Positions 1 through 64,000 of a stretch of DNA of 64,000 bases are shown one piece after another. Within the stretch, counting starts at the first letter, position 1. Each line of letters begins with the position of its first letter. A program made the position numbers and the translations under genes. Source of the DNA: Bradyrhizobium betae (GTDB lineage Bacteria > Pseudomonadota > Alphaproteobacteria > Rhizobiales > Xanthobacteraceae); the NCBI RefSeq assembly GCF_008932115.1, contig NZ_CP044543.1, positions 1 to 64,000 on the forward strand. Direction: 5' to 3'. A model generated the notes under the pieces. It saw only the letters and a list, made by a program, of their open reading frames with translations, had not been told where the DNA came from and made no database searches.

Positions 1-594
1 CCTTGCGCATGACGAGATTCAGCATGTTGGCTGGCGTCTCGTCGAAGCTCTGGATCACTGAGGTCTCGGATGACAGCGTGATCCACGGACCTGCGCTGGC
101 GTAGGTCGCATCCAACCACTCGGGCGACACATGCTGTAGTAGCGCCCGAGGCTGTCGCGGCCGTCGTTCTCACCCATCTTGTAGCTGGCATAGAAGACGC
201 CTGACGGCTTGAGGGCGCGATAAATCCGCGCAGGATTCCCGCGAGCTCGTCGCGCGGCACGTGCAGCACAGGCGCTGGCCCAGACGCCATCATAGGCCTG
301 CTCCGCGTCCAGCTGGTCGAACCGCATCGCTTCGACCGGATGACCGAGCCGCCGCGACGCGATCTCCGCCATTTCGGGCGAGCCATCGGTCGCACGCACC
401 GAAAATCCTTCCGCCAGCATCACCGCCGAATGATTGCCGGCGCCGCAGCCGAGTTCGAGGATCGCGCGCCCGGCGGCAGCAGGGCGAGAAACACGCAGCC
501 GCGTCGAGGGCGCCTTCGCCCAGTCGGCGTAGGACTGGGCGTTGCTCCGATAGAATTGCAAGGTCGCTTCGTCCACCGCAGTACCTCGTGTCAT
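1..594 (-). CDS. Class I SAM-dependent methyltransferase, 3' end beyond the window, frameshifted
   Basis: Likely a small-molecule methyltransferase with a Rossmann fold; the substrate is unknown. The start is ATG at 594. Motif I (LELGCGAGNHS) lies near residue 46 and is followed by the acidic end of strand beta 2 (ATDGSPEMAE). The single open frame degrades around 235-270, where the expected reading ACVLHVPRDEL appears only in a neighbouring frame. A further shift near 140 restores VSPEWLDATYASAG and a frame that stays open to base 1, so the gene continues off the window. Its ATG overlaps the corrected stop of the upstream argC in an ATGA junction, which suggests translational coupling. The breaks look like single-base errors rather than decay because the correct protein is readable on both sides of each. 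Confidence 0.7.
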
Positions 595-1639
595 GGAAAC
601 AGCGCGATCTGCTCCAGCCCGCCGTCTCGGGCAGCCCGAACATCAGGTTCATGTTTTGGATCGCCTGCCCGGCCGAACCCTTCACCAGATTGTCGAGCGT
701 GGAAATCACGATCGCCCGGTTCTTGATCCGGTCAGCGACGACGCCGATCTGCACGTAGTTGGAGCCGCGCACATTCTGGGTCTGCGGCAGCACGCCCTTC
801 CTAGCGACATGCACGAAGGGCTCGTTGACATAAGCCTGCTCAAGCGCGGTTCGCAGATCGTCCGGCGTCGCGCCGTTGAGCTTGACGTAGGACGTGCACA
901 GTTCGCCGCGCGCCATCGGAATCAGATGCGGCGTGAAGTTGATCGTCACCGCGGAACCGGCGGCGACGCCGATCTCCTGCTCGATCTCGGGCGCGTGCCG
1001 GTGGGTGCCAACCGAATAGGGCGACAGCCCTCGCCCGCCTCGCTGAACAGCGTGTTCTGTTTCAGCCGCGACCGGCGCCGGTGACGCCCGATTTCGCGTC
1101 GATGATGATGTCGTCGACGTCGATCAGTTTGGCTTTCGCAAGCGGCACCAGCGCGAGCAGCGCCGCCGTGGGATAGCAACCGGGACAGGCGACCAGCCGC
1201 GCCGAAATGATCTTCTCGCGATAGAACTCGGTCAGGCCATAGACCGCTTCGCCCTGCAGTTCGAGCGCCCGGTGCTCATGGCCGTACCATTGCGCATAGG
1301 TGTTCTTGTCCCGCAGCCTGAAATCGGCGGACATGTCGAGGACCTTGATTTTGGGATTTGCCTTGAGGACCGCGGCGATGATTTCCTGCGTGGTCCCGTG
1401 CGGGAGCCCGCAGAACACCGCATCGAGCTTGCTCCAGTCGACCTTTTCCCATTCCACGAGTTTGGGCAGGTCCAGCATGAAGAAATGCGGAAACACCTCG
1501 CCCATCGACTTGCCGGCGTGGGGTGTTGGCGGGTGGAGTGCGATGATCTCGGCATCGGATGCCGCGCCAACAGGCGCACCGCATCGGCGCCGGTGTAACC
1601 GGAGGCGCCGAGAATGCCGATCTTCTTCGAGCTCATCAC
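591..1639 (-). CDS. argC: N-acetyl-gamma-glutamyl-phosphate reductase, type 1 (frameshifted)
   Basis: ArgC reduces N-acetylglutamyl-5-phosphate to the semialdehyde in arginine synthesis, using NADPH in the cytoplasm. The start at 1639 gives MMSSKKIGILGASGYTGADA, the NAD(P) fold. The catalytic-cysteine signature ACPGCYPTAALLAL lies in the frame covering 1062-1505, and the C-terminal FVHVARKGVLPQTQNVRGSN region is in a third frame. At least four one-base losses are needed to join the pieces: near 1557 (CCGGATGCC read as CCGATGCC), 1067, 1030 and 620 (each GGCCTG read as GGCTG). Corrected, the protein ends GLEQIALFP, with its TGA overlapping the methyltransferase ATG. Corrected length is about 350 residues, normal for type 1 enzymes. 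Confidence 0.85.
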
Positions 1640-1733
1640 GCGTACCTTTCAGGCGTCATTGATCGTCTTGCCGGGTCGATAGTTGCAGCGTCGCCTCGTC
1701 AAACGGATTGGCCACGCGAGCAACGCTTATCGG

Positions 1734-2713
1734 CTACTTGTCGGCAAGGCCCAGCATCAGCCGCATGTTCTGCACGGCGGCACCCGAGGCGCCCTTGCCG
1801 AGATTGTCGAGCCGGGCGACCAGCACGGCCTGATGGTGCTTGTCGTTGGCAAAGACGTAGAGCTCGAGCATGTTGGTCTCGTTGAGCGCCTCCGGCTCGA
1901 TCCGGCCGCCCTTCGACGCTTCGTTCTGGAGCGGCATCGCCGAGACGTATTTCGAGCCGGCGTAGCGTTTGGCCAGCGCAGCCTGAAGATCGCACCATCA
2001 GGCTTGCCCGGCAGCGTGTCGAGCTGAAGCGGGATCGAGACCAGCATGCCCTGCCGGTAGTTGCCGACCGACGGGATGAAGATCGGCCGTCGCGTAAGGT
2101 TCGAATAGAGCTGCATCTCCGGCAGATGCTTGTGCTCGAAGCCGAGGCCGTAGAGCTCGAAGGACGGCGCGCTGCATCTTCAAGCTTGCGATCATCGACT
2201 TGCCGCCGCCGGAATAGCCGCTCACCGCGTTGACGGTGACGGGATATTCGGGGGGGCAGCAGACCCGCATCGACGATCGGCCGCAGCAATGCGATCGCGC
2301 CGGTCGGGTAGCAGCCGGGATTGGAACCTTTTTCGCAGCCTTGATCTTGCCGGCCTGGTCCGGGGCCAGTTCGGGAAAGCCGTAGGCCCAGTCGGGCGCG
2401 ACCCGGTAAGCGGTCGAGGCGTCCCAGCACCTTCGGGCCAGAGGTGCCATGCTGTCGATCAGCGCGACCGTTTCCCTGCGGCGTCATCCGGCAGGCAGAG
2501 GATGACGAGATCCACCTCCTCCATCAGCGCTTTCTTGGCCGCGGGATCCTTGCGCTTGTCGTCGGGAATCGTCCTCACCGCGACGTCACCCAGCAGCTTC
2601 AGCCGCTCGTTGATGCCGAGCCCGGTGGTGCCGGAGCCGCCATCGACGAAGACGGTTGCGGGCTTTTTGGCCGCGCCGGTGCCCGGGGCTTTGGTGGTCT
2701 CAGCAACGCTCAT
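1734..2713 (-). CDS. argC: N-acetyl-gamma-glutamyl-phosphate reductase, type 2 (frameshifted)
   Basis: This is a second ArgC of the shorter type 2 family, catalysing the same step as the neighbouring type 1 enzyme. The N-terminus carries an [18 protein letters not shown] extension and then [14 protein letters not shown], the nucleotide-binding turn. Downstream pieces are in alternating frames: [19 protein letters not shown], then [14 protein letters not shown] (catalytic Cys), then [21 protein letters not shown], and finally [20 protein letters not shown] ending MLGLADK at 1734. About six single-base shifts are required. The ATG overlaps the stop of the paiB-like gene (ATGA), so paiB-like, argC2, argC1 and the methyltransferase form one minus-strand operon. 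Two ArgC types side by side is unusual. Confidence 0.82.
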
Positions 2714-3376
2714 GGCGCGCTCCTTTCGAGCTTGTTGGTTTCGTCCTCGAAGGCCTCCGGCCTCACATCCTGCATCAATTGCGCTATTTCCCTGGCGTCG
2801 GCAGCGGGCTGTGCGCCGAGCGCGTTGGCAATTGCCGTGTAGTCGGCATCCGACTTGTGCTGGTTGAGCTTGAAGCTGCCTTCGACCTCTTCAACCGTCA
2901 TGAGCAGACCCACGATCCCTTCTTCAGCGTCTCGAGCCGGCCGGCCGTCATCTTGCCCGACGTCCACGGCTTCTTCGGCAGCAGCCAGTTCTCGAACTTG
3001 TCGCTGAGCGTGTCGATCTGAAGCACCAGCTCCTCGTCAGACAACAGGCGCACCGGTCCGGTCAGATGCACCGACTGATACAGCCAGGTCGGCACCTGAT
3101 CCGGCGAGACGTACCAGTCCGGCGACACATAGGCATCGGGCCGTTGATCGCGAGGAGCCAGGACGTCGCTCCGTCAGCCAGCTTTAGCAGCGGATTGTGA
3201 CGGGCGACATGAAAGGCGGCTTGCGGCGTGCCGTCATCGGCATAGGTCAGGTAGAACGGCAGCGGCGAGGCGATGGGCTTGTGGCCGTCAAAGGCGCACA
3301 TGGTGCCGAAGCCGCGCTCCGCGGCGAATTTCAGGCTCGCGGCGCGGTCCGGCTTGAAAAAGGGTGGCGTGTACAT
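2710..3376 (-). CDS. PaiB family FMN-binding protein (frameshifted)
   Basis: The PaiB family is named after a Bacillus subtilis regulator; members have a split-barrel FMN-binding fold and some act as transcriptional repressors. The protein starts [20 protein letters not shown] and contains [44 protein letters not shown] and [15 protein letters not shown], all typical of the family. Two one-base losses break it: near 3139 (CCGGATGCC read as CCGATGCC, the same context as in argC) and near 2917, before [20 protein letters not shown]. Corrected length is about 222 residues, close to the family norm. The stop overlaps the argC2 start. A link to arginine synthesis is not established. Confidence 0.8.
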
Positions 3377-3602
3377 TGTGGTCTCCTGCTGGGCTCCTTG
3401 GGGGGCCGCCGGATCAGATCGCGCTGACAGGAGAGAGAATGCCGCGGAATCGGATCCAGCGGCAAAGACGATGATCTCAAACGCGATCGACCGCCCAAAC
3501 CGCTAAAGAGCGGCGGCGGCGACGGGCGAACAGGATGGTCGCGGCGTTGATCATGGCGCGCGGCTATAAGGCCAGTCTCGGTTCCCGTCAAGGTTCAAGG
3601 CG

Positions 3603-4131
3603 TCAGACCAACCGCCAGATCCACTCCATGACCTTCGCGATCACGTCGCCGAACAGCAGCAGCGCCGCGGACCAGATCAGGGCCGAGATGAAGTTGGCGG
3701 CCTGGAACCGCCAATAGGGCATCTCGAAAATACCCGCGGCCAGCGGCACCGAGGCACGCAACGGGCCGAAGAAGCGGCCGATGAAGATGCTGGGCACGCC
3801 CCAGTTGCGCACGAAGGCCTCGCCCTCGGCAGGATTTCCGGATAGCGCGAGAGCGGCCACATCTGCGCAACCTTCTCCTTGTAGCGATAGCCGAACCAGT
3901 AGGAGACCCAGTCGCCGAGCGCAGCGCCAAGCCCGCCGGCAATCCAGACGGGATAGAAGCTGATGCCGCTGACGCCGATCAGCGCGCCGATGGCGACCAG
4001 AGCCCCCAGGCCGGGATCAGCAGCGAGATGAACGCCAGTGACTCCCCGAACGCCAGCAGGAACACGACCGGAGCCGCCCAAGCCTGGTGTGTACGCACGA
4101 AGTCGGCCAGCGCGTGCGCAAACTGCTCCAT
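3603..4131 (-). CDS. DedA/VTT-domain membrane protein (frameshifted)
   Basis: DedA proteins are polytopic inner-membrane proteins; several bacterial members are linked to lipid flipping and proton-motive-force-dependent envelope stability. The start at 4131 reads MEQFAHALADFVRTHQAWAA, then FLLAFGESLAFISLLIPAWG. After a one-base loss near 4006 come ALVAIGALIGVSGISFYPVW and GDWVSYWFGYRYKEKV. After another near 3830 come GEAFVRNWGVPSIFIGRFFGPLRA, the conserved DedA glycine/arginine signature, and a C-terminal helix AANFISALIWSAALLLF. Corrected length is about 176 residues, on the short side for the family. It is divergent from parE, with 270 bases between the two starts. Confidence 0.8.
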
Positions 4132-4196
4132 TCCAGATCGCCTTCCCGCCCCGTCACGGTCCCGTCAGATAAAAAGACTGGTAAGCCAAGGGCTTG

Positions 4197-4263
4197 TGTG
4201 ACATCAAGTCACAAAGTCCGGCTCTGACCGGACCAAGGTGTCAAATTGCCGGGAATTGCCGGG
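4197..4263. repeat. Small inverted and tandem repeats between dedA-like gene and parE
   Basis: A perfect inverted repeat TGTGAC-N5-GTCACA lies at 4197-4213 and two abutting copies of AATTGCCGGG at 4244-4263. Both are inside the divergent promoter region of the dedA-like gene and parE and could be regulator contacts. No factor can be named from the sequence. Confidence 0.3.
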
Positions 4264-4401
4264 CCTCCGGCGTAAAATCGCCGGCATTGCTCCCCAACCA
4301 GACCCGCCCGGCCGACCTGCGGTGACCTTTCCGGGCCAGCCGTGCCATAGTCGGCCCAACCGATTCGCCGCCTGGGCGGCCCTCAAAGCACATCAGAATA
4401 C

Positions 4402-6446
4402 ATGTCCAAGCAATTGAAGCCTAAAGCAAAAGACGATTTCTTCGGCGGCGACGAGCCGAAGGCCAAGGCACCTGCCAAGAGCGCTTCACGCGCGGGCGGC
4501 GCGGAAGCCGACTACACTGCGGCCGACATCGAAGTGCTCGAAGGCCTGGAACCGGTGCGGCGCCGGCCCGGCATGTATATCGGCGGCACCGACGAGAAGG
4601 CGCTGCATCACCTCTTCGCCGAAGTCATCGACAACTCGATGGACGAGGCGCTGGCGGGGCATGCGACCTTCATCGGGGTCGATCTGAGCGCGGACGGCTT
4701 CTTGACCGTCATCGACAACGGTCGCGGCATCCCGATCGACCCGCATCCGAAGTTCCCCAAGAAGTCGGCGCTCGAAGTCATCATGTGCACGCTGCATTCG
4801 GGCGGCAAGTTCGACAGCAAGGTCTACGAGACCTCCGGCGGCCTGCACGGCGTCGGCATCTCCGTGGTGAACGCCCTCTCCTCGCTGCTCGAGGTCGAGG
4901 TCGCGCGCAGCCAGAAGCTGTACCGGATGACGTTCGAGCGCGGCCACCCCAAGGGCAAGCTCGAGGATCTCGGCAAGGTCAACAACCGCCGCGGCACGCG
5001 CGTGCGCTTCAAGCCGGACACCGAGATCTTCGGCGCCAAGGCGCGTTCAAGCCGCAGCGCCTGTTCAAGATGACGCGCTCGAAGGCGTATCTGTTCGGCG
5101 GCGTCGAGATCCGCTGGAACTGCGCGCCCGAGCTGCTCAAGGGCGTCGACGACGTGCCGGCGGAAGCGACCTTCCACTTCCCGGGCGGCCTCAAGGATTA
5201 TCTCGCCGCCGCGATCCATGCCGACACGCTGGTGCATCCCGACATCTTCTCCGGCAAGTCGGGGCGCAACGGCGCACATGGCGCCTGCGAATGGGCTGTG
5301 GCCTGGACCGCGGATGCCGACGGGTTTCTGTCCTCCTACACCAACACCGTGCCGACGCCCGATGGCGGCACGCATGAATCGGGCCTGCGCAGCGCGCTGT
5401 TGCGCGGCCTGAAGGATCACGCCGAGCGCGTCGGCCAGGGCAAGCGTGCCTCGTCCATCACGTCCGAAGACGTGATGGTCGGTGCCGCCGTGATGCTCTC
5501 GGTGTTCGTGCGCGAGCCTGAATTCCAGGGCCAGACCAAGGATCGTCTCGCCACCGCCGAAGCACAGCGCATCGTCGAACAGGCGATGAAGGATCCGTTC
5601 GACCATTGGCTGTCGGGCAATCCGAACATGGCCAACAGGCTGCTCGACTTCGTGATCGACCGCGCCGAGGACCGGCTGCGCCGTCGCCAGGAAAAGGAGA
5701 CCGCGCGCAAGACCGCCGGCAAGAAGCTGCGCCTGCCCGGCAAGCTCGCCGATTGCACCGATGCCGGCACCGAAGGCTCCGAGCTCTTCATCGTCGAGGG
5801 TGACTCGGCCGGCGGCAGCGCCAAGCAGGCGCGCGACCGCAAGACGCAAGCGGTGCTGCCGCTGCGCGGCAAGATCCTCAACGTCGCCTCCGCCGGCAAG
5901 GACAAGCTTACGGCGAACGCCCAGCTGTCCGACCTCGTGCAGGCCATCGGCTGCGGCCAGCTCGCGCAATATCGCGAAGAGGATTTGCGCTATCAGCGCA
6001 TCATCATCATGACCGACGCCGACGTCGACGGCGCCCACATCGCCTCGCTGCTGATCACCTTCTTCTACCGGCAGATGCCGCGGCTGATCGACGAGGGCCA
6101 CCTCTTCCTCGCGGTGCCGCCGCTCTACAAGCTGACCGCCGGCACGAAATCGGTTTACGCGCGGGACGACAAGCACAAGGAAGAGCTGATCAAGAGCGCG
6201 TTCAACGCCAACGCCAAGGTCGAGGTGAACCGGTTCAAAGGCCTCGGCGAGATGATGCCGGCGCAGCTCAAGGAAACCACCATGGATCCGGCCAAGCGGA
6301 CCATGCTGAAGGTGGTCCTGCTCGCCGACGACCGCGATACCACCGCGGATTCAGTGGAGCGGTTGATGGGCACCAAGGCCGAGGCCCGCTTCGCCTTCAT
6401 CACGGACAAGGCTGAATTCGCCAACGAGGAGCTGCTCGACGTCTGA
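4402..6446 (+). CDS. parE: DNA topoisomerase IV subunit B (one frameshift near 5043)
   Basis: ParE is the ATPase subunit of topoisomerase IV, which decatenates replicated chromosomes. The GHKL ATP-binding domain shows EVIDNSMDEAL (Asn and Asp for Mg-ATP), DNGRGIPID and SGGLHGVGISVVNAL. The TOPRIM part shows LFIVEGDSAGGSA and IIIMTDADVDGAHI. The C-terminus is RFAFITDKAEFANEELLDV. Frame 1 covers 4402 to about 5040; the rest is in another frame. Inserting one G in the run at 5042-5044 restores GAKAAFKPQRLFKMTRSKAY without disturbing either side. Because parE is essential, the shift is most likely an error in the read. A lysine/alanine-rich leader of about 35 residues precedes the ATPase domain. 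Corrected length is about 681 residues. Confidence 0.93.
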
Positions 6447-6463
6447 CGTCGCGCGATCCTGTC

Positions 6464-6493
6464 AAAAGCCCCGGTCCAAGTCCGGGGCTTTTT
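6464..6493 (+). terminator. Rho-independent terminator of parE
   Basis: An 11-bp perfect stem AAAAGCCCCGG / CCGGGGCTTTT with a 7-base loop and a T run lies 17 bases after the parE stop. Confidence 0.9.
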
Positions 6494-6539
6494 CATTTGT
6501 GAGACGATACTTCCCCTCGAATCACGCCACAGGCGGCGA

Positions 6540-6662
6540 CTCGGCCAACGACTCACCGGCACCAAGGCTGAGGCAGAATTGCCTCTGTTTCGGACAAGGC
6601 CGGATTCCCTAACGAAAACCTACCGACTCCCGAACTTCCGTCACTCGCATAAAACTCTGTAA
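6540..6662 (+). pseudogene. Decayed remnant of the parE 3' end
   Basis: Downstream of the parE terminator, one frame reads QRLTGTKAEAELPLF, which parallels ERLMGTKAEARFAFI at the end of ParE. At the DNA level GGCACCAAGGC (6558-6568) matches 6369-6379, and CGGACAAGGC (6591-6600) matches 6403-6412. The spacing is 33 versus 34 bases, and an 11/15 match follows up to 6615. The copy has no start or domain and is too degraded to work. It looks like an old partial tandem duplication. Confidence 0.6.
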
Positions 6663-6668
6663 TTACAG
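6657..6668. promoter_or_regulatory. 12-bp perfect palindrome upstream of omp
   Basis: CTGTAATTACAG is a perfect palindrome 171 bases before the porin start, in a local AT-rich patch. It may be an operator; nothing in the sequence identifies the protein. Confidence 0.3.
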
Positions 6669-6839
6669 TACTTTTCAAGACTCTGGCGCCACTGGCCCTA
6701 ACCCCGACCGGCCTGCGTTTCCAGCGACTGTGCCTGTCCGGCAACAGCATTTCGACGGGAAACGTCTATAGTTCAGGCATCAGATGACACGAACTTCAGT
6801 GCGCTCGCGCTGCTACAGACCAAGGTTGGGGATTTTATC

Positions 6840-7622
6840 ATGAAGAAGATTTTGCTGGCTCTGACCGCGGTTGCGGCAATGACCGGTTCGGCCTCGGCGG
6901 CCGACCTTGCTGCTCGCCCCTACGTGAAGGCCCCGATGGTGGCTCCGGTTGCCAACTGGACCGGCTTCTACATCTTCGGTGGCGCCGGCGGCGGCCTCTC
7001 GAATGCCGACCAGTCGGTCGTGTCCACGGTCGGCGCGGTTCCGCTGACGATCTCCCAGCGCCAGGGTGGCTCGGGCTGGTTCGGCACCGTCGGTCTCGGC
7101 TACGACTGGCAGTTCAACAGCACCTGGGTCGCCGGCGTGTTCGCTGACGGTCAGTTCGGCAGCATCCGCGCCACCGTGCAGGATCCGCTCAACCAGATCA
7201 CCGGCAGCCAGAAGCTGGAAGACTCCTGGGCCGCTGGTGTGCGCCTCGGCTGGCTGGTCGCTCCGAACGTTCTCTCCTACGTCAACGGCGGTTACTCGGG
7301 CGCCCACTTCGGCAGCACGAGCTTCACGAACCTCGCTGGCGTTCCGGCCGGTGTCCATCTCGACGGCTACAACCGCAACGGTTGGTTCGTCGGCGGCGGC
7401 GTCGAGAACAGCCTGAACATCTTCGGCATCCAGTCGCCCGGCTGGTTCATGAAGACCGAATATCGTTCGGCCTTCTACAATGCCAAGACCTCGACCGAAC
7501 TGGCGGACGTCACTAACGTTCCGCTGGCCAACAGCATCCGCGCCAACAGCTGGAACCAGACGATCTCGACCTCGCTGGTCTACCGCTTCAACTGGACCGG
7601 TCCGGTCGTCGCCAAGTACTGA
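6840..7622 (+). CDS. Outer-membrane beta-barrel protein (Omp25/RopB-like)
   Basis: A 260-residue outer-membrane barrel of the OmpA-like porin family common in rhizobia. It has a clear signal peptide, MKKILLALTAVAAMTGSASA, cleaved before ADLAARPYVKAP. A typical NWTGFYIFGGAGGG first strand follows, then alternating aromatic and small residues, and a C-terminal strand TSLVYRFNWTGPVVAKY. This is the same ending style as the second barrel at 9013-9780 (ASYKFDGPVIARY). The start is preceded by GGGGATTTTATC. Its own terminator follows at 7660. It probably supports outer-membrane integrity; a pore function cannot be shown from sequence. Confidence 0.9.
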   Translation: MKKILLALTAVAAMTGSASAADLAARPYVKAPMVAPVANWTGFYIFGGAGGGLSNADQSVVSTVGAVPLTISQRQGGSGWFGTVGLGYDWQFNSTWVAGVFADGQFGSIRATVQDPLNQITGSQKLEDSWAAGVRLGWLVAPNVLSYVNGGYSGAHFGSTSFTNLAGVPAGVHLDGYNRNGWFVGGGVENSLNIFGIQSPGWFMKTEYRSAFYNAKTSTELADVTNVPLANSIRANSWNQTISTSLVYRFNWTGPVVAKY

Positions 7623-7659
7623 GCTGACCAAGACTGATCCGAACGCAAGTTCAGACGTC

Positions 7660-7687
7660 AAAGCCCCGGCATCGTCCGGGGCTTTTT
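7660..7687 (+). terminator. Rho-independent terminator of the omp gene
   Basis: A perfect stem AAAGCCCCGG / CCGGGGCTTT with loop CATCGT and a T run lies 37 bases after the stop. The core stem is the same as in the parE terminator. Confidence 0.9.
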
Positions 7688-7918
7688 CGTTGTGAGGCGT
7701 CATCTCCTGACGGACGCCCTCACCTGCTGGACGCCCGCACACTGGGCGCCGCGGCGCGATTGATGATGGCAACTCATCGCAAGTGCAGGCGCATTGTGCC
7801 GGCCGCGCCATTGTATCCCAACCGAAGCTACGGCTACTGTGCCCTCCAAGTGATCGCAGGCCCATGGCGATCGTTCATGCCGTGGGAAGCGACAGAAGCA
7901 ACCGGTGGGGAGGATCGC

Positions 7919-8104
7919 ATGCGCAGATTTCTGCTTGTAGCAGGCCTGTTTGCCCTCGCCGTCGGGCTGCTCTGGATCGGACAGGGCACGGGCACGGTTC
8001 CCTGGCCGCGATCGAGCTTCATGGTCGAACAGCTGCAATGGGCCGGCTATGGCGCAGCCATGGCGGGCTTCGGGCTGGTCCTGATCTGGCAAAGCAACCA
8101 ATAG
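7919..8104 (+). CDS. Small inner-membrane protein, unknown function
   Basis: A 61-residue protein starting MRRFLLVAGLFALAVGLLWI. A first hydrophobic helix (residues 4-20) and a second (about 43-57, WAGYGAAMAGFGLVLIW) flank a short loop containing GTVPWPRSSFM. The start is supported by GGGGAGG eight bases upstream. It ends 21 bases before the SDR dehydrogenase ATG and is probably co-transcribed with it. Bradyrhizobial genomes carry many small two-helix proteins of this kind, and no function can be assigned. Confidence 0.65.
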   Translation: MRRFLLVAGLFALAVGLLWIGQGTGTVPWPRSSFMVEQLQWAGYGAAMAGFGLVLIWQSNQ

Positions 8105-8125
8105 AAGAAACCAGGAAATGAAAGC

Positions 8126-8896
8126 ATGACATCCAACCGGTTCGATCTCCGCGGCAAAGTCGCAATCGTCACAGGGGGCAATGGCGGCATCGGGCTTGGC
8201 CTGGCGCACGGGCTCGCCGACGCCGGCGCCGATATCGCCGTGGTCGGACGGAATGAAGCCAAGTCGGCTGCTGCGGTTGCCGACCTCAAGCAGCGCGGCG
8301 TGAAGGCGATCGCCGTCACCACCGACGTCACTGACAAGGCGGCTATCGCCGCGATGGTCGAGCGCGTCGTCCGGGATCTCGGCCGCATCGACATCCTCAT
8401 CAACAATGCCGGCATGAGCATCCGCAAGCCGCCACACGAGCTCGAGCTCGACGAGTGGAACACGGTAATCAACACCAACCTCACCAGCGCTTTCCTGTGC
8501 TCGAAGCTGGCCTATCCGGCGCTGAAGGCGTCGGGCAACGGCAAGGTCATCAACATCGGCTCGATGATGTCGATCTTCGGTGCGAGCTTCGCCACCGCCT
8601 ATGCGGCGAGCAAGGGCGGCATCGTGCAGTACACGCGCGCCTGCGCCAATGCCTGGGCGCCCGACAACATCCAGGTCAACGCCATCCTGCCGGGCTGGAT
8701 CGACACCGACCTCACCCGCGGCGCGCGCAAGCAGGTCTCGGGCCTGCACGAGCGCGTGCTGGCACGCACGCCCGCCGGGCGCTGGGGCGACATCGACGAC
8801 TTCGCGGGCATCGCCGTCTTCCTCGCCTCGCCCGCCTCGAACTTCGTCACGGGCACCGCGATCCCCGTCGACGGTGGCTTCTCCGTGATGGCGTGA
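8126..8896 (+). CDS. SDR family NAD(P)-dependent oxidoreductase
   Basis: A 256-residue classical short-chain dehydrogenase. It shows the cofactor turn TGGNGGIG (residues 16-23), NNAG (93-96), catalytic Ser146 in INIGS, Tyr159 and Lys163 (YAASK), and the C-terminal FVTGTAIPVDGGFSVMA. The overall pattern resembles 2-deoxy-D-gluconate 3-dehydrogenase or gluconate 5-dehydrogenase-like SDRs, but the substrate cannot be read from the sequence. The N-terminal NRFDLRGKVAIVTGG is typical of that subgroup. It follows a small membrane protein and ends at a bidirectional terminator shared with the convergent porin gene. Confidence 0.88.
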   Translation: MTSNRFDLRGKVAIVTGGNGGIGLGLAHGLADAGADIAVVGRNEAKSAAAVADLKQRGVKAIAVTTDVTDKAAIAAMVERVVRDLGRIDILINNAGMSIRKPPHELELDEWNTVINTNLTSAFLCSKLAYPALKASGNGKVINIGSMMSIFGASFATAYAASKGGIVQYTRACANAWAPDNIQVNAILPGWIDTDLTRGARKQVSGLHERVLARTPAGRWGDIDDFAGIAVFLASPASNFVTGTAIPVDGGFSVMA

Positions 8897-8933
8897 GCTG
8901 ATCTCCTACGCAGGAACCTGCCCACAAAAAAAG

Positions 8934-8959
8934 AAGCCCCGGGCGAAGCCGGGGCTTTT
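8934..8959. terminator. Bidirectional Rho-independent terminator
   Basis: The stem AAGCCCCGG / CCGGGGCTT has a 6-base loop. It has TTTT on the plus side and an A run (8926-8932) on the other, so it can end both the SDR gene and the convergent porin gene. Confidence 0.85.
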
Positions 8960-9012
8960 GAATTTGGGTATTGATCGTTTCTTGTCGCTTGCTTGGTCGT
9001 TTCTTGACGCAC

Positions 9013-9780
9013 TCAGTAACGGGCGATGACCGGTCCATCGAACTTGTAGCTCGCGCGGACGACGGCCCACTGGATGTCGCGCGGCTTGGCATCGAAGGTG
9101 TAGTTCCCCGAAGTGCCACCGAGCTGATAGGTCTGACCGCCGAAGGCCGCGTAATTGTATTCGAGGCCGACGATCCAGTTGCGGGTGATGCCGTATTCCC
9201 AGCCCGCACCGACGGTCCAGCCGTTGGCCCAGTGGGTCTGACCGCCGGAGCCTGTCGCCGGTCCGACCGTGTCGGTGACGTTGAGACGGTTGTTCACGCC
9301 GGCATAGCCGCCCTTGACGTAGAACAGGTTGTTCTGAACGGCGAAGCCGGCGCGGCCGACAACGGTCGCGAGCACGTTGGCGCGCCAGGTGAAGACGTCG
9401 TCAGCGGCACCGATGGTGGTGTTCACCGCAGTGCCCTTGTTGTCGAGGCCGGAGATCGTGCCTTCCATGCCGAACACGTAGTTGTTGGCCTGCCAGTTGT
9501 AGCCGATCTGGGCACCGCCCATGATGCCCGAACTGCGCTGGCGGAAGCTGTCGCCGGGCCCGAGGTCGCCAAACGGTGCACCGATCCCGTTGTTGATGGC
9601 CTGCTCGTTGGTCCAGGCGCCACCGATGTGGCCGCCGACATAGAAACCGGTCCAGTTGAACAGCGGCTCGGCATAAGCCGGCGCCTTCGTGTAGCGCGCA
9701 CCGAGATCGGCGGCGGAGGCAGCACCGGTCGAAACCAGCGCGGTCGTGAAGGCGAAGGCGGCAATCAACTTGTTACGCAT
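9013..9780 (-). CDS. Outer-membrane beta-barrel protein (Omp25/RopB-like), second copy
   Basis: A 255-residue paralogue-like barrel. The start at 9780 (MRNKLIAAFAFTTALVSTGA) is preferred over an upstream in-frame GTG at 9816 because it opens directly on a signal peptide cleaved after GAASA. The mature part has FNWTGFYVGGHIGGAW, internal QIGYNWQANNYVFGMEG and VVGRAGFAVQNNLFYVKGGYAG repeats, and a C-terminal strand ending FDGPVIARY. It is convergent with the SDR gene. The upstream region carries two GC-rich palindromes at 9898-9926. Confidence 0.9.
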   Translation of the reverse strand: MRNKLIAAFAFTTALVSTGAASAADLGARYTKAPAYAEPLFNWTGFYVGGHIGGAWTNEQAINNGIGAPFGDLGPGDSFRQRSSGIMGGAQIGYNWQANNYVFGMEGTISGLDNKGTAVNTTIGAADDVFTWRANVLATVVGRAGFAVQNNLFYVKGGYAGVNNRLNVTDTVGPATGSGGQTHWANGWTVGAGWEYGITRNWIVGLEYNYAAFGGQTYQLGGTSGNYTFDAKPRDIQWAVVRASYKFDGPVIARY

Positions 9781-9897
9781 GGTACACCCCGTGTCCTTTG
9801 ATGGGCGCACGCTCACACGCAGATCTTACTCAAATTTGAATCAAGAAAGTTAAGACGTCCGATTGACCTCGGGCCGACCTTGAATCCGTTTGCGCTG

Positions 9898-9926
9898 TTG
9901 CACGCGCGCAACGCATTGCGCGCAAT
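9898..9926. promoter_or_regulatory. Paired palindromes upstream of the porin gene
   Basis: TTGC-N6-GCAA (9898-9911) and the perfect palindrome ATTGCGCGCAAT (9915-9926) lie between the monooxygenase stop and the porin start, about 120-145 bases before the latter. They may be operator sites; this is inference from symmetry only. Confidence 0.3.
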
Positions 9927-9959
9927 TTAACGCGACATTATCCCTACCGAATTCCTGCG

Positions 9960-11246
9960 CTATGGTGACGACATTGCCTTCGACCGCACATGCTCGGGCC
10001 GCACGCCGAGCGCAAGCAGCCGCGCCGGAATGCCCTGGAGCCATGGCAGCGCGGTGACGAGGCGCACGACCAGCGGCACCTTCAGAGGCCGCTCGCCGCC
10101 CTGCAAGGCGCCGCTGATGATGTGGTCTTGCACGACCACCTGCATGGCTTGCGTCATCTTCACCGGGAATTCGCGCCGGCGGCGCACGGCATCGAGCTCG
10201 TTCTCGGACGGGCAACCATGCTGAAGCTTGCCGGCGAGCAGGTTGGCGGTCGCGACCGCATCCTGCACGGCGAGATTGACACCGACACCGCCGACCGGCG
10301 ACATCGCATGCGCGGCATCGCCGATGAGAAGCAGACCCGGCCGCGTCCAGCGCGCCAGACGGTTGATCGCGACGGTGAGCAGCTTGACGTCGTCGAAGCT
10401 CTTCACATCGGCAATGCCGCTTCCGAGCACCGGCGCCATGCGCACGATGTCGTCCAGCAGCGCCTGCAATCCCCTCGCCTTCACCGCATCGTATTGTCCC
10501 TTGGCAATGACATAGGCGCATTGCCAGTAGTCGCCGCGGTCGAAGGTGATCATCATCTTGCCGGGCTCGACGCGCGCGAACAGGTTCTCGGTCTCGTCCG
10601 CCTTGCGGCCGACGCGGAACCACAGCACATCCATCGGCGCGCCGATCTCCTCCACGCTGAGCCCCGCGCGCTCGCGCACGGTCGAATGCCGGCCGTCGCA
10701 GGCGATGGTGAGATCGGCCTCGATCTCGATCGGCCCCTCCGGCGTCTTCGCACGCACGCCGGCGATGGCGTCGCCATGGCGGATCAGGTCGACGGCTTCC
10801 GCGTTCATCATCACCTCGAGCGACGCAAAGCGGTTTCCGGCTTCGCGCATGAAATTCAGAAAATCCCATTGCGGCATGAAGGCGATGAAGGGGTATTTGG
10901 TGTGGAGCCGGCCGAGATCGGCGATGCGCACATGCGTGCCGCCGAACAGGCCGTCCATCTTCTGCAGACGCTGGTGCGGCAGCTTCAGGAAGGCGTCGAT
11001 CAGGCCGAGCTCGTCCATGACCTGAAGCGTCGAGGGATGCACGGTGTCGCCGCGGAAGTCGCGGAAGAAATCCGCGTGCTTCTCCAGCACCACGACCTCG
11101 ATGCCGGCGCGCCCCAGGAGATAGCCGAGCATCATGCCCGCAGGGCCGCCGCCAACGATGCAACACCGGACCTTCACGGAACGCGCCTGGGGTGGCTGTG
11201 ACGCGGCTGGTTCCAAGATCGGATCCTCGTTTACGACTTTAGTCAT
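9960..11246 (-). CDS. FAD-dependent monooxygenase (PHBH/UbiH-type fold)
   Basis: A 428-residue class A flavoprotein monooxygenase. The FAD dinucleotide motif VGGGPAGMMLGYLLGRAGIEVVVLEKH follows a short polar leader of about 25 residues. The mid-protein TIACDGRHSTVRERAG is the conserved DG motif, and LLIGDAAHAMSPVGGVGVNLAVQDA is the GD motif that contacts the ribityl chain. Family members hydroxylate aromatic or quinone substrates with NAD(P)H and O2. The 2-octaprenyl-phenol and 4-hydroxybenzoate groups both fit, so no substrate is given. No neighbouring catabolic genes help. The gene appears to be transcribed alone. Confidence 0.85.
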   Translation of the reverse strand: MTKVVNEDPILEPAASQPPQARSVKVRCCIVGGGPAGMMLGYLLGRAGIEVVVLEKHADFFRDFRGDTVHPSTLQVMDELGLIDAFLKLPHQRLQKMDGLFGGTHVRIADLGRLHTKYPFIAFMPQWDFLNFMREAGNRFASLEVMMNAEAVDLIRHGDAIAGVRAKTPEGPIEIEADLTIACDGRHSTVRERAGLSVEEIGAPMDVLWFRVGRKADETENLFARVEPGKMMITFDRGDYWQCAYVIAKGQYDAVKARGLQALLDDIVRMAPVLGSGIADVKSFDDVKLLTVAINRLARWTRPGLLLIGDAAHAMSPVGGVGVNLAVQDAVATANLLAGKLQHGCPSENELDAVRRRREFPVKMTQAMQVVVQDHIISGALQGGERPLKVPLVVRLVTALPWLQGIPARLLALGVRPEHVRSKAMSSP

Positions 11247-11336
11247 CTTCGCAGTGCAGCAACATTGAATTGGTTTGCTGCAACGGTGAATGGCCGTTAG
11301 CGTTGCAGAGACGTCGATCGATTTCAGGAAGTTGCA

Positions 11337-11621
11337 GTGCGGACGATTCTCATAGTGCTCGGCATCTGGCTGCTGATCAACGTGCTATTCGTCGTGATCA
11401 TGCTGCCGCCGCGCAAGCCGCGGAAGCCGGATCAGCACGGCACCGGTACGCTCGCGCAGGTGCGGATCGACCAGAACGGCTATCCGTTCGAGGAGCAGGA
11501 GAAGTTCCTGCTTCGCCACGTCGTCATCTCGATCGCCATGGGGACGTTCTTCTCGCTGGCACCGCCCTTGATGGAAGCAATTGACTCCATCAAGCGCTTC
11601 ATCAGGAAGCGCCGCGGCTGA
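11337..11621 (+). CDS. Small membrane protein, unknown function
   Basis: A 94-residue protein from a GTG start (MRTILIVLGIWLLINVLFVVIML). It has an N-terminal helix of about 20 residues, a basic stretch PPRKPRKPDQ, a soluble middle, a second weak helix (ISIAMGTFFSLAPPLMEAI) and a basic tail KRFIRKRRG. Divergent from the monooxygenase. No recognised family. Confidence 0.55.
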   Translation: MRTILIVLGIWLLINVLFVVIMLPPRKPRKPDQHGTGTLAQVRIDQNGYPFEEQEKFLLRHVVISIAMGTFFSLAPPLMEAIDSIKRFIRKRRG

Positions 11622-11691
11622 CAGCGTTCCCCGCAGGAACCACCCTCCTCGCCGAGGCCTCAACAGATCCGCAAAACCATCCTCGCAGCGC

Positions 11692-13206
11692 TTAGTTGTT
11701 GCTGCGGTTCGCGGTGCGGAAACTCTTGATCTCCGACACGCTGCCGTCGCGATAGGTCAGCTCCACCGAGACGGACTGCGTCGCCGGGGCAAGCTTCATG
11801 TAGAGCGGCATGCCGGCGCCGATCGCGCTGGGATCGCGCATGTCGCAGTTCGGCATCTTCAGCACCTGGTTCGGCACGGCGGTGTCGATGCCGATGCGCA
11901 CCTCGCGGATGGCGCAGCGATACGAGACCAGATGCGTGTAGTAGACCAGCAGCCCGTTGAACTCGCGGAATGACAGCCAGCTCGTCGCGGTCATGTCGAG
12001 GATCTTGCGCTGGTCGCGGATCAGCGCGGCCTCCGGATCGAACTTGATCGGAAACGGCCCCTGCATGTCGCCGGACTGGTCGACATAGCGAACCTCGATG
12101 GTGCCGGCCTGCGCGTCGGGCGGCAATTCGATCGACGGGTTCGGCATCCGCTTGCGCGTGCGCGGATCGAGCGTGTCGATGAAGCCGGTTTCGCGGAAAT
12201 CGGCAGCGCCGGCCATGCGCCAGGAAATGCCGAGCGTCGGGTCGGCGAAAGAGAACACCACGCTCCAACCGCCATTGTGCCGCGAGAAGCTCGCGATCGG
12301 CGCATTGGTGGTTTCCTCCTTCGGCAGGCGCGGCACGGACACCGGCGGCAGCGCCGCGACCTTCTGTGGCGGAGGATCGGCCGGACGCGCGGTGGCATCC
12401 TTGGCAATGCCGCTGAGGAAGACGTCGTCGACCATCTGGTCGAAATAGACCGGCACCTGCCTGTGCTTGACGGTGCCGGCCATCTCGCTCACGAGACGGC
12501 GGGTGCGCTGTGCCACCTGCACGAGGTTCTCGCCGGGCTCGAGCAGCTCCCTGGCAAAGGTGCGCGTGAACACCGAATTGGGATTGGCGTCGTCATTGGA
12601 GAGACGATCAAGAGCGGTCTGGCGGGGACCGGCCGAGAACACCGAGAACACGCCCTCCGGCAGTTGCGTCATCGGCGCAAGCCCGCCGGCACCTGCGACT
12701 GCACGCGTCCCGCTGCGCTCGAACGGATTGTTGCGGCAGGCATCGAACACCAGGATCGAGGTCCGCGCCTTCTTGTTCTGCAGGCGCTCGATGATGCGGT
12801 CGGCGAGGATCGAGGCGTCGCGCACCAGCTCTTCCTGCCCTTCCGTCGCCGCCGGCACGTCGGTCGGCAGCAGATAGTTCTGCCCCGCGATCTCGAAGCC
12901 GTGGCCGGCGTAGAAGAAGAACGCGGTGTCGCCAGGCTCGACCGTCCGGTCGAAGGCGAGCAGTGTCTCGGAGAATTGCTGCCGGCTCTGGTTCTCGGCG
13001 ACCATCACCGAGAAGCCGAGCTGCTTGAGCGTATCGCCCATGGTGCGGGCGTCGTTGACGGCCTTGAGCAGTTTCGGGACGTTCCTGTAGTCGTTGTTGC
13101 CGACGACGAGCGCGACGCGCTTCTCGGCATGGGCCGGAAGCGCGATCGCGCTCAGGCTCGCCGCAAGGCCGAGTGCTGCCAGAATTCTGAAAGGCCGACG
13201 CGTCAT
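11692..13206 (-). CDS. Exported caspase-family (peptidase C14-like) protein
   Basis: A 504-residue protein with a signal peptide (MTRRPFRILAALGLAASLSA IALPAHA, residues 1-27) and then a caspase/metacaspase p20 domain starting KRVALVVGNNDYRNVP. The dyad is intact: His102 in YAGHG and Cys157 in FDACRNNPF, with the following SGPR-like segment FSAGPRQTALD. The C-terminal part (about 330-504) is a separate domain with beta-rich segments and ends RDGSVSEIKSFRTANRSNN. The start at 13206 is chosen because it opens on the signal peptide; the frame stays open upstream to 13302. Bacterial secreted caspase homologues are common in bradyrhizobia, and their substrates are mostly unknown. Confidence 0.85.
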   Translation of the reverse strand: MTRRPFRILAALGLAASLSAIALPAHAEKRVALVVGNNDYRNVPKLLKAVNDARTMGDTLKQLGFSVMVAENQSRQQFSETLLAFDRTVEPGDTAFFFYAGHGFEIAGQNYLLPTDVPAATEGQEELVRDASILADRIIERLQNKKARTSILVFDACRNNPFERSGTRAVAGAGGLAPMTQLPEGVFSVFSAGPRQTALDRLSNDDANPNSVFTRTFARELLEPGENLVQVAQRTRRLVSEMAGTVKHRQVPVYFDQMVDDVFLSGIAKDATARPADPPPQKVAALPPVSVPRLPKEETTNAPIASFSRHNGGWSVVFSFADPTLGISWRMAGAADFRETGFIDTLDPRTRKRMPNPSIELPPDAQAGTIEVRYVDQSGDMQGPFPIKFDPEAALIRDQRKILDMTATSWLSFREFNGLLVYYTHLVSYRCAIREVRIGIDTAVPNQVLKMPNCDMRDPSAIGAGMPLYMKLAPATQSVSVELTYRDGSVSEIKSFRTANRSNN

Positions 13207-13350
13207 CGCAAAATTCCCATTGCTGGACGGCGTCCTGCCGGTTCCCTCGAACAGAGGTTCATTGGAACCGTCCGCCGTTGATGTGATAGTCGGCCCAGCC
13301 ATATCGACGGTTCAACGACAATCGCCTCCGGTTCCATCATATCGCCTATG

Positions 13351-13376
13351 GCAGATTCCGCTGGAATCTGCTTTTT
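13351..13376 (+). terminator. Orphan terminator-like hairpin in the araC-type leader
   Basis: A perfect 9-bp stem GCAGATTCC / GGAATCTGC with loop GCT is followed by TTTTT. It faces the plus strand although no plus-strand gene ends here: the gene to the left is transcribed away. It sits 60 bases before the AraC-type start, so it could act as an attenuator in that leader or end a short RNA. Confidence 0.6.
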
Positions 13377-13410
13377 CTTGAACAACTTTTCTTAGACAAT
13401 TTTTCTTGGG
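13369..13410 (+). repeat. Three 14-bp direct repeats with core TTTTCTT
   Basis: The core TTTTCTT occurs at 13373, 13387 and 13401, exactly 14 bases apart. The last two units are CAACTTTTCTTAGA and CAATTTTTCTTGGG (11/14 identical). They end about 27 bases before the AraC-type start and overlap the T run of the orphan terminator. Direct repeats are typical of AraC-family operators, so autoregulation is plausible. Confidence 0.5.
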
Positions 13411-13436
13411 CAATTGCACTGGAAGCGGGGGCTGCC

Positions 13437-14417
13437 GTGTATCGCTGGTGTACCGACGAAGTCGAACCGCATGACCGCTTCGACTATTGGCGCGAGGTCC
13501 GCTCCAAAGGCCTGTTCGGGGTCACAGCCGAGCTCGAACGCGAACGGCGCGGCGACTTCTACGGCGAATTCTCGCTGCGCCAGCTCGGCGGCGCCGGCTT
13601 CGTCGAGCTGAAGGCCTCGCACTATACGGTCGAGCGCAGCACCTCCGACATTGCCTACGCGCCCGGCGACAGCATCTGCGTCTACCAGCAGCTCGGCACC
13701 GGCGGCTGGTTCGGCGGCATGCGCACTGGCGATTTCGCGATCGCCAATGGCAGCTTCGCCACCAGCCATACCGACCAGCCCTATCGCACTGCGCCGCTCG
13801 GTGCAGGCGGCTTCCACCTGCGGATCCTGAAAATCCCCGCGAGCGCCCTCTCGACGCAGGACAAGCGCATGCGCGAGCTTGTGCCCCGGCGGTTCGACGA
13901 TCCGGGCCTGACGCCCCTGCTCGATGCTTGCTTCGCCGACCTCGGCGAGGCCGCCGCGGGCGACGACGGCGCCACCGCTACGACCTCACTCGTCCAGGAC
14001 TCCCTCGTTCAGGCGCTCGGCCACCTGGCGCTGATCGGACGCGGCATCGTGCGACCCGGCAGCCGGCTCGGCCAGGCGGCGCTGCGAACCGCGCGTCACT
14101 CGCAAGCACGGCGGCTGATCGCGCGCCACCTGCAAGACCCCGATCTGGCACCGGCGATGGTGGCCGCCCTGCTCGGCGTGTCCGTGCGTCACCTGCATAT
14201 GTTGTTCGAATCCGCGGCAAAGAGCTTCTCGCAGACCGTGACCGACGAGCGCCTGAAACAGAGCCGCCGCCTGATGCGCGAGGCGCCGAACCGGCTGATC
14301 GCCGACATCGCGACCTCCTGCGGATTCGAGAGCCTGGCGACCTACTATCGGGTCTTCAACGCCGCCTACGGGATGGCCCCCGGCGATTTCCGCGCCCAGG
14401 GGGCGGAACGTCATTAG
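13437..14417 (+). CDS. AraC-family transcriptional regulator
   Basis: A 326-residue regulator from a GTG start. The N-terminal half (residues about 1-190) matches the AraC-binding-like domain found with HTH_18 proteins (HDRFDYWREV, SDIAYAPGDSICVYQQL). The C-terminal part carries two helix-turn-helix units: ARRLIARHLQDPDLAPAMVAALLGVSVRHLHMLF, then LIADIATSCGFESLATYYRVFNAAYGMAPGDFR. The latter ends in the classic AraC finish. It is divergent from the caspase-like gene. The leader holds three 14-bp direct repeats and an orphan terminator, pointing to regulation of its own transcript. Its target genes are unknown. Confidence 0.9.
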   Translation: MYRWCTDEVEPHDRFDYWREVRSKGLFGVTAELERERRGDFYGEFSLRQLGGAGFVELKASHYTVERSTSDIAYAPGDSICVYQQLGTGGWFGGMRTGDFAIANGSFATSHTDQPYRTAPLGAGGFHLRILKIPASALSTQDKRMRELVPRRFDDPGLTPLLDACFADLGEAAAGDDGATATTSLVQDSLVQALGHLALIGRGIVRPGSRLGQAALRTARHSQARRLIARHLQDPDLAPAMVAALLGVSVRHLHMLFESAAKSFSQTVTDERLKQSRRLMREAPNRLIADIATSCGFESLATYYRVFNAAYGMAPGDFRAQGAERH

Positions 14418-14527
14418 CCGCCTGCCTGGGGCTTCCGGATAGTCAAAGGCCGAGGGGAAAATCCCAGTCGCGCCCGCTATTTGGGCGAAAAGCTCAGGTT
14501 TTTTAGGGTCTTCCCGCGCCCGCTCCA

Positions 14528-14555
14528 TTGACTTTGGCCGATTCCCGCCTATGTT
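14528..14555 (+). promoter_or_regulatory. Candidate sigma-70 promoter of the RNA helicase gene
   Basis: TTGACT (14528-14533), a 16-base spacer and TATGTT (14550-14555) precede the helicase start, leaving a leader of roughly 150 bases. A long leader fits helicases of this family that respond to cold, but no conserved element was recognised in it. Confidence 0.4.
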
Positions 14556-14715
14556 CCGGAGCGACGCGGCTCAGATCGAAGACCGATTCTTGAGCCTTGC
14601 GCTTGGTTCGCGTGAGTCAGCACCCCCAGCTTCTTTGAGAAGCGCGCCGTTTCGGGGTGGAACGCGACAGCCTTATTACCCTCGATTCCGAACGGCGGTT
14701 TCGACCAGAGGCTCA

Positions 14716-16251
14716 ATGTCCTTTTCAAATCTCGGACTATCCGAAAAAGTCCTCGCCGCAGTGGCGGCCACAGGTTACACCACCCCCACCCCCATCCAGG
14801 AACAGGCGATCCCCCACGTCCTCGCACGCAAGGACGTGCTTGGCATCGCCCAGACCGGCACCGGCAAGACCGCGGCCTTCGTGCTGCCGATGCTCACCAT
14901 TCTCGAAAAGGGCCGAGCCCGGGCGCGCATGCCGCGCACGCTGATCCTCGAGCCGACCCGCGAGCTCGCAGCGCAGGTGAAGGAAAACTTCGACCGCTAC
15001 GGGGCCGGCCAGAAGCTCAACGTCGCCCTCCTGATCGGCGGCGTCTCGTTCGGCGACCAGGATGCCAAGCTGACGCGCGGCGTCGACGTCCTGATCGCAA
15101 CCCCCGGCCGCCTGCTTGACCATACCGAGCGCGGCGGTCTGCTGCTCACCGGCGTCGAGCTGCTCGTCATCGACGAAGCCGACCGCATGCTGGACATGGG
15201 CTTCATTCCCGACATCGAGCGCGTCTGCAAGCTCGTCCCGTTCACGCGGCAGACCCTGTTCTTCACGGCGACCATGCCGCCGGAGATCCGGCGCATCACC
15301 GAGACCTTCCTGCACAATCCGCAGAAGGTCGAAGTGTCCAAGCCCGCCACCACCGCCGTGACCGTCACGCAGTGTCAGGTCCCCGCCGGGCGCGAGGCGC
15401 ATGAAAAGCGCGAGCTGCTGCGACGCCTGCTGCGCGAGGCCAAGGATCTCCAGAACGCGATCATCTTCTGCAATCGCAAGCGTGAAGTCGCCGTCGTACA
15501 CAAATCGCTGCAGAAGCACGGTTTCAGCGTCGGCGCCCTGCACGGCGACATGGATCAGTCGGCCCGCACGGCGGCGCTCGAACAGTTCCGCAAGGGCGAG
15601 CTGCCGCTGCTGGTGGCCTCTGACGTCGCCGCCCGCGGCCTCGACATCCCCGAGGTCAGCCACGTCTTCAATTTCGACGTTCCCCACCATCCCGACGATT
15701 ACGTCCATCGCGTCGGCCGTACCGGCCGCGCCGGCCGCACCGGCACCGCGATCTCGCTCGTGACACCGCTCGACCAGAAGTCGATGGTCGCGATCGAGAA
15801 GCTGATCGGCCAGACCATTCCGCGCGCCGAGGGCGATTACGAAGTGAGCGCCGACAGCGCCGAGCAGAGCGAGCGTCCGCGCGAGCAGCGTGGCCGCGAA
15901 CGTTCGCGCGGCGGACGCGGCAAGCCGCAACGCGGCCGCGGCGACCGTGAACGCAGCCACGAGCCGCGCGAGGCGCGTGGCGAGGCAAGACACGCTTCTG
16001 AGCCGAGGCCTGCGGCAGAAGCGCGGCCCGCCCCCGAGGCGAGGCCTGCACGCGAAGCAAGGCCTCCGCGTGAAGCCCGGGCGCCGTCCGAGCCGCGTCA
16101 CAACTCGCGCCCGCAAGCCAATACGGCGCATGTGCCCTCGATCGGGCGTCCCGAGCCGCGCCGCCAGCGCGACGCCGACAGCGAGCCGGGCGATCATTCG
16201 CATCTTCCGGCGTTCCTGCTCCGGCCGGTGCGCTCCCCCGCCGGCGCCTGA
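14716..16251 (+). CDS. DEAD-box RNA helicase, RhlE type
   Basis: An ATP-dependent RNA helicase, probably acting in ribosome assembly or RNA turnover. The start is set at MSFSNLGLSEKVLAA (14716), where the family begins, although the frame is open from 14551. All motifs are present: GIAQTGTGKTAA (I), PTRELAAQ (Ia), TPGRLLD (Ib), VIDEADRMLDMGF (II, DEAD), FFTATM (III), ASDVAARGLDIPEV (V) and HRVGRTGRAGR (VI). After residue 380 comes a basic, disordered tail of about 130 residues. It has RGRERSRGGRGK, then several EARP-type units, and ends with LPAFLLRPVR. Such tails bind RNA. 511 residues in total. Confidence 0.92.
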   Translation: MSFSNLGLSEKVLAAVAATGYTTPTPIQEQAIPHVLARKDVLGIAQTGTGKTAAFVLPMLTILEKGRARARMPRTLILEPTRELAAQVKENFDRYGAGQKLNVALLIGGVSFGDQDAKLTRGVDVLIATPGRLLDHTERGGLLLTGVELLVIDEADRMLDMGFIPDIERVCKLVPFTRQTLFFTATMPPEIRRITETFLHNPQKVEVSKPATTAVTVTQCQVPAGREAHEKRELLRRLLREAKDLQNAIIFCNRKREVAVVHKSLQKHGFSVGALHGDMDQSARTAALEQFRKGELPLLVASDVAARGLDIPEVSHVFNFDVPHHPDDYVHRVGRTGRAGRTGTAISLVTPLDQKSMVAIEKLIGQTIPRAEGDYEVSADSAEQSERPREQRGRERSRGGRGKPQRGRGDRERSHEPREARGEARHASEPRPAAEARPAPEARPAREARPPREARAPSEPRHNSRPQANTAHVPSIGRPEPRRQRDADSEPGDHSHLPAFLLRPVRSPAGA

Positions 16252-16415
16252 ACGACGATACACCGGGAGTCGCGGTTGAACACGATCGCCGCGACACTGT
16301 CTGATGCATTGAAGTCCGTATATTTACTGGCCGTTCACAAACACCCGTTAGCCTACGAACATAATTTAAGCATTGCAGCGACCGGCCGCGCACCGATCGC
16401 CGTGGGGAATGTTCC

Positions 16416-17483
16416 GTGGTCAAGGTGCTCGACGAACACGAACGCACGCTGGCGTTTGCCGAAGTGGCGCTCGGTCAGATCCGGTCGCTTCGGCAAACCG
16501 CGATCCCTCGCAATTACGAGATCTGGTACGTCTACGCCACCGGCTATAACGCTCCGCTCAACAAGATCATCAACGAGACGCTGGCGCGCCACGGCAAGCT
16601 GACCGAAGGCGATCTCGAGCAGATCTACGAGACCTATCTTTCCCACATCAAGACCACCGACCGCATCGACAAGGTGGGTGCGCGCGTCATCGGCGAGATC
16701 GACGACGTGATGAAGGTCTTGAGCGAAGCGCTCGGGATGACCGGCTCCTACGATGCCAGCCTGTCGGGCGCGACCGAAAAACTCTCATCGGCCAAGAGCC
16801 GCGAACAGATCACCTCGATCGTCGAGACGCTGCTGCGTTCGACCACGGAGATGCGCGAGACCAACAAGGCGCTCGAAGACCGGCTCACGCTGTCGAAGAA
16901 CGAGATCAGCAATCTCCAGCAGAGCCTCGAAGCGATCCGCGCCGAGAGCCTGACCGATCCGCTCACGGGGCTCGGCAACCGCAAATATTTCGATCGCATG
17001 ATCGGCATGGCCGTGCAGAGCGCGCTTGCCTCGGGCGAACCGCTGTCACTGCTGCTGTTCGACATCGACCACTTCAAGTCGTTCAACGATTCCTACGGCC
17101 ATCTCACCGGCGACCAGGTGCTGCGGCTCGTCGGCCTGTCGCTGAAGCAGACCATCAAGGGCCAGGACATCACCGCGCGCTACGGCGGCGAGGAATTCGC
17201 GGTGGTGCTTCCCAACACCGCGTTGCGCCAGGCCCTGACGGTGGCCGATCACATCCGCCGCGCGGTGATGGCGAAGGAATTGAAGAAGAAGTCGACCGGC
17301 GAGATCCTCGGTCGCGTCACCATCTCCGTCGGCGTCTCGATGCTCAAGCAGGGCGACGACACCGACGCGCTGATCGAGCGCGCGGATGCCTGCCTCTACG
17401 CCGCCAAGCGCAACGGCCGCAACCGCGTGATCTGCGAAGCCGATCCGGAATTCGCCGTCGAGACCCACAGCCGGGTGGCGTGA
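16416..17483 (+). CDS. Diguanylate cyclase (GGDEF domain)
   Basis: Makes cyclic di-GMP from two GTP. 355 residues from a GTG start. The N-terminal about 130 residues (NYEIWYVYATGYNAPLNKII) form an alphaproteobacterial sensory or dimerisation region followed by a coiled coil (residues about 135-185). The GGDEF domain starts SLTDPLTGLGNRKYFDRMI and has the active site RYGGEEF. The product-inhibition site five residues before it reads KGQD instead of the usual RxxD, so feedback control may be weakened. No EAL domain and no membrane segment. It stands alone between the helicase and the FabA-like gene, and probably controls attachment or motility. Confidence 0.9.
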   Translation: MVKVLDEHERTLAFAEVALGQIRSLRQTAIPRNYEIWYVYATGYNAPLNKIINETLARHGKLTEGDLEQIYETYLSHIKTTDRIDKVGARVIGEIDDVMKVLSEALGMTGSYDASLSGATEKLSSAKSREQITSIVETLLRSTTEMRETNKALEDRLTLSKNEISNLQQSLEAIRAESLTDPLTGLGNRKYFDRMIGMAVQSALASGEPLSLLLFDIDHFKSFNDSYGHLTGDQVLRLVGLSLKQTIKGQDITARYGGEEFAVVLPNTALRQALTVADHIRRAVMAKELKKKSTGEILGRVTISVGVSMLKQGDDTDALIERADACLYAAKRNGRNRVICEADPEFAVETHSRVA

Positions 17484-17517
17484 CGCCGACGCGGCGCGCG
17501 CTTGACATTCCAACCTC

Positions 17518-18102
17518 ATGAACGACATCGTCCTCGCCGTCTCACCGCGAGCATCCAGAGGCCTCGTCGTCGTGCCCAACCCTCATGACTTTCACACCCC
17601 GCAACCGTCCTACACCAGGGACGAGCTGCTGAGATCGAGCGAGGGCGGCTATTTCGGCCCAGGCAATGCGCAATTGCCGGCACCGCCCATGCTGATGATG
17701 GACCGCATCACCGAGATCAGCGTGGACGGCGGCGAATTCGGCAAGGGCCACATTGTCGGCGAGCTCGATATCACGCCTTGCCACTGGTTCTTCGATTGCC
17801 ACTTTCGCGGTGACCCGATCATGCCGGGAAGCCTCGGCCTCGATGCGATGTGGCAGATGATCGGCTACTGGCTCGGCTGGTCGGGCTCACCTGGCAAAGG
17901 CCGCGCCATCGGCGTCGGCGAAGTGGAGGCCACGGGATTCATCACGCCGGATACAGCATGCGTGCGCTATGAGGTCGCCATGCGCATGGTCCGGCGCGGC
18001 AAGCTGGTGCTCGGAATTGCCGATGGCCGCGTGCTTGCGGACGGCGTCTGTGTCTTCACAGCCAAGGATATGCGGGTCGGCCTGACGAAGGCCGTGGAGT
18101 GA
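17518..18102 (+). CDS. fabA: FabA-family 3-hydroxydecanoyl-ACP dehydratase
   Basis: FabA-type enzymes dehydrate 3-hydroxyacyl-ACP and can isomerise the trans-2 to the cis-3 double bond, opening unsaturated fatty acid synthesis. The family core is intact: catalytic His95 in WFFDCHFRGDP and Asp109 in LGLDAMWQMIGYW. The usual PVMPGCLG reads PIMPGSLG (Cys to Ser). The 194-residue protein is about 22 residues longer than usual at the N-terminus. An internal ATG start is not evident, so the extension may be real or the start may be misplaced. The usual fabB and fabI partners are absent here, suggesting a second, stand-alone paralogue. It overlaps nothing and ends at a hairpin shared with the convergent tfoX-like gene. 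Confidence 0.82.
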   Translation: MNDIVLAVSPRASRGLVVVPNPHDFHTPQPSYTRDELLRSSEGGYFGPGNAQLPAPPMLMMDRITEISVDGGEFGKGHIVGELDITPCHWFFDCHFRGDPIMPGSLGLDAMWQMIGYWLGWSGSPGKGRAIGVGEVEATGFITPDTACVRYEVAMRMVRRGKLVLGIADGRVLADGVCVFTAKDMRVGLTKAVE

Positions 18103-18108
18103 AGTCTC

Positions 18109-18130
18109 GTAGGGTGATCACGCACCCTAC
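18109..18130. terminator. Hairpin between convergent fabA-like and tfoX-like genes
   Basis: GTAGGGTG-ATCACG-CACCCTAC is a perfect 8-bp stem lying between two convergent stops. It has no T run. It could slow both transcripts and resembles a short intergenic repeat common in bradyrhizobia. Confidence 0.4.
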
Positions 18131-18561
18131 CGCACCGCTCTCTTGGTCACTCTCTTGGCCTGACGCTTCTTGGCCGCAGGCTCCTTCGCCGCGGCCTTTT
18201 TCGCCGGCTTGCTCGCCGCTTTCTTCTTCGGCCGCTTCACCTTAGCGCGCTGGGCGGCGGCGAGCGCAGCCCTCGCCCATCTGACGAGATCCTCGGAATC
18301 GTCGAACAGGCGCGCCGGCAACTCCCAATAGGAATTGACCGTCACGGTCTTGGCCCGGGTCGAATACTGGAACGGTTTTGAGCCTTCCGCTTCAAAGTCC
18401 GGAATGGTCACCTCGTCGGCGCGGAAGAACAGGCCGGCGCGCAGGGCGAGCGCGAAGTTGATGCCGTCGGCGGAGATGCCGTAGCCGGAAAACATCTTGC
18501 GGATGGTGACGGGGCCGAAATCGGCAAACAGGTCGATCAGGAATTCACGGTCCATGGGCAC
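18127..18561 (-). CDS. TfoX/Sxy N-terminal domain protein with lysine-rich tail
   Basis: A 144-residue protein whose first 90 residues are a TfoX N-terminal domain (LIDLFADFGPVTIRKMFSGYGI, FFRADEVTIPDFEAEG, YWELPARLFDDSEDLVRWAR). The TfoX C-terminal domain is missing. The tail from residue 100 is made of lysine and alanine (KKKAASKPAKKAAAKEPAAKK) and looks like a histone-like DNA-binding arm. In gamma-proteobacteria TfoX controls competence; for alphaproteobacterial single-domain members the role is unknown. A start at the second methionine (18555) is equally possible. Confidence 0.8.
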   Translation of the reverse strand: MPMDREFLIDLFADFGPVTIRKMFSGYGISADGINFALALRAGLFFRADEVTIPDFEAEGSKPFQYSTRAKTVTVNSYWELPARLFDDSEDLVRWARAALAAAQRAKVKRPKKKAASKPAKKAAAKEPAAKKRQAKRVTKRAVR

Positions 18562-18742
18562 CCTCGTGCCCCGGACGCAGCGCAGCGTGCCATAAGCGCG
18601 TCGACGCGCGGCTTCAACACGCTATGGCGCTGCTGAGCGGGGCCCAGCCTTTTGCACCGATGACTATAGCCTGGGTCGCGGCTCTGCGCAGCACCGCAAG
18701 GGCGCTGCAGCGCGTCCGGGGCACGAGAGTATTGAGAAGGCG

Positions 18743-19153
18743 CTACCCGTCGATCTTGGCCGGTCGCAGCTCGACCGACTCGCCGCAGCCGCAGGCGGAG
18801 ACCTGGTTGGGGTTGTTGAAGACGAACTGGGCCTGCATCTTGTCGGCCTTGTAGTCCATCTCGGTGCCGAGCAGGAACAGCACGGCCTTTGGGTCGACCA
18901 GGATCTTGACGCCCTTGTCCTCGACGACCTCGTCGGTCGGGCGGACATCATGGGCGTATTCGACCGTGTAGGACTGGCCGGCACAGCCGCCGTTCTTGAC
19001 GCCGACGCGCAGGCCCACGATCTCGGAGTCCGCGCGGCTCGTCAGCTCGCTGATGCGCTGGGCGGCGGCGTCCGTCAGCCGCATCACCTGCGGGCGCGGG
19101 CGCCGCGGCTTGGGAGTGGATGCTGGTGTCGAGCCTGACGATATCTGGGTCAT
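18743..19153 (-). CDS. sufA: Iron-sulfur cluster assembly scaffold/carrier SufA (HesB/IscA family)
   Basis: An A-type Fe-S carrier that receives clusters from SufBCD and hands them to apoproteins. 136 residues. A proline-rich leader of about 22 residues precedes the domain starting VMRLTDAAAQRISELTS. The three ligand cysteines are present: Cys in VKNGGCAGQSY and the pair in SACGCGES. It is the last gene of the suf operon, 63 bases after sufT, in the same direction. Confidence 0.92.
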   Translation of the reverse strand: MTQISSGSTPASTPKPRRPRPQVMRLTDAAAQRISELTSRADSEIVGLRVGVKNGGCAGQSYTVEYAHDVRPTDEVVEDKGVKILVDPKAVLFLLGTEMDYKADKMQAQFVFNNPNQVSACGCGESVELRPAKIDG

Positions 19154-19216
19154 GTCAATGATGTGGTCCGTTGCGGCGCGAATTCAATGCCGGGGATTCA
19201 GAGCAAGCGTTACGCG

Positions 19217-19588
19217 TCACCACATGTTGAGCACGAGACGGGCCTCGTCGCTCATGCGTTCCGGGGTCCAGGCCGGCTCCCAGACGACTTTGACGTCGAC
19301 CACGCCGACGCCGGGAACGCTGGCAACCGCGTTCTCGACCATGGTCGGCAGTTCGCCGGCGGCCGGACAGTTCGGCGTCGTCAGCGTCATCTGAACGTCG
19401 ACCGAGCGGTCGTCCTTGATCTCGACCTTGTAGATCAGGCCGAGCTCGTAGATGTCGGCCGGGATTTCCGGATCGAACACGGTCTTCAGGCCGGCGATGA
19501 TCTCGGTGGTGAGACGCTCGGTTTCCTCCGGCGGCAGCGCCGAATGGGTCTCCATCGGATTGGCTTTGATGTCGGCCGTGTCACTCAT
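19217..19588 (-). CDS. sufT: SUF system Fe-S assembly protein SufT (MIP18/DUF59 family)
   Basis: A 123-residue DUF59 protein involved in maturing Fe-S proteins together with the SUF machinery. It shows the family signature FDPEIPADIYELGLIYKVEI and LTTPNCPAAGELP, with the conserved cysteine. The first 35 residues are an extension rich in Glu and Thr. Its start overlaps the sufS stop by four bases (ATGA), so the two are translationally coupled. Confidence 0.92.
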   Translation of the reverse strand: MSDTADIKANPMETHSALPPEETERLTTEIIAGLKTVFDPEIPADIYELGLIYKVEIKDDRSVDVQMTLTTPNCPAAGELPTMVENAVASVPGVGVVDVKVVWEPAWTPERMSDEARLVLNMW

Positions 19589-20832
19589 GCGAACAAATCC
19601 CGCGCTTTCAGCAGCGCCTGTGCCAGATGATCGACTTCTTCCCGCGTATTATACATGCCGAACGAGGCCCGGCAGGTGGCCGTGACGTTGAACCGCTCTA
19701 AAAGCGGCATCACGCAGTGGGTGCCGGCGCGCACCGCGATGCCCTGGCGGTCGATCACGGTGGCGACGTCGTGGGCGTGGGCGCCCTTGAGCTCGAAGGA
19801 GATCACCGGGCCCTTGCCCCGCGCGGTACCGATCAGCCGCAGCGAGTTGATCTCGCGCAGCTTCTCCTGGGCGTAGGTGACCAGATCGTGCTCGTGCGCG
19901 GCGATGCTCTCCTTGCCGATCGAGTTGACATAGTCGATGGCCGCGCCAAGGCCCACCGCCTCGACGATCGCGGGCGTTCCGGCCTCGAATTTGTGTGGGG
20001 GATCGCCATAGGTGACGATGTCGCGCGAGACCTCGCGGATCATCTCGCCGCCGCCATTGAAGGGGCGCATCGCGACGAGGTGGTCGTACTTGGCCCAGAG
20101 CACGCCGATGCCGGTCGGGCCATAGACCTTGTGACCGGTGAAGACGTAGAAATCGCAGCCGATGTCCTGGACGTCGACGGGCAGATGCACCGCGGCCTGG
20201 CTGCCGTCGACCAGCACGGGGATGCCGCGGGCGTGGGCGATCTTCACGACGTCTTTGACCGGAACGATGGTGCCGAGCGCGTTCGACATCTGCGTGATCG
20301 CGACCAGCTTGGTCTTCGACGTCAGCAGCTTCTCGAACTCGTCGATGAGGAAATTGCCCTCGTCGTCGACCGGCGCCCATTTGATCACCGCACCCTGGCG
20401 TTCCCTGAGGAAATGCCATGGCACGATGTTGGAATGGTGCTCCATGATCGAGATGACGATCTCGTCGCCCTCTTTGATATTCGGCCCGCCCCAGGACGAT
20501 GCGACCAGATTGATCGCCTCCGTCGCGTTGCGGGTGAAGATCACTTCCTCGGTCCGCGGTGCATTGATGAACTGCGCGACCTTGGTGCGGCCGCCCTCAT
20601 AGGCTTCCGTCGCGGCATTGGCGAGGTAGTGCAGGCCGCGATGCACGTTGGCATATTCGCTGGTATAGGCCTGCGTCATGCGGTCGAGCACCGCGAGAGG
20701 CTTCTGCGCAGACGCCGCGTTGTCGAGATAAACGAGCGGCTTGCCGTAGACCTGCATGGCGAGCGCCGGAAAATCCTGGCGCACGCGCGCAACGTCATAA
20801 GCGCCGTTCTTGACTGCCGGATGCGTGCTCAT
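19585..20832 (-). CDS. sufS: Cysteine desulfurase SufS
   Basis: A PLP enzyme that takes sulfur from cysteine to feed Fe-S assembly. 415 residues, usual length. It has RVRQDFPALAMQVYGKPLVYLDNAASAQKP at the N-terminus and the PLP lysine in FTGHKVYGPTGIGVLW. The active-site cysteine lies in ATCRASFGMYNT, which is the class II (SufS) form. The start overlaps the sufD stop and its stop overlaps the sufT start. No sufE is present in this block. A second, class I desulfurase sits at the head of the same gene group. Confidence 0.94.
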   Translation of the reverse strand: MSTHPAVKNGAYDVARVRQDFPALAMQVYGKPLVYLDNAASAQKPLAVLDRMTQAYTSEYANVHRGLHYLANAATEAYEGGRTKVAQFINAPRTEEVIFTRNATEAINLVASSWGGPNIKEGDEIVISIMEHHSNIVPWHFLRERQGAVIKWAPVDDEGNFLIDEFEKLLTSKTKLVAITQMSNALGTIVPVKDVVKIAHARGIPVLVDGSQAAVHLPVDVQDIGCDFYVFTGHKVYGPTGIGVLWAKYDHLVAMRPFNGGGEMIREVSRDIVTYGDPPHKFEAGTPAIVEAVGLGAAIDYVNSIGKESIAAHEHDLVTYAQEKLREINSLRLIGTARGKGPVISFELKGAHAHDVATVIDRQGIAVRAGTHCVMPLLERFNVTATCRASFGMYNTREEVDHLAQALLKARDLFA

Positions 20833-22133
20833 TGGCGGCGCTCCAGCCAGCGCTCGGCAATGCCGATCACGTGCTCGCGCAGATCATCGTCGGCGATCTG
20901 CTCGATGGCCTCACCGACGAAGGCCTGGATCAGCAGCGCCTGGGCCTGCTTCTCGGGCAGGCCGCGCGCCTTCAGGTAGAACAGCAGGCTGTCGTCGAGC
21001 GCGCCGGCGGTGGCGCCGTGGCCGCAGGAGACGTCGTCCGCGAAGATCTCGAGCTCGGGCTTGTTGTCGGCCTCGGCTTCGTCCGAGAGCAGCAGCGCGC
21101 GAATCATCATCTTGCCGTCGGTCTTCTGCGCGTCGGGACGGACGATGATGCGGCCCTGGAACACCGAATGAGCACGATCGTCCAGCACGGCGCGGAAGAC
21201 CTCGCGGCTGACGCAATTCGGCACGGCGTGGTCAACGACCAACGTGGTGTCGCCATGTTCGGTCTTCTGCAAGAGGTTCGCACCGTTGACCAGGAGCTCA
21301 CTGCCCTCGCCCGCCAGCGTGATGAAGCCCTGCAGGCGGCTGACGGCTGCACCGGTCGTCATATTGAAGAAGTTCAGCTTGGTGTTCGCACCGACCGTGA
21401 CGAACTGCGAGGTGATGTTCACGGCATCGGGCGCATCGTCCATCAGGCGAAGATGCGCGACGTCGGCGTTGTCTCCGATCGTCACGATGACGGCGTCGTT
21501 GACCTGGTAGGCGCTCGCACCCGCCGCGACGAAGCTCTCGATGATCGTCGCACGGGCGCCGTTCCCGACCTTCACCTGCGAACGGGTGAAAGCCGACGCG
21601 GAAGCGGCGGTCGCGATCTGCATGATCTGGATCGGCGCGGACAGCTGCGCGCCGTCCGCGATCGACAAAACGACGCCGTCGGTCGCCATCGCGGCATTCA
21701 GCGCGATCACGGCATCGGTAGTCGCGGTCTTCAGCAGGCCGGAATCCTGCTCCAGCGTCTCCCGCAACGTCTTAAAGCCCGCCTCGGCGGCGAGCGCCCT
21801 GGCGTCGGAGAGATCGGCCGCGAAGACGCCGTCGACCAGCACGAGCTTGCGGGCACCGGCAATCGCATGCGCCTTCACCGCGTCCGCGGCGCGCTTCAGC
21901 GCGGCCGCATCGGGCGCGGCTGCCAGCGGCAGCACCTCGCCGACCAGCGCGCGCAGATCGGTGTATTTCCACTCCTCGATCCGCCGATGCGGCAGGCCGA
22001 GACGCTCATAGATCTCGAACGCCTCGCGGCGGACCGCGATCACGGACGGCGAACCCGGCAGCCGGCCTTCGGCGCTGGCGAAGAGATCGCTCAGCGCGCG
22101 GTCCTGTCCGGTCTTTGCCACAGCAACGTTCAT
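20829..22133 (-). CDS. sufD: Fe-S cluster assembly protein SufD
   Basis: SufD pairs with SufB on the SufC ATPase dimer to form the cluster-building scaffold. 434 residues. The start MNVAVAKTGQDRALSDL at 22133 is chosen because the frame upstream reads arginine-rich nonsense and lies inside sufC. Family segments include LPHRRIEEWKYTDLRAL, the beta-helix region, and the C-terminal CGHGATAGALDDSLLFYLKARGLPE. It is 11 bases after sufC and overlaps sufS by four bases. Confidence 0.93.
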   Translation of the reverse strand: MNVAVAKTGQDRALSDLFASAEGRLPGSPSVIAVRREAFEIYERLGLPHRRIEEWKYTDLRALVGEVLPLAAAPDAAALKRAADAVKAHAIAGARKLVLVDGVFAADLSDARALAAEAGFKTLRETLEQDSGLLKTATTDAVIALNAAMATDGVVLSIADGAQLSAPIQIMQIATAASASAFTRSQVKVGNGARATIIESFVAAGASAYQVNDAVIVTIGDNADVAHLRLMDDAPDAVNITSQFVTVGANTKLNFFNMTTGAAVSRLQGFITLAGEGSELLVNGANLLQKTEHGDTTLVVDHAVPNCVSREVFRAVLDDRAHSVFQGRIIVRPDAQKTDGKMMIRALLLSDEAEADNKPELEIFADDVSCGHGATAGALDDSLLFYLKARGLPEKQAQALLIQAFVGEAIEQIADDDLREHVIGIAERWLERRQ

Positions 22134-22144
22134 CGCAAAATTCC

Positions 22145-22897
22145 TTACGCGGCGTCCTCGAACTGGGCGTAGCCGGTCGCTTCCAGCTCGAGCGCCAGTT
22201 CCTTGCCGCCGCTCTTCACGACACGGCCCTTCGACATCACGTGCACGATGTCGGGGACGATGTAGTTCAGGAGCCGCTGATAGTGGGTGATGACGACCAT
22301 CGCGCGCTTGGGCGAATGCAGCGCGTTGACGCCGTCGGCCGCGATGCGCAGCGCGTCGATATCGAGGCCGGAATCCATCTCGTCGAGGATGCACAGGCTC
22401 GGCTCGAACAGCGCCATCTGCAGCACCTCGTTGCGCTTCTTCTCACCGCCGGAAAAGCCGACATTGACGCCGCGCTTGAGCATGTCCTGCGGGATGTTCA
22501 GCGACTTCGAGACCTCGCGGACTTTCTTCAGGAAGTCCGGCGTCGAATATTCACTCTCGCCGCGCGCCTTGCGCTGCGCGTTCAGTGCGGTGCGCAGGAA
22601 CGTCATGGTGGCAACGCCGGGAATCTCGACCGGATACTGGAACGCTAGGAACACGCCCTTGGCCGCGCGCTCTTCCGGTTTCATCTCCAGCAGGTCTTCG
22701 CCCTTGAACAGGATCTGGCCGCCGGTGACCTCATAGCCCGGCTTGCCGGCGATGACGTGGGAGAGCGTCGACTTGCCGGAGCCGTTCGGCCCCATGATGG
22801 CGTGGATTTCGCCCTCGTTCACGGTCAGCGTCAGCCCGTGGAGAATCTCGCGCTCCTCGACACGAACCTGCAGGTCTTTCACTTCAAGCAAAGCCAT
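22145..22897 (-). CDS. sufC: Fe-S cluster assembly ATPase SufC
   Basis: The ABC-type ATPase that drives SufB-SufD. Walker A GPNGSGKST, ABC signature FSGGEKKRNE, Walker B LCILDEMDSGLD and H-loop VITHY are all intact. The start is set at MALLEVKDLQVRV (22897), not the in-frame ATG ten codons earlier, because the family starts there. 250 residues. It sits between sufB (61 bases upstream) and sufD. Confidence 0.95.
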   Translation of the reverse strand: MALLEVKDLQVRVEEREILHGLTLTVNEGEIHAIMGPNGSGKSTLSHVIAGKPGYEVTGGQILFKGEDLLEMKPEERAAKGVFLAFQYPVEIPGVATMTFLRTALNAQRKARGESEYSTPDFLKKVREVSKSLNIPQDMLKRGVNVGFSGGEKKRNEVLQMALFEPSLCILDEMDSGLDIDALRIAADGVNALHSPKRAMVVITHYQRLLNYIVPDIVHVMSKGRVVKSGGKELALELEATGYAQFEDAA

Positions 22898-22958
22898 CTT
22901 GGTATCCAGTTTATTCAATTGATGCATGGAGCGCCGCAGCGCACCGCGAGGGTCGGAG

Positions 22959-24455
22959 CTAACCGACCGACCCTTCGAGCGAGATCGAGATCAGCTTCTG
23001 CGCTTCCACCGCGAATTCCATCGGCAGTTGCTGCAGCACGTCCTTGACGAAGCCGTTGACGACGAGGCCGACGGCCTCTTCCTGGCTGAGCCCGCGCTGG
23101 ATGCAATAGAACAGCACGTCCTCGGAGATCTTCGAGGTCGTCGCCTCATGCTCGAACGTCGCCGAGGAGTTCTTGGCCTCGATGTAGGGCACGGTGTGCG
23201 CGCCGCATTTGTCGCCGATCAGCAGCGAGTCGCAGGCGGTGAAGTTGCGCGCGCCGGTCGCCTTGCGATGGGCAGTGACGAGGCCGCGATAGGTGTTCTG
23301 CGACTTGCCGGCGGCGATGCCCTTGGAGATGATCCGGCTCGACGTGTTCTTGCCGAGATGAATCATCTTGGTACCGGAATCGACCTGCTGATAGCCGTTC
23401 GAGATCGCGATCGAATAGAACTCGCCGCGCGAATTGTCGCCGCGCAGGATGCAGCTCGGGTACTTCCAGGTGATCGCCGACCCCGTCTCGACTTGGGTCC
23501 AGGAGATCTTGGAATTGTTGCCGCGACAGTCGCCACGCTTGGTGACGAAATTGTAGATGCCGCCCTTGCCTTCCGAATTGCCGGGATACCAGTTCTGCAC
23601 CGTCGAATATTTGATCTCGGCATCGTCGTGGGCGACGAGCTCGACCACGGCGGCGTGCAGCTGGTTCTCGTCGCGCTGCGGCGCGGTGCAGCCTTCGAGA
23701 TAGGAGACGTAGGAGCCCTTGTCGGCGATGATCAGAGTGCGCTCGAACTGGCCGGTGTTGCGCTCGTTGATGCGGAAATAGGTCGACAGCTCCATCGGGC
23801 AGCGCACGCCCGGCGGCACGTAGACGAACGAGCCGTCGGAAAACACCGCCGAGTTCAGCGTCGCGTAGAAATTGTCCGAGGTCGGAACAACGGAGCCCAG
23901 ATACTTCTGCACCAGCTCGGGATGCTCGCGGATCGCCTCCGAGATCGGCATGAAGATCACGCCGGCCTTCTTCAGCTCGGCCTTGAAAGTGGTCGCAACC
24001 GAGACCGAATCGAACACCGCGTCGACCGCGATCTTGCGGCGGGCCGGATCTTGCTCACCGGGCTTGGGCTCGACGCCTTCGAGCATCGCGACTTCCCGCA
24101 AGGGGATGCCGAGCTTCTCGTAGGTCTTCAGGATCTCCGGATCGATCTCGTCGAGCGAGGTGATCGTCTTCTTCGGCTTCGGCGCCGAATAGTAGTAGAG
24201 GTCCTGGAAGTCGATCTTGGGATAGTCGACGCGGGCCCAGGTCGGCTCGGTCATGGTCAGCCAGCGCCGATACGCCTCGAGCCGCCACTGGAGCATCCAG
24301 GCGGGTTCGTTCTTCTTCTCGGAGATGAACTTGACGGTTTCTTCCGACAGCCCCTTGGGGGCCTTGTCGGACTCGATCAGGGTCTCAAACCCATAACGAT
24401 ACTGATCGACGTCGATGCGCTTCACGCGATCGACCGTCTCTTGCACGGCTGGCAT
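22959..24455 (-). CDS. sufB: Fe-S cluster assembly protein SufB
   Basis: The main scaffold of the SUF complex, on which the cluster is built. 498 residues from [16 protein letters not shown] (24455); an in-frame ATG eight codons upstream is less likely because family members start near the chosen site. Conserved stretches include [19 protein letters not shown] strands, [26 protein letters not shown] and C-terminal [19 protein letters not shown] sequence. It lies 113 bases downstream of the iscS-like gene, with an Irr-box-like palindrome in the gap, so it may have its own promoter. Confidence 0.95.
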
Positions 24456-24538
24456 TCTATCCTCCGCTCGCGGTTTCAAGGACCGCGGTGGATCAAACTC
24501 TGACGAGTATTACGATGTCTTTTGGCAGAAAGCACGTG

Positions 24539-24555
24539 CTTAGAACCGTTCAAGC
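24539..24555 (-). promoter_or_regulatory. Candidate Irr (ICE) box upstream of sufB
   Basis: Read on the minus strand the 17-mer is GCTTGAACGGTTCTAAG. It matches 10 of the 14 fixed positions of the published Irr-box pattern TTTAGAA-N3-TTCTAAA and is roughly palindromic. It lies about 85 bases before the sufB start. In rhizobia Irr is known to repress suf genes under low iron or heme. No binding evidence is available here. Confidence 0.45.
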
Positions 24556-24568
24556 CGTGTTTCATCGC

Positions 24569-25708
24569 TTAGGCTCTAAGTAGGGTATTACCGAGCTTTC
24601 GCCAAGCCTCTAACGTCCTGTTGATGTCATCGGGGTCCGTGGACCAGCCCAGACTGAGACGCACCGCTCCCTGGGCCACGGCGGCATCATACCCCATCGC
24701 CGACAGCACGCGGGACGGCTGCACCTTGCCCGAGGAACAGGCTGAACCGGAGGACACGGCCACGCCTTCGAGGTCGAAACCGATCACCGCGGTCTCGGCC
24801 TTGAGGCCCGGTGCTGTAAAGAGAACGGTATTTGGCAACCGCCCAACATCTTCTGCGAAGACCGTCGCGCCCGCAACCTCGTGCAGGCCATTCTCCAAGC
24901 GATTTCTGAGGATTGCTATCCGCTCCGCATCCTCCGGCAGAGCCTGAAGCGCGGCCTTCACGGCCGCCCCGAAGCCGGCGATGCCCGCCACATTCTCGGT
25001 TCCCGCACGGCGGTTCTGCTCCTGCCCGCCGCCCCGCAGCACCGGTTCGAGCTCGGCAACTCCCTCGGCCACGACCAGCGCGCCGACGCCCTTGGGGCCG
25101 CCGATCTTGTGCGCAGAAAAGGTCGCAAGGTCTGCTCCCACTGCATTGATATCGAACGGAATTTTCCCCAGCGCCTGGATCGCATCGACATGCAGAAGGC
25201 CACCGGCCTCGCGAACGATCTGGCTGGCCTCCCTGACCGGCTGGATCGCCCCCGTCTCGTTGTTGGCCGCCATGATCGAAACCAGTGCCGGCGGACCGTC
25301 TCCGAGCCGCGCCCTGAGATGGTCGGGGTCGATCACGCCGGAGCGTGTGACCCGGATCTGGCCGATCCTGTCGGCCGGGAACCGGCCGCCCGCCAGCACC
25401 GAGGCATGCTCGATGGCCGAGACCAGCAGCCGCTCGACGGGACCGCCGGATCGCCCCCGCAAGCCGGGCGACAGCGCCAGCGCATTAGCCTCCGTTCCGG
25501 CGGAGGTGAAGACAACGTTGCGCGGCAACGCCCCCACCGCCGCGGCAAGCGTGGCGCGGGCGTCCTCGACCAGCCGCCGCGCCTCCCGCCCCTCGGCATG
25601 GACCGAGGAGGGATTGCCGATCAGGTCGTACGCGGCGAGCATCGCAGCCCGTGCCTCGACGCGAAGCGGCGTGGTCGCATTCCAGTCGAGATAAACGCGC
25701 CTTGACAT
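24569..25708 (-). CDS. Class I cysteine desulfurase (IscS/NifS-like)
   Basis: A 379-residue PLP-dependent cysteine desulfurase of the NifS/IscS class. It shows YLDWNATTPLR at the N-terminus, EHASVL, PLP lysine in FSAHKIGGPKGVGALVV, RAGTENVAGI, and the class I loop cysteine in SSGSACSSGKVQPS. It leads the suf group and differs from SufS at 19585-20832 in class and loop, so the operon carries two desulfurases. A perfect palindrome GTAATATATTAC lies only five bases before its ATG and there is no good ribosome site. The alternative, a role in tRNA thiolation, cannot be excluded. Confidence 0.88.
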   Translation of the reverse strand: MSRRVYLDWNATTPLRVEARAAMLAAYDLIGNPSSVHAEGREARRLVEDARATLAAAVGALPRNVVFTSAGTEANALALSPGLRGRSGGPVERLLVSAIEHASVLAGGRFPADRIGQIRVTRSGVIDPDHLRARLGDGPPALVSIMAANNETGAIQPVREASQIVREAGGLLHVDAIQALGKIPFDINAVGADLATFSAHKIGGPKGVGALVVAEGVAELEPVLRGGGQEQNRRAGTENVAGIAGFGAAVKAALQALPEDAERIAILRNRLENGLHEVAGATVFAEDVGRLPNTVLFTAPGLKAETAVIGFDLEGVAVSSGSACSSGKVQPSRVLSAMGYDAAVAQGAVRLSLGWSTDPDDINRTLEAWRKLGNTLLRA

Positions 25709-26052
25709 GAAAGTAATATATTACCTTAGAGGCGAGAGCTGCTTCGCCTATTTCGATGCCCGACATGGGCTGCTGCTGGCCACTTGGCAACCGTGATTCC
25801 GGTCCGCGCCGCGCCATGACATGCCGGTGACACGCTAACATCTTGACCCCATTGCGGGATGTTCAAGATGCTTGCTTTTTGACCCACGCCTCATGTTAGA
25901 ACGCGCGCGTCAGTTCACCGCGCGCCGCTCGCGCATCATCCGAGGGCGCCGCTCCACCCTTCCATTCGCGGCTTGGTCGGCACAGCAGCCGATGAAGTCC
26001 GTGCAATCGGTTGGTTGTTGAGGACCGCCTTCAAGGGATCAAGAGATCATCC
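25709..26052. other. Divergent intergenic region, iscS-like gene / hydrolase
   Basis: These 344 bases hold the AT-rich palindrome GTAATATATTAC at 25713-25724, which contains TATATT and could be both an operator and a -10 element for the iscS-like gene. The rest is GC-rich without repeats. It shows no convincing open frame; one frame stays open upstream of the hydrolase from 26011 but lacks a ribosome site. Confidence 0.5.
25713..25724 (-). promoter_or_regulatory. Perfect 12-bp palindrome abutting the iscS-like start
   Basis: GTAATATATTAC, extended by AA/TT pairs to 16 of 18 symmetric bases, lies at -5 to -16 from the ATG. Binding here would block both transcription and ribosome entry. It has the AT-rich symmetry of Rrf2- or MarR-type operators, but the factor is not known. 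Confidence 0.4.
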
Positions 26053-26700
26053 ATGCCTGAAGTTATTTTCACTGGCCCCGCTGGCCGCCTCGAAGGCCGC
26101 TATCACCCGGCCAAGCAGAAGAACGCGCCGATCGCGATGGTCCTGCATCCGCATCCGCAATTTCACGGCACGATGAATCATCAGATCATCTACCAGTGCT
26201 ACTACGCGTTCGCGCATCGCGGCTTCTCGGTGCTGCGCTTCAACTTCCGCGGCGTTGGCCGCAGCCAGGGCTCGTTCGACCACGGCACCGGCGAATTGTC
26301 GGATGCGGCGGCCGCGCTCGACTGGGCGCAGACCATCAATCCCGAAGCGCGCGCCTGCTGGGTCGCCGGCTTCTCCTTCGGCGCCTGGATCGGCATGCAG
26401 CTCCTGATGCGCCGCCCCGAGGTCGAAGGCTTCATCTCGATCGCGCCGCCGGCCAATCTCTATGACTTCTCGTTCCTTGCGCCCTGCCCGTCCTCGGGCC
26501 TGATCGTGCATGGCGAGAAGGACGCGGTGGTGCCGCCCAAGGACGTCAACACGCTGGTCGAGAAGCTGAAGACGCAGAAGGGCATCGTGATCGACCAGCA
26601 GATCATCCCCGGCGCCAACCACTTCTTCGACGCCAAGCTCGAGCCGCTGATGGAAACCATCACGGCGTATCTCGACATGCGTCTGGCGAACGTGCGCTGA
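26053..26700 (+). CDS. Alpha/beta hydrolase
   Basis: A 215-residue alpha/beta hydrolase of the family annotated as CocE/NonD-related or YpfH-like in alphaproteobacteria. It opens PEVIFTGPAGRLEGRYHPAK and has the oxyanion region LHPHPQFHGTMNHQIIY, LRFNFRGVGRSQGSFDHG, the nucleophile motif GFSFGAWIG (Ser in GFSFG), Asp in HGEKDAVVPP and the catalytic His in GANHFFD. All three triad residues are present. The substrate is unknown. The start at 26053 is favoured by the family N-terminus. Confidence 0.85.
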   Translation: MPEVIFTGPAGRLEGRYHPAKQKNAPIAMVLHPHPQFHGTMNHQIIYQCYYAFAHRGFSVLRFNFRGVGRSQGSFDHGTGELSDAAAALDWAQTINPEARACWVAGFSFGAWIGMQLLMRRPEVEGFISIAPPANLYDFSFLAPCPSSGLIVHGEKDAVVPPKDVNTLVEKLKTQKGIVIDQQIIPGANHFFDAKLEPLMETITAYLDMRLANVR

Positions 26701-26708
26701 GACACTTG

Positions 26709-26769
26709 TAGCCCGGACGGTGTCCGCTCCATCCGGGCATCTGCTCAAGCCGCGAGCTTGAGCAGATGC
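26709..26769. repeat. Palindromic repeat and 13-bp perfect hairpin at the gst 3' end
   Basis: GCCCGGA/TCCGGGC (26711-26738) is the core of a repeat type common in bradyrhizobia. It overlaps a second hairpin: GCATCTGCTCAAG (26737-26749) pairs perfectly with CTTGAGCAGATGC (26757-26769) around a 7-base loop. The second hairpin covers the last codons and stop of gst, so the C-terminus was probably shaped by the repeat. There is no T run. Confidence 0.6.
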
Positions 26770-27423
26770 GCGTCGTGGCGCACGAGAAACGCGCGGAGCA
26801 ACTCAGGATAATTCGAGTCGACCGCCGCGCGCACGCTTGGGCGTTTTGCTAGCTCTGCTCGCCACGCTCTAACCTTCGGCACATCATTGAAGATGCCGTG
26901 CTTGGTCAACTCATCGAACAGATCGAAATAGCGGAACACCGGCGCGAACACGGCATCGACCAGGCTGAACGCCTCGCCCGCAAAGTACGGTCCCTCGCCA
27001 AGCGCAGCTTCGACACGCGCGAATTTCGCCGCGAGCGCGTGCCGCTTGCTCTCGAATGTCGCCGGATCCGTCGTGGTCTCCAGGCCCCAGAGGTCGCCGA
27101 GGATCGCCGAACCGAACTCCATCCAGGCGCGGTGCTCGGCACGCTTCAACGCATCGACCGGATGCAGCTTCGCACAGGCTTGCGTCTCCTCGATGTACTC
27201 GCAGATCACGTTGCTCTCGAACAGCGCGACCTCGCCCTTGTCGGTCGTCACCACCAGCAGCGGCACCTTACCGAGCGGCGAAAGCTTCAGGAACCAGTCG
27301 GGCTTGTTGGCGAGATCGATGTCGATCCGCTCGAACGGGACGCCCTTCCTCTTTCAGCGCGATCACGGCGCGCTGCACATAGGGGCAAAGCTTGTGGCTG
27401 ATGAGCTTCAGGGAGGCGGTCAT
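26745..27423 (-). CDS. Glutathione S-transferase family protein (one frameshift)
   Basis: The thioredoxin-like N-terminal domain begins MTASLKLISHKLCPYVQRAVIAL, with the active-site region SHKLCPYVQ resembling Omega-class Cys enzymes. The rest is in another frame: KVPLLVVTTDKGEVALFESNVICEYIEET, then an all-helical C-terminal domain ending FLVRHDAHLLKLAA. The reading LKEKGVPFERIDIDLANKPDW returns if one extra G near 27349 is removed (GAGGAAGGG for GAGAAGGG). Corrected length is about 225 residues. Two palindromic operator-like sites lie upstream. It is unclear whether the shift is natural or an error. Confidence 0.8.
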
Positions 27424-27444
27424 GGCAATGATCCCGGCGGTTTG

Positions 27445-27505
27445 ATGCAATCGCACACAGGATAGATGCATTTGCATGTACTCGTCAAGATCAATGCAGT
27501 TGCAT
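27445..27505 (-). promoter_or_regulatory. Two operator-like inverted repeats upstream of gst
   Basis: ATGCATTTGCAT (27466-27477) and ATGCAGTTGCAT (27494-27505) are both ATGCA-N2-TGCAT. The centres are 28 bases apart, and a weaker third copy starts at 27445. They lie between the gst start and the anmK stop, so they most likely control gst. The pattern fits a dimeric regulator such as a MarR or TetR protein; none is encoded nearby. Confidence 0.5.
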
Positions 27506-27519
27506 TTAATTGCCATGCC

Positions 27520-28623
27520 TCACGGCCGTGCGATCACCCCGCCGGTCATCGGCATCGGCACGCCCGTGGTGGCGGGATAGGACAGCGGCAGGCCTTTCAG
27601 GCCGCGCGCGGCGAGGAAGCCGAAGGCCTGGGCCTCGATCGCGTCGGAGGCCCAGCCGAGCGTCTCGGCGGCCTCGACCGTGGCTGAGCCCACCCGCTCG
27701 CGCAGCATCCGCAGCATGGTGAGGTTGCGGGCACCGCCGCCGCAGACGATCCAGCTTCGCGGCCGGCGCGGCAGCAGCGGAATGATGCGGGCGATGGCCG
27801 CCGCGGTGAAGGCGGTCAGCGTCGCGGCGCCATCGGCCGGTGCCACGTCCCCGAGCTTCAAGGCGGCGAAGTCGTTACGGTCGAGCGATTTCGGCGGCGG
27901 GCTCGCGAAGAACGGCAGCCCCAGCGCACGCGCGATCCAGGCTTCATCGGCCTTGCCGAGCGCTGCGAACTTGCCTTCGGCGTCGAACGCCTGGTTCATG
28001 GTGCGGTACATGAAATCGTCGAGCAGCGCGTTGCCGGGCCCGGTGTCGCAGGCGATCAGCGTGTCGTTGCCGTCGATATAGGTGATGTTGGAGACGCCGC
28101 CGATATTGACCACGACGATCGGCCCTTCGCGCTCCAGCGAGTTGGCGAGTGCGCGGTGGTAGACCGGCACGAACGGCGCGCCCTGGCCGCCGGCCTCGAC
28201 GTCGGCGGCGCGGAAATCGTGCATCACGGGGATATGGATCGCTCTCGCCAGAGCCGGCGCATCGCCGATCTGCACCGTCAACCGCCGCTCGGGACGGTGC
28301 AGCACGGTCTGGCCGTGGAAGCCCACGATGTCGATGTCCTCCGGCCTCATCCGGTTCTGGGCGACGAACGCCGAGACCGCCTCGGCATGTGCCTGCGTCA
28401 CCGCGCGTTCGGCCTCGGCCAGAATGCCCGGCCGGGCATCGCGTTGCGGCAGGTGCACGGCCTCGCCCAGCGCCTGGCGCAACAGGTTGCGCTCCGCCGG
28501 ACTATACGGCCGGTAACCGGATGGTCCGAACGCCTTTATCTGTTTTCCGTCGGTTTCGATCAGCGCGACGTCCACCCCGTCCAGCGAGGTGCCGCTCATC
28601 AAGCCGAGTGCCGTCAACATCAT
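27520..28623 (-). CDS. anmK: Anhydro-N-acetylmuramic acid kinase
   Basis: AnmK phosphorylates and opens 1,6-anhydroMurNAc released from the cell wall, feeding it back into amino-sugar metabolism. The start is set at MMLTALGLMSGTSLDGVDVALIETDG (28623), where the ATP-binding P-loop-like MSGTSLDG lies, not at the open frame 38 codons upstream. Other family segments are FHGQTVLHRP, NIGGVSNITYI, CDTGPGNALLDD and VCGGGARN. 367 residues, normal length. Divergent from tyrS. Confidence 0.93.
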   Translation of the reverse strand: MMLTALGLMSGTSLDGVDVALIETDGKQIKAFGPSGYRPYSPAERNLLRQALGEAVHLPQRDARPGILAEAERAVTQAHAEAVSAFVAQNRMRPEDIDIVGFHGQTVLHRPERRLTVQIGDAPALARAIHIPVMHDFRAADVEAGGQGAPFVPVYHRALANSLEREGPIVVVNIGGVSNITYIDGNDTLIACDTGPGNALLDDFMYRTMNQAFDAEGKFAALGKADEAWIARALGLPFFASPPPKSLDRNDFAALKLGDVAPADGAATLTAFTAAAIARIIPLLPRRPRSWIVCGGGARNLTMLRMLRERVGSATVEAAETLGWASDAIEAQAFGFLAARGLKGLPLSYPATTGVPMPMTGGVIARP

Positions 28624-28783
28624 CTTAAGCGAGCCTCGAAGCCCCCTGCCCGGACGCCCGACTTGTATCAAACAAGCACATCTTATAATGCCACAGCGCG
28701 CATATTTGCGGCAGCCCGGCTGGTGCCGGTTCCGCAACTTGCGGCAATGATCGTAAAATAAGAATGATCAGGTCCGCCGACAG

Positions 28784-30037
28784 ATGACTGCATTTAAATC
28801 GGATTTCCTCAATACCCTCAGGGAACGTGGATTCATCCACCAGTGCTCCGATTTCGAGGGGCTGGACGCACTCGCCGCCAAGGGCGAGGCGATCGCCTAT
28901 GTCGGCTACGATTGCACCGCCCGCTCGCTGCATATCGGCAACTACCTGACCATGATGATGCTGCACTGGCTGCAGCAATCCGGCAACAAGCCGATCACGC
29001 TGATGGGCGGCGGCACCACCATGGTCGGCGATCCCTCCGGCAAGGACGAGACGCGCGCGATGCGCACCGTCGCCGAGATCGAAGCCAACAAGGCCTCGAT
29101 CCGCGGCGTGTTCGCCAAGGTGCTGACCTACGGCGACGGCAAGAGCGATGCCATCATGCTCGACAATGCCGAGTGGCTGACCAAGCTGAACTGGATCGAG
29201 ATGCTGCGCGACGTCGGCCGGCACTTCTCGGTCAACCGCATGCTGACCATGGACTCCGTGCGGCTGCGCCTCGAGCGCGAGCAGGAGATGAGCTTCATCG
29301 AGTTCAACTACATGGTCTGCCAGGCCTACGACTTCGTCGAGCTCGCCAAGCGCACCGGCTGCCATTTGCAGATGGGCGGCTCGGACCAGTGGGGCAACAT
29401 CATCATGGGCGTCGATCTCGGCCGCCGCATGGGCACCCACCAGCTGTTCGCGCTGACGACGCCGCTGCTGACCACGGCCTCCGGCGCCAAGATGGGCAAG
29501 ACCGCGCAGGGCGCGGTGTGGCTCAACGCCGACCAGTTCTCGCCGTATGATTTCTGGCAGTACTGGCGCAACACCGAGGATGCCGACGTCGGCAGGTTCC
29601 TGAAGCTGTTCACGACGCTGCCGATGAGCGAGATCAAGAAGCTCGAAGCGCTCGGCGGCTCGGAGATCAACGAGGCCAAGAAGGTGCTCGCCACCGAAGC
29701 GACCACGCTGCTGCACGGCCGGGATGCCGCCAACGAGGCAGCCGAAACGGCTCGCCGCACCTTCGAGGAAGGCGCGCTCGCCGAGAGCCTGCCGACGGTG
29801 GAAATTCCGCGCGGCGAGCTCGACGCCGGCCTCGGCGTGCTCAACGCCTTCGTCAAGGCCGGCCTCGTCGCCTCCAACGGCGAGGCACGGCGCCAGATCA
29901 AGGGCGGCGGCCTGCGCGTCAACGACGAGCCGGTCACCGACGAGAAGATGGTGCTGTCTGCGGCCAGCCTGACGCCGGAAGGCGTGATCAAGCTGTCGTT
30001 CGGCAAGAAGAAGCACGTCCTCATCCGGCCTGCATAG
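28784..30037 (+). CDS. tyrS: Tyrosyl-tRNA synthetase
   Basis: Charges tRNA-Tyr. 417 residues. The class I HIGH motif appears as HIGNYL, preceded by [15 protein letters not shown]. The KMSKS motif is [11 protein letters not shown], as in other TyrRS of this group. The C-terminal S4 RNA-binding domain (residues about 350-417) reads [25 protein letters not shown]. The gene faces away from anmK. Confidence 0.96.
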
Positions 30038-30093
30038 GCGTATGAGCTTTTGATGCTTGTCAGGGCGCGCCGAAGCGCGCTCCCTGACGGGCA

Positions 30094-31353
30094 ATGGACC
30101 AGAACACGCCCAGGGAAACGAGCAGGGACAACGGAGCTGCGATGCAGCAAGGCGCGGTGCGCACCGCGCTCGTCGTGCTTGCGCTGTGCTTCACGCTGGC
30201 GGTGCTCGGCCGCGGCCTCAGCGAAAGTTTCACCGTCTTCCTCAAGCCGATCTCGGAAAACTTCGGCTGGGATCGTGCGCAGGTCGTCTCGATCTACTCG
30301 CTGACCTGGCTCATCAGCGGACTGACCGCGCCGCTGGTCGGACGCCTGTTCGATCATTCCGGACCACGCATCGTCTATGCACTCGGACTGTTCCTGCTCG
30401 GGTCGGCCTTTCTGATCGCGGCGCACGCGCAATCGCTCTGGCAATTCCAGCTTTCGATCGGATTGTGCGTCGGCGTCGGCGTCGCCTTCATCGGCAACGT
30501 GCCGAACTCGATCCTGCTCGGCCGCTGGTTCGGCCCCAAGCTGCCGACCGCGATGGCGGTGGTGTACTCGGCGATGGGCGGCGGCGTGCTGGCGCTGCTG
30601 CCGGCCTCGCAGCTCCTGATCGATCATCTCGGCTGGCGCGAGACCTACCAGCTATTCGGCTTCGCCTCACTCGGCCTGCTGGTGCCGCTGCTGCTGTTGC
30701 CATGGCGGTTGTTCGCATCGGGCTCGCCGCATGTCGCCAAGAAGACCGACCCCGATTTCGTCGATCACGGCTGGACGCTGGTGAGCGCCATGCGCCACCA
30801 CGCCTTCTGGGCGCTGTTCTCGACCTTCTTCTTCACCGCGGTCGGCATGTATGCGATCGCGGCGCAGATCGTCGCCTATCTGATCGATGCCGGCTTCCCG
30901 CCGCTCCAGGCCGCAACCGCCTGGGGCTTTTCCGGTGTCGTGCTGGTGTTCGGCATGCTCGGGGTCTCAGCGCTCGACGGGCTGATCGGGCGCCGGCCGT
31001 CCGTGCTGCTCAGCTACGCGATCTCGATCATCGGCATCTTCCTGCTCTGGCTGCTGCAGTATTATCCTGATGTCATCCTGCTCACCGGCTTCGTCGTCTG
31101 CTTCGGCAGCATGATGGGCTCGCGCGGGCCGCTGATCACGGCAACCGCGATGAAGATCTTTCGGGGCAAGCGCGTCGGCACCATCTTTGGCACCATCTCG
31201 ATCGGCAGCGGCCTCGGCTCGGCGTTCGGCTCCTGGAGCGGCGGCCTGATCCATGACGCGACCCATGGCTACAACGCGCTGCTCGCCTTCGCACTTGCGA
31301 GCGTGGTGCTCGGGATGATTCCGTTCCTCATCGTGCCGGCCTTGCGGCGCTAG
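30094..31353 (+). CDS. MFS transporter
   Basis: A 419-residue major facilitator protein with about 12 membrane helices. The start at 30094 gives a polar leader; the first helix begins VVLALCFTLAVLGRGL. An alternative start is the ATG at 30142. It has FSESFTVF-like and GRLFDHSGPRIVY loops, the latter being the conserved loop 2-3 GxxxDRxGxR-type motif. Helix VVCFGSMMGSRGPLITATAMKIFRGKRVGTIFGT is typical of the oxalate/formate antiporter and monocarboxylate-like group. The substrate is unknown. It lies 56 bases after tyrS in the same direction and may be co-transcribed. Confidence 0.85.
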   Translation: MDQNTPRETSRDNGAAMQQGAVRTALVVLALCFTLAVLGRGLSESFTVFLKPISENFGWDRAQVVSIYSLTWLISGLTAPLVGRLFDHSGPRIVYALGLFLLGSAFLIAAHAQSLWQFQLSIGLCVGVGVAFIGNVPNSILLGRWFGPKLPTAMAVVYSAMGGGVLALLPASQLLIDHLGWRETYQLFGFASLGLLVPLLLLPWRLFASGSPHVAKKTDPDFVDHGWTLVSAMRHHAFWALFSTFFFTAVGMYAIAAQIVAYLIDAGFPPLQAATAWGFSGVVLVFGMLGVSALDGLIGRRPSVLLSYAISIIGIFLLWLLQYYPDVILLTGFVVCFGSMMGSRGPLITATAMKIFRGKRVGTIFGTISIGSGLGSAFGSWSGGLIHDATHGYNALLAFALASVVLGMIPFLIVPALRR

Positions 31354-31574
31354 GTCTCCCGGAAGTAACCTGCGCGCAGTGGCGTCACCGGACAATTACG
31401 GACAGACGCGCTGCGAACAGACGCAAAAAATGCGGACCACGCCCGGCTGAAAACGCAGCCTGCGGTGTTTTGTCCGACATGACAAAAATGTCAGCGCGAA
31501 TCGAGCTTGGGCGGCTTGCGGGGTGCAACTGAATGCGGTCCAAGTCGCAACCATTGGATGGAGGGCACAAACCA

Positions 31575-31979
31575 ATGAACTTTCCCTATCTCGTTCGCTT
31601 TCAACCGGTTCTCTTGAGCCTGTTTCGCTTCATCACCGGCCTGCTGCTGTTTCAGTACGGCGTCGCCAAGCTGTTCAAGTTTCCGGTGCTCCCCTACTTC
31701 GCGAACATCCCGCCGCTGATCTACACGGCCGGCACGATCGAGCTCGTGCTTGGCGCGCTGCTGATGATCGGCCTGTTCACCCGTCTCGCGGCTTTCATTC
31801 TCTCGGGCGAGATGGCCTTCGCCTACTTCATGGGCCACATGCTCAAGGGCGACACGCCGGTGTTCCTGCCGCTGCTCAATGGCGGCACCGCGGCGATCCT
31901 GTTCTGCTTCGCCTGCCTCTACCTCTCGGCAGCCGGCGGCGGTTCGGTCAGCGCCGATGCGGCGATGGGCAAGGACTAG
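31575..31979 (+). CDS. DoxX family membrane protein
   Basis: A 134-residue protein with four predicted helices. It starts MNFPYLVRFQPVLLSLFRFITGLLLFQYGVAKLFKFP, a typical DoxX opening, followed by GTIELVLGALLMIGLFTRLAAFILSGEMAFAYFMGH and a last helix with FCFACLYLSAAGGG. DoxX proteins in some bacteria form membrane oxidoreductase complexes, but no partner is visible. The start at 31575 is supported by the family N-terminus; an in-frame ATG at 31533 lacks it. Confidence 0.88.
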   Translation: MNFPYLVRFQPVLLSLFRFITGLLLFQYGVAKLFKFPVLPYFANIPPLIYTAGTIELVLGALLMIGLFTRLAAFILSGEMAFAYFMGHMLKGDTPVFLPLLNGGTAAILFCFACLYLSAAGGGSVSADAAMGKD

Positions 31980-32046
31980 CGGGTCGACCGGCGACGCATT
32001 GCGCGATGCTCACGCGCGCGCAATTAACGCACAAGCAACGGATGGC

Positions 32047-32098
32047 ATCGGCAGCCTTGATCGGCAGCCTTGATCGGCAGCCTTAATCGGCAGCCTTG
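32047..32098 (+). repeat. 13-bp tandem repeat, four copies
   Basis: Four abutting copies of ATCGGCAGCCTTG (third copy ends in A) at 32047, 32060, 32073 and 32086. The array sits between doxX and the chemoreceptor gene and ends 11 bases before the stop of a 28-codon ORF. Copy number probably varies between strains through slippage. Confidence 0.85.
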
Positions 32099-32108
32099 CC
32101 GGTGTCAT

Positions 32109-32195
32109 CTAGCGCGAGCCCAGCACGGTCCAGATCAGGACGAGGGCCGCTGCGAGCAACACGGACATGACGAGGCGGTGAGCGAATCGGTTCAT
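32109..32195 (-). CDS. 28-residue single-helix membrane peptide (candidate)
   Basis: ATG at 32195 opens MNRFAHRLVMSVLLAAALVL followed by IWTVLGSR and a TAG. Residues about 8-24 form one membrane helix, with positive charges before it. A strong ribosome site, CAGGAG, lies six bases upstream, much better than chance. There is nothing else coding in this 430-base gap (31980-32413), which also holds the 13-bp tandem repeat. No known family; the size and layout fit a membrane-bound regulator peptide. Confidence 0.5.
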   Translation of the reverse strand: MNRFAHRLVMSVLLAAALVLIWTVLGSR

Positions 32196-32413
32196 TGCCG
32201 CTCCTGCCAGACTCGCTCACCACCAAAGTCTGAGATCGATCGTCGCCCGCATCCGTGCTGGCGTGCGCCGATGCATGTCGGTTCGTCTGCACGATTGCGC
32301 ACATGGCTGCGACCGGTCACGCGCGCGGCAGGTCGCCGCATGGCTATGTTCATGATTAGTAAGAACTTCATGCTACCGATGCGAGCAATAACAACCATTT
32401 CGTAGAGGCTGCG

Positions 32414-34108
32414 ATGAAGTTGCTGAGCCACCTGAAGATCCGCACCAAGCTTGCCAGCATGGTCTGCCTTGCGGCTCTCACAGTCACGGCCATCATCGCG
32501 GTCTCGGGCTTCCTCAGCAAGAGCCGCATGATGGAGGACCGGGTCCAGCAGATGAAAACCGCGGTCGACATGCTCTACAGCCTGGCCCAGTCGGTTCAGG
32601 ACGACGTCACCGCCGGCAAACTGACGCAGGCCGAGGCCAAGGCCCAGTTTCATATTCGCGGTCGCCAGATGAACTTCAATGCCGGCCAAGGCTACCCGGT
32701 CGTCTACAACGCCGACACATCCATCCTCGTGAACGGCGCCAACCAGAAGCTCGAGGGCAAGATCACCGGCGCGATCGACGCCAACGGCGTCCTCATCGCC
32801 GACGCGATCATCAAGGCCGGCGACCTGTCCGCGCAGGGCGGCGTGACGTCCTACCTTTATCCCCGCCCCGGTCAGACCGAAGCCGTCCGCAAGACCGTGT
32901 TCGCCCGCAAGTTCGCGCCCTGGAACGCGACCATCAGCTACGGCCTCTATGTCGACGATATCGACGCCGACGTGCGCGCGATCACGCTCGAACTCGCCGC
33001 GGTCGGCCTTGGCCTGATGCTGCTGATGGCCACGCTGTCCTGGCTGATTGCCCGTGACGTGCTGAGCGCGCTCGATCGCCAGAAGACCCGCATGCAGGAG
33101 ATCGCCGAGGGCGCCATCGACAAGCCGGTCGAGGAGACCGATCGCGGCGACGAGATCGGCCGCATGGCCGAGACGCTCGAAGTGCTGCGCCAGACCGCTT
33201 TGACCGCGCGCATGCTCGAGGCCGAGCAGGTCGCCACCAAGACCCGCAGCGAGCAGGAAAAGCGCGACGCGCTGATCTCGCTCGCCGACCGCTTCGACGC
33301 TTCCGTCGGCCAGCTCGTCGGCCTGATGGCCTCGGGCTCCGGCGAGCTGGAGACCACCGCCAAGTCGATGTCATCCACGGCTGAAGGCACCAACCGCCGC
33401 GCCGCCGTGGTCGGCTCGGCCGCCACCGAAGCCAGCCAGCGCGTCCAGACGGTCGCCGCGGCCGCCGAAGAGCTGTCCTCCTCCATCACCGAGATCAGCC
33501 GCCAGGTCGCGCAATCCGCGGAAGTCACCGGCCGCGCCGTGGACAGCGCGCGCCGCACCGACACCATCGTCCGCGCGCTGTCGGACGGTGCCCAGCAGAT
33601 CGAGCACGTCGCCGAGCTGATCTCCAGCATCGCGGCGCAGACCAATCTGCTCGCGCTCAACGCCACCATCGAGGCGGCCCGTGCCGGTGAAGCCGGCCGC
33701 GGCTTTGCCGTCGTCGCCTCCGAGGTGAAGTCGCTCGCGAGCCAGACCGCGGAAGCCACCCGTGAGATCGGCGACAAGATCGCCCAGATCCAGGGCGCGA
33801 CCAAGGAGGCCGTGGACGCGATCGGCGGCATCACCGCCACCATCGAGGAAGTCAGCCGCATCGCCGCCTCGATCGGCGCCGCCATCGAAGAGCAAGGCGC
33901 CGCCACCGCCGAGATCGCCCGCAGCGTCTCGCAGACCGCGGAGGCGACCAAGGAGGTCACCACCAATATCGGCGGCGTCAGCACGGCGGCGAACGAGACC
34001 GGCAACGCCGCCGGCATGGTGCTCGCGGCCGCCTCGAACCTCTCCAAGCAGGCCGAGCAGCTCTCCGGCGAAGTCGGCACCTTCCTGGCCGGCGTGCGCG
34101 CGGCGTAA
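32414..34108 (+). CDS. Methyl-accepting chemotaxis protein with Cache-type sensor
   Basis: A 564-residue chemoreceptor. The first helix (residues 14-35) is followed by a periplasmic region of about 150 residues with a single-Cache look ([38 protein letters not shown]). A second helix lies near 190-215, then a HAMP domain ([20 protein letters not shown]). The cytoplasmic coiled coil has the signature hairpin [52 protein letters not shown]. No CheR-binding pentapeptide at the end (it finishes TFLAGVRAA). The ligand is unknown, probably a small organic acid as for related Cache receptors. Confidence 0.93.
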
Positions 34109-34138
34109 GCTTCGCCTGCTCTAAATCCCTCGACAGGT

Positions 34139-34222
34139 GTCATGGCCGGACTTGTCCCGGCCATCCACGTTCTCCGCGCTTACAGAAAGAACGTGGATGC
34201 CCGGGACAAGCCCGGGCATGAC
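34139..34222. repeat. Long imperfect palindrome, bradyrhizobial intergenic repeat
   Basis: Two 35-base arms beginning GTCATG and ending ACGTTCT pair with only three mismatches around a loop of about 14 bases. It lies between the convergent chemoreceptor and AsmA-like genes. It resembles the abundant dispersed palindromes of Bradyrhizobium genomes and may also serve as a transcription stop. Confidence 0.8.
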
Positions 34223-34241
34223 GGCATCTTCAGTCCAGCCT

Positions 34242-37200
34242 CTACCGCCTTGCGAGGCTGCAGCCGCTCGAGAGCTTGCTCGCCGATCCGGTCGAGCCGT
34301 CGCTCGACTGCGACGGGAATTCCTCGAACGGCGAGTTCTGCTTGCCGGTGTTGAACTCGAAGATCTTGCGGAACAGGCCGGGCGCCATCGCCGAGATCGG
34401 GTTGACGCGCATGACGGGCGCGGCGGGCGTGCCGACGACCTCGTAGGTCACGCCGATCAGTCCCTCATTGTTGCCGCCGCCGAGGAAGATTCCGAACAAC
34501 GGGATCTGGCCGAAGATGTTGTTGACGCCGTACATCGGCACGAAGGTGCCGCTCATGCAGACCTGGTTGCCGGGATAGTCGATCGAGCCCTCGATCGTAG
34601 CGCCGATCATCGGCCCCTTGACCACGCCGTCGCGAACGGTCAGCGCGCCGTTCTGCCGGGTGAACTCGGCGCGCAACGCGCTGAAAGAGACGCCGCTGCC
34701 GGTCCCGTTGGGAGCGCCGGCGGCGACGCGTTCGAGCTGCGCCTCGCCCTTCACCGTGAAGTCCCGCACGTTGATGAGGCCCTCGCGCGACGTGTTCGGC
34801 TCGGATGTCGGAGGCTCCATCGCCACCACCATCTGGCCGCCGACCGCCTTGGTGTAGGTGTCGGTGAAGCGCAGCAGCGCGCCGGCGTCGTTGGTCTGGA
34901 GGTAGATCACCTCGCGGCTGCCCTGGGCGCGGCCGCCGCGCAGATCGGCTGCCACCGGCGTGTCGCGGCCGATCTTGCCGCTCAGGGTGAAGGCCTTGAT
35001 GGAGCCGCTGCGTTTCGACATCTTGGCATCGACGCTGCGCATTGCCTCGCCATTGAACCCCGCGACGGCACCGAGCTTTACGTCGATGTCGAAATCGACG
35101 TTCTTCATCTTGCTCTTGGCATCGTCCTTCGAATTGCCTGAGATCGCCGACTTCAGGAAGCCGCGGCCGTCGAACACGTCGCCGCGCATGGTGCCGCGCA
35201 CCACTCCGTCCTGGCCGCGCTCAACCTTCAGCGACGTCTTGTCGCCATCGGACGGCGAATAGATCGGGAAATTCGCATTCATCAAATCGCCGTTCGGATC
35301 GATCTCGACCGAGCCCTTGATCGAGGCGCCGCCGCCTTCGATGACGATGTCCTCCAGGCGCGTCGATTGCGCGGTCGGCACCACCTTGAACGTCGCCTTG
35401 CTCGATTTGCCTGGCAGCTTGACCCAGCCGGGCAGAATGTTGTCGAGCTTCACCGAAGTCAGGTCGGCTTCGATGCCGAGCTTCGTCGTCTGGTCGGGCC
35501 CGCCGGCGATCTTGCCCGACAGCTTGATCGGCACCGATCCGCTCACGGCGGGACTGAGATCGAATCCCAGGCGCGCGCGACTGGCGTCGTCCAGCGTCGC
35601 CTGCAATTTGACGTCCGCATCGCCTTCGGCTGGCTTGCGATAGTCGAGCGAGGCCGCCTGGCCGTTGATCTTGACGTCGCCCTTGACCTGATAGCCCTGG
35701 TTGCTGGCCGATATCTTGAGGTTGTTGGCCTCCAGCTTCTGGTTCATCACCAGCTTGTCGGCTGAGAAGCCGTTGAGATCGGCGGTGACGGAATAGACGG
35801 TGTCGGCCTTGGTCAGCTCGCCTTTGACCGGCATGCCGAGCTGGATGTTCGCCGTGAACGTGCCCTTGCTGGTGTTGGGATCGACGACGGTCGACGACAG
35901 GTCGCTCAGCCGGTCGTTGGCAAGCATCTCAGCCGCCGCGGGCACGGGGCCGTCGACGCGAAACCTGGTCCGTGACGGCGACGGTTTGGGCGCCATGTCC
36001 GGCACCTCGAACACGAAGTCGGAGATCGTGACCTTGCGGCCCGCCGGCGTATCGGCGATGCCCTGGGCGATATTCACGGTCGCGGTGCGCCCTGTCACGC
36101 GCGCCTTCAGATCGGCGTCGTGCACCACAGGCATGCCATCGACGGGACGGACCGCGACGCCGCTCGCGACGATGTTGACCGACAGGCCGTCGTCGGGAAT
36201 CGGCGGGCCCTTGCGCGGCAGGTTCTTGGTCGGTGAATTGACGCCGATCTCGATGCGCTGGAGCGTGCCGCGCTCGATCCGCTCGATCACCCATTCCCGT
36301 AATTCGGGAACGACGAGCGTCGGCCACATCCGCTTGAGCGCGGAGGCCGACATCGGCGTTCCCGCAAAGCCCAGCGTCAGCCGCGGCTCGCCCGAATAGT
36401 CGATGGCCCCCGTGCCGGCGACGCCGATCTCGCCATTGCTGATGTCGGCCTGCGTCAGCAGCATGCGCTTGTGGTCGGTGTCGAAGCGGAAGCCGATCGC
36501 GATGCGGTTGAAGACCAGTGGCGGCTCGTTGTCGATGCCGCCGAGCAGGATCGAGCCGCCGCTGAAACCGAGCTGCCAGTCGTTGACGGTGCCGTTGGGC
36601 GGCTCGAGATGGGCCAGCAGCGTCAGACGGTTCGCACCCGACAGGATCTTGAACGGTGCAACCAGCACCCGCCGATTGGCGTCCCACTCCACGTTGATCT
36701 CGGCGGAGTCGATCGCCATCGGATAGTCGGGTGTGTCGGTGTCGATGATGTTGCCCGCGCCGATTGCGACCTTGCCGCGGAAGAAGGTCGGCACGCCGTC
36801 GCGGCCGAGCTCGCCCTTGAGCTCTCCCGTCATCGGCAGGTCGGCCGTATAGGTGAGGTCCTTCACCCGCAACGCCAGCAGGATGTTGGCGGTGGAAACC
36901 TTGTCGGCGCGGATGTCGACCGAGCGCACACCGTTCTCGGCAGGGCCGATCGTGGCACGCAGCGACCAGGGACGTGCGCCCTCCTCGCCGAAGCTGAGCG
37001 TGACACCACCACGGGTCGGCCGGCGCAGGCTGAGCGTGATGTTCTCGAACGACCATTTGCTGCCGCGCTGCTGATCGTCGACGATCAGATTGCCGTTCTT
37101 CAGACCGATCTCGTTGAGGTTCTGTCCGTCGAGGCCGGTCATGCTCAGGCTGTCGAGCCAGTCGAGGCCCTGAAGAATTCCGCTCTGGGCCGTGGCCTGC

Positions 37201-37955
37201 GGGGCGGCTTGAGATGGATCCTGGCCCGCAGGTGCCGTCGCGAACGGCGGCGGCGGGACACCGTTGCGCGGGAATGTCGGCGGCAGGCCCGCATCCTTCT
37301 TGGACGCCACGCCGGTTGCGAGCGGTTTTGCGGTGTCGCCGGCCGAGACCGTGACGGTGCCGTCAGGCGCGATCCGGATCGCGAGCTCGGCGTCGACGAG
37401 ATTGAGGCTTTCGGCACGCAGGTGCCCCATCAGCAGACCCGCACCCGACAGCTTCACCTCTGCCTTCGGCGCACTGGCAACGATGGCGCGGTCGCGGTCG
37501 CGCACGATGATGTCGCGGATGCGCACGGCGATGCGAACCCGCCCGACCCGCTCGATCTGGGTGCCGCCGACCTCGACCGTGTTGCCGTGGCCGATATTGT
37601 CCTCGATCGCGGCAGCGAGCCAGGGCGTCGCGATGTCGAGATTGATCGGCCCCGCGCCAAGCCGCCACCACAGCGCGCCGAAACAGCCGACGAAGATGAC
37701 GAGCAGGGCCCCCACCACGATGGCCATCCGCTTCAGCCAGCGGCCTCCGCCGAGCCAGCGGCGCAACGAGCCGAATCCGTCACCAAAGCGATGAAAGCCT
37801 GAATTGGAACGCGACAACAGCCGCCGCGCCCGTCGGCGCGCCGCCGCTTCCTGATCCGGATCCCAGTCGGCGTCGTCCCATTCCTGCGGCTCCTGCTGGC
37901 CGCCGCGCCGATCGAAATCCCGATTGTAATCCTGGGGCGACGTATTCCTTGCCAT
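34242..37955 (-). CDS. Large AsmA-like / DUF3971 protein (YhdP-related)
   Basis: A 1237-residue protein. The N-terminal 75 residues are charged and cytoplasmic (RRARRLLSR), followed by one membrane helix (MAIVVGALLVIFVGCFGALWW) and then a huge periplasmic region. That region starts with DUF3971-type beta repeats (VRIRDIIVRDRDRAIVASAPKAEV) and ends with an AsmA_2-like C-terminus (MIGATIEGSIDYPGNQVCMSGTFVPMYGVNN IFGQIPLFG). YhdP and its relatives form hydrophobic bridges that carry phospholipid to the outer membrane. The start MARNTSPQDYNRD at 37955 is used; the frame is open further up to 38078. Divergent from the peroxiredoxin gene. Confidence 0.88.
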   Translation of the reverse strand: MARNTSPQDYNRDFDRRGGQQEPQEWDDADWDPDQEAAARRRARRLLSRSNSGFHRFGDGFGSLRRWLGGGRWLKRMAIVVGALLVIFVGCFGALWWRLGAGPINLDIATPWLAAAIEDNIGHGNTVEVGGTQIERVGRVRIAVRIRDIIVRDRDRAIVASAPKAEVKLSGAGLLMGHLRAESLNLVDAELAIRIAPDGTVTVSAGDTAKPLATGVASKKDAGLPPTFPRNGVPPPPFATAPAGQDPSQAAPQATAQSGILQGLDWLDSLSMTGLDGQNLNEIGLKNGNLIVDDQQRGSKWSFENITLSLRRPTRGGVTLSFGEEGARPWSLRATIGPAENGVRSVDIRADKVSTANILLALRVKDLTYTADLPMTGELKGELGRDGVPTFFRGKVAIGAGNIIDTDTPDYPMAIDSAEINVEWDANRRVLVAPFKILSGANRLTLLAHLEPPNGTVNDWQLGFSGGSILLGGIDNEPPLVFNRIAIGFRFDTDHKRMLLTQADISNGEIGVAGTGAIDYSGEPRLTLGFAGTPMSASALKRMWPTLVVPELREWVIERIERGTLQRIEIGVNSPTKNLPRKGPPIPDDGLSVNIVASGVAVRPVDGMPVVHDADLKARVTGRTATVNIAQGIADTPAGRKVTISDFVFEVPDMAPKPSPSRTRFRVDGPVPAAAEMLANDRLSDLSSTVVDPNTSKGTFTANIQLGMPVKGELTKADTVYSVTADLNGFSADKLVMNQKLEANNLKISASNQGYQVKGDVKINGQAASLDYRKPAEGDADVKLQATLDDASRARLGFDLSPAVSGSVPIKLSGKIAGGPDQTTKLGIEADLTSVKLDNILPGWVKLPGKSSKATFKVVPTAQSTRLEDIVIEGGGASIKGSVEIDPNGDLMNANFPIYSPSDGDKTSLKVERGQDGVVRGTMRGDVFDGRGFLKSAISGNSKDDAKSKMKNVDFDIDVKLGAVAGFNGEAMRSVDAKMSKRSGSIKAFTLSGKIGRDTPVAADLRGGRAQGSREVIYLQTNDAGALLRFTDTYTKAVGGQMVVAMEPPTSEPNTSREGLINVRDFTVKGEAQLERVAAGAPNGTGSGVSFSALRAEFTRQNGALTVRDGVVKGPMIGATIEGSIDYPGNQVCMSGTFVPMYGVNNIFGQIPLFGIFLGGGNNEGLIGVTYEVVGTPAAPVMRVNPISAMAPGLFRKIFEFNTGKQNSPFEEFPSQSSDGSTGSASKLSSGCSLARR

Positions 37956-38246
37956 TGCCTCTCGATACAGGCGCCCATCGTGGGATTGAGCGCCGCCGGG
38001 ACCGCAGCCGTCGACGGGGATCGATGCTCCCCGCCCCGGCGTTGCCGCCATACCTCGAATATTCCTGCTGTTCGTCATTTCGCCCCGGGAGCGCGTTCAA
38101 CGAGCAGTGGGGTGGTGCGTGGAATTCCTTGTAACCATACCCCGCTGCCGTCAGACTCGCCCAGCCGAGGGCGCGATTCCGACACAGCGGACGAGAGCTG
38201 CAATACCGCTTTGGTTGACCCGCCGAAAGCGACGAAAGGAAGGCGT

Positions 38247-38948
38247 ATGTCCAAGAAATCCCGAAAGAAATCGTCCAAAACGCCCTCCGGCAGTCCGACA
38301 ACTAAAAAGAAGGCCCCGAAAGCGCGGGCAACGACTCAAACAAAGTCCGCGAAAACACAGCGGACGCCGGCGAGCAAATCAACCGGGAGCATATCAAAAT
38401 CAGGGTCACATGGGGCCGCATCGAAGCAGTTAAATTCCTCCAAATCGGCGGCCATGCCCGTGAAGGCCAAAGCGATGACTAAGTCCGCCCTGGCCGAGGG
38501 CCAGAAGGCCCCCGCCTTTCGCCTGCCCCGCGACGGCGGTGACGTGGTCACCCTGGCCGATTATGCCGGCCGCAAGCTCGTCCTGTTCTTCTATCCCCGC
38601 GCCGACACGCCCGGCTGCACCAGGGAGGCGATCGACTTCACACGGCTGGCCGACGCTTTTGCTGCTGCCGGTACCGCGGTGCTCGGCATCTCGGCCGATC
38701 CGTTAAGGGCCCAGGAGAAGTTCCGCGACAAGCACAAGCTGACCATTCCTCTCATTTCGGATGAGACGCACGAGATGTTGGAAGCGTATGGCGCCTGGGG
38801 CGAAAAATCCATGTACGGCAAGAGCTTCCTCGGGATTCTTCGGACCACGCTGCTGATCGGGACCGACGGCAAGGTGGCCAAGGTCTGGCGCAATGTACGG
38901 GTCGACGGCCACGCCGATCAGGTGCTGGAAGCGGCAAGAAGCCTTTAA
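38247..38948 (+). CDS. Peroxiredoxin (BCP/PrxQ type) with long basic N-terminal extension
   Basis: Reduces peroxides with a redox cysteine. 233 residues. Residues 77-233 are the AhpC/TSA domain (GQKAPAFRLPRDGGDVVTLADYAGRKLVLFFYPRADTPGCT), with the peroxidatic Cys124. The second cysteine five positions on, found in most BCP/PrxQ proteins, is Ile here (TREAIDF), so it may act as a 1-Cys enzyme or use another partner. The first 76 residues are almost only Lys, Ser, Thr, Ala and Pro, like a histone H1 tail, and may bind DNA or be disordered. The start has AAGGAAGG upstream. Confidence 0.85.
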   Translation: MSKKSRKKSSKTPSGSPTTKKKAPKARATTQTKSAKTQRTPASKSTGSISKSGSHGAASKQLNSSKSAAMPVKAKAMTKSALAEGQKAPAFRLPRDGGDVVTLADYAGRKLVLFFYPRADTPGCTREAIDFTRLADAFAAAGTAVLGISADPLRAQEKFRDKHKLTIPLISDETHEMLEAYGAWGEKSMYGKSFLGILRTTLLIGTDGKVAKVWRNVRVDGHADQVLEAARSL

Positions 38949-39059
38949 CCAGTCCGCTAGATTTGAGCGCTCCCATTTCCGGAAAATTAACCATGACCGG
39001 CCCAGATTGCTGCGGCAATTGAGCCGTAAGGAACCATTCCGACCGGCGCCGGAGTGCCG

Positions 39060-40436
39060 ATGTCGAAAAGTTCTGCCCACTTCTCGCAGTACCCCCAACA
39101 TCACCCGCACGACCATGGACGCGCCTTCCAGCGCCGTTCGGCTGCGGTCGTGGCAGCCGCGATTCCCCCTCCCGCGACCGACGACGCCTACACCATCGTG
39201 CATCACGGCAAGCAGGTCCGGCTCGGACCTGTCGTATTCTGGATCGTGGTCGGCACGGTCGTACTGCTCGGGCTCTGGTCGGCGGCGACCGCCACGTATT
39301 TTGCTTTCCGCGACGACGTCCTGACCCGGCTGATCGCCCGCCAGGCGGAGATGCAATACGCCTATGAGGACCGCATCACCGAGCTGCGCGCCAAGGTCGA
39401 CCGTACCACCAGCCGCCAATTGCTCGACCAGGAGCAGTTCGACCAGAAGCTCGACCAGATCATGAAGCGCCAGACGGCGCTGGAGTCCCGGGCGACGGCG
39501 CTTGGCGCCATGCCCGACGTGACCGGGTCGATCCCACGCGCAACCCCGCAGCGCGGCGATTCGAGCCAGGGCGCGAATCAAGGCGCGACGCAGGGCACAC
39601 CGAAGCCGTCACCGATCAGCGACACCGTGATCTTCGTCGCGCCCCCTGATCGCGAGGCGAGACTCGAATCGCGTGCGCCGGCCGTCATCGCGCCGCCGAC
39701 CAACCAATTCGCCAAGAACCAGGGTTTCGACAACGTCCTGGTCCGGCTGACCACCTCGCTTGACCAGGTCGAGCGTCGCCAGATCGCGGCGCTCAGCGCC
39801 GTCGAGGAAGGCATGGATTCACGCATGCGCCGGATGCGCGGCGTCGTCAGCGATCTTGGCCTCAATCTCGCCAGCCTCGAAGCCGCCGTGCCGCGCTCCG
39901 CGATGGGCGGTCCTTTCGTCCCCGTCAAGCTGACGGCCAATGCCGGCCCGTTCGAGAAGCAGCTCTCTCGCATCAACACCACGCGCGCCGAGATGGATCG
40001 TCTCAATCGCACGCTGGCGCTGGTGCCCTACCGCAAGCCCGTCATCGGCGAAGTCGAATTCACCTCCGGATTCGGCGTGCGCAGCGATCCCTTCCTCGGC
40101 CGGCCTGCGATGCATACCGGTCTCGACTTCCGTGCCGCCACCGGCGATCCCGCGCGCGTCACCGCCAACGGCAAGGTCGTCTCGGCCGGCTGGTCCGGCG
40201 GCTATGGCCGCATGGTCGAGGTCGATCACGGCAACGGGCTCTCGACCCGCTACGGCCATCTCTCAGAGATCAACGTCAAGGTCGGCGAGATCGTGAAGCT
40301 CGGCCAGGTCATCGGCCTCGTCGGATCGACCGGCCGCTCCACCGGTCCGCATTTGCATTACGAAACCCGCATCGACGGCGAAGCGGTCGATCCGCAGAAA
40401 TTCCTGCGCGCCGGCGTGCGCCTCAGCGCGGGCTAG
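39060..40436 (+). CDS. M23 family metallopeptidase (LytM/DipM-like), membrane anchored
   Basis: Peptidoglycan endopeptidase or amidase activator. 458 residues from the ATG at 39060, which has GGAG five bases before it (a GTG lies two codons earlier). A cytoplasmic His-rich leader (SQYPQHHPHDHG) is followed by one membrane helix (VVFWIVVGTVVLLGLWSAATA), a coiled coil (residues about 85-150) and a Pro-rich linker. A second coiled region precedes the C-terminal LytM domain. Zinc ligands are visible in MHTGLDF (His, Asp) and GPHLHYE (HxH). The ending DPQKFLRAG is typical. Confidence 0.9.
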   Translation: MSKSSAHFSQYPQHHPHDHGRAFQRRSAAVVAAAIPPPATDDAYTIVHHGKQVRLGPVVFWIVVGTVVLLGLWSAATATYFAFRDDVLTRLIARQAEMQYAYEDRITELRAKVDRTTSRQLLDQEQFDQKLDQIMKRQTALESRATALGAMPDVTGSIPRATPQRGDSSQGANQGATQGTPKPSPISDTVIFVAPPDREARLESRAPAVIAPPTNQFAKNQGFDNVLVRLTTSLDQVERRQIAALSAVEEGMDSRMRRMRGVVSDLGLNLASLEAAVPRSAMGGPFVPVKLTANAGPFEKQLSRINTTRAEMDRLNRTLALVPYRKPVIGEVEFTSGFGVRSDPFLGRPAMHTGLDFRAATGDPARVTANGKVVSAGWSGGYGRMVEVDHGNGLSTRYGHLSEINVKVGEIVKLGQVIGLVGSTGRSTGPHLHYETRIDGEAVDPQKFLRAGVRLSAG

Positions 40437-40527
40437 GTATAAGGCCACAAGAGGCCGCCTCCCACTAGGAACGGAACCTCCGCAGGCGGCTTGAAGGACT
40501 CCATGGGCGCCCCCGGAGATCCTCACG

Positions 40528-42651
40528 ATGGCAAAGACGACGAAATCACCTCGCGTATCCGCGAGGACGGCAACCATCCACGACCAGAAGCTGGAACGTG
40601 GCGAAGGTGGCGAGCTTCATCAAACCGCGGCCGGCAAAGCGAGCGTCCTCACCACGGCCCAGGGCGGCCCGGTGTCCGACGACCAGAACTCGCTAAAGGT
40701 CGGGCCCCGCGGGCCCACCCTGCTCGAAGATTTCCACTTTCGCGAGAAGATCTTCCACTTCGACCACGAACGCATCCCCGAGCGGGTCGTGCATGCGCGC
40801 GGCTACGCGGCGCATGGATTCTTCGAGACTTACAAATCGCTCGCCAAATACACCAAGGCCGACCTGTTTCAGCGCGCGGGCGAAAAGACACCCGCCTTCG
40901 TCCGGTTCTCAACCGTTGCCGGAAGCAAGGGCTCGGTCGACCTCGCCCGGGACGTGCGGGGCTTTGCGGTCAAGCTCTACACGCAGGAAGGTAATTGGGA
41001 CATCGTCGGCAACAACATCCCGGTCTTCTTCATTCAGGACGCCATCAAGTTTCCCGACCTGGTCCACGCCGTGAAGGAAGAACCGGACTGCGCATTTCCC
41101 CAAGCCCAATCGGCGCATGACAATTTCTGGGACTTCATAAGCCTCACCCCCGAGAGCATGCACATGATCATGTGGGTGATGTCCGACCGCGCCATCCCAC
41201 GCTCGTTCCGCTTCATGGAAGGGTTCGGCGTTCATACGTTCCGGCTCGTCAATGCCAAGAACGAATCCACCTTCGTCAAATTCCACTGGAAGCCGAAACT
41301 CGGCCTGCAATCGGTCGTGTGGAACGAGGCGGTCAAGATCAACGGCGCCGATCCCGACTTCCACCGTCGCGATCTATGGACCGCCATCAAGACCGGCAAT
41401 TTCCCGGAATGGGAGCTGCAGCTCCAGCTGTTCGATCAGGACTTTGCCGACGCCTTCGAGTTCGACGTGCTCGATCCGACCAAGCTCATTCCCGAAGAAA
41501 TCCTGCCGCCCGTTCCGGTCGGACGGCTGGTGCTCGACCGGATGCCGGACAATTTCTTCGCGGAGACCGAGCAGGTCGCCTTCATGACCCAGAACGTTCC
41601 GCCGGGCATCGACTTCTCCAACGATCCCCTGCTGCAGGGACGCAATTTCTCGTACCTCGACACGCAGCTGAAACGGCTGGGAAGCCCCAATTTCACGCAC
41701 ATCCGGATCAACGCCCCCAAATGCCCGTTCGCTCACTTCCAGCAGGACGGACACATGGCGATGCGCAATCCGGTCGGTCGCGTCAATTACCAGCCGAACT
41801 CCTTCGGCGAAGGCCCGAGAGAGTCGCCGCAGCGCGGCTTCACACCGTTCGCCGAGGTGGAGCAAGGCGCCAAGCGCCGCCTGCGTGCCGAAAGCTTCGC
41901 GGACCATTACAGCCAGGCCCGTCAGTTCTTCGTCAGTCAGACCGCGGGAGAGCAGTCGCACATTGCTGCAGCCCTGACGTTCGAGCTGAGCAAGGTGAAA
42001 ACTCCGGCGATCCGGGAGCGCATGGTCTCGCATCTCCTCAATATCGACGAGACACTGGCGAGCAAGGTCGCAGACAAGCTCGGCCTGCAGAAGATGCCGA
42101 AACCTGCCGATGCAGCCGTGCCCACGCGTCAGGATCTCGATCCTTCCCCCGCCCTGAGCATCGTTGAAAACGGTCCGGAGCGCTTCGAGGGGCGCAAGCT
42201 GGGTATCCTCGTCACCGACGGTTCGGACGCAAGCCTCCTCAAGGCCCTCAAGGCCGCCCTCGACAAGGCCGGAGCGACCTTCGAGATCATCGCACCGAAG
42301 GTGACGGGCGCTGAAGCCAGCGACGGCAGCTGGATCGACGCCGATCAGATGATCGACGGAGGACCGTCGGTTCTCTACGACGCGGTGGTGCTTCTGCCTG
42401 CTGCAGATGCGATGAACGATCTGTTGCTGGAATCCTCGGCACGCGATTTCCTCGCCGACGCGTTCGCGCACTGCAAGTTCATCGGCTACGTCGATGCGGC
42501 GCTGCCGCTGTTCGAAAAAGCCGGCATTGCTTCCGAAGATTTCGATGAAGGCTGCATCGCGATCGCAAGCGCGAAAGAGGCCAAGTCGTTTGTCGACAGC
42601 CTCGCCAAATTGCGGGTCTGGGAGCGCGAGCCTCACGTCAAGATGCCCTGA
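40528..42651 (+). CDS. katE: Catalase HPII, large-subunit clade (KatE)
   Basis: Breaks down hydrogen peroxide. 707 residues, the large-subunit type. The heme-binding catalase core shows [23 protein letters not shown] (catalytic His), [11 protein letters not shown] (Asn replaced region) and [18 protein letters not shown] (proximal Tyr region). From residue about 560 comes the extra C-terminal flavodoxin/GATase-like domain ([38 protein letters not shown]) typical of HPII. The first 60 residues are an extension. The usual stress promoter GGAAC appears upstream at 40468 but without a good partner box. Confidence 0.93.
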
Positions 42652-42694
42652 GCAAGGAAGGCCGAGGCGCGCTCAGCGTGCGCCTCGGTTCTGC

Positions 42695-43885
42695 TCAGCG
42701 CCGGCCGCCCCCCATCCCACCGCCGGGACCTCCGAAGCCACCACCACCCATGCCGCCGCCGGGCCCCATCGGTCCGCCGGGCGAGCCCATGCCGCCCGGG
42801 CCTGACGGGCCGCTCGGGCCCGTCGGTGCCGGGCCGGGGCTTGCACCCGGGCTGGATCCGGGCGCAGGCGCGCCCGGTGCACCGGGCTGACCACCGGTCG
42901 GGTTTGGCGCGGTACGATTCGGATGCAGGATGGAGCCGCCGGGCGACCGGTTGGGACTGCCACCGCCGGACGGAGGTGCTCCCGACCTCTGGCCGATGGC
43001 CTGTGCCGAATCCACCTGGAAGCCGCGCGAGCGGTCGAACACACCGTTGACCACCATACGCGCTTCGCCGGCCGCCGGTCCGAAGCGCGAGCCGTCACGG
43101 GCGACGAAGCCGGAGCCGAGCTGGAGGTTCGCCCCGGCCCGCTGCACGTAAGCCTCGATCGACAGGCGGCTTGCGCCGACCAGATCCGAGAAATCGTCGA
43201 TCCGCGTGCGCGCGGCCTGCATCGCGCCCTGGCTCGCGCTGCCCTCGACCTGGACGCGCTGGCCGACCAGCAAGGGATCGACGCCGTTCAGCCTCAGCCC
43301 GCCGATGCGCAGCCCGTCGGGCCCGCGCTCGACGAGCCCGGTGACACGCTCGGTTGCCTCGCGTCGCGGCTCGACCAGGCTTGCGACGATCACGCCGTCG
43401 CTGCGGCGCAGGCCGTAGACCGCCACCTGCGTGCCGGTACGGAGCTTGCTCTCCTTGTCGCTCGCGACGATCTTCTGGCCGAGCACGGTCAGCTCGTTGC
43501 CCTTCACGGATTCGACCGGACCTGCGACCTCGCTCGCAATCGCGATGTTGCGCGTGACGAGCGTGCCGTCGGCCCGGCGGGTCGCGACCACGCGTGCGAG
43601 CTGGCCGACCCGCAGAGCTTTGGGGCTCGCCGCTTCGCCATCGATCCGGACGGGGACATCACTGGCGTAGGTGATGCGCTCGCCGTTGACGTAGATGCTG
43701 CCGAAGCGCTGGATCACGCCGACGATGCCGGTGCCGCCGATGCCGTGGTCGTCACCGCGCGTGAGCCCGGTGCCGCCGATGCCCTGGTCGGTACCGCGCC
43801 CGACCTGCGCCCGCGTCATGGCCGTGCCGGCGAGCCAGAGGCCCGTCAGCAGCAGCCGGCGGGATATGAGCGGCGACCGGCTCAT
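42695..43885 (-). CDS. Tat-exported DUF5666 protein with Gly/Pro-rich tail
   Basis: A 396-residue protein. The N-terminus SRRLLLTGLWLAGTAMTRA looks like a twin-arginine signal. The middle (about 50-300) has repeated OB-like DUF5666 units (VNGERITYASDVPVRIDG, VKGNELTVLGQKIVAS, LRLNGVDPLLVGQRVQVEG). The last 90 residues are made of glycine, proline and serine (GGPMGPGGGMGGGGFGG) and must be disordered. Its start overlaps the DUF6502 stop (ATGA), so the two genes are one unit. Function unknown; related proteins are thought to be periplasmic. Confidence 0.8.
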   Translation of the reverse strand: MSRSPLISRRLLLTGLWLAGTAMTRAQVGRGTDQGIGGTGLTRGDDHGIGGTGIVGVIQRFGSIYVNGERITYASDVPVRIDGEAASPKALRVGQLARVVATRRADGTLVTRNIAIASEVAGPVESVKGNELTVLGQKIVASDKESKLRTGTQVAVYGLRRSDGVIVASLVEPRREATERVTGLVERGPDGLRIGGLRLNGVDPLLVGQRVQVEGSASQGAMQAARTRIDDFSDLVGASRLSIEAYVQRAGANLQLGSGFVARDGSRFGPAAGEARMVVNGVFDRSRGFQVDSAQAIGQRSGAPPSGGGSPNRSPGGSILHPNRTAPNPTGGQPGAPGAPAPGSSPGASPGPAPTGPSGPSGPGGMGSPGGPMGPGGGMGGGGFGGPGGGMGGGRR

Positions 43886-44760
43886 GAGGAACCACCTTCT
43901 TTGCCGCCCTCCCTGGACTCGCCCTCGTCGTCGGCATCTTCGCTGTAGATGTAGATACCGAAATTCCAGCGGGCCTCACCGCCCTTGTCCTTGGCGAGCG
44001 CGCGGTTGGCCTCGCGGTTGGCCGTCTTCAGCGCGTCCATCGCGAGCTCGCGCGAGCGCGCTTCGAGGCGGCGCGCGAGCTTCGGCGAGATGTTGTTGTA
44101 ATGCACCGCGCGCTCGAGGAAGCGCGGCGCTGCGCCCGAGACGTTACGTTCGGCCGCAGCGATATGGTCGTGCAGATTGCGGCCGAGATAGTGCCACTTG
44201 CCGTCGTCCTCGCCTGATGGGACGAAGGCGGCCTCGACCAGCTCGATCTCGTCGGACGCGTTGATGGTGACGAGCTTGCGGTCGACCCATTCGTCGAGCA
44301 CCGCGCGCGGGCGCACGTCCTTGGTGACGGAGGCGACGAGCTGCTCGAACGACGGCGCATCGCCCTCGGCCGTGCGCGGCAGGGCCAGCGGCTCGCCCTT
44401 CGCATCGGTGAACTCGGGCGCGGCGAGCCAGCGCGCGATCACGGCGCTCGTCAGCGACACCGCCGCCGGCGTCTCGTTCACGGGCGCGCCGGCGCCGCGC
44501 AGCCGCGCCACCTCCTTGCGATGGACGCCGGTGAGCAGGCTGACGCGGCTGTCGGTCTGCTCCTTGCCTTCCAGCGCGAAATCATGCTCGGCGACGTTGA
44601 CGAACAGCTCGCGAAGCAGTTGCGCCAGCGCCGGAAAGGTCATGCCGCTGCGGATGCAGAGCCGCACGAGCGGGCGCAGCAGCCGCGCCAGCGGCGCGTG
44701 CAGCTTCGCGGCGGCATCCGGCTGCGCAGCCGCTGCTTTGGACCCGGACTTGGCGTTCAT
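43882..44760 (-). CDS. DUF6502 family protein, possible DNA-binding regulator
   Basis: A 292-residue cytoplasmic protein from ATG 44760. It has an N-terminal helical region (LLRPLVRLCIRSGMTFPALAQLLRELFVNVAEHDF) and then DSRVSLLTGVHRKEVARLRG, which looks like a helix-turn-helix. The tail is acidic (SEDADDEGESREGG). It is transcribed with the DUF5666 gene and stands back to back with the polysaccharide operon. The gap holds clustered TGGGA/TCCCA elements, so it could control both directions; this is inference. Confidence 0.7.
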   Translation of the reverse strand: MNAKSGSKAAAAQPDAAAKLHAPLARLLRPLVRLCIRSGMTFPALAQLLRELFVNVAEHDFALEGKEQTDSRVSLLTGVHRKEVARLRGAGAPVNETPAAVSLTSAVIARWLAAPEFTDAKGEPLALPRTAEGDAPSFEQLVASVTKDVRPRAVLDEWVDRKLVTINASDEIELVEAAFVPSGEDDGKWHYLGRNLHDHIAAAERNVSGAAPRFLERAVHYNNISPKLARRLEARSRELAMDALKTANREANRALAKDKGGEARWNFGIYIYSEDADDEGESREGGKEGGSS

Positions 44761-44784
44761 GTCTGAATTGTACCTGCGCCACAC

Positions 44785-44840
44785 GTGGGACACAATCCCA
44801 CATTTTCCCATTTTGCATTTGACGTGGTAAATTTTCCCAC
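44785..44840. promoter_or_regulatory. Clustered TGGGA/TCCCA elements in the divergent promoter
   Basis: The perfect inverted repeat GTGGGA-N5-TCCCAC (44785-44801) is followed by ATTTTCCCAT (44802-44811) and ATTTTCCCAC (44831-44840), the last two spaced 29 bases. GTGG at 44824 pairs with CCAC at 44837. The AT-rich block stands out from its GC-rich surroundings and lies between the DUF6502 gene and the glycan operon. Confidence 0.5.
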
Positions 44841-44887
44841 ATATACGAGACGCCACTGAGGGGCGCGACGTAAAGGGACACACACCC

Positions 44888-45049
44888 ATGGCTGACCGCT
44901 TGGTCCGCAATTCCAGCTCGCTACGTGCCGTGCCGGCTCCCGACCGGGGGCACGGCACAATCGAGCCGATCCTGCCGGCGCTGCTGCGCGGCGTGATCTT
45001 CCTCTCGGTGCTGGCCGCACCGTTCGTCGCAGCACTTCTCGCAGGCTGA
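44888..45049 (+). CDS. 53-residue membrane protein at the head of the glycan operon
   Basis: ATG at 44888 gives MADRLVRNSSSLRAVPAPDR, a soluble part of about 30 residues. A single helix follows (GVIFLSVLAAPFVAALLAG) that ends at the stop. The ATG is preceded by GGGACACACACCC, a weak ribosome site. The stop lies seven bases before the fusion gene start, so the two are surely co-transcribed. Not recognised; perhaps an accessory subunit of the exporter. Confidence 0.5.
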   Translation: MADRLVRNSSSLRAVPAPDRGHGTIEPILPALLRGVIFLSVLAAPFVAALLAG

Positions 45050-45056
45050 CGCCGCC

Positions 45057-47009
45057 ATGCATCACAGCCAGGAAACCTTGCAGGAAGTCTTGCCCGAAAT
45101 CCCGCGCCGCCCGTCGGTGCTCCACATCTTCAAGATCTATTATCCCGACCTGTTCGGCGGCACGCTGACGGTGATCCGCGACATCTGCGCCAGCCTGAAG
45201 GACGCCTTTGCCTCAGCCGTGCTGGTCTGCTCACAATCGGCCGAGCCGCGCGCGCTCGTCGTCAACGACGTGCCGGTCGAGCGCGTCCGCTCGTTCGGCA
45301 ACCTGTTGTCGCTCCCCGCCGCCCCGACCTATCCGTGGCGGCTGTGGCGCAAAATCGCCGAGCACGATCTGCTCGCGCTCCACGCGCCCTTCCCGCTCGC
45401 CGATCTCGTTTTCGCGCTGGGATTCGGCGCCAAACGGCCGCTGGTGGTGCACTGGCACGCCGACATCGTCACCCATGCCGGCCTGCGCTGGTTCGTCGAA
45501 CCGTTGATGCGGCGAACCCTGCGCCGGGCCAGGGCGATCATCGTGTCGGACCACGTCCTGGTCGAGACCACGCCGCTGCTGCGCGAATTCGACGACAAAT
45601 GCCATGTCGTGCCGTTCGGCATCGACACCTCCGGTTACGACTGCCCGCAGATCGAGCCGAACCATGTCAACGACCGCGGCCGGCTCGTGCTCGCCTGCGG
45701 CCGGCTGGTGCCCTACAAGGGGTTCGACATGCTGATCCGCGCCGCCGTCAACCGCAAGTTCGAAGTCTGGATCATCGGAGAAGGCTCCGAACGAGCGCGG
45801 CTGGAGCAGTTGATCGGGGAGCTCGGTGTCGGCGATCGCGTCCGCCTGCTCGGTTCGGTCAGCGACGGCGAGCGCGTCAAGCTGATGTGCCTGTCCGACG
45901 TCTTCGTGATGTCGTCGGTGACCAACGCCGAGACCTTTGGTCTGGTCCAGCTCGAGGCCATGGCCGCCGGGCGCCCGGTCGTGAACACGGCACTCGATAC
46001 GGCCGTGCCGCGCGTCGCCCGCCACGGCATGGAAGCCATCACCGTGCCGCCCGGCAATCCGGACATGCTCGGGGACGCCATCGACACCCTCATCCACGAC
46101 CCCGAGCGCCGCCGGCGCATGGGATTGTCGGCCCGCACCCGCGCGCTCACCCGCTATTCCACCACGGCCTTCCGGGAAGGCATGGAAACCGTCTACCGCA
46201 ACGCCGTCACCGCGCCCTGCAGGGAATCGGCAGCCGCGGCCGAGCCGCCGCAGGCGACGGGCTGGCAGGACAGCGTCCGGATCGCGGCCGCCTTGGCCTG
46301 GTCCGACATGCGGCACCGTTACGTGCGCTCGCTGCTCGGACCGTTCTGGATGTCGCTGCAGATGGCGATCGTGGTCGTCGTGCTGGGCTCGGTGATCGGC
46401 CAGATCTCGAACGCCGACATCCTGTCGCGGCTCCCCATGCTGGCGCTGTCGATGACGGCCTGGACCTTCCTCAACAGCGTGGTGCTGGACGCGACCACGG
46501 CGCTGCAGAACTCCGCGAGCCTGATCCGCGACCGGGCATTGCCGCCGGTGATCTTCCTGCTGCAATGCACGTTCCGCCAGGGACTGTTCGCGCTGCATAA
46601 CGCCTGCGTGCCGCTGCTGCTGTGGCTCGTCCTGTCGCCCCACGACCTCTCTCACGCGCTGGCGGCGCTGCCCGGATTGCTGCTGTTCGTGGCCTGTACC
46701 TTCGCCCTGAGCCTCGTCCTTGGCGCGATGGCAACGCGCTATCGCGACCTCAAGCCGATCATCGAATCCACGCTGATGCTCGCCTTCCTCGCCTCGCCCG
46801 TGATCTGGTCAGCCGAAATGATCAACCACCGCGCGACGGTGATGCGGCTCAATCCCCTGACGCACCTGTTCGCGGTGTGGCGCGAGCCGCTTGCGGGCGG
46901 CCATGTCGACCCCACCAGCCTCGTCTACGTCCTCGTCACCCTGGCGCTGCTGATCTTTGCGAGCGTGCTGACGCTGGTTCACCTGCGCAAAGCCGCATTC
47001 TGGATCTGA
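45057..47009 (+). CDS. Fusion protein: GT4 glycosyltransferase + ABC-2 polysaccharide export permease
   Basis: A 650-residue protein joining two usually separate activities. Residues about 20-385 are a GT-B fold GT4 glycosyltransferase: KIYYPDLFGGTLTVI, HWHADIVTHAG, the hinge LVLACGRLVPYKGFDML, and the donor-site motif ETFGLVQLEAMAAGRPVV with both Glu residues. An Ala/Pro linker (386-402) leads into an ABC-2 permease of the Wzm/KpsM class: LAWSDMRHRYVRSLLGPFWMSL and six likely helices ending in VYVLVTLALLIFASVLTLVHLRKAAFWI. The ATPase partner follows two bases after the stop. The frame is continuous with no sign of error at the junction. A domain order of GT then permease is rarely seen. Confidence 0.85.
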   Translation: MHHSQETLQEVLPEIPRRPSVLHIFKIYYPDLFGGTLTVIRDICASLKDAFASAVLVCSQSAEPRALVVNDVPVERVRSFGNLLSLPAAPTYPWRLWRKIAEHDLLALHAPFPLADLVFALGFGAKRPLVVHWHADIVTHAGLRWFVEPLMRRTLRRARAIIVSDHVLVETTPLLREFDDKCHVVPFGIDTSGYDCPQIEPNHVNDRGRLVLACGRLVPYKGFDMLIRAAVNRKFEVWIIGEGSERARLEQLIGELGVGDRVRLLGSVSDGERVKLMCLSDVFVMSSVTNAETFGLVQLEAMAAGRPVVNTALDTAVPRVARHGMEAITVPPGNPDMLGDAIDTLIHDPERRRRMGLSARTRALTRYSTTAFREGMETVYRNAVTAPCRESAAAAEPPQATGWQDSVRIAAALAWSDMRHRYVRSLLGPFWMSLQMAIVVVVLGSVIGQISNADILSRLPMLALSMTAWTFLNSVVLDATTALQNSASLIRDRALPPVIFLLQCTFRQGLFALHNACVPLLLWLVLSPHDLSHALAALPGLLLFVACTFALSLVLGAMATRYRDLKPIIESTLMLAFLASPVIWSAEMINHRATVMRLNPLTHLFAVWREPLAGGHVDPTSLVYVLVTLALLIFASVLTLVHLRKAAFWI

Positions 47010-47011
47010 CC

Positions 47012-47752
47012 ATGGTCTCGATCAGCCTGCGCAACGTCTGTCTCGACTATCCGCTCTACGGCGCCTACGACTTCTCGCTGAAGCGGCGGCTGCTCGGCCA
47101 CCTGATCCGCGAGCCGGGCGAGATGCGGACCATCCGCGCCGTCGACAATGTCACGATCGAGGCCGAGCCCGGCGCCCGCATCGGGCTTGCCGGCCCCAAC
47201 GGCTCCGGCAAGTCGACGCTGCTGCGTCTCATCGCCGGCGTGTACCCGCCGAGCAGCGGCCGTCTCGCCGTCAGGGGCAACATCGTGCCCCTGCTCGGCC
47301 TGAACGCCGGCGTTAACCTGGACTTCGTGGCGGAGGACAACATCGCGCTGCTGCTGCGGATCAGCGGCCGCAAGCCGACCCGCAGCGTGATCGACGAGAT
47401 CTGGGCGTTCACCGAGCTCGAGACGCGGATGCAGCGGCTGCCCTTGCGGATGTTCTCCTCGGGAATGCTCATGCGGGTGCTGTTCGCCACCGCCACCGCC
47501 TTCCCGGCCGACATCCTCCTGCTCGACGAATGGCTCAGCGTCGTCGACGAGCATTTTGCCGAGAAGGCCGAGCGGCGGCTGCAACACCTCGTCGCGCAGG
47601 CGGCGATCGTGATCATCGCCTCGCACGACCAGCCGCTGCTGCGCCGCATCTGCTCCAGCATCATCAACCTCGATCACGGCCGCATCGCCTCGACCGTGAC
47701 GGTCGAGCCGCCTGCCACGCACGCCTTCGAGCTCCGCGAGAAACGCGCATGA
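47012..47752 (+). CDS. ABC transporter ATPase for polysaccharide export (Wzt/KpsT-like)
   Basis: A 246-residue ATPase that should power the permease half of the fusion. It has an N-terminal SLRNVCLDYPLYGAYDFSLKRRLL, the style of rhizobial O-antigen exporters. Walker A is GPNGSGKSTLLR, the signature is FSSGMLMR (the variant usual in glycan exporters), and Walker B is ADILLLDEWLSVVD. The carbohydrate-binding C-terminal domain of Wzt is absent, as in KpsT, so export probably does not depend on a terminal sugar cap. The start overlaps nothing; the stop overlaps the next start. Confidence 0.9.
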   Translation: MVSISLRNVCLDYPLYGAYDFSLKRRLLGHLIREPGEMRTIRAVDNVTIEAEPGARIGLAGPNGSGKSTLLRLIAGVYPPSSGRLAVRGNIVPLLGLNAGVNLDFVAEDNIALLLRISGRKPTRSVIDEIWAFTELETRMQRLPLRMFSSGMLMRVLFATATAFPADILLLDEWLSVVDEHFAEKAERRLQHLVAQAAIVIIASHDQPLLRRICSSIINLDHGRIASTVTVEPPATHAFELREKRA

Positions 47753-49137
47753 AACAGACCATCCTCGTCGTCTCCGAGGCGCTGGGCGAGCCCAACCACA
47801 AGCGCGGCATCTTCCACTTCACGCGCGAGCTGATGCGCTCGCTCGCGGCCGAGGGCCATGAGCTGACGCTGCTGGTCGAGACCTCGCGGCGCTATCGCAA
47901 GCTGCGCCGGCGCGAGCTGCGGACAAAGCTGTTTCCGTCGGAGGCGCGCAACATCGAGCTGCTCGCACTCTATCGTTTCCTTGACGAGATCAACATGGCC
48001 GAGCCGCTGGCGCGCAACGGCCTGCGGTGCACGCTCGACTGGTTGCGCCACAAGGCGGCCATGTCGGTATCGCCGGACTACGTCCTCTGCTTCCTGCGCG
48101 CCATCGGACTGCGCGGATTGAATGCCCGGCGGATCGAGAACAAGACCGGCGCGATCGAATACGTCCCGCCCGACCTGCGCCACCTCGAGCTGTTCCGCGA
48201 GTTCCAGCTCGAGCCCGGCTTCTACAGCTATCAGGATTCCTCCGCCTTCTTCCTGCTGCCGCCGCCGCGGGTCGACGCGCGCGACTACGACGTCATCGTG
48301 GTGGACACGCCGACGCGGGTCGCGATCCGGCGCAAACCGGGCGCCAAGGTGATCTGCGTGGTCCACGATCTGCTGCCGCTCACCGACCTCAAGCTCAGCG
48401 ACGTCGCGACACGGCTGTTCCTGTCGCGCTTGTTCACCAGCCTGCGGCAGGCCGACGAGCTCGCCTTCGTCTCAAACTACAGCATGATGCGGTTCAGGGA
48501 CCTGTTGCCGCAATTTGCCCACCTGCCGGCGCGGGTCGTGTATCCCCGCACCCGGTTCGACGCCCCGGATGTCCTGCACCTGCCAGCCCCGTCGGGGCGT
48601 CCGGGGCGGCCGAGCTTTGTCGTCATCGTCTCGAACGAACCGCGCAAGAACGTCGCCACCGTCATCCGCGCCTTCCGCGGCGTGCCGCAGGCCGACCTCG
48701 TCGTGATCGGCTATGCCGGCGAGATCAACCGGATGCGCAATCTGCCGCCGAACGTCCGCTTTGCCGGCTATGTCGACGAGCATGAGAAGGCCGCCCTCAT
48801 TGCCGAAGCCCACGGGCTGATCATGCCGAGCTTCGCCGAAGGCTTTGGCGTGCCGATCATCGAGGCGCTGGCCGCGAATACGCCGGTGCTGTGCTCTGAT
48901 ATCGCGGTGTTCCGCGAGGTCGCGGGCGAACTTGCGGACTATTTCGACCCGTTCTCGACCGACTCGATCGCGGCCTCCGTCACCCGCGTGCTGGCGCGGC
49001 AGGAGGAGTGCCGCGGCAGGATCAAGGCGCGGCGCAGCGAGCTCGCCGCGCGCTTCGGCTACGAGAGCCAGGCCCGCGATTTCCTCGGACATGAGGTGCA
49101 CAGCGACAGCCTCGCCGCCGCACAGCTGGCATCGTAG
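47749..49137 (+). CDS. GT4 family glycosyltransferase
   Basis: A 462-residue glycosyltransferase. The N-terminal half is long and less typical (FHFTRELMRSLAAEGHELTLLVETSRRYRK, then VVHDLLPLTDLKLS). The C-terminal GT1_4 domain has SNEPRKNVATVIRAFRG, RFAGYVDEHEKAALIAEAHGLIMPSFAEGFGVPIIEALAANTPVLCSD, with the paired Glu of the donor site. The donor and acceptor are unknown. It is coupled to the ATPase by an ATGA overlap and should add sugars to the same exported chain. Confidence 0.88.
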   Translation: MKQTILVVSEALGEPNHKRGIFHFTRELMRSLAAEGHELTLLVETSRRYRKLRRRELRTKLFPSEARNIELLALYRFLDEINMAEPLARNGLRCTLDWLRHKAAMSVSPDYVLCFLRAIGLRGLNARRIENKTGAIEYVPPDLRHLELFREFQLEPGFYSYQDSSAFFLLPPPRVDARDYDVIVVDTPTRVAIRRKPGAKVICVVHDLLPLTDLKLSDVATRLFLSRLFTSLRQADELAFVSNYSMMRFRDLLPQFAHLPARVVYPRTRFDAPDVLHLPAPSGRPGRPSFVVIVSNEPRKNVATVIRAFRGVPQADLVVIGYAGEINRMRNLPPNVRFAGYVDEHEKAALIAEAHGLIMPSFAEGFGVPIIEALAANTPVLCSDIAVFREVAGELADYFDPFSTDSIAASVTRVLARQEECRGRIKARRSELAARFGYESQARDFLGHEVHSDSLAAAQLAS

Positions 49138-49139
49138 GG

Positions 49140-50402
49140 ATGAACGCCGAATACGGACATGGCCGCCGGCCCGCCCTCGGCAATTCGGCCGCGCTGAAGG
49201 GGACCACCGATGGGCTCGCCGTCCTGATCGCGGCCTCGCTGCCCTGGTCGACCACGGCGCCGTCGATCCTCGTCGGCCTCTGGCTGCTGGCGGTGACGCC
49301 GACGATCGATTGGCGCGCCTACGGGCGGCAGCTCGCCCGGCCCGCGTTCGCGCTGCCCTTTGCCTTCCTGCTGCTCGCCCTCGTCGGGACGCTCTGGTCC
49401 GACGGTGCGTGGGCGGACCGGCTGTATGCGATCAAGCCGGTCGCCAAGCTCGTGCTGATCCCGGCGCTGCTCTACCATTTCAGCCGGTCGGAGCGCGGCC
49501 TATGGGTCTGCCTCGCCTTTCTCGGCTCCTGCGCGCTGCTTGCGGTCTATTCCTGGATCGTGTTGCTCGATCCCGCCTGGAAGATCACCACGACGGCGTC
49601 GGCGGGCGTTCCCGTCAAGAACTACATCGACCAGAGCCAGGAATTCACCCTCTGCGCCTTTGCGCTTGCGCTGCCCGCGCTGAATTTCTGGCGCGACAGA
49701 CGCATGGTCGCCACGGCCGCGTGCCTGGCGCTGATCCTGCTGTTCGTCACCAACATGGTGTTCGTCGCATCCGCCCGCACGGCGCTGCTCTGCATCGCCG
49801 TGCTGCTCGCCCTGTTTGCCTGGAAGCACCTCAGTCAGCGGGCGGCACTGCTCCTGCTCGCGGGCGCTGTCGCCGCGAGCGCGCTGGCCTGGACGACGTC
49901 GCCCTATCTGCGCCAGCGCATCACCGACATCGCGGTCGAATATCACCGTGGCCATGAGGACCTCAGCCGCGCCTCGACCGCGCAGCGGCTGACCTATTGG
50001 CGCAAGGCGCTCCACGCCTTCACCGAGGCGCCCTTGATCGGCCATGGCACCGGCTCGATCAAGCGGCAGTTCGAGCGCGCCGCTACCAGCGGCAGCAGCC
50101 TCGATGCGGAGATCGTCAGCAATCCGCACAACCAGACCCTCAACGTCGCCATGCAATGGGGCCTGCTCGGAGTAGTCCTTCTCTATGCGATGTGGATTGC
50201 CCACCTTCGCCTGTTCATGGAAGGAGATGCCCTGGGCCAAGGTCTTGCCGCCTGGATCGGCCTCGTCGCCGTCGTTCAGAACATCGCGAGCTCGCTGCTG
50301 AACTCGCATCTGTTCGATTTCCACGAGGGGTGGATGTATGTGCTCTGCGTCGGCGTCGCCGGCGGCATGGTGCTGAAGACCAGGGCCGGCGCTGAATCCT
50401 GA
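49140..50402 (+). CDS. O-antigen ligase-like membrane protein (WaaL/Wzy_C family)
   Basis: A 420-residue protein with about 11 helices. The large periplasmic loop carries AEIVSNPHNQTLNVAMQWGLLG, where the conserved HN of O-antigen ligases sits. Such proteins attach O-chains to lipid A-core, or polymerise glycans. With the ABC exporter upstream, the ligase role is more likely. It starts three bases after the glycosyltransferase stop and is the last gene of the operon. It ends base-to-base with the stop of the convergent ABC binding protein. Confidence 0.87.
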   Translation: MNAEYGHGRRPALGNSAALKGTTDGLAVLIAASLPWSTTAPSILVGLWLLAVTPTIDWRAYGRQLARPAFALPFAFLLLALVGTLWSDGAWADRLYAIKPVAKLVLIPALLYHFSRSERGLWVCLAFLGSCALLAVYSWIVLLDPAWKITTTASAGVPVKNYIDQSQEFTLCAFALALPALNFWRDRRMVATAACLALILLFVTNMVFVASARTALLCIAVLLALFAWKHLSQRAALLLLAGAVAASALAWTTSPYLRQRITDIAVEYHRGHEDLSRASTAQRLTYWRKALHAFTEAPLIGHGTGSIKRQFERAATSGSSLDAEIVSNPHNQTLNVAMQWGLLGVVLLYAMWIAHLRLFMEGDALGQGLAAWIGLVAVVQNIASSLLNSHLFDFHEGWMYVLCVGVAGGMVLKTRAGAES

Positions 50403-51638
50403 CTACTGGCTGCGCTCGTGGCCGACCTCGCCCGTGATGACGTCGCCGAACAGCTCCCAGGCCTGCCCGTTGAAGCGCATCAACTGCATCTGCTCGATCG
50501 GGAAGTAATCATCTGCCGATGTGTTCACCATGATGCCGGGCAGCATCAGATCGGTGTGGAAATTCTTCAGGCTGGTGGCCTGCTTCATCGCGTTCTCGCG
50601 CGTGAGGTTGTCGCCGCATTGCTTCAGCACCTGCGCCATCGCCTCGGCCTGCACATAGCCATACAGGTTGTTGGCATTGGCCTTGTCGCCATCGGGGTAA
50701 TATTTGTCCATGAATTCGCGCCACTTCACCACGGCCGGGTCCTTGTCCCAGGTCGGATCGGTCGGGTCCTTGAGATACGCGGTCGAGATGATGTCTTTCG
50801 CATAGTCGAGCCCGGCGGGCTTCAGTACCGATGCGATCGACGTGGCCGTGTTGGCGAGGAAGAATTTCGGCTTCCAGCCGAGCTCGCCGACCTTCCGGAT
50901 CGCCTGCGCCGAACCCTTTGGCGCGGCCCACGAGAAGAAGATGTCCGCGCCGGAATCGTGCAGGGCGACGATCTGCGAGTCGATCGAGGGATCGCTGACC
51001 TCGTAGGACTTGTCGGCGATGATCATGCCGGCCTTGTCGCCGAGACCGTCCTTCAGGCCCTTGAACTGGTCCTTCCCCGCGTCGTCATTTTGCCAGAGCA
51101 CAGCGATCTTGCTATTCGGAAACTTGTCACGGATGTATTTCGCGTAGATCCGCCCCTCGCTCTGGTAGTTCGGCTGAAAGCCCATGGTCCACGGGAAGTT
51201 CTTGGGATCGCCGAACTTGGTGCCGCCGGAGGCGACGAACAGCTGCGGCACCTTCTTGGCGTTCATGTATTTCATGATCGCGGAGTTCGAGGGTGTGCCG
51301 AGCGGCTGGAAGATCAGCAGGACCTCATCGCTCTCGACCAGCTTGCGCGCCTGCTCGATCGCCTTCGGCGGCGAATAGGCATCGTCATAGCTGATGAAGG
51401 TGATCTTGCGGCCGTTGATGCCGCCCTGGTCGTTGATCATCCTGAAGAAGGCTGCCTCGGTCTTACCGATCACGCCATAGGACGAGGCCGGCCCGCTATA
51501 GGGCATGATGTTGCCGATCTTCACTTCAGTGTCGGTGGCGCCGGGGTCGTATTTCTTCTGCGCCGAGGCCGGTGTCGTGACGAGCACGCCGGCAGCAAGC
51601 ATGGCGAGGGCAGCAAGGTTTTTGCGACGACCCGGCAT
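50403..51638 (-). CDS. ABC transporter substrate-binding protein (branched-chain amino acid family)
   Basis: A 411-residue periplasmic binding protein of the LivJ/Leu-Ile-Val family. It has a signal peptide (RKNLAALAMLAAGVLVTTPASAQ) and then KIGNIMPYSGPASSYGVIGKTEAAFFRMINDQGGINGRKITFISYDDAYSPPKAIEQARKL. The ligand may be an amino acid, amide or aromatic acid. No permease or ATPase genes are nearby, so it works with a transporter encoded elsewhere. It is convergent with the ligase gene, the two stops being adjacent. Confidence 0.9.
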   Translation of the reverse strand: MPGRRKNLAALAMLAAGVLVTTPASAQKKYDPGATDTEVKIGNIMPYSGPASSYGVIGKTEAAFFRMINDQGGINGRKITFISYDDAYSPPKAIEQARKLVESDEVLLIFQPLGTPSNSAIMKYMNAKKVPQLFVASGGTKFGDPKNFPWTMGFQPNYQSEGRIYAKYIRDKFPNSKIAVLWQNDDAGKDQFKGLKDGLGDKAGMIIADKSYEVSDPSIDSQIVALHDSGADIFFSWAAPKGSAQAIRKVGELGWKPKFFLANTATSIASVLKPAGLDYAKDIISTAYLKDPTDPTWDKDPAVVKWREFMDKYYPDGDKANANNLYGYVQAEAMAQVLKQCGDNLTRENAMKQATSLKNFHTDLMLPGIMVNTSADDYFPIEQMQLMRFNGQAWELFGDVITGEVGHERSQ

Positions 51639-51746
51639 CGTTCTCTCCCCTGTGTTTTGTAGTCTTGTTTTGTGGAGAGTGTCGCAAGCAGGATAGCGGC
51701 TGGCAAGCGCTACGATTTTCCGCGCGGTGAAACGGCGATCTGGAAC

Positions 51747-52658
51747 TTATAGCGTGCGCCGCAGCAGATGCAGAATGCGCCCGTCGATCACCAGCAGCGC
51801 GCTGCCGATGACGATTGCGCCGATGACTTCCTGCACCGAAATCGCCTCACCGAGTACAAGCCAGCCGAGAAGGATGGACGTCACCGGAACGAGCAATGTC
51901 CCCAGCATGACATTCGTCCCACCCGAGCGCTGCAGCACCCTGAAGAAGATGATGTAGCCCAATGCCGTCGACAGACCGGCGAGGCCGAGCACGGCGAGCC
52001 AGGTCGCGATCCCCGGCATCGGAAGACGCCACGGCTGCTCCGTCGCGCCGGCGACGATCGCCATCATCAGCGTCGAGGCGATCAACTGAAAAGCTGCGGC
52101 GCCAAGCGGCGGCACGTTCTTGAGCAATCGCCGCGCGGCGAGCGCCGCAAAGCCATAGCTGAACGCACCGCCAAGTCCGAGCAGAATGCCGAGCCCCTGC
52201 CCCGGTCTGGTCTCGATGCCCCATCCGCGCAGGATGATCACGCCGAGAAGGCCGAGCGCCACGCCGGCGACGGGGCGCATCTGCAAGGCTTCCTCGCCTG
52301 CGGCGGCCATCACCATGACAGTAAACAGCGGCGTGGTCGCATTCAGGATCGACGCCAGTCCACTCGGAATGAAGGTCTGGCCGATCACGATCAACGAGAA
52401 TGGAATGACGTTGTTGAGCAACCCGATCGTGACGAACGGTGTCCAGCCCGTCAGCCCCCTGGGAAAAGCGATCCCCCGCATGCGCAGGAGCGGCAGCAGG
52501 ATGGCCGCGCCGAGCGCGACGCGCAGGAACACCAGTGTCAGCGGCGGCAATTCCCGCAGCGCCGCGCCGTTGAAGAAGAACGATCCGCCCCAGAGCACCG
52601 AGAGCACGGCGAGCAGCGACCAGTCTCGCGCGTCGATCCGGTTGTCGTTCGGGGACAT
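51747..52658 (-). CDS. EamA/DMT superfamily transporter
   Basis: A 303-residue, ten-helix protein with two EamA repeats (LLAVLSVLWGGSFFFNGAALRELPPLTLVFLRVALGAAIL and GGAFSYGFAALAARRLLKN). It ends TSILLGWLVLGEAISVQEVIGAIVIGSALLVIDG, a standard signature. Probably a metabolite exporter. The start at 52658 is used because the frame upstream reads nonsense. It lies in the same direction as the next EamA gene but is not close kin to it. Confidence 0.88.
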   Translation of the reverse strand: MSPNDNRIDARDWSLLAVLSVLWGGSFFFNGAALRELPPLTLVFLRVALGAAILLPLLRMRGIAFPRGLTGWTPFVTIGLLNNVIPFSLIVIGQTFIPSGLASILNATTPLFTVMVMAAAGEEALQMRPVAGVALGLLGVIILRGWGIETRPGQGLGILLGLGGAFSYGFAALAARRLLKNVPPLGAAAFQLIASTLMMAIVAGATEQPWRLPMPGIATWLAVLGLAGLSTALGYIIFFRVLQRSGGTNVMLGTLLVPVTSILLGWLVLGEAISVQEVIGAIVIGSALLVIDGRILHLLRRTL

Positions 52659-52750
52659 GGGTTTCACCTCGGTGGCTGAGCTAGCCCAAGCCACCAGATA
52701 GCGCCACCCGATTTCCGGTGAAACGATAACTGCTCTGGCAGGTCGGCCTG

Positions 52751-53626
52751 TTAGGTCTTTTCGCGCTTGCGCGCATCGCCAACAATATCGGCGACGACCG
52801 CGCCGATCACCAGAGCGGCGCCAATCAGCGCATGCACCGCAGGTACCTCCCGAAAGGCTACCCACACCCAGAACGGCATCAGCGGCGTCTCCAGCGTCGC
52901 GATCAGGGAGGCCTGTCCCGAGGGCAGCAGGCGTGAGCCGAGCATGTAGAACGTCAGACCGAGCGCGACCTGAAGGCAGCCGAACATGGCAAGGATCGCA
53001 AGGCTGTTGCCGCCGACATGAGCGATGTCGCGGGCGAATGGAAGGCTGACGAGGCTGCCCAAAAAGTTCGACAGCGCCGCTGCCGCCACCATCGATGTCT
53101 CGCGATGGCGCCGGATCACCACCGTCATGGCGGAGATCGCGAGCACCATCAGGCAGCTCAGGGCCAGGCCGCCGATATCGGCGCCGGCCTGCACGCCGCC
53201 GACCGTGATGACCACTCCGGCAAAAGCCATCAGGCTCGCAATCAGCGTGCGCCATCTCGCGGCTTCACCGAGCCACAGCCACGCCAGTGCAGCCGCGACG
53301 AAGGGCTGGGTCGCGATCAGCACCGCGACGTTCATCACCTTGGTCATCTGAAGCGCGGGGATGAACGAGACCATGCCGATGGTCGACAACGAGGCGACGA
53401 GCAAGCCGTCGCGTCCCGGGGCAATCAATTGCCGCAACGCGCCTGGTCCCTGCATCAGGACGAGAAGCGCCGAGATCATGCTGCCGGCGAACACGCCGCG
53501 CCAGAACAGGATGGTCCAGGGATCGAACGGCAGCAACCGGGTGAAAAACGGCGCCGTGCTCCAGGCAACCGCGGCGGCGATGACGAGGGCAATGCCGAGA
53601 CCGCGTTCCGAACGAGGCAGCCCCAT
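52751..53626 (-). CDS. EamA/DMT superfamily transporter
   Basis: A 291-residue EamA protein with about ten helices (GIALVIAAAVAWSTAPFFTRLLPFDPWTILFWRGVFAG; MTKVMNVAVLIATQPFVAAALAWLWLGEAARWRTL; LPSGQASLIATLETPLMPFWVWVAFREVPAVHALIGAALVIGAVV). The substrate is unknown. The start lies 13 bases after the stop of the dehydrogenase gene, so the two may be one unit. Confidence 0.88.
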   Translation of the reverse strand: MGLPRSERGLGIALVIAAAVAWSTAPFFTRLLPFDPWTILFWRGVFAGSMISALLVLMQGPGALRQLIAPGRDGLLVASLSTIGMVSFIPALQMTKVMNVAVLIATQPFVAAALAWLWLGEAARWRTLIASLMAFAGVVITVGGVQAGADIGGLALSCLMVLAISAMTVVIRRHRETSMVAAAALSNFLGSLVSLPFARDIAHVGGNSLAILAMFGCLQVALGLTFYMLGSRLLPSGQASLIATLETPLMPFWVWVAFREVPAVHALIGAALVIGAVVADIVGDARKREKT

Positions 53627-53639
53627 GTGGATGTACCGA

Positions 53640-54524
53640 CTAAGACGGCTTCTTCGGCCGCGACACCAGCTCGATCATCCTGCCTTCGTCGTCATCAGGC
53701 ATGGCGGCCTTCGCCTGCGCGTAGGACTCGACCGCGGCGCGCGAGACCAGCGGCTTGTCGGCCAGCAGGCTCTCCGCGAGCTTGACGGCATAGGCGGCAT
53801 CCTTGTGCCGCAGCGCCGCCGTGAAGGTCGCGCCGCTGAAATCGCGGGCGACCATGCGCTTGGAGTGGCGTTGCACCTGCGGGCTGGCGGCCACACCTGC
53901 CTGGATCGATTCCAGCACCAGGTTCATGTCGAGCCCGGCCTGCTCCGCGATCGCAAGACCCTCGGCGAGGCCGGCGATCTGGATCGCGCCCATCAAATTG
54001 TTGATGAGCTTGTAGACCGTGCCGGCGCCGACTGGTCCGAAATGGCGGATGGTCGAGCCGATGGGATCGAGATAGGGCCGCGCGCGATCGAGGTCGGCCG
54101 CGTTGGCGCCGACCAGCAGCGTCAGTTTTCCGGCGGCGGCCGCATCCGGCAAACCCGTCACGGGGCAATCGAGATAGATGAGGCTGCGCGCGTTGAGTTC
54201 GCGGCCCATCTCGCAGGCGTGGTCATAGGAGACGGTGGAGCATTCGATCGCGATGGTGCCGGCCTTCGCCGTCTTGGCCGCACCCTTGGGGCCAAGCCAG
54301 ACCGCGCGCGAGGCGTCGTCATCGGCGACCATGGTCACGACCGCGTCGGCATCGATCGCGGCATCCTCTGGCGAGGTCGCCCAATGTGCGCCGCGCGCGA
54401 TCAGGTCGTCCGCTTTTGCCTTGCTGCGATTCCACAGCGTCACCGTGAAGCCGGCATCGAGATAGCGGCCGGCCATGCCATGGCCCATCCGCCCAAGCCC
54501 GATGAAGGCAACGCGCGGCATCAA
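53640..54524 (-). CDS. NAD(P)-dependent beta-hydroxyacid dehydrogenase (3-hydroxyisobutyrate type)
   Basis: A 294-residue protein with the signature [31 protein letters not shown] at the N-terminus. The catalytic-side motif [24 protein letters not shown] follows, then the conserved Lys region [33 protein letters not shown]. It oxidises or reduces a short hydroxyacid, possibly 3-hydroxyisobutyrate or tartronate semialdehyde. The start overlaps the prfB stop by four bases. Confidence 0.88.
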
Positions 54525-55652
54525 TCCACGTCCTCGATGTCAGCGCCCGGGGTGCCGAAGGCACGCTGCGCCAGCGTCGCGGCCATGAAGTCGTCGAGCT
54601 CGCCGTTGAGCACACCCGAGGTGTCGGAGGTCTGCACGCCCGTACGCAGATCCTTCACCATCTGGTAGGGCTGTAGCACGTAGGAGCGGATCTGGTGACC
54701 CCAGCCGATATCGGTCTTGGCGGCCTGGTCGGCGGCGGCCTTCTCCTCGCGCTTCTTCAGCTCGATCTCGTAAAGGCGTGCACGCAGCATGTCCCAGGCC
54801 TGCGCCTTGTTCTTGTGCTGCGAGCGGCCGGCCTGGCAGACCACCGCAACGCCGGTCGGGATGTGCGTCAGGCGCACCGCGGATTCGGTCTTGTTGACGT
54901 GCTGGCCGCCGGCGCCGCCCGAACGCATGGTGTCGACGCGGACATCGGATTCCTTGATGTCGATCTTGATGCTGTCGTCGATGACCGGAAACACCTGCAC
55001 GCTCGAGAACGAGGTGTGCCGGCGCGCGTTGGAATCGAACGGCGAAATGCGCACCAGCCGGTGCACGCCGGCCTCGGTCTTCAGCCAGCCATAGGCGTTA
55101 TGACCGGAGACCTGGATCGTCGCGGACTTGATGCCCGCTTCTTCGCCCTCGGACTCTTCGAGGAACTCGACCTTGAAGCCGTGCGTCTCGGCCCAGCGCG
55201 TGTACATACGCAAGAGCATCTGCGCCCAGTCCTGGCTCTCGGTGCCGCCGGCACCGGCATGAACTTCGAGATAGGAATCGAAGCGGTCGGCCTCGCCCGA
55301 CAGCAGCGCCTCGAGCTCGCGCCGCGCCACTTCCTTCTTGAGGGCCTTCAGCGCAGCTTCAGCCTCGGCCACGACGCCGGTATCGCCCTCGGCCTCGCCG
55401 AGCTCGATCATGCCGATATCGTCTTCGAGCTCCTGCTCGACCTTGCCGATGCCGGACAGCGAATCCTCGAGCGAGGTACGCTCCTGCATCAGCTTCTGGG
55501 CCTTCTGGGGATCGTTCCAGAGGTTGGGATCTTCTGCGAGCTTGTTCAGCTCAGCGAGGCGCGCCGTCGATTTCTCGACGTCAAAGATGCCTCCTCAGCA
55601 GCCCGACTGACTGCTTGATCTCTTCTACCAACCGTTCGATTTCGGCGCGCAT
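54521..55652 (-). CDS. prfB: Peptide chain release factor 2, made by programmed +1 frameshift
   Basis: RF2 ends translation at UGA and UAA. The start is ATG at 55652. The zero frame stops at TGA (55583-55581) after 23 codons. A +1 shift at CTT-T-GAC continues [22 protein letters not shown] into the main frame, which runs to 54521 (376 residues). The SPF recognition tripeptide ([19 protein letters not shown]) and the catalytic GGQ ([21 protein letters not shown]) are present. The shift is the well-known autoregulation of RF2 level by its own stop codon, not a defect. Confidence 0.95.
55580..55595 (-). promoter_or_regulatory. Programmed +1 frameshift signal in prfB
   Basis: On the minus strand AGGAGG, then CAT, then CTT TGA C. 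This is the classic arrangement: an internal ribosome-binding site three bases before the slippery CUU, directly followed by the in-frame UGA and C. Confidence 0.93.
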
Positions 55653-55760
55653 GTCGTTCTCTGATCTCGCGGAATTGTTTCCGCGTGCAATTGAGGTCGC
55701 GGTGTAGCGGCGGCGGCCGCAAAGCGCAACCGCCGCGGCCGCGATCGTCCGTCTTATACG

Positions 55761-58265
55761 CTAGTACAGCCCGCCGGTGCCCGGCCGCATGAAGAAGCCG
55801 GAATCCGGCTGCTGCTGTTGCGACGCCGGCATGCGGCCGTCGGCATCGGCAACGCCGATGACCGAGTAATTATCCGGCGGCGCCGTGCCCGGCTTGAACG
55901 CTTCGAGGATGGTTCCGCCAGTCTCGCCGGGACCGGCGCGCATGCCGGTCTTGGCGACGACGCGGACCAGCTTGATGCCGGCCGGCACCTTGAATGGAAC
56001 CGCTGGCTTGTCGGCGAGCGCGAGCTTGAGGAAATCGCGCGCGATCGGAGCGGCCAGATGGCCGCCGGTCGCGGCGTTGCCTTTGCCGAGCGCGCGCGGC
56101 TTGTCGTAGCCCATATAGATGGCGACGGCGACGTCGGGCGAGAAGCCGACGAACCAGGCGTCCTTGGCCTCGTTGGTCGTACCGGTCTTGCCGGCGATCG
56201 GCTTGCCGACCTCCTTGACCACGGTCGCAGTACCGGCCTGCACGACGCCCTCCATCAGCTCGGTGATCTGATAGGCGGTCATGGAATCCAGCACCTGCTC
56301 GCGGCGGTCGATCAGCTGCGGCTCGGCCTGGTTCTTCCAGCCGCCCGGCGCGTCGCAGCCGCGGCATTCGCGCTGGTCGTGCTTGAAGATGGTGTGGCCG
56401 TAGCGGTCCTGGATGCGGTCGATCAGGGTCGGCTTCACCCGGCGTCCGCCATTGGCGAGCATCGAATAGGCCGTGACCATGCGCATCGCCGTGGTCTCGC
56501 CGGCGCCGAGCGCATAGGAGAGATAGTTCGGCAGTTCGTCATAGACGCCGAAGCGGCGGGCATATTCGCCGATCAGCGGCATGCCGATGTCCTGCGCGAG
56601 CCGCACCGTCACGGTGTTGAGCGACTGCCGCAGCGCGTTGCGCAGCGTCACCGGTCCCTGGAACTTGCCGGAGGAGAAGTTCTCAGGCCGCCACACGCCG
56701 GCACCCTGGCCCTGGTCAATTTCGATCGGCGCGTCGAGCACGACGGTCGAGGGCGTGTAGCCATTGTCGAGCGCGGCCGAATAGACGATCGGCTTGAACG
56801 ACGAGCCCGGCTGACGGTAGGCCTGCGTGGCGCGGTTGAACTGGCTCTGGTCGAACGAGAAGCCGCCGACCATCGCGAGCACGCGGCCGGTCCAGGGATC
56901 CATTGCCACCATCGCGCCGGACACTTCGGGGATCTGGCGCAGCCGGTACTGACCTTCGACCGGCTGTCCCTCCTTGGAGTAAAGCGGATCGGCATAGATC
57001 ACATCGCCGGGCTGCAACACCTGCGCGACCGACGTCGGGGTCTTGCCCTTCGCGTTGCCCTGGGCCGCCCTCGCCCAGCGCACGCCGTCGGCCGTGATGA
57101 GGCCGGTCTCACGCTGCTTGCTCACGGCACCGCCGAGCTCGCGGCTCGGCTGGAAACCGATCCGCGCCGACTGGTCGCTGGTCTCCAGCACCACTGCCAT
57201 GCGCCACGGCGAGATGTCGGAGAGCGACTTGATCTCGGCGAGCTTCACACCCCAGTCGCCCGACGTATCGAGCTTGCTCATGGCACCGCGATAGCCCTGC
57301 TGCTCGTCATAGTTCACGAGGCCGGCGACCATGGCCTTGCGCGCCATGACCTGGATCTTCGGATCGAGCGTGGTGCGGACGGAGAGACCGCCCTCGTAGA
57401 GCTTCTTCTCGCCGTAACGCTCGAAGATGTCGCGGCGGACTTCCTCGGCGAAATACTCGCCGGCGAAGGTGTGAGCACCGTTGGAGCGGCTGGTGACGGC
57501 CAGCGGCTCCTTGCGGGCCTTGTCTGCGTCGGCCTGCTTGATCCAGCCGTTCTCCACCAGACGGTCGATCACGTAGTTGCGGCGCTCGATGGCGCGGTCG
57601 CGGTTGCGGACCGGATGCAGCGTCGCGGGCATCTTCGGCAGCGCGGCCAGATAGGACGCTTCCGCGACGGTCAGCTCGTTCACCGACTTGTCGAAATAGA
57701 CCAGCGAAGCGGCCGCGATGCCGTAGGCGCCGAGGCCGAGATAGATCTCGTTCAGATACAGCTCGAGGATCTTGTCCTTCGAGTAGGTCTTCTCGATCCG
57801 CATCGCCAGCAAGGCTTCCTTGATCTTGCGGGCGAAGGAGACCTCGTTGGTGAGCAGGAAGTTCTTGGCGACCTGCTGGGTGATCGTGGAGGCGCCCTGC
57901 GGACGGCGGTTCGAGCCGTAATTCTGGATGTAGACCACGCCGGCGCGCGCCATGCCGGTGTAGTCGATGCCGCCATGCTCGTAGAAATTCTTGTCCTCGG
58001 CCGCGAGGAACGCGTTGATCACGAGCTTCGGCACCGCCTGGATCGGCAGATACAGCCGCCGCTCCTTGGCGTATTCGCCGAGCAGCGAGCCGTCGACCGC
58101 GTGCACGCGGGTCATCACCGGCGGCTCGTAATCCTGAAGCTGAGAGTAGTCCGGCAAGTCCTTGGAGAAATGCCAGATCAGGCCTGCTATGGCCCCGACA
58201 CCGACAAGGAACACCACCGTTCCCGCGGCGAACAGGAAGCCCATGAACCGCACCAGCAAGCGCAT
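55761..58265 (-). CDS. mrcA: Penicillin-binding protein 1A
   Basis: A bifunctional peptidoglycan transglycosylase and transpeptidase. 834 residues, usual length. N-terminal membrane anchor (residues 10-32). GT51 domain with catalytic Glu90 in FLAAEDKNFYEHGGID and RRPQGASTITQQVAKN. An OB-like insert lies in the middle. The transpeptidase has the SxxK motif in RQPGSSFKPIVY and the KTG motif in IAGKTGTTNEAKDAWFVGF. The C-terminus has a Cys pair (RECRGCD) and a Gln-rich tail. Part of the conserved order amiC, mrcA, prfB. Confidence 0.95.
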   Translation of the reverse strand: MRLLVRFMGFLFAAGTVVFLVGVGAIAGLIWHFSKDLPDYSQLQDYEPPVMTRVHAVDGSLLGEYAKERRLYLPIQAVPKLVINAFLAAEDKNFYEHGGIDYTGMARAGVVYIQNYGSNRRPQGASTITQQVAKNFLLTNEVSFARKIKEALLAMRIEKTYSKDKILELYLNEIYLGLGAYGIAAASLVYFDKSVNELTVAEASYLAALPKMPATLHPVRNRDRAIERRNYVIDRLVENGWIKQADADKARKEPLAVTSRSNGAHTFAGEYFAEEVRRDIFERYGEKKLYEGGLSVRTTLDPKIQVMARKAMVAGLVNYDEQQGYRGAMSKLDTSGDWGVKLAEIKSLSDISPWRMAVVLETSDQSARIGFQPSRELGGAVSKQRETGLITADGVRWARAAQGNAKGKTPTSVAQVLQPGDVIYADPLYSKEGQPVEGQYRLRQIPEVSGAMVAMDPWTGRVLAMVGGFSFDQSQFNRATQAYRQPGSSFKPIVYSAALDNGYTPSTVVLDAPIEIDQGQGAGVWRPENFSSGKFQGPVTLRNALRQSLNTVTVRLAQDIGMPLIGEYARRFGVYDELPNYLSYALGAGETTAMRMVTAYSMLANGGRRVKPTLIDRIQDRYGHTIFKHDQRECRGCDAPGGWKNQAEPQLIDRREQVLDSMTAYQITELMEGVVQAGTATVVKEVGKPIAGKTGTTNEAKDAWFVGFSPDVAVAIYMGYDKPRALGKGNAATGGHLAAPIARDFLKLALADKPAVPFKVPAGIKLVRVVAKTGMRAGPGETGGTILEAFKPGTAPPDNYSVIGVADADGRMPASQQQQPDSGFFMRPGTGGLY

Positions 58266-58493
58266 TATCTGTTTATCCGTTCAAACTCTGGATCAGCCCC
58301 TTGGCACCCGAACCAAAACAGGCGCCAACCTCACGTCGCGAATTCACCGGCCGACTCAATACCATCCGTGCCGGACCTAAAGACGCTTGCCGAACGGGGA
58401 TTCTCGTCGATTCCGGAACCCCCTGAGGCGTTTTTATAAAGCGTCCGCTGTGGCCAAACTAGGGCTTTTGCGGCGGGACGGAAAAACCCTTGA

Positions 58494-59786
58494 TCAATTC
58501 GACGGTCCGGCCGTCGCCAGGCGCTTGGCGAGGAACCCGTCGATCGCCTGCGCCATCGAGCCGACGGCTTTCGACCGCCAGCCATCGGACACCAAATGCT
58601 CGAGGTCGCCCTTGTTGGAGACGTAGCCGATCTCGACCAGCACCGACGGTACGTCAGGCGCCTTCAGCACCCGGAAGCCGGCTGATTTCAGGGGATGCTT
58701 GTGCATCCGCACGGTCGACTTCATTTCGCCCATCAAGAGGCGGGCAAAACGGTTTGAAAAGGTGCGGGTTTCCCGTTGGGTGAGGTCGATCAGGATGTCG
58801 GCGACATCGGTCGGCTCCTCCGCGAGGTTGAAACCCGCGATTGCGTCCGCCCGGTTTTCCGCATCCGCCAGACGCTGCGCCTCGGCGTCGGAGGCCTTGT
58901 CGGACAGCGTGTAGATCGTGGCGCCCTGCGCATCGCCTTCCGCGCGCGGCAGCGCGTCGGCGTGAATGGAGACGAACAGCGCGGCCTTGAGGTTGCGGGC
59001 GACCTTGGTCCGGTCATTGAGGGGGATGAAGGTGTCGTCGTCTCGCGTCATCACCACACGGTATTTGCCGGCCTTTTCGAGCTTGTCGCGGAGCGCCAGG
59101 CCGAAGGCCAGAACCAGGTTCTTCTCGCTCTCGCCGCTCGACTGGGTGCCGTTGTCGATGCCGCCATGACCGGGATCGATCACGACGATGGGGCGGCCAT
59201 CGGCTTTCTGCTGCGCCGCTTCGGCGGAGGCGGCGGGAACCGTCGCCGGCGGCGCGTCGGCGATGGCGGGCCTCAATTCGGGGCGGCTGTCCGGAGGCAG
59301 CGACTGCACGAAGGCGGCGCGATCGACCTCCTCGAGCTCGAGCACGAGCCGGGCCGGCTGGCCGTTGGCCGCCTCCAGCACGTATGAATTGGCGATCTTG
59401 GCCGGCCCGGTCAGGTCGAACACGATTCGGGATCCGCCGGGCATGACCAGCCCGTAGCGGAAGGCCTTGACCAGTCCCCGCCCCCCGGCCCCGGTGCCGG
59501 CGGGAAGCTGAAAATTGACCTGGGGAACGTCGATCACCACCCGGTACGGGTCGGCGAGCATCACCGCGCGGAAGGTGACGGCCTGATCGATGTCGAGAAT
59601 GAACCGGGTCTGCTTGCCGTCGCCGGCCAGCCGGGCAGCTGAGGCGACGGGAAAATTGACTGCCGCAACAGAGGGTTGCGCCTGACTCTCCGCTGCCTTC
59701 AGGCGCGAAGAATCAGCACATGGCAATGCCGCGGCGCAGAGAAGCGCGCATCCCAGCAAAACCCTTTGATTTGCGCGGCTCGCCAC
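58494..59786 (-). CDS. amiC: N-acetylmuramoyl-L-alanine amidase with AMIN domain
   Basis: A periplasmic zinc amidase that splits daughter cells by cutting peptidoglycan stems. 430 residues: a signal peptide (residues 1-25), an AMIN domain (about 45-160, ARLAGDGKQTRFILDIDQAVTFRAVML) and an Amidase_3 domain (about 200-425). The latter has VVIDPGHGGIDNG, KNLVLAFGLALRDKLEKA, LFVSIHADALPRAEG and PSVLVEIGYVSNKGDLEHL, which cover the zinc His, Glu and His and the catalytic Glu. It is divergent from rne and followed by mrcA. Confidence 0.94.
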   Translation of the reverse strand: MASRANQRVLLGCALLCAAALPCADSSRLKAAESQAQPSVAAVNFPVASAARLAGDGKQTRFILDIDQAVTFRAVMLADPYRVVIDVPQVNFQLPAGTGAGGRGLVKAFRYGLVMPGGSRIVFDLTGPAKIANSYVLEAANGQPARLVLELEEVDRAAFVQSLPPDSRPELRPAIADAPPATVPAASAEAAQQKADGRPIVVIDPGHGGIDNGTQSSGESEKNLVLAFGLALRDKLEKAGKYRVVMTRDDDTFIPLNDRTKVARNLKAALFVSIHADALPRAEGDAQGATIYTLSDKASDAEAQRLADAENRADAIAGFNLAEEPTDVADILIDLTQRETRTFSNRFARLLMGEMKSTVRMHKHPLKSAGFRVLKAPDVPSVLVEIGYVSNKGDLEHLVSDGWRSKAVGSMAQAIDGFLAKRLATAGPSN

Positions 59787-60491
59787 CGATTCCGTGCCTC
59801 CGAGCAGCCCTTTTAAGGCAATAGAACCACAGGGTTAATCGATCCTTAATGACGGAGACGCGAAACTTGCCGACTGTGACCGTCGTGCGACGCTCCTTGC
59901 ACGGATGGTCTATTCCACGTATGTACGGAGTGCTGACGGCCGATATTTCCGGTTGTGTCGCATTCAGCCTCCCGGTGCAGCGCCGGAACTCTCAAGGTTT
60001 GGGAATTCCAGCGTTTTCCGTTTCTCTCAAAGACCAGCGCGGTGCGCGGCAGCGAGATGGAGCGGGGCAAGTACCGGCGGTGGACGGTCCCCGGCTACCA
60101 CTGTGTGTCCGGGACGGTTCTGACAGCGGCGTAACCCGTTACCCGGTCCCTTAATCCCAAGGGGGCGGTTCGTAATCCCAAGGCGAGCGCGCTCGCGCCA
60201 TGCCTGGCCAGCAGCAACTGATTGAAGGGCGGCCTCGCCGCCCAGTGTTTCATACGGGCCGACGCTTGATGCGCCAGACTGTGCCGACGAATTCTGAAGG
60301 ACCATTCGCGACGCTGCGGAGAGACAATCCCGCGCGCCGCTTCGGCCCTTCGGCTTCCGGTCCGGCAAGGCGCGAGAGACGGCGTTTCGGCCTTCCCCTC
60401 ACCCCCGAATCAGGTGGACCGTCGCGTCACCCGGCAGCGCACATCATGGCGCCCACGGTGAATCGCGCCCGCCGCCGCCAAGAGCTAAGAC
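59787..60491. other. Divergent region amiC / rne, likely long rne 5' leader
   Basis: 705 bases without a convincing gene. A frame opens at 59849-60154 but has no ribosome site, no family and poor composition. Weak promoter-like boxes TTGCAC-N17-TATGTA lie at 59897-59925. RNase E genes often have long leaders that the enzyme itself cuts to control its level; the GC-rich segment 60150-60490 could fold that way. No terminator or repeat was seen. Confidence 0.45.
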
Positions 60492-63400
60492 ATGCCCAAC
60501 AAGATGTTGATCGATGCCACCCACCCGGAAGAGACCCGGGTCGTCGTGGTCCGCGGCAATCGCGTCGAAGAGTTTGATTTCGAGACCGCGCAACGCAAGC
60601 AACTGCGCGGGAACATTTACCTCGCCAAGGTCACGCGGGTCGAACCCTCGCTACAGGCAGCCTTCGTCGAGTATGGCGGCAACCGCCACGGCTTCCTCGC
60701 CTTCAGCGAAATCCATCCCGACTACTACCAGATCCCGGTTGCCGACCGGCAGGCGCTGATCGAGGCCGAAGAACAGGCCCATCGCGAAGCCGAGGAAGAG
60801 AGCGAGAACCGCTCCCACGGCCGCCGCCGCTCACGCCACCGCAACTCCCGCCGTCGCAGCCAGGGCGAACGCGTCCGCAGCGACATCGTCGAAGGCGCCG
60901 ATCTGGCGGCCCAGCCGGTCGACGGCGAGGCCCGGCTGGAGCACGCCGAGGGCGCTTCGCACGAAGGCGAGCATCTGCACGCCGATGCGGAGCATCACGG
61001 CGAGCACGAAGGACACGATCATCACGACCACGACCATGGCGAACATGATCACGACCATCATCATCATGCCCATGATGACGATCACCATCACGCCCACGAT
61101 CATGATGATCATGGTCATGACGGCGAGCACGATCATCACGACCATGATCATACCGACGAGACCCCCGCGCCTGTCGCAGCCTTTGGCGCCGAGCCCGTGG
61201 TTGCGACCGAGACCGCCGCCGAGCCGCGCGAAGCTGCCGCCTCCGAGGCGCACGCCGAGGCCCTGGCCGAAGCCGTGACCGCCGCGGCGGAACCGGCCGA
61301 TACGGTGTACGCCGCCGGCGAGAGCAATGAGGCCCCTCATCACGACTCCGAAGAGGAGGATGATGACGAGGACGAGGATGACGAGGACGCCGAAGAGGAA
61401 GTCGTCGAATCCGTCGGCGGTGACGACGTGCTCGAAGAGGTGCCGGCACGCACCTTCCGCCCGCGCCGCCAGTACAAGATTCAGGAAGTCATCAAGCGCC
61501 GCCAGGTGATGCTGGTGCAGGTGGTCAAGGAAGAGCGCGGCAACAAGGGCGCAGCGCTGACGACCTATCTCTCGCTCGCCGGCCGCTATGCCGTGTTGAT
61601 GCCCAACACCGCGCGCGGCGGCGGCATCAGCCGCAAGATCACCAGCGCGCAGGACCGTTCCCGCCTGAAGGAAGTGGTGCAGGACCTCGACGTGCCCGAG
61701 GGTATGGGCATCATCCTGCGCACCGCAGGCGCCGCCCGCACCAAGCCCGAGATCAAGCGCGACTTCGAATATCTGATCCGGATGTGGGAGACGGTGCGCG
61801 ACCTGACGCTGAAGTCGCAGGCCCCGACCCTCGTCTACGAGGAAGGCTCGCTGATCAAGCGGTCGTTGCGCGACCTCTACAACAAGGAAATCGACGAGAT
61901 CTCGGTTGCCGGCGAAGCCGGTTACCGCGAGGCGCGCGACTTCATGAAGATGCTGATGCCCGCCAATGTCAGCGCGGTGAAGCAGTATCGCGACGGCCAG
62001 CCGCTGTTCTCGCGGATGGGCGTCGAGAGTCAGCTGGACGCGATGTTCTCGCCGACGGTGCAGCTGCGCTCCGGCGGCTATATCGTGATCAACCAGACCG
62101 AGGCGCTGGTCTCGATCGACGTCAACTCCGGCCGATCGACCCGAGAGCATCACATCGAGGACACCGCGCTCAAGACCAATCTGGAGGCGTCCGAAGAGGT
62201 CGCCCGCCAGCTTCGCCTGCGTGACCTCGCCGGCCTGATCGTCATCGACTTCATCGACATGGACGAGAAGCGCAACAACCGCGCGGTCGAGCGCAAGCTG
62301 TCCGATTGCCTCAGGCAGGACCGCGCGCGCATCCAGGTCGGCCGCATCTCGCATTTCGGCCTGCTCGAGATGTCGCGCCAGCGCATCCGTGCCAGCATGC
62401 TCGAGAGTTCGACTGATCCCTGCCCGCATTGCGGCGGCACCGGCCATTTGCGATCGGTGTCCTCGGTCGCGCTCCAGCTCCTGCGCGGCCTTGAAGAAAT
62501 CCTGATGAAGGGCGCGACCCATAATCTGGTGGTCCGCACCCGCACCGACGTCGCGCTCTATGTGCTCAACCACAAGCGCGGTCATCTGCGCGATCTCGAA
62601 AACGGCTTCAAGGTCTCTTTGTCGGTCATCGCCGACCCCAGCGTGAGCGGCCCGCAGGCCTATCTCATTGACCGCGGCGAGCAGGTGCACACGCTCGAAG
62701 CCGCCAAGGCGCTGCTCGTGGCGCAGGCGGCCGTTAGCCCGCCGCTGGCCGTTGAAGAGGCCTATGACGACGAGGAATTCGATCCAGAGACCGAATCCGA
62801 GGTCGAGACCGAGGAGACCGAAGGTCTCACCGAAGAGCAGGCTGCCGGCGACGCCGCGACCGAGCAGGACGGCCAGCGCCGCAAGCGCCGCCGCCGCCGC
62901 CGCGGCCGTGGCCAGCGCGACGGTGAGCTTCGCGAGGACAGCCCGCCCACCCTTCCCGAACCGGCCATTGCGGCCGGCGAAGGCGAGGAGGATACCGAAT
63001 CCGAGCAGGATGGCGGCGAGGACGGCGAGGAGCAGGCAGCCCGTGGCGAGCAGCAGGGTAGCGGCGATCGCCGCCGCCGGCGCGGTCGCCGTGGCGGACG
63101 CCGTCGGCGCGGTGGCAACGAGGAAGGTCTCGCCGGCTCTATCGGCGACGAACTCGGCGGCAATGCGCCTCCGGAAGCGAGCGACGCCGTCGCCGATTTC
63201 GACGGGGCGAGCGGCGAGGCTGCGCCCTCGATCGCGCATTCCGAGCACGTCAACATTGTCGAGCCGCAGGTCGCTCAGCCTGAGCCACGCGTCGAGCCGC
63301 AAGCCGAAGCGCCGGCCCAGCCCCAGCTCCTGGTTGCAGACGAAGAGCCCGCCGACGATAAGGCCGCGCGGCGCCGCTCCACGGTCCGTGAAAAGGTGAG

Positions 63401-63569
63401 CTTCCTGTCGGGCAGCTCGAGCGAGCCCGCAGCACCGGTTGCATCGGCGCCGGAGCCGGTTGCTCCGCCTCCGCCTGCGCCTGAACCCGGACCGGAAGCG
63501 GCGACCGAAACATCGAGCGCACCGCGGCGCGCCGGCTGGTGGTCGCGCCGGTTCGGCGGCGGCGAATAA
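60492..63569 (+). CDS. rne: Ribonuclease E with a His-rich insert in the S1 domain
   Basis: The main RNA-decay and processing endonuclease. 1025 residues. The S1 domain starts NIYLAKVTRVEPSLQAAFVEYGGNRHGF (41-68) and is interrupted after about residue 84. It resumes at YKIQEVIKRRQVMLVQVVKEERGNKGAALTT (about 328-357). The insert of roughly 240 residues has an Arg patch, a tract with 30 His in 64 residues (157-220) and an acidic run (285-306). The DNase I-like core shows SIDVNSGRSTREHHIEDTALKTNLEA and LIVIDFIDMDEKRNNRAVE. The zinc link is DPCPHCGGTGH. The C-terminal half is acidic with two Arg-rich RNA-binding blocks and ends GWWSRRFGGGE. AAGAGCTAAGAC precedes the ATG. Confidence 0.95.
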   Translation: MPNKMLIDATHPEETRVVVVRGNRVEEFDFETAQRKQLRGNIYLAKVTRVEPSLQAAFVEYGGNRHGFLAFSEIHPDYYQIPVADRQALIEAEEQAHREAEEESENRSHGRRRSRHRNSRRRSQGERVRSDIVEGADLAAQPVDGEARLEHAEGASHEGEHLHADAEHHGEHEGHDHHDHDHGEHDHDHHHHAHDDDHHHAHDHDDHGHDGEHDHHDHDHTDETPAPVAAFGAEPVVATETAAEPREAAASEAHAEALAEAVTAAAEPADTVYAAGESNEAPHHDSEEEDDDEDEDDEDAEEEVVESVGGDDVLEEVPARTFRPRRQYKIQEVIKRRQVMLVQVVKEERGNKGAALTTYLSLAGRYAVLMPNTARGGGISRKITSAQDRSRLKEVVQDLDVPEGMGIILRTAGAARTKPEIKRDFEYLIRMWETVRDLTLKSQAPTLVYEEGSLIKRSLRDLYNKEIDEISVAGEAGYREARDFMKMLMPANVSAVKQYRDGQPLFSRMGVESQLDAMFSPTVQLRSGGYIVINQTEALVSIDVNSGRSTREHHIEDTALKTNLEASEEVARQLRLRDLAGLIVIDFIDMDEKRNNRAVERKLSDCLRQDRARIQVGRISHFGLLEMSRQRIRASMLESSTDPCPHCGGTGHLRSVSSVALQLLRGLEEILMKGATHNLVVRTRTDVALYVLNHKRGHLRDLENGFKVSLSVIADPSVSGPQAYLIDRGEQVHTLEAAKALLVAQAAVSPPLAVEEAYDDEEFDPETESEVETEETEGLTEEQAAGDAATEQDGQRRKRRRRRRGRGQRDGELREDSPPTLPEPAIAAGEGEEDTESEQDGGEDGEEQAARGEQQGSGDRRRRRGRRGGRRRRGGNEEGLAGSIGDELGGNAPPEASDAVADFDGASGEAAPSIAHSEHVNIVEPQVAQPEPRVEPQAEAPAQPQLLVADEEPADDKAARRRSTVREKVSFLSGSSSEPAAPVASAPEPVAPPPPAPEPGPEAATETSSAPRRAGWWSRRFGGGE
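60960..61151 (+). repeat. His/Asp-coding low-complexity tract in rne
   Basis: Encodes residues 157-220 of RNase E, with 30 His and many Asp. The DNA is built from CAT/CAC/GAT/GAC codons in imperfect GAYCAY units, so slippage may change its length. Confidence 0.85.
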
Positions 63570-63585
63570 AAAGGGAATCCAGACG

Positions 63586-63613
63586 AAACCGCCCGGCCAA
63601 GCCGGGCGGTTTT
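63586..63613 (+). terminator. Rho-independent terminator of rne
   Basis: A perfect 11-bp stem AAACCGCCCGG / CCGGGCGGTTT, loop CCAAG and a T run, 17 bases after the rne stop. Confidence 0.9.
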
Positions 63614-63633
63614 GATTTGGCGAGGTCATTCGA

Positions 63634-64000
63634 ATGAAAAGTGCGATCGTTCTCGGTGGCGGTATGGTGGGCGTGGGGGCCGCGCTCCATTTGCAACGGC
63701 GCGGCTGGTCGGTGATGCTGGTCGATCGCAGGGAGCCGGGCCGCGAGACCAGTTACGGCAATGCCGGCATGATCCAGGCGGAAGCCGTACGGCCCTATCC
63801 GATGCCGCGCGACCTCGCCACGCTGATGAAGATCGCGACCGGCCGCACCAACGACGTACGCTACAGCCTGTCCTCGCTTCACCTCCATATCGAGCCCCTG
63901 CTCCGCTATTGGTGGCATTCGGCGCCGAAGCGGCATCGCGAAGCGATCGCGGCGTGGGCGCGCCTGATCTCCTATGCGACCGGCGAGCACGACGTTCTCA
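63634..64000 (+). CDS. FAD-dependent oxidoreductase, DadA-like, 5' part
   Basis: The frame opens at ATG 63634 with MKSAIVLGGGMVGVGAALHL, the dinucleotide-binding motif, and runs off the window after about 122 codons. DRREPGRETSYGNAGMIQAEA is the conserved second part of the D-amino-acid dehydrogenase (DadA) family signature. It probably oxidises a D-amino acid or other amine and passes electrons to the respiratory chain. The start has GAGG before it. The missing C-terminus prevents a firmer call. Confidence 0.82.
   Translation, partial: MKSAIVLGGGMVGVGAALHLQRRGWSVMLVDRREPGRETSYGNAGMIQAEAVRPYPMPRDLATLMKIATGRTNDVRYSLSSLHLHIEPLLRYWWHSAPKRHREAIAAWARLISYATGEHDVL

Follow-up and report, generated by a model that had tools for sequence, protein, structure and literature searches.

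Exporters of the Wzm type are dimers that work with two ATPases and have a cytosolic N-terminus. In the O8/O9a and O12-type Wzm-Wzt systems, as described in PMC11231755, a lipid-linked glycan is exported in an ABC-dependent manner, and a carbohydrate-binding module (CBM) on the ATPase reads its terminal cap. For Klebsiella O2a (O1/O2), the same account (PMC11231755) reports coupling without a CBM and a chain length that depends on the proportion of enzyme complexes to transporters; as far as described there, enzymes and transporter are separate proteins. Surface-polysaccharide biology has yet to settle how ABC exporters that lack a CBM know when to take the chain. The Wzm-Wzt pair of mycobacteria (9qfx, 9qhw) likewise has a short ATPase with no extra C-terminal domain. 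A further group consists of split clusters from other genera of the family, in which a GT4 glycosyltransferase (GT), often followed directly by a permease and an ATPase, is encoded by its own gene (L100-L103, L127 and L132 in our locus set).

Within the window, that is, the whole 64,000-nucleotide stretch of Bradyrhizobium betae DNA analysed here, we found an operon in which a GT4 and a Wzm-type permease form one polypeptide. The host genus comprises nitrogen-fixing plant symbionts. Both the permease part and the adjacent ATPase have their best PDB match in the mycobacterial pair, and the ATPase is alike in being short; the 307-residue mycobacterial permease chain (9qfx), unlike the fused protein, carries no GT domain. 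As in Klebsiella O2a, the exporter has no CBM, but here a single polypeptide comprises one GT and the permease; a CBM of the O8/O9a and O12 kind is absent from the ATPase, which sets the locus apart from the CBM-dependent subgroup, although we presume by analogy that a lipid-linked glycan is exported here too. GTs of the split clusters are 36-44% identical to the fused one and fall into a neighbouring clade; those clusters differ in having two genes, a permease of another clade and a GDP-mannose dehydratase gene (gmd) in the cluster, whereas the present operon stands isolated. We thus describe a glycan exporter of the ABC-dependent kind whose domain arrangement is new, not a new system. With moderate confidence, we regard the fused protein as a two-job subunit of an ABC-transporter-dependent surface-glycan pathway, in which proximity would couple export to synthesis.

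A GT4 and a Wzm-type permease in one frame

The fused gene encodes an intact GT4 joined through a short linker to a complete Wzm-type permease (Table 1). Three Pfam matches, all above the curated cut-offs, cover the protein: Glyco_trans_4_4 at residues 34-188, Glycos_transf_1 at 202-361 (E 1.9e-33) and ABC2_membrane (PF01061) at 412-607 (E 1.5e-11; 44.7 bits, cut-off 26.9). GT4 membership is indicated by a GT-B fold with both the N- and the C-terminal GT4 Pfam domains (Pfam and Foldseek), and E292 and E300 are invariant across an alignment of 55 proteins. The preliminary description had read the gene as a GT4 with its Glu pair intact running straight into a Wzm-type permease; the two glutamates, the Pfam matches and the single 650-residue frame bear this out.

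Table 1. Coordinates of the fused gene, its parts and its neighbours in the window; the last column gives presence among the 52 loci of the neighbour census.
Feature	Coordinates	Strand	Description	Loci
DUF5666 gene, divergent neighbour	42695..43885	-	PF18914, E 4.5e-13	52/52
DUF6502 gene, divergent neighbour	43882..44760	-	PF20112, E 3.1e-30	52/52
53-aa ORF	44888..45049	+	C-terminal half hydrophobic; no Pfam match	45/52
Fused GT-permease gene	45057..47009	+	650 aa; ATG start, no internal stop	
GT4 domain	45105..46211	+	residues ~17-385; Pfam, model, motif, Foldseek	
E292 and E300 codons	45930-45956	+	E-x7-E motif of the GT4 domain	
Linker	46212..46262	+	residues 386-402; predicted disordered; sequence and length vary	
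Wzm-type ABC-2 permease domain	46263..47006	+	residues 403-650; starts with helix 403-424; PF01061	
Wzt-type ATPase	47012..47752	+	246 aa; ABC_tran at 45-175 only	52/52
Second GT4	47749..49137	+	462 aa; start overlaps ATPase stop; Pfam	52/52
Wzy_C-family membrane protein	49140..50402	+	420 aa; PF04932, E 1.7e-19	48/52

An AlphaFold2 model of the fused protein, built from 55 sequences, had a mean pLDDT of 78.2 and a pTM of 0.55. Residues 389-401 (pLDDT below 50) lie between two folded parts, and at this pTM the GT and permease domains are not fixed relative to each other. When the halves were compared with known structures by Foldseek, the GT half matched HepE, MshA, BshA, PimB' and PimA, and the permease half matched Wzm of Mycobacterium abscessus (9qfx) at rank 29, with a target-normalised TM-score of 0.81 and an rmsd of 2.5 over 252 columns at 28% identity. 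In the sequence comparison with the PDB, chain 9qfx_A ranked first for the permease half (E 9.9e-34). As to the donor, gmd near one split relative and the PimA/PimB'-like fold are no more than hints at a GDP-sugar, and the matches to HepE, MshA and BshA may point to a UDP-sugar. From its sequence, the GT domain would be expected to catalyse retaining transfer.

To judge whether one protein is made, we looked at start codons, frame and selection. A motif scan of 91 sources yielded 66 distinct fused ORFs (11 sources were missed by the motif and 14 were duplicates). Between about residues 377 and 417, 21 of these 66 contain no ATG, GTG or TTG, and 27 contain no ATG or GTG. In B. betae the sole start-type codon between ATG376 and ATG418 is TTG413, which lies inside the gate helix; ATG376 itself sits in the last helix of the GT, outside this stretch, and its Met is unconserved in an alignment of 17. 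Separate translation of the permease from an internal start is made unlikely by the 21 start-free ORFs. The distance from E-x7-E to AWSD ranges over 108-117 residues among the 66 ORFs and changes in whole codons. Median dN/dS against 55 relatives came to 0.184 (GT), 0.144 (permease) and 0.115 (gate helix); that of the linker, for which 48 of the 55 were usable, was 0.614. These values indicate selection on both domains as functional units and on the linker chiefly for spacing.

The operon and its neighbours

The genes behind the fused one are tightly packed: the ATPase begins two bases past the stop of the fused gene, and the Wzy_C gene two bases past that of the second GT. A gap of 7 bases separates the end of the 53-residue ORF, which could encode a small membrane subunit, from the start of the fused gene. 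Walker A, SSGM, LLLDEW and SHD, which we take to be the motifs expected of such an ATPase, are all found in the ATPase, and its best PDB match is the Wzt chain 9qhw_C (E 3.8e-43). The protein has no room for the C-terminal carbohydrate-binding domain of Wzt; a search of the whole B. betae genome with PF14524 (Wzt_C) gave no match, and a control search was positive in 2 of 14 genomes.

A Wzm-type transmembrane domain next to a Wzt-type ATPase places the pair among ABC polysaccharide exporters. Of the named polymer exporters, the teichoic-acid exporter TarG/TarH (6jbh) comes next after the mycobacterial pair. Scores against the NCBIfam models of the galactan exporter (NF050109, 145.3 bits with a cut-off of 380; NF050108, 172.1 bits with a cut-off of 400) are so far below the cut-offs that the operon does not encode an orthologue of the mycobacterial galactan exporter. 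The fused permease is the only one in the operon; the genome holds one further related permease, 29% identical over residues 412-630.

The preliminary description had further named an ATPase without the Wzt binding domain directly behind the fused gene, then a second glycosyltransferase and a ligase. The first two agree with the domain content of the genes (a 246-residue ATPase with ABC_tran only, and a second GT4 recognised by Pfam). For the third, the match to the Wzy_C family stood and the label did not: the gene is missing from 4 of 52 loci, and the B. betae genome has 7 Wzy_C genes. PF04932 is its sole family match, with none in NCBIfam, and its best PDB match, 9rmk (E 2e-6), is named 'Oligosaccharyltransferase'. 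The product may be a ligase, a polymerase or an oligosaccharyltransferase, a ligase role being one that the family match would allow.

Neighbours were counted in 52 of 56 named loci, those with at least 4 kb downstream (Table 1). The Wzy_C gene is missing from the Methylocapsa locus. From the genes that accompany the fusion across loci, the core consists of the fused GT-permease, the ATPase and the second GT. The genes around the operon are ordinary chromosomal ones and form no sugar-nucleotide cluster; we noted no sugar-nucleotide synthesis genes in or next to it, and only two GTs within.

The divergent genes on the other side accompany the fusion just as regularly. All 40 fusion carriers up to genome G116 fall within the 47 of 117 genomes that have DUF6502, if the 117-genome set is taken to be G000-G116. 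Across the order, DUF6502 was found at 16 places in 15 of 199 genomes, and DUF5666 adjoins it at 13 of the 16; a GT lies near it only at B. betae's own place, within loci spanning about 1.5 kb per side. DUF6502-DUF5666 (42695-44760) is a conserved gene pair in the order. The idea that these two are dedicated partners of the operon is weakened, as the pair usually occurs without it, and for this reason we do not count them as part of the machine.

Distribution, descent and loss of the fusion

We searched genus, family, order and class samples, which overlap. Within the genus, 74 of 195 genomes matched at 1e-60, and in 68 an uninterrupted fused frame covered both domains (67 reached residue 650 and one ended at a contig end); the other six were GT only, two at the same place and four distant. 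The family sample gave matches at 1e-55 in 41 of 296 genomes, of which 10 were fused, 28 were GT only and 3 spanned both domains with one stop between. Matches were few beyond that: 6 of 397 genomes in the order, 3 of them fused, and 4 of 385 in the class, fused only in B. betae itself. Among named genomes the fusion was present in 56 of 57 loci, nearly all Bradyrhizobium by title, and Methylocapsa sp. S129 carries it at 57%. The junction, singled out in the preliminary description as a place where a stop or frameshift might lie, is thus open in relatives as well, and homologues in the lineage are fused, not always split. Since 127 of the 195 genus genomes are without the fusion, the operon is dispensable.

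The preliminary description had also called this the strongest candidate for an undescribed system. A search of the open-access literature found no publication on a Wzm permease with a GT fused to it, and to that extent the claim holds. It is too strong for the system, which is a known kind of exporter, and automatic annotation already labels such proteins permease/glycosyltransferase. In two protein searches, both kinds of Pfam domain are present in the best 120 of 768 and the best 120 of 673 proteins. No plasmid record had both halves; three, all haloarchaeal, matched in the GT part alone. In a phylum survey with the permease as query, 30 of 349 genomes matched, with 34 places besides the fused gene. 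No same-frame GT was found at the 29 of these 34 that were read, where the long frames of L141, L148 and L161 proved to be stop-free upstream stretches without GT similarity; at the remaining five, open frames measured 280-490 aa. A search for long proteins of about 400-1280 aa that contain a permease of a more distant type found none at 1e-12 among 3600 candidates.

The GT tree (43 rows) unites the 16 fused rows with the 2 that are GT only in a single clade (99/98). These 2 sit nested among the fused rows, on branches of 0.44 and 0.59 compared with at most 0.27 for fused end branches. Both genes lie at the same chromosomal place with an open GT frame (L121, 7597-8802, minus strand; L122, 7852-9069, plus strand). 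Given this nesting, permease, ATPase, second GT and Wzy_C have most likely been lost in these two genomes, and the GT-only arrangement is not the ancestral state. That a GT is kept without the other four genes means that it may act apart from export; the long branches mean that it may also be decaying. We examined six more genomes with DUF6502, alone or paired with DUF5666, but without the fusion for remnants at the place of the operon. Two retained weak scraps of GT and Wzy_C (18-32 bits), one a Wzy_C gene and another a piece of Wzy_C, and the last two had nothing; the remnants (at L174, L175, L177 and L179) suggest repeated loss of the operon.

The permease tree (54 rows, leaving out the permeases of L109, L115, L116, L118 and L119, whose matches were too weak) likewise united the 16 fused rows in one clade (100/99). 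Their neighbour is a stand-alone permease from another family, at L120 (joint fork 100/100), and the 11 permeases that adjoin split GTs form a separate clade (100/100). As the fused permease groups with L120, the partnership of GT and permease is not ancient and exclusive. The L120 cluster, its translated ORFs read by eye, resembles an rml-type O-polysaccharide cluster.

At the split-type GT loci L100-L119, GT and permease are separate ORFs in 14 of 20 and fused in none. Such relatives with separate genes mean that the fusion is not needed for a pathway of this kind. At several of these loci (L100, L101, L102, L109 and L116 among them) the two ORFs are adjacent and in the same frame with a stop between, an arrangement from which joining in one step is easy to imagine. 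A simple origin, in which an ancestral pair of GT and permease genes lost the stop codon between them, is nevertheless unsupported as such, the fused permease being nearest to L120. On these trees the fusion is a derived state, and the split clusters seen today are not its direct two-gene ancestor. At L127 the GT stands behind a GDP-mannose 4,6-dehydratase (TIGR01472, above cut-off) and a second member of the same Pfam family.

Proposed coupling of synthesis and export

In the mechanism that we propose, the permease half and the adjacent ATPase would assemble into a Wzm2-Wzt2 exporter. The N-terminal GT4 would be active on the cytosolic side, about 15 flexible residues from the first (gate) helix of the permease, so that two GT copies would be held within a few nanometres at the cytosolic mouth of each exporter, at a fixed GT to permease ratio of 1:1. 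Tethered GT and second GT4 would add sugars to a lipid-linked glycan, which the same complex would take up and export, and on the outside the Wzy_C protein of the operon, or another from the genome, would attach the product or process it further. The fusion, the operon and precedent suggest that the GT acts on the exported glycan, and at split loci with GDP-mannose dehydratase the same type of GT adjoins permease and ATPase, in support of this. As the ATPase has no carbohydrate-binding domain, coupling would rely on proximity and fixed stoichiometry, with no terminal cap being read. The domain orientation is unpredicted and the linker fast-evolving, which gives no indication of specific docking. 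Enzymatic activity, step order, lipid carrier, donor, product and the coupling itself are inferences in this scheme. Such an arrangement would hard-wire the coupling reported for Klebsiella O2a. A natural protein with a fixed ratio makes the question of enzyme to transporter ratio directly testable, and the fused protein offers a stable enzyme-exporter complex for structural work.

It is possible, if somewhat unlikely, that the tethered GT acts once per chain, as a first, adaptor or capping enzyme, with elongation left to the second GT or, outside, to a Wzy-type polymerase. The presence of only two GTs in the operon fits this, as does the potentially polymerising Wzy_C gene, usually there (48 of 52 loci); PimA and PimB', both among the structural matches, act once on a lipid acceptor. 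On the other hand, Wzy_C is missing at the remaining four loci, and no sequence feature here separates a one-step from a processive enzyme: the sequence is compatible with starting, extending and capping alike.

We think it rather unlikely that the fusion is a mere convenience, a chance joining kept because it ensures co-expression and co-localisation, and coupling synthesis to export no more tightly than two-gene systems do. The disordered, weakly constrained linker is in keeping with this, and adjacent same-frame GT and permease genes, as at the split loci named above, would supply the material. However, the fusion is kept across Bradyrhizobium, G286 and the Methylocapsa group, with no working re-split in the trees sampled, and two genomes lost the permease entirely rather than re-splitting.

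Proximity coupling, the reading we prefer, also has a stronger version, in which synthase and exporter are a single machine: the tethered GT4 would elongate the chain while its own channel, driven by the adjacent ATPase, translocates it, in a single processive event. We regard this as doubtful. If true, ABC transporters would have their own equivalent of the membrane-embedded synthases, cellulose synthase being an example.

More improbable still is a flippase for a small glycolipid or oligosaccharide, in which the two GTs would build a short lipid-borne glycan and the fused transporter would flip it. An operon with no sugar-nucleotide synthesis genes and only two GTs is compatible with this, but permease and ATPase match Wzm-Wzt and then TarG/TarH (6jbh), exporters that move long chains. 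Finally, the chance that an assembly or frameshift artefact joined two neighbouring genes is practically nil: conservation (the identical fusion in 68 of 195 genus genomes and in other assemblies), linker length changes that stay in frame and purifying selection on both halves refute it.

Two records deserve a separate remark. Genome G286 holds both forms, a fused gene (L123) and a split set of GT, permease and ATPase (L132), and so lends itself to a comparison inside one genome. A record titled 'Frankia sp. RB7' (L050) contains an 87% identical fused gene of the Bradyrhizobium type and is probably mislabelled or a mixed assembly.
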